10,663 nucleotides of DNA, from positions 1 through 10,663 of the forward strand of contig JAGAIK010000527.1 of assembly GCA_017626625.1 (NCBI GenBank), given 5' to 3'. Under the pieces are notes generated by a model, which worked only from the letters and a program-made list of their open reading frames with translations, was not told the origin of the DNA and did not search any database. The stretch comes from Roseburia sp. (GTDB lineage: Bacteria > Bacillota > Clostridia > Lachnospirales > Lachnospiraceae). Positions within the stretch are counted from its first letter, which is position 1, and each line of letters starts with the position of its first letter. The position numbers were made by a program, and so were the translations under genes. Positions 1 through 10,663 of this stretch are shown here, one piece after another.

Positions 1-537
1 TATTATCTGACAACCCTCCGTTTTTTTGTCTTGGCGGCTTTGCTTGCCATTGCAGTAGTTATGGTCGGAGTTACCGTTTTCATTCTGAAAAAAGAGTTTC
101 CCCTGCTGAAATTTACGGTGGCGGCGCTCTGCATCATTTATACGGCGCTTTCCTTTTCCCGGATGGATTACTGGATAGCGGATTATAACCTGAACCATTG
201 CAACGGAAAGACAGAGACAATCGACTATGAGTACATTGCCTGTCTCTCGACTGACGCCGCTCCGGTGGTGGCGGAGTATGGAAGAAAACATCCCAAGCTT
301 TTGGAAAAATATGCCTGGTGGGAGGAAGAAGTAGCTGCAGGGAAAGAGCGCAGTGCCGGGTACGGGGAAAATACTTCCGCACGGGACGGCTGGCAGATAG
401 AGGCGGAGCTTGAATGGGAGGAGGATATGTGGTATTACCGCTATTGGGCGGAAAACCGGGAGGCAATGGAGCAGAATACATTGCGAAAGTTTAATGTGTC
501 GCATCACCGGGCTGCGGAGCTGTCAGAGGAGCTGTGA
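1..537 (+). CDS. DUF4173/DUF4153-like membrane protein, 3' part only
   Basis: The frame is open from the first base and ends at TGA 535-537, so only the last 178 residues are visible and the true start lies upstream. The visible part begins with a hydrophobic stretch (about residues 8-27), then a basic KK and a second hydrophobic segment (about residues 35-55) ending near FSRMDYWIADYNLNH. A soluble, Glu- and Trp-rich tail follows. The pattern of a last membrane span, then D-x-W-I-A-x-Y-N, then a short acidic region with LSTDAAPV is what I remember from the C-terminus of DUF4173/DUF4153 proteins, which are polytopic membrane proteins of unknown function. A TTG at 31 could be mistaken for a start, but it has no ribosome binding site and the frame continues upstream. 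The gene is followed at once by a hairpin terminator and faces the AraC-type gene. Family assignment is moderately sure; the function is unknown. Confidence 0.72.
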   Translation, partial: YYLTTLRFFVLAALLAIAVVMVGVTVFILKKEFPLLKFTVAALCIIYTALSFSRMDYWIADYNLNHCNGKTETIDYEYIACLSTDAAPVVAEYGRKHPKLLEKYAWWEEEVAAGKERSAGYGENTSARDGWQIEAELEWEEDMWYYRYWAENREAMEQNTLRKFNVSHHRAAELSEEL

Positions 538-569
538 GATGGTTTGACCGGGAGACAGAGCGGATAAAC

Positions 570-606
570 AGAGGGGCGGGATAACTGGTGCGGCCCTCTT
601 ATTTTT
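570..606 (+). terminator. Intrinsic terminator of the DUF4173-like gene
   Basis: A 6-bp perfect stem, AGAGGG at 570-575 with CCCTCT at 594-599, encloses an 18-nt loop that may pair further through GC/GC. It is followed on the plus strand by TTATTTTT. The stem overlaps the stop codon of the convergent AraC-type gene (599-601). On the minus strand the same hairpin has only a weak T-run, so it is mainly a plus-strand terminator. Confidence 0.6.
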
Positions 607-1516
607 CGAGTTGTTCTTTCTTATATTTCAGCGGGGACTTTCCGTAATATTTCCGAAAGGTTTCACAATAATAGCTTGCCCCGCCGAAGCCATATTCATA
701 AGCAATGTCCGTAATGCAGGAATCCGGCTCTGACAAAGGGACAAGGCTTTTTCTTAAGCGGTATTTCGTCAGATAGGAGATGGGCGTATCACGGAGGTAT
801 TTCTTAAATAAAAGAGAGCATTTGCTTTTGCAGCAGGCTCCGGCAAGAGAAATATCCTCCAGTGTAATACGTTCCGTAAAGGAGCCTTCTATATAGGAAA
901 TCATATTTTTAAGGCAAAGCAGGTCAGAAGATTCCTTTTTTGACACGGACTGTGTACGGGGAAGATTCTCACATAAGATTTTCATGACAGCGCAAAAGGA
1001 TTCTATTGTTTCAAAATAGAAGATATCATTTAAGGGTGTGTCACCGCAATTTTTACAAAAGGAATCATAGAGCAGGTTTATGTTATCTAAAATGGTAGCC
1101 TGCCAGCCGTCCCGGGAAAGGTACAGGTAAGGAAAGGCAGTATTGTCGGTGAGCCGTTCCACATAGTTCCGGTAAAACCATTGATTTCCCTGTAATAATT
1201 CCGGAGACAATAAAACGCAAATAAATTCACACTCTTCATGCTCCGGCGAAAATCCATAATGTAGCTGTCTGCTGTTCACCATGATTCCGTTTTTTTCAGA
1301 TAATGCAACAAGTTCTCCGTTTACATTGTAAGTCATTTTTCCCTTTGTAATCAAAATAAATTCCAGGTCCGGATGCCAGTGGCTGATGCCGGAATAATTC
1401 GGATAACAAGATAAAAATCCGTACCGGACATAGGCGGGAAACAGCGGATTGTTATAGGAAATGGTTTCAGAAGCATCTAAATTAAAAATAGAACAGTATC
1501 CCTGCTGCTGGTTCAT
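599..1516 (-). CDS. AraC-family transcriptional regulator with cupin sensor domain
   Basis: This is a 305-residue DNA-binding regulator of usual family length. The N-terminal half (about residues 25-110) is a cupin-like AraC ligand-binding domain, with the typical SHWHPDLEFILITKG pattern (H47, H49, E52). The C-terminal 100 residues (about 203-302) hold the two helix-turn-helix motifs of the AraC/XylS family. The second is ITDIAYEYGFGGASYYCETF, followed by the family signature FRKYYGKSPLKYKK. The ATG at 1514-1516 is preceded by an AAGAGGGAGA ribosome binding site (1527-1536). The gene is divergent from the sugar O-acetyltransferase gene, which suggests, by the usual logic of such pairs, that it senses a sugar or related metabolite and controls that gene. 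The ligand cannot be read from the sequence. Four cysteines lie close together around the first recognition helix (residues 201-233, including ACCKSKC), which is a little unusual. Confidence 0.92.
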   Translation of the reverse strand: MNQQQGYCSIFNLDASETISYNNPLFPAYVRYGFLSCYPNYSGISHWHPDLEFILITKGKMTYNVNGELVALSEKNGIMVNSRQLHYGFSPEHEECEFICVLLSPELLQGNQWFYRNYVERLTDNTAFPYLYLSRDGWQATILDNINLLYDSFCKNCGDTPLNDIFYFETIESFCAVMKILCENLPRTQSVSKKESSDLLCLKNMISYIEGSFTERITLEDISLAGACCKSKCSLLFKKYLRDTPISYLTKYRLRKSLVPLSEPDSCITDIAYEYGFGGASYYCETFRKYYGKSPLKYKKEQLEK

Positions 1517-1545
1517 CGTCTTGCATTCTCCCTCTTATAAAGATG

Positions 1546-1606
1546 ATTGTTATAAAATTATACATGATATTGAAAGAAATGGAAAGAAAAAAGAGATATT
1601 GTTATA
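1546..1606. promoter_or_regulatory. Pair of 9-bp direct repeats, candidate operator and acetyltransferase promoter region
   Basis: ATTGTTATA occurs at 1546-1554 and again at 1598-1606. The copies are 52 bp apart start to start, which is close to five helical turns. Each copy also forms a TGnTATA extended -10-like sequence on the plus strand (TATAAA at 1551-1556, TATAGC at 1603-1608), so either could drive the acetyltransferase gene. AraC-family proteins often bind paired direct repeats; binding here is inferred. I could not single out one convincing plus-strand -35. Confidence 0.35.
1557..1585 (-). promoter_or_regulatory. Promoter of the AraC-family gene
   Basis: Reading the minus strand, a perfect TATAAT -10 lies at 1557-1562 and a partial -35, TTTCCA, at 1580-1585, with 17-bp spacing. 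Transcription would start near 1550, leaving a short leader that contains the AAGAGGGAGA ribosome binding site. The -10 is half of an inverted repeat (TATAA-AA-TTATA, 1551-1562). Confidence 0.55.
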
Positions 1607-1636
1607 GCATGAAAAAGAGACACGGAGGTACACAAA

Positions 1637-2248
1637 ATGAGTGAAATGAAAGAAAAACTCCATACCGGAGAACTTTATCTGCCGGGCGATGAGGAAATCA
1701 TGAAAGAGCAGATGGTTTACCAGGACAGGCTGTGCGATTACAACATGACCAAGCCGTCAGAAACAGAAAAAAGAGCAAAAATGTTAAAAGAGATGCTGGG
1801 CGACTGCGGCGAGGGTGTATACATAGAAGCACCGTTTTATGCCAACTTCGGAGGACATCACTGTCATTTTGGAAAGATGGTTTATGCCAATTATCACCTG
1901 ACCTGCGTAGACGATACCCATATCTATATCGGCGATTATACCATGATTGGACCAAATGTTACCATTGCCACCGCCGGACATCCCATTTTACCGGAGCTTC
2001 GCGAGCAGGTATACCAGTTCAACATGCCGGTTCATATCGGAAGAAACTGCTGGATTGGCGCAGGCGCCATTATTATGCCGGGCGTTACCATCGGAGATAA
2101 CACGGTAATCGGAGCCGGCAGCGTAGTGACAAAGGATATCCCCGCAAACGTGGTCGCTGTCGGAAACCCCTGCAGAGTCATGCGTGAAATCAGTGAGCAT
2201 GATAAAGAATACTATTACAAAGACAGAAAAATTACCCTGGACAAATAA
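1637..2248 (+). CDS. Sugar O-acetyltransferase (LacA/Maa family)
   Basis: This 203-residue protein, the usual length for the family, transfers acetyl from acetyl-CoA to the 6-hydroxyl of galactosides, maltose or similar sugars in the cytoplasm. Such enzymes are thought to detoxify non-metabolisable sugars. The N-terminal maltose-acetyltransferase segment (about residues 5-57, with GELYLPGDEE and LCDYN) is followed by a left-handed beta-helix of hexapeptide repeats (about 60-180). The catalytic histidine is H115 in TAGHPI. WIGAGAIIMPGVTIGD and VIGAGSVVTKDIP line the CoA site, and NPCRVMREI closes the domain. The ATG has an excellent site, GGAGG at 1624-1628, 8 bases upstream. The divergent AraC-type regulator probably controls it. 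No terminator of its own is seen; the hairpin at 2363-2391 could serve. The preferred acceptor sugar cannot be told, so no symbol is given. Confidence 0.93.
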   Translation: MSEMKEKLHTGELYLPGDEEIMKEQMVYQDRLCDYNMTKPSETEKRAKMLKEMLGDCGEGVYIEAPFYANFGGHHCHFGKMVYANYHLTCVDDTHIYIGDYTMIGPNVTIATAGHPILPELREQVYQFNMPVHIGRNCWIGAGAIIMPGVTIGDNTVIGAGSVVTKDIPANVVAVGNPCRVMREISEHDKEYYYKDRKITLDK

Positions 2249-2264
2249 TAAGGAACATTAGTTG

Positions 2265-2293
2265 TTGAATTTCCCTGCCCTTTATGTTATATT
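2265..2293 (+). promoter_or_regulatory. Strong promoter for the antisense antitoxin RNA
   Basis: TTGAAT (2265-2270) and TATATT (2288-2293) are separated by exactly 17 bp, and a TGn extended -10 precedes the TATATT. This is one of the best sigma-A-type promoters in the window, yet no protein gene follows on this strand. The predicted start is near 2300. Confidence 0.7.
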
Positions 2294-2301
2294 AGACATA
2301 G

Positions 2302-2329
2302 GAAAAGCACCCGCTCCAAAGGTGGATGC
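2302..2329 (-). terminator. Probable 3' end of the toxin mRNA
   Basis: On the minus strand the 9-position stem 2306-2314 / 2321-2329 (one mismatch, one wobble) is followed directly by a short TTTTCC run (2302-2305 and beyond). This gives a weak intrinsic terminator about 70-90 nt after the toxin stop codon. It would place the toxin 3' end across the whole antisense RNA. Confidence 0.4.
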
Positions 2330-2362
2330 TCCGAGTCAAGACACTTTGTCCTTACGGACAAC

Positions 2363-2398
2363 GCCTATCCTGTGGAACAGACAGGATAGGCATTTTTA
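2363..2398 (+). terminator. Intrinsic terminator of the antisense RNA
   Basis: A perfect 11-bp stem pairs GCCTATCCTGT (2363-2373) with ACAGGATAGGC (2381-2391). The 7-nt loop is followed by ATTTTTATTT. On the minus strand no T-run follows, so it acts on plus-strand transcripts: the antisense RNA and possibly read-through from the acetyltransferase gene. Confidence 0.8.
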
Positions 2399-2512
2399 TT
2401 TCTTCTTGTTCCTCTTATCGAGAAAGGCAAGAAACGCAACAATCAAGCTGCCAAAGGTCGCTAACAGTGTTAGTATTCCAATGAAAATTGAGATAGTCTC
2501 AAATGCTGTCAT
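2396..2512 (-). CDS. Putative holin-like toxin of a type I toxin-antitoxin system
   Basis: A 38-residue protein starts with MTAFETISIF, has one hydrophobic membrane span (about residues 9-31), and ends in a basic tail LDKRNKKK. Short N-terminus, single span and K/R-rich tail after an Asp-Lys-Arg-Asn are the hallmarks of the small holin-like toxins annotated in many Firmicutes. These are thought to insert in the cytoplasmic membrane and depolarise it when overproduced. The ATG (2510-2512) has a clear AGAGAGG ribosome binding site (2521-2527) 8 bases upstream. A GTG three codons further upstream is in frame but lies inside that site, so ATG is preferred. The leader contains a CCTCTCT segment that can mask the ribosome binding site, and the 3' region faces an antisense RNA gene. 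No convincing promoter is seen; it may lie near or inside the aminotransferase 3' end, or transcription may run on from that gene. Confidence 0.78.
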   Translation of the reverse strand: MTAFETISIFIGILTLLATFGSLIVAFLAFLDKRNKKK

Positions 2513-2520
2513 ATCACGCA

Positions 2521-2584
2521 CCTCTCTTCCTATGTACTCCTAGCAAGCCAGGACAGCCATAGCCACCTAGATAACGTAGAGAGG
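2521..2584 (-). promoter_or_regulatory. Structured toxin leader with anti-Shine-Dalgarno segment
   Basis: In the minus-strand RNA, CCTCTCT (complement of 2578-2584) is a perfect 7-base match to the ribosome binding site AGAGAGG (complement of 2521-2527), with 50 nt between them. A second short inverted pair, CTAG at 2540-2543 and 2567-2570, sits inside the loop and could zip it further. Masked ribosome binding sites are a known safety feature of type I toxin messages. Whether this fold forms is inference. Confidence 0.45.
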
Positions 2585-2610
2585 GGCTGCCCCACCACAA
2601 CCTATATCGT

Positions 2611-3699
2611 TTATCGCATCAAACAATCCAGCAACCTATCGTTATCATCTTTCTTCATAATACAAAACCGCACATACTTATTATCCAAAAACGGAAACGT
2701 CGAACAATCCCGTATCATCATCTTCTCCCGTATCGCCCGGTCAAACAAATCCTGAGATGTCACATCCTCCCGCAAAATCCTCACCAGCATAAAATTCCCG
2801 CTGGGCTCGTACACCTTAAAATCCGGATTCTTCTTCAACAAATCAAAAATCCGTGCCCGCTCCGAAGAAATCAGCCGCTTCGTCTGCTCAATATACTCCC
2901 TGTCCCGAAACATCGTCTCCCCCGCCACAACCGCAAGAGAATTAATCGTCCACGGATTTTTCCTGGTATTAATCGCCTTGATTAAATCCCGGTTCCCGGT
3001 CACCGCATACCCCAGCCTCAGCCCCGGCGCAGCAAAAAACTTGGAAGTTCCCCGGAGAATCACAATATTGTTATAGTAATTCGTCAGCGGAACAGCCGAA
3101 ATCTCCTCCATATCATCAGCAAACTCCACATAGGTTTCGTCCACCATCACATAGATATCATGCTGCTTGCAGGCATCTAAAATATGGCGCATTTCCCCCC
3201 GCTTGATAGAAGAGGAGGTAGGATTGTTGGGATTGCAGATAACCAGCAAATCAATACTTTCATTCAAGTGGGTAAGAAAATCCTCCACATTCAGCTTAAA
3301 ATTATCACTCTCCTTCAGGGGATAATAGAGCGTCGTGCCGCCCCCCAAAGCGATTTCCCGTTCATACTCCGAGTAGGTAGGACCAATCACCAAAGCTTTC
3401 TTCGGGTGCTCAATCTGAATAAACAGGGAAATCAGCTCCGTAGAACCGTTTCCCACAATCACATTTTCATATTCCGTCCCGCAGTAAGCGGCAATACATT
3501 TCCGCAGAGAGGTATACTCCCTGTCGGGATAGGTGGTGATGGCGTCGATTTTTTCCGATAAGGCACTGCGGAGCAGGGGAGATACCCCGAGAGGATTGAC
3601 GTTGGCGGAAAAACTGACGATTTCCTCTTTCTTGATGCCGTAGATTTCTTCTATTTTTTCTAAATCACTTCCGTGAAAATGGTCTTTGTGTTTTATCAT
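2611..3699 (-). CDS. PLP-dependent aminotransferase, HisC/CobD-like
   Basis: This 362-residue fold-type I PLP enzyme resembles histidinol-phosphate aminotransferase and the CobD threonine-phosphate decarboxylase. Visible landmarks are an N-terminal HGSDL and FSANVNPLG (CobD-like), NGSTELI (about 84-90), NPNNPT (156-161), VDETY with the PLP-ring Asp187 and Tyr190, the Schiff-base lysine K220 in GTSKFFAAPGLRLGY, and YVRF with the carboxylate-binding R345. I place the start at ATG 3697-3699 because AAGGAG (3706-3711) lies 6 bases upstream. An in-frame ATG at 3714 adds five residues but has no ribosome binding site. No histidine or cobalamin gene is nearby, so the substrate is unknown; the CobD-like N-terminus does not prove decarboxylase activity. 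It is monocistronic or read together with the toxin downstream, and is divergent from the DUF5717 operon. Confidence 0.88.
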   Translation of the reverse strand: MIKHKDHFHGSDLEKIEEIYGIKKEEIVSFSANVNPLGVSPLLRSALSEKIDAITTYPDREYTSLRKCIAAYCGTEYENVIVGNGSTELISLFIQIEHPKKALVIGPTYSEYEREIALGGGTTLYYPLKESDNFKLNVEDFLTHLNESIDLLVICNPNNPTSSSIKRGEMRHILDACKQHDIYVMVDETYVEFADDMEEISAVPLTNYYNNIVILRGTSKFFAAPGLRLGYAVTGNRDLIKAINTRKNPWTINSLAVVAGETMFRDREYIEQTKRLISSERARIFDLLKKNPDFKVYEPSGNFMLVRILREDVTSQDLFDRAIREKMMIRDCSTFPFLDNKYVRFCIMKKDDNDRLLDCLMR

Positions 3700-3727
3700 T
3701 GCGTACTCCTTCATTTTGGTTTATAAT
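3699..3727 (+). promoter_or_regulatory. Promoter of the DUF5717-led operon
   Basis: On the plus strand, TATAAT (3722-3727) lies 17 bp from a half-matching -35, TTGCGT (3699-3704). The -35 would sit over the first codons of the divergent aminotransferase. The predicted start near 3734 gives a leader of about 54 nt before the TTG start codon. The two divergent promoters overlap, so polymerase can occupy only one at a time. Confidence 0.45.
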
Positions 3728-3729
3728 CT

Positions 3730-3757
3730 ATTATAGTCATTGTAGATAAAAAAGCAA
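3730..3757 (-). promoter_or_regulatory. Promoter of the aminotransferase gene
   Basis: On the minus strand a perfect TATAAT -10 (3730-3735) is preceded, 16 bp away, by TTGCTT (3752-3757). The start would be near 3723, just ahead of the gene. The -10 is one arm of the palindrome TATAAT-CT-ATTATA (3722-3735) shared with the opposite promoter. Confidence 0.55.
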
Positions 3758-3787
3758 GAACGAGCATACGAAAAAGCAGGGGTCAAT

Positions 3788-6700
3788 TTGCGTAGACGGA
3801 TACAGCAGCTAGCCAGAGGAAAATTTGAACAGGAAAAGCCGTCGCCTGTCTTTTCCACAGACAAGGTAGACATCGAGGTATTAGAGGGAAAGGATTTTTC
3901 CGGTGATTTTGTCATCACCAGCACCAACCGGAACATGATGCGGGGGGTGATTTATTCCTCCAATCCGAGAATGGAATGTCTGACGCCCCAGTTTGAGGGG
4001 GAAGAGGTCAGGATACGGTATCAATTTCATAGCAATGGATTAGTCGAAGGGGATATTCAAAAAGGGGAGTTTAGTATCGTTATGAACCAGGGGGAATATA
4101 ACCTTTCTTTTGTTGCGTCCGTTTCCAGACTCTATGCGGATTCCTCCATCGGAAAAATAAAGAACCTCAATGATTTTACCAATCTGGCGAAGGAGAGCTT
4201 TGACGAGGCATACCGCCTGTTTTATTCCAAGAATTTTAAAAACATTTTAAAGCCGGAGGAGCAGAGGGAGCACCTTATCTATGAGGGACTCCGGGAGGGG
4301 AATCCCTCCGGTCAGAAAATAGAAGAATTTTTAACTGCCTGCCATAAGAAACCAAAGGTGATGGTGTCGCTGCCTGTGACGGAGGCGGAATTTTACGGGG
4401 TGACGGCGTCCCGCCGGGAAACCTTGGAATTAAAAAAAGAGCCCTGGGGCTATGCGGATATCCGGGTTACCTCCGATGCAGATTTTTTACAGCCGGAAAA
4501 ACAGCGCCTTGCGGAAGAGGATTTTATTGGAAGTGTCTGTACCTTTGACTATTATATTAAGGAAGAACTGCTGCACGCCGGAAAGAATTTCGGCAGGCTG
4601 CGGTTTGAACTGCCTACGGGAAATTTGGATTTTACCGTCTACGTCTCTGGGGCGGAGAAAAAGGAGACGCCGGAGAAATCCGTGCTGCGGGACAGCCAGG
4701 AATGCTTAGCCCGGTTGATGGAGCTGTATTTAGATTATCGTTTGAAACGCATTGTCACTGGGGCATGGGCGCGGGAATCCGGGCAAATCTTAGACCATCT
4801 CTCGGTATTGCTGCCGGAGGAGCCCATCTATCCGCTGATGAAGGCTCAGGCGCTTATTATCAACCGCCAGAAGCAGGAGGCGGCGTGGATTATGGAGGAT
4901 TTTAAGCGGCAGTGTATCCACAGGGATTCACCGGAGTGGGGGTATTACCTCTATCTCTGCACCCTGGTGCAGCGGGAGCCCTCCTACGTGGACAGGCTTA
5001 CGGCGGAAATCGAAGAGATTTTCCGGAAAAATCCCGACAGCTCCCTGCTGTTCTGGGTGCTGCTCTTTGTGAAAGAAGAGTATTGCGCAAACAGCGGGAA
5101 GCGGTTAAAAGCCATTGAAGAGCGAATGGCGTTAGAGCGGAGCCCTTATTTTTATTTGGAGGCGTATTACCTTATCTGGCAGGACCCTTATCTCTTGACA
5201 AAGTTAGAGGACTTTGAGCTTTCCATTTTAAATTGGGCGGTAAAACAGAATGTGCTGACGAAGGAGCTTGCGGCGCAGGTCATTGACATTCTTCCGGCAA
5301 AAAAAGAATTTTCCAAATCCCTCTACCGGATTTTGGAGAAATGCTACGAGGTAAGCCCGAAGGAGGAAGTTCTTGCGGCAGTCTGCGGCTATCTGATAAA
5401 GAGCCAGCGTTTCGGGCAGGAATATCACCGCTGGTATGCCCTTGGAATTAAGGAGGAAATCCGTCTTACCGGGCTGTATGAAGCCTATCTGATGTCTTTA
5501 GACGGCAGAACCGTGGTGGAAGTGCCGAAGGTCATCCAGATGTATTTCCAGTACGACAGCAAGATACCCTACCAGCAGAAAGCAGTGCTTTTTGTCAATA
5601 TCATTGCGGCGAAGGAAAAGGAGCCGGAGGTTTACCAGAAATATCAGAGAACCATGGAGCAGTTTGCCATGGAGCAGATAGAGGCAGGGCACATCAACGA
5701 TAATCTGGCGGTGATTTACGGGGAAATGTTAAAGAGCGGCACTTTAAATGAAGAACTGGGAAAACAGTTGTCTACCCTGCTGTTTACCCACAAATTCACC
5801 TGTTTTACCGACAGGGCGGCGAAGCTCTATGTTTACCAGAGGGAATTAAAAGAGCCCTTTGTGGCGAATGTCATGGGAGGAACGGCGTATTTTCCGGCAT
5901 ACACGGAAAATTACTGCCTTGTGATAGAGGACAGCTATGGCAACCGTTTTTGTGAAACCTTAGATTACACCGATGAGCCGCTGATGAATCCGGAGCTTTT
6001 TATCGACCGGTGCCAGAGGGCGGCAGCCACAGAGCGCTCTTATATGCTGTACCGTATGCGGGGAAAGACGGGGTATCAGGATTTTTCCGAGGAGGACGGA
6101 ACCTATTTTCTGCCGCTGCTCTCCGATGAAAAGGTGTCGGAGGACTATAAGGCAAAACTGCAGCCGGAGCTGGTGCGCTATTATCTGAAACGCGCCTACA
6201 GCCCCCTGGTGGGCAAATATCTGCTGGAGTTAGATTACGCCATTTCCACGGCGGAGAGCAGGCGTTTTCTCATAGAAGCGTTAGTGGAGGAACATCTTTA
6301 TGAGAAAGCCTATGGGTTAGTGCAGGTTTACGGCTATGATTATCTGGGAAACGGGGCGCAGGTGGCGCTTTGCAGCTATGCCATCGAGAAGGCGGGCTTT
6401 GAGGAAGATGATTTTCTTTCCGGTTTTGCGGAGAGTACCTTCCGGGCGGGAAAATATAATGACGTGATTCTGATTTACCTCTGCAAATATTACAACGGCG
6501 CCACCAAGACCATGGAAGAACTGTGGAAAGCGGCGGGGGCATTTGAAATTGATACCTTTGATTTAGAGGAACGGATTATCACCCAGATGCTGTATTCCAC
6601 CGATTATGTGGCATGTATTGATGAAATTTATGACAGCTATACCGCCGGGGGCGGCAGGGAGCTAGTCTGCATGGCGTATCTGTCCTATTTTGCCCACGCT

Positions 6701-7321
6701 TATCTGGTAAAGGACGCCGTGGTGCCGGAGCAGATTTTCTGGCAAATCACCATGCGCTACAGCCACGGGGCAGAGTTAAACGACGCCTGCAGATTAGGCT
6801 TGTTAAAATACCTTGCGGCGAAGGAGGAGCGGAAGCGGGAGCAGTCGGAGCTGGCGGATGAGCTGTTAGAGCTTTATACCGGAAAAAACATCTATTTTGC
6901 CTTTTACCGCCAGTTTGAAAAGAAGCTGATTTTAAAATACCATCTCTACGATAAATTTTTCGTGGAGTATCATGCGGAGCCAAAGAAACGCATCCTGCTC
7001 CATTACAGCTTTGACGGCGTCCATTACAGGGAGGAGGAGCTGCAGGAGGTTTATGATGGTATTTATGTGAAGCAGTTTATCCTGTTTTTCGGGGAAACGG
7101 TGCAGTATTATATGGTGGAAAACAGCGGCGGGGAGCCGAAGGTGACGGAGAGCGGCAGTATTTCGAACCAGAGCGTTCTGGAAAATGAGGGCGGCAGATA
7201 TGGAAAATTAAACGAGCTGCTGCTCCATGAGACGTTAGAGGAGACCGAGGCGCTGAAGCGGGAATTAAAGAATTATTACAAAATGAAACGTGTCACGGAG
7301 GAAGTTTTTGATTTGCTTTAG
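3788..7321 (+). CDS. DUF5717 family protein (large beta-domain and helical solenoid protein)
   Basis: This is a 1177-residue protein with no signal peptide and no membrane span, so probably cytoplasmic. From memory the N-terminal pattern (LARGKFEQEKP, then YSSNPRMECLTPQFEG and NQGEYNLSF) is that of DUF5717 in Lachnospiraceae; its function is unknown. Residues 25-115 and about 200-288 read as two Ig-like beta-sandwich domains. From about 298 to 680 the protein is a run of amphipathic helices with TPR/HEAT-like spacing. A third beta segment (about 687-735) interrupts it, more helices follow, and a last beta domain lies at about 1067-1121 before a charged helical tail. The architecture suggests a scaffold. 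The start is TTG, with AGGGG (3778-3782) five bases upstream; no ATG is available near the conserved N-terminus. The stop codon lies in the first of four 37-bp tandem repeats. It leads the operon with DUF5716, TPR and coiled-coil genes. Confidence 0.8.
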   Translation: MRRRIQQLARGKFEQEKPSPVFSTDKVDIEVLEGKDFSGDFVITSTNRNMMRGVIYSSNPRMECLTPQFEGEEVRIRYQFHSNGLVEGDIQKGEFSIVMNQGEYNLSFVASVSRLYADSSIGKIKNLNDFTNLAKESFDEAYRLFYSKNFKNILKPEEQREHLIYEGLREGNPSGQKIEEFLTACHKKPKVMVSLPVTEAEFYGVTASRRETLELKKEPWGYADIRVTSDADFLQPEKQRLAEEDFIGSVCTFDYYIKEELLHAGKNFGRLRFELPTGNLDFTVYVSGAEKKETPEKSVLRDSQECLARLMELYLDYRLKRIVTGAWARESGQILDHLSVLLPEEPIYPLMKAQALIINRQKQEAAWIMEDFKRQCIHRDSPEWGYYLYLCTLVQREPSYVDRLTAEIEEIFRKNPDSSLLFWVLLFVKEEYCANSGKRLKAIEERMALERSPYFYLEAYYLIWQDPYLLTKLEDFELSILNWAVKQNVLTKELAAQVIDILPAKKEFSKSLYRILEKCYEVSPKEEVLAAVCGYLIKSQRFGQEYHRWYALGIKEEIRLTGLYEAYLMSLDGRTVVEVPKVIQMYFQYDSKIPYQQKAVLFVNIIAAKEKEPEVYQKYQRTMEQFAMEQIEAGHINDNLAVIYGEMLKSGTLNEELGKQLSTLLFTHKFTCFTDRAAKLYVYQRELKEPFVANVMGGTAYFPAYTENYCLVIEDSYGNRFCETLDYTDEPLMNPELFIDRCQRAAATERSYMLYRMRGKTGYQDFSEEDGTYFLPLLSDEKVSEDYKAKLQPELVRYYLKRAYSPLVGKYLLELDYAISTAESRRFLIEALVEEHLYEKAYGLVQVYGYDYLGNGAQVALCSYAIEKAGFEEDDFLSGFAESTFRAGKYNDVILIYLCKYYNGATKTMEELWKAAGAFEIDTFDLEERIITQMLYSTDYVACIDEIYDSYTAGGGRELVCMAYLSYFAHAYLVKDAVVPEQIFWQITMRYSHGAELNDACRLGLLKYLAAKEERKREQSELADELLELYTGKNIYFAFYRQFEKKLILKYHLYDKFFVEYHAEPKKRILLHYSFDGVHYREEELQEVYDGIYVKQFILFFGETVQYYMVENSGGEPKVTESGSISNQSVLENEGGRYGKLNELLLHETLEETEALKRELKNYYKMKRVTEEVFDLL

Positions 7322-7431
7322 GAAACGTGTCACGGAGAAAGTTTTTGATTTGCTTTCGAAAACGTGTCACGGAGGAAGTTTTTGATTTGCTTTCGAAAAC
7401 GTGTCACGGAGGAAGTTAAGATTTGCTTTCG
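7288..7431 (+). repeat. Four tandem copies of a 37-bp unit at the DUF5717-DUF5716 junction
   Basis: Copies begin at 7288, 7325, 7362 and 7399, exactly 37 bp apart. Copy 1 is coding: it holds the last codons of the DUF5717 gene and its TAG stop. Copies 2 and 3 fill the gap and differ by one base; copy 4 is degenerate and one base shorter in its middle. Copies 1, 3 and 4 contain the ribosome binding site-like CACGGAGGAAGTT (copy 2 has GGAGAA), and every copy contains the near-palindrome CGTGTCACG. As 37 is not a multiple of 3, each copy lies in a new frame. The array looks like a duplication of the gene's 3' end. Confidence 0.9.
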
Positions 7432-7455
7432 GCAGATATGGATATGAGAGGGAAA

Positions 7456-8682
7456 ATGGGAAATAAATATTATCTTGGCATTGACATGGATGATGAAAAT
7501 GCCATCGTCAGTTTTTTTCAACCGAATATGAGAGAGCCGGAGACGGTGAGTACCGTGGCGGGAGGCGAGATTTTCCAGATTCCTCTGGTGGTGGCGAAAA
7601 AGCAGGGCTTAGGTCAGTGGTTCATCGGGGAAGAGGCGAAAAAGATTGCCTTGCAGCAGCGGGAAAACGAGGTGAAGCACCTTCTTTCCCGGGCGTTGGG
7701 AGAGGAAACCGTCTGTGTGGAGGGAGAGAATTTTTCTGCAAAGGAGCTGCTTGCCCTGTACCTGAAAAAATTAATTTATATGGCGGGCAGGCTGGGAAAT
7801 CCGCTGCAGCCGGATAAGGTGGTGATTTCCCTAGAGCGGCTTTCCAGAGAGGCGACGAAGCTGTTTTTGGGGATTGCAGGGGCGGCGGGACTTGCGGAAG
7901 ACCAGGTGACGTTGATTGACAGACGGGAAAGTTTCTATTATTTTATATATAACCAGAAAAATGAACTCTGGCTTCATGATGTCTGCCTCTTTGACTGCCG
8001 GGGAAATGATATCCACTGCTGTCTGGCACAGCGGAATATCCATACCACGCCCCAGTTGATTACCATGGCGGAGGACGTAAAACACATGGATTCCACCAAA
8101 AGGGACGAGGCATTTTTGCAGATTGCCACAGGGCAGTTCAAAGGTCATATCGTGTCGGCGGTGTATCTGGTGGGGGACGGATTTGACGGCGGCTGGTTAA
8201 AGGAGTCCTTAAATTTTATCTGCAGGGGCAGAAAAGCCTTTATGGGAAAGAACCTTTATTCCAAGGGTGCCTGCTATGCGGCGGCGGTGAAGGAGGGGAC
8301 GAAGGACTGGGCGTTTGTCTACATGGGTGACAATGAGATGAAGGTCAATGTCAGCTTAAAGGTTTCCAATCTGGGAAAGACAGAGCTTTATACGCTGATT
8401 ACTGCCGGGGATAACTGGTATGAGACGGTGGGGGAGTGTGAAGTCATTTTGGACGGCACGCCGGAGATTGATTTCTGGCTCCAGACCCCAAACAGCAGGG
8501 AGGCAAAGCTTGAGAAGATAGAGCTGGCGGATTTGCCGAAGCGCCCCCCAAAGACCACCAGGCTTCGGATTACAGCGAAACCCCTGTCCGACAGAGAAGT
8601 GCAGATTGTGATGAAGGATATGGGCTTCGGGGAGATTTTTAAAAGCTCCGATAAGAGCTGGGAGTACGTTATGGCACTGTAA
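7456..8682 (+). CDS. DUF5716 family protein, actin/Hsp70-like ATPase fold (degenerate)
   Basis: The protein has 408 residues from ATG 7456. I recognise it from memory as DUF5716, an uncharacterised family found beside DUF5717. The N-terminus YYLGIDMDDENAIVSFF matches the first phosphate-binding strand pair of actin/Hsp70 proteins, with D10 in the place of the conserved Asp but without the usual GTTNS. LFDCRGNDIHCCL (about 178-190) resembles the second phosphate motif. VYLVGDGFDGGW (236-247) followed by RGR-FMGKNLYSKGA (257-272) resembles the adenosine motif. The C-terminal 110 residues look beta-rich, like a substrate- or partner-binding domain. Start choice is uncertain: AGAGGG (7447-7452) is close to ATG 7456, which fits where the fold begins; TTG 7423 has GGAGGA from repeat copy 4 nine bases upstream and would add 11 residues. 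ATPase activity is inferred, and catalytic residues appear partly lost. Confidence 0.75.
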   Translation: MGNKYYLGIDMDDENAIVSFFQPNMREPETVSTVAGGEIFQIPLVVAKKQGLGQWFIGEEAKKIALQQRENEVKHLLSRALGEETVCVEGENFSAKELLALYLKKLIYMAGRLGNPLQPDKVVISLERLSREATKLFLGIAGAAGLAEDQVTLIDRRESFYYFIYNQKNELWLHDVCLFDCRGNDIHCCLAQRNIHTTPQLITMAEDVKHMDSTKRDEAFLQIATGQFKGHIVSAVYLVGDGFDGGWLKESLNFICRGRKAFMGKNLYSKGACYAAAVKEGTKDWAFVYMGDNEMKVNVSLKVSNLGKTELYTLITAGDNWYETVGECEVILDGTPEIDFWLQTPNSREAKLEKIELADLPKRPPKTTRLRITAKPLSDREVQIVMKDMGFGEIFKSSDKSWEYVMAL

Positions 8683-8694
8683 GAAAGGGGAAAT

Positions 8695-9534
8695 ATGGGC
8701 GAACTGATTTTATGCAGACAACAGATAGCGGCAATGCCCTATTACATAGAGACGGTTTCTTTGAATGTCTATTCCCTGGAGGAACTGTGCTATTATGTGC
8801 AGAACAATCTCTATCTCATGGAGCAGGATTTCATGGAGGAAGAGCTTTGCCGCTGGGTGGAAGAAGAACTAAAGCTAAAGGAAACGGCGCAGCAGTTGCG
8901 GGAGATAAGGGACACGGGAGGAACCCTCTCGGAATTTGTGCTCTGCCTGTTGTCCGCATCGGGCTATTTTAACGCCGGGGAGCTGAAAAGCATCCGGCAG
9001 ACGCTTCAGGAAATGGAGAATAAAACCGATTTCGAGTGCGGCAAGATAAGGGCGGACCGTTATATGGAAAACAAGAGATATATTTCCGCCGTTTATGAGT
9101 ACCGGAAGCTTTTAAAGGAAACCCTGGGACAGCCGGAAGAGGGAAAGATGGAAAATCCGGTGGTTGTGGGGGACGTATGGCACAATCTGGGGACGGCATA
9201 TGCCAGGCTGTTTCTCTTTGAACAGGCGGCGGGCTGTTACAGCCATGCCTATGAGTTAAACCATAACCCGAAATCCCTAAAGGAGTGTCTGTTTGCTTAC
9301 CGCTGTCTGAAGGATGAAAGAGGCTTTAAGCGCAAGGCGGCAGCCGGGTTTTTGAGTGAGGCGCAGGCAGCGGAGCTTGCCGGGGAATTGACCGAAGCAG
9401 GCAGGAGTCGGGAAATACAGGAGTTTGAAGCGGAGTTAGAGGAAGCCTTTGCAGTAAAAGAACAGGGATTAGAGAGGGCGGAGGAACTGTTGGCAGAATG
9501 GAAAGAAGAATACCGAAGGAACTGTAGAATATGA
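8695..9534 (+). CDS. TPR-like repeat protein of the DUF5717/DUF5716 operon
   Basis: A 279-residue soluble protein lacks a signal peptide or membrane span. It starts 12 bases after the DUF5716 stop at an ATG preceded by AAAGGGG (8684-8690). The first 110 residues are helical (MEEELCRWVEEEL and similar) and match no family I know by name. Residues about 114-148 (ADRYMENKRYISAVYEYRKLL) and about 158-192 (VWHNLGTAYARLFLFEQAAGC) are two tetratricopeptide-like repeats, the second with canonical W-x-x-L-G-x-A-Y spacing. TPRs bind partner proteins. The last 60 residues are a strongly charged Glu/Ala-rich helix, probably a coiled coil. The stop codon overlaps the next start (ATGA), implying translational coupling and fixed stoichiometry with the membrane protein. 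It may be an adaptor between the large scaffold and the membrane component; that is inference. Confidence 0.8.
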   Translation: MGELILCRQQIAAMPYYIETVSLNVYSLEELCYYVQNNLYLMEQDFMEEELCRWVEEELKLKETAQQLREIRDTGGTLSEFVLCLLSASGYFNAGELKSIRQTLQEMENKTDFECGKIRADRYMENKRYISAVYEYRKLLKETLGQPEEGKMENPVVVGDVWHNLGTAYARLFLFEQAAGCYSHAYELNHNPKSLKECLFAYRCLKDERGFKRKAAAGFLSEAQAAELAGELTEAGRSREIQEFEAELEEAFAVKEQGLERAEELLAEWKEEYRRNCRI

Positions 9535-10663
9535 AGAAAAAAGCACATTTTTGGGATAAATGGAAAAAGAAAGATACCTTTGAGGCAAAGTTTGAGGAAT
9601 TAGATGCCACGGTCCTAACGGAAAAGGACTACCGCAACAGCACCAGAATCGAGCAGTATGTGGTGGAGCGGTTAGAGCAGATGATTGATGTCACCAAAGA
9701 AATCGAGGATGAAAAGGCGGAGTACCGCATTGTCACCTCCTATCTGAATGACATTCACAAGATAGAAGAACTGCCGGAGGAGGAGCGGAAAAAAATCGAA
9801 GAGACTGCGGTGAACGTGGTGCAGCTAAACACGGCGCGGAATGGATTTTTAAATTCCACCAAAAAGCTGACAGACGCCCAGTTTGCCCAGCTAGAGCGGG
9901 AGGAAAAGGAAATTCCGGATGCCATCAGGCGTCTTGCCGCCAACGAGGCTTACCAGGATACGGTAAAGCAGGATATGAAATATTTAGAGCGGGAAAAATC
10001 GCGTTTCCTGCTGCACAAGGAATATTTAAGCAGCCAGCAGCATACGCTGAAACGTCTTTTGTATGTGATTACGGGAATTGTGATAGCGGCGCTGGTGGCA
10101 TTGGCGGCAGTGCAGGGATTTACCGGAATTGACGTATATTATGGTTTTCTGGTGCTGGTTTTCTTAGCCGTGGTCAGTGTCTGCGGTGTTTCCTTAAAAA
10201 TTATGAAAAACAATACGGAAATACAGGTGGCGGAGCAGAGCATTAACCGTGCCATTACGCTGCTTAATAAGGTGAAATTTAAGTATGTCAATATCACCAA
10301 TGCCATTGACTATGCCTGTGAAAAATACCATGTAAGGCGCTCGGCGGAATTAAACCAGATGTGGGAGTTTTATATGGAAGCGGTGAAGGAGCGGGAAAAA
10401 TACCAGCGTACCAGCGAGGATTTAGACTATTTCAACGGCAGGCTGGTGAGAATTCTGAACAACTACCAGCTCTATGACCCGCAGATATGGACAACGCAGG
10501 CGGCGGCTTTAGTAGACCACAAGGAGATGGTGGAAATCACCCATAATCTTGTGGCACGCAGGCAGAAGCTCCGGGATAGAATGGAGTATAACCTCAACGT
10601 GATTCAGGAGCAGAAGAAGGAGGCGGAACAGCTTCTTGACAAAGTCGGGGATAAGAAGCCCCA
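9531..10663 (+). CDS. Coiled-coil protein with two membrane spans, 3' end beyond window
   Basis: The ATG at 9531 overlaps the preceding TGA by 4 bases (ATGA), and the frame stays open to the window end, so 377 residues are visible and the C-terminus is missing. Residues 1-170 are highly charged and helical (long Glu/Lys runs; about 45-165 probably coiled coil). Two adjacent hydrophobic segments, about 176-197 and 202-224, form a membrane hairpin with only a few residues (TGID) outside. Residues 225-377 are again cytoplasmic and helical, with a second coiled-coil region. By the positive-inside rule (KR before the first span, K-rich after the second) both long arms face the cytoplasm. No enzyme motif is visible and I do not recognise a named family. 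It is the likely membrane anchor for the DUF5716/DUF5717 complex. No separate ribosome binding site beyond a weak AAGGA (9516-9520) is seen, which fits translational coupling. Confidence 0.82.
   Translation, partial: MKKKAHFWDKWKKKDTFEAKFEELDATVLTEKDYRNSTRIEQYVVERLEQMIDVTKEIEDEKAEYRIVTSYLNDIHKIEELPEEERKKIEETAVNVVQLNTARNGFLNSTKKLTDAQFAQLEREEKEIPDAIRRLAANEAYQDTVKQDMKYLEREKSRFLLHKEYLSSQQHTLKRLLYVITGIVIAALVALAAVQGFTGIDVYYGFLVLVFLAVVSVCGVSLKIMKNNTEIQVAEQSINRAITLLNKVKFKYVNITNAIDYACEKYHVRRSAELNQMWEFYMEAVKEREKYQRTSEDLDYFNGRLVRILNNYQLYDPQIWTTQAAALVDHKEMVEITHNLVARRQKLRDRMEYNLNVIQEQKKEAEQLLDKVGDKKP

Follow-up and report, generated by a model that had tools for sequence, protein, structure and literature searches.

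A conserved Lachnospiraceae operon with a catalytically depleted Hsp70 is most simply read as a reduction of a larger gene cluster with several Hsp70s

Introduction

The prokaryotic Hsp70 types distinguished in the excerpted text of one review are DnaK, HscA, and HscC (PMC8215388), and exchange factors, as described in the excerpts of another source, bind the Hsp70 NBD and rotate its subdomain IIB (PMC10825016). An atypical Hsp70, Ssz1 of the fungal ribosome-associated complex, binds ATP without hydrolyzing it and works with the J-protein Zuo1, according to the excerpted text of PMC7083937. A further set of Hsp70-containing loci belongs to the GAP1-N2 systems, whose HSP70/GrpE theme, as described in PMC7159879, combines an Hsp70, GrpE, and a second Hsp70 without a peptide-binding domain with a protein that joins a beta-sandwich to DnaJ or TPR; related themes contain VWA domains.

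The operon described here has four genes, termed A to D, and in other families of the order its relatives form a larger cluster composed of A, H1, X (a GrpE-domain protein), H2 (a dead Hsp70), H3, H4 (a VWA-fused Hsp70), C, and sometimes D. The larger cluster resembles the DnaK-DnaJ-GrpE system in that H1, H3, and H4 have six catalytic residues and X carries a GrpE domain at its end in 11 of the 12 cases tested (that of L086 had none at E 0.001), but differs from it in having four Hsp70 paralogues per cluster, a VWA fusion, and no J-domain among the cluster proteins scanned with Pfam; the Lachnospiraceae form retains the dead paralogue only. The nearest published parts list to the large cluster, within the excerpts of PMC7159879, is that of the GAP1-N2 systems, which center on a GTPase with GAP1 and span several phyla, whereas the Pfam scan of cluster proteins here showed neither part and the A cluster occurs in one order within the samples searched. 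A and B are members of the Pfam families DUF5717 and DUF5716, which carry no function, and the Pfam descriptions state neither the kinship of DUF5716 with Hsp70 nor the large cluster. NCBIfam holds no model for A, B, C, or D, and the literature library searched contained no paper on the gene set, the one paper there that names DUF5716 being unrelated.

Methods

The window is the whole stretch of DNA that was analyzed, one entire contig of 10,663 nucleotides (G000:C357) from a genome that is 81% complete and comprises 723 contigs. Conservation was surveyed in 100 Lachnospiraceae genomes drawn evenly, the window's own genome among them, and in 14 control genomes. Gene neighborhoods were compared across 44 rows, consisting of the window, the three records L022-L024, and 40 genomes (L025-L064) hand-picked for long contigs and spread from the 97 in which B was found. 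Twenty loci were fetched for the larger cluster, 19 of which come from other families and were read (L093 is from Lachnospiraceae), and ten downstream stretches were read for H4, C, and D.

The Hsp70 alignment held 39 B sequences (all 44 rows minus four B-C fusions and L024), 16 H1, 15 H2, 15 H3, 9 H4, and 4 DnaK, and was scored at six catalytic positions, D8, T11, K70, E171, D194, and T199, in the numbering of E. coli DnaK. A quick DnaK-rooted tree was made from 64 rows, including 18 of the 39 B and omitting the H rows of five loci, with SH-aLRT as its sole measure of support.

Results and discussion

The four plus-strand reading frames named in a preliminary description of the window are all present in its ORF list, and a short repeat array lies between the first two:

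3788..7321, plus strand: A, DUF5717 protein, 1177 aa, TTG start (Pfam, AlphaFold2 model, fold comparison)
7286..7431, unstranded: four copies of a 37-bp unit that extend the 3'-terminal sequence of A into the gap before B
7444..8682, plus strand: B, DUF5716 protein, pseudo-Hsp70, 412 aa (Pfam, motif table, fold of a fusion homologue)
8695..9534, plus strand: C, 279 aa, N-terminal helical part and TPR-like repeats (Pfam below cut-off, B-C fusions, fusion model)
9531..10663, plus strand: D, membrane protein of two spans flanked by long helical arms, truncated by the contig end to 377 of about 393 aa (ORF, hydropathy, copy in L022)

The tight spacing attributed to the operon applies to B-C (a 12-bp gap) and C-D (an ATGA overlap) but not to A-B, where the gap is about 120 bp because the four-copy unit duplicates the 3' terminus of A there. 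This array is absent at the corresponding place in the near relative L022, where an inverted repeat around ctgtcc/ggacag is found instead (L022 5672-5751). The best start for B is the ATG at 7444, which gives 412 aa and matches L022, with the TTG at 7423 as a possible alternative. As for the suggestion that more genes may follow the end of the window, the contig stops there; an antiporter-like gene, named by eye, lies 3' of D in two of the 44 rows (L022, L023). A CobD/HisC-kind aminotransferase gene (window 2611-3714, minus strand; TIGR01140, 285.7 bits vs. a cut-off of 290.55) is divergent from A and 73 bp upstream of it, and its cluster is present in 20/44 rows. Other neighbors, identified by eye from the first residues of their products as valS, folC, rarA, and purine genes, are variable and of an ordinary housekeeping appearance.

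Within Lachnospiraceae, one of the major families of the gut, B (DUF5716_C) was found in 97 of the 100 genomes surveyed, as a single copy without internal stops, and in none of the 14 control genomes. Two of the B-negative genomes, G022 (93% complete) and G075 (98% complete), are missing A too, and in the third, G081, A sits at a contig end and B may only be unassembled. Two strong DnaK-like frames were observed in G075. The claim of an operon was upheld by the neighborhoods, in which A, B, and C are consecutive on one strand in 43/44 rows; the remaining row, L024 from Roseburia inulinivorans, keeps the order with broken frames. The frames disrupted in that draft assembly are those of A, B, and perhaps D (L024 3275-10079), through either sequencing error or decay. 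The membership of D in a fixed complex, by contrast, did not hold: D lies directly 3' of C in 19/44 rows and was detected at E < 1e-60 in 42/100 genomes, two more having weak matches only. In 41 of these 42, D is on the contig of B about 1 kb past it, leaving room for C, and in G076 it is on another contig. A-B-C is thus a three-gene core, to which D is an optional tether.

Protein A belongs to both Pfam DUF5717_N (PF18984; 933.5 bits, E 1.4e-280, curated cut-off 25) and the C-terminal DUF5717 (PF18983; 335.7 bits, E 3.1e-100, curated cut-off 25). Its AlphaFold2 model (pLDDT 87.9, pTM 0.64) bears out the earlier picture of a 1177-aa protein of beta domains and solenoid, with a PapD/MSP-like domain at about 16-116 and a second beta-sandwich at about 189-289 by fold comparison, an alpha-solenoid with a beta insertion at 667-731, and a C-terminal beta domain at 1056-1126. 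The Lachnospiraceae locus L093 (G481) has an A without the N-terminal beta domains and, by eye, a metK-like gene upstream. A simple hydropathy scan found no hydrophobic spans in A, B, or C. D has two such spans, residues 176-194 and 206-224, which are flanked by long arms, in agreement with its description as a two-span membrane protein, and otherwise gave only sub-threshold Pfam matches; its full-length copy in L022, where B is 97% identical to that of the window, has 393 aa.

C, earlier described as a TPR-like adaptor, gave a single TPR match (TPR_2, E 1.4e-5) that falls just below the curated cut-off, and it is helical in the model of a fusion homologue, P0126. B and C are a single protein in L045, L051, L052, and L053, and on the tree of A this fusion arose at least twice, L045 and L051 falling in different clades. 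A database search with a fusion query, which favors proteins of fusion length, returned 60 proteins, 30 of them of at least 660 aa. Judged from these natural fusions, C is likely the partner of B.

B is a member of DUF5716_C (PF18980; 353 bits, E 1.3e-105, curated cut-off 34.7), and in a comparison with solved structures its sequence matched DnaK (E 2.9e-5). Fold evidence for its NBD comes from the model of the natural B-C fusion homologue P0126 rather than of the window's own B; this model (mean pLDDT 89.6, pTM 0.74) matches DnaK and Ssz1 across the NBD and SBD-beta, and the best 50 fold matches listed for it are of Hsp70/Hsp110/Ssz1 type, with Ssz1 among the best. B gave no MreB match in Pfam. 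It comprises an NBD without most of subdomain IIB and an SBD-beta-like domain without an alpha lid, and the succession of an actin-type NBD and SBD-beta places it in the Hsp70 superfamily, as the actin/Hsp70 fold assigned to it had anticipated.

The ATP machinery of this fold is largely gone. All DnaK, H1, H3, and H4 rows have six of the six catalytic residues, as against 0-3 in H2 and in all 39 B (two in the window's B), the K70 column being the least sure of the six, as its region aligns poorly in H2 and B. The phosphate loops of B are lost, and the stretch from D194 to G341, which holds subdomain IIB, measures 59-78 residues in B (60 in the window), 126-152 in H2 (139 in that of L078), and 143-181 in the others. 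Still present are the equivalent of D8 in 32/39 B, that of D194 in 22/39, and the first glycine of the adenosine motif in 39/39. On these sequence grounds an ATPase function of B is very unlikely; its designation as an ATPase was not confirmed, and most of the catalytic residues, the phosphate loops, and most of the subdomain IIB expected of an ATP-driven chaperone are missing. The interpretation put forward with that designation, in which an actin/Hsp70-like ATPase combines with a scaffold and a membrane hairpin into an active cytoskeletal, cell-shape, or quality-control machine, retains the Hsp70/actin fold, the conserved adjacency, and the intact Hsp70s beside A in relatives, but the loss of catalytic residues in 39/39 B and of most of the IIB span, together with the absence of the proposed anchor D from more than half of the genomes, leaves it highly improbable.

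Loss of catalysis is compatible with nucleotide binding, since Ssz1 binds ATP without hydrolysis in the account excerpted from PMC7083937. B might accordingly hold a nucleotide permanently as a structural part, making the complex nucleotide-dependent without turnover; the retained NBD fold, D8, D194, and adenosine glycine and the rank of Ssz1 among the fold matches speak for this, and the loss of the phosphate loops and of the IIB span, a contributor to the nucleotide cleft, speaks against it, so that we regard it as unlikely. That B is instead a decaying relic on its way out, with A and C alone of importance, would accommodate its missing residues and lobe and the long branches of B and H2. 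It is scarcely credible for a protein whose open frame is kept in 97/100 genomes, which on the tree of A has undergone two or more fusions to C, and which has invariant residues of its own (W336, D403, G405, F406, and G407, across 59 aligned sequences).

Within the samples searched, A is confined to the order. PF18980 was found in 4/299 genomes of the phylum, all Lachnospiraceae, in a sample nearly without other families of the order; PF18983 in 13/293 genomes of the class, again all Lachnospiraceae; and PF18984 in 68/147 genomes of the order, 19 Lachnospiraceae and 49 of other families, the 79 genomes without it making its distribution patchy inside the order. A is two genes in 14 of the 19 other-family loci and one gene in five (L081, L090, L091, L092, L095), so its fusion is not peculiar to Lachnospiraceae. 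It mostly heads the cluster, and A-H1-X-H2-H3 is contiguous in 14/19 loci (L078-L082, L084-L086, L088, L090, L091, L094-L096). Among the others, L092 has H1 under an opposite frame, as recovered by an Hsp70 search, L087 is interrupted, L089 stops at a contig edge, and the genes of L083 and L097 are scattered. Downstream, H4 is a single frame of 691-725 aa in eight of the ten stretches, is in two pieces in L098, and is also present in L104; C was recognized in nine, L104 having an unmatched 308-aa frame at that place, and D in four.

Representative Pfam matches are HSP70 at 5e-76 for H1 and 7e-63 for H3, DUF5716_C at 1.5e-26 and HSP70 at 1.4e-17 for H2, and HSP70 at 4.5e-96 with VWA at 1.9e-10 for H4. 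Whole-genome searches with PF00012, which often misses H2 (the B profile detects it), found H1, H3, and H4 in 7/7 cluster genomes and 6/6 further genomes, in several of the latter six at two or three places. A conflict or defense system of the GTPase-centered GAP1-N2 type, in its second theme with HSP70, GrpE, and FNIII-TPR, would explain the similar parts (Hsp70s, GrpE, a beta-sandwich plus repeat protein, VWA) in the excerpts of PMC7159879 and the weak matches of H3 and H4 to the PADLOC candidate model PDC-M61B (8.7e-11 and 4.4e-7). We give it a very small chance: at an E threshold of 0.01, PADLOC matched none of the window's A, B, and C or the D of L022, the cluster proteins searched against Pfam showed no GTPase or effector domain, and a single copy in 97/100 genomes is unlike patchy defense systems.

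The direction of change was read from the DnaK-rooted tree, in which H2 and B form one clade (SH-aLRT 100) with H3 as its sister (100), and B is one clade (99) with the H2 of L078 as its sister (97), placing B inside H2; this tree carries long branches (H2_L091 at 4.38, B_L044 at 1.94, H2_L092, and H2_L090) and rows of unusual composition, several H2 rows among them. In the tree of A, which is unrooted, L078 adjoins Lachnospiraceae (support 100). Loss is simpler than gain because L078, whose H2 is the sister of B, carries the full cluster. Lachnospiraceae loci are without H1, X, H3, and H4, and keep the dead Hsp70 (B) with the IIB-holding span cut out, a loss that fits the absence of a GrpE-domain gene, since exchange factors rotate IIB. 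Nor were H1, H3, or H4 found elsewhere among the full-length frames of 60 Lachnospiraceae genomes, contig-end fragments (e.g., in G027, G033, G007, G002) lying outside this comparison: the other full-length Hsp70 frames scored as DnaK or a second, DnaK-nearer type, and when the H1, H3, and H4 profiles were applied to four frames of 250-311 bits, none exceeded 204 bits, true members scoring at least 892. The reverse history, in which the small operon is ancestral and other families added extra Hsp70s, is consistent with the tree of A alone, which gives no direction, but is decidedly improbable given the position of B inside H2, the sister relationship of H2+B to a catalytically intact Hsp70, the simpler derivation of a dead Hsp70 from a live one, and the occurrence of C and D in large clusters too. 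By sequence, the simplest account of the Lachnospiraceae operon is reduction from the larger multi-Hsp70 cluster.

We lean modestly toward a reading in which A-B-C(-D) is such a reduced cluster and B an ATP-independent, static binding module on the scaffold A; the reduction is read from sequence comparisons, and we infer the lack of an ATP cycle in B and the existence of a complex. B would no longer run an ATP cycle, A, B, and C would form a standing complex with B seated on the PapD-like/solenoid scaffold and C as its fixed partner, and the SBD-beta-like domain or the NBD surface of B would offer a static binding site for client or partner proteins. D, where present, would tie the complex to the membrane. 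In the relatives, H1, H3, and H4 with X would supply an ATP cycle, which in Lachnospiraceae would be either needless or supplied by DnaK, and B may hand clients to, or tune, the housekeeping DnaK, much as Ssz1 acts beside Ssb in fungi. More tentatively, and with rather more doubt than belief, we suggest that, across the family Lachnospiraceae, a multi-Hsp70 machine driven by ATP became an ATP-independent core complex, perhaps powered by DnaK in trans, through the loss of three intact Hsp70s and the GrpE-domain protein and the excision of the exchange-factor lobe from the pseudo-Hsp70, with the scaffold, TPR partner, and dead Hsp70 kept as a near-universal core. If this is true, Ssz1 would have a bacterial counterpart of independent origin, and gut Lachnospiraceae a core chaperone assembly that has gone unrecognized.

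Ssz1 may be the closest case, by analogy, for how the operon works. B differs from it in being without most of the IIB span, in a sequence identity of about 15% when the folds are aligned, and in its proposed partners, A, C, and D, with no J-domain seen in the proteins scanned, whereas Ssz1 is partnered by the J-protein Zuo1. Any likeness is more likely convergent, because B nests in the H2 of the same bacterial order in a tree that holds no Ssz1 row. The reduced-cluster view places two function-less families and makes their function testable; the Lachnospiraceae form appears to be a clean natural case of an Hsp70 without an ATP cycle that is nevertheless retained, and for biochemistry the complete cluster of the relatives provides Hsp70s that are intact, a protein with a GrpE domain, and an Hsp70 fused to VWA.

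The Hsp70-VWA architecture of H4 merits separate study. The 120 relatives of H4 listed (8000 candidates scored) all carry HSP70 and a VWA family, and their named sources include Epulopiscium, Defluviitaleaceae, Anaeropeptidivorans, and, outside the order, one metagenome bin labeled Turicibacter. The H4 of L099 (14995-17073, minus strand), an Hsp70 with a C-terminal VWA domain, has the architecture common to those relatives. In L098 (16205-19384), which with L078 belongs to G399, H4 and C are each in two frames, and the rest of the cluster is intact.
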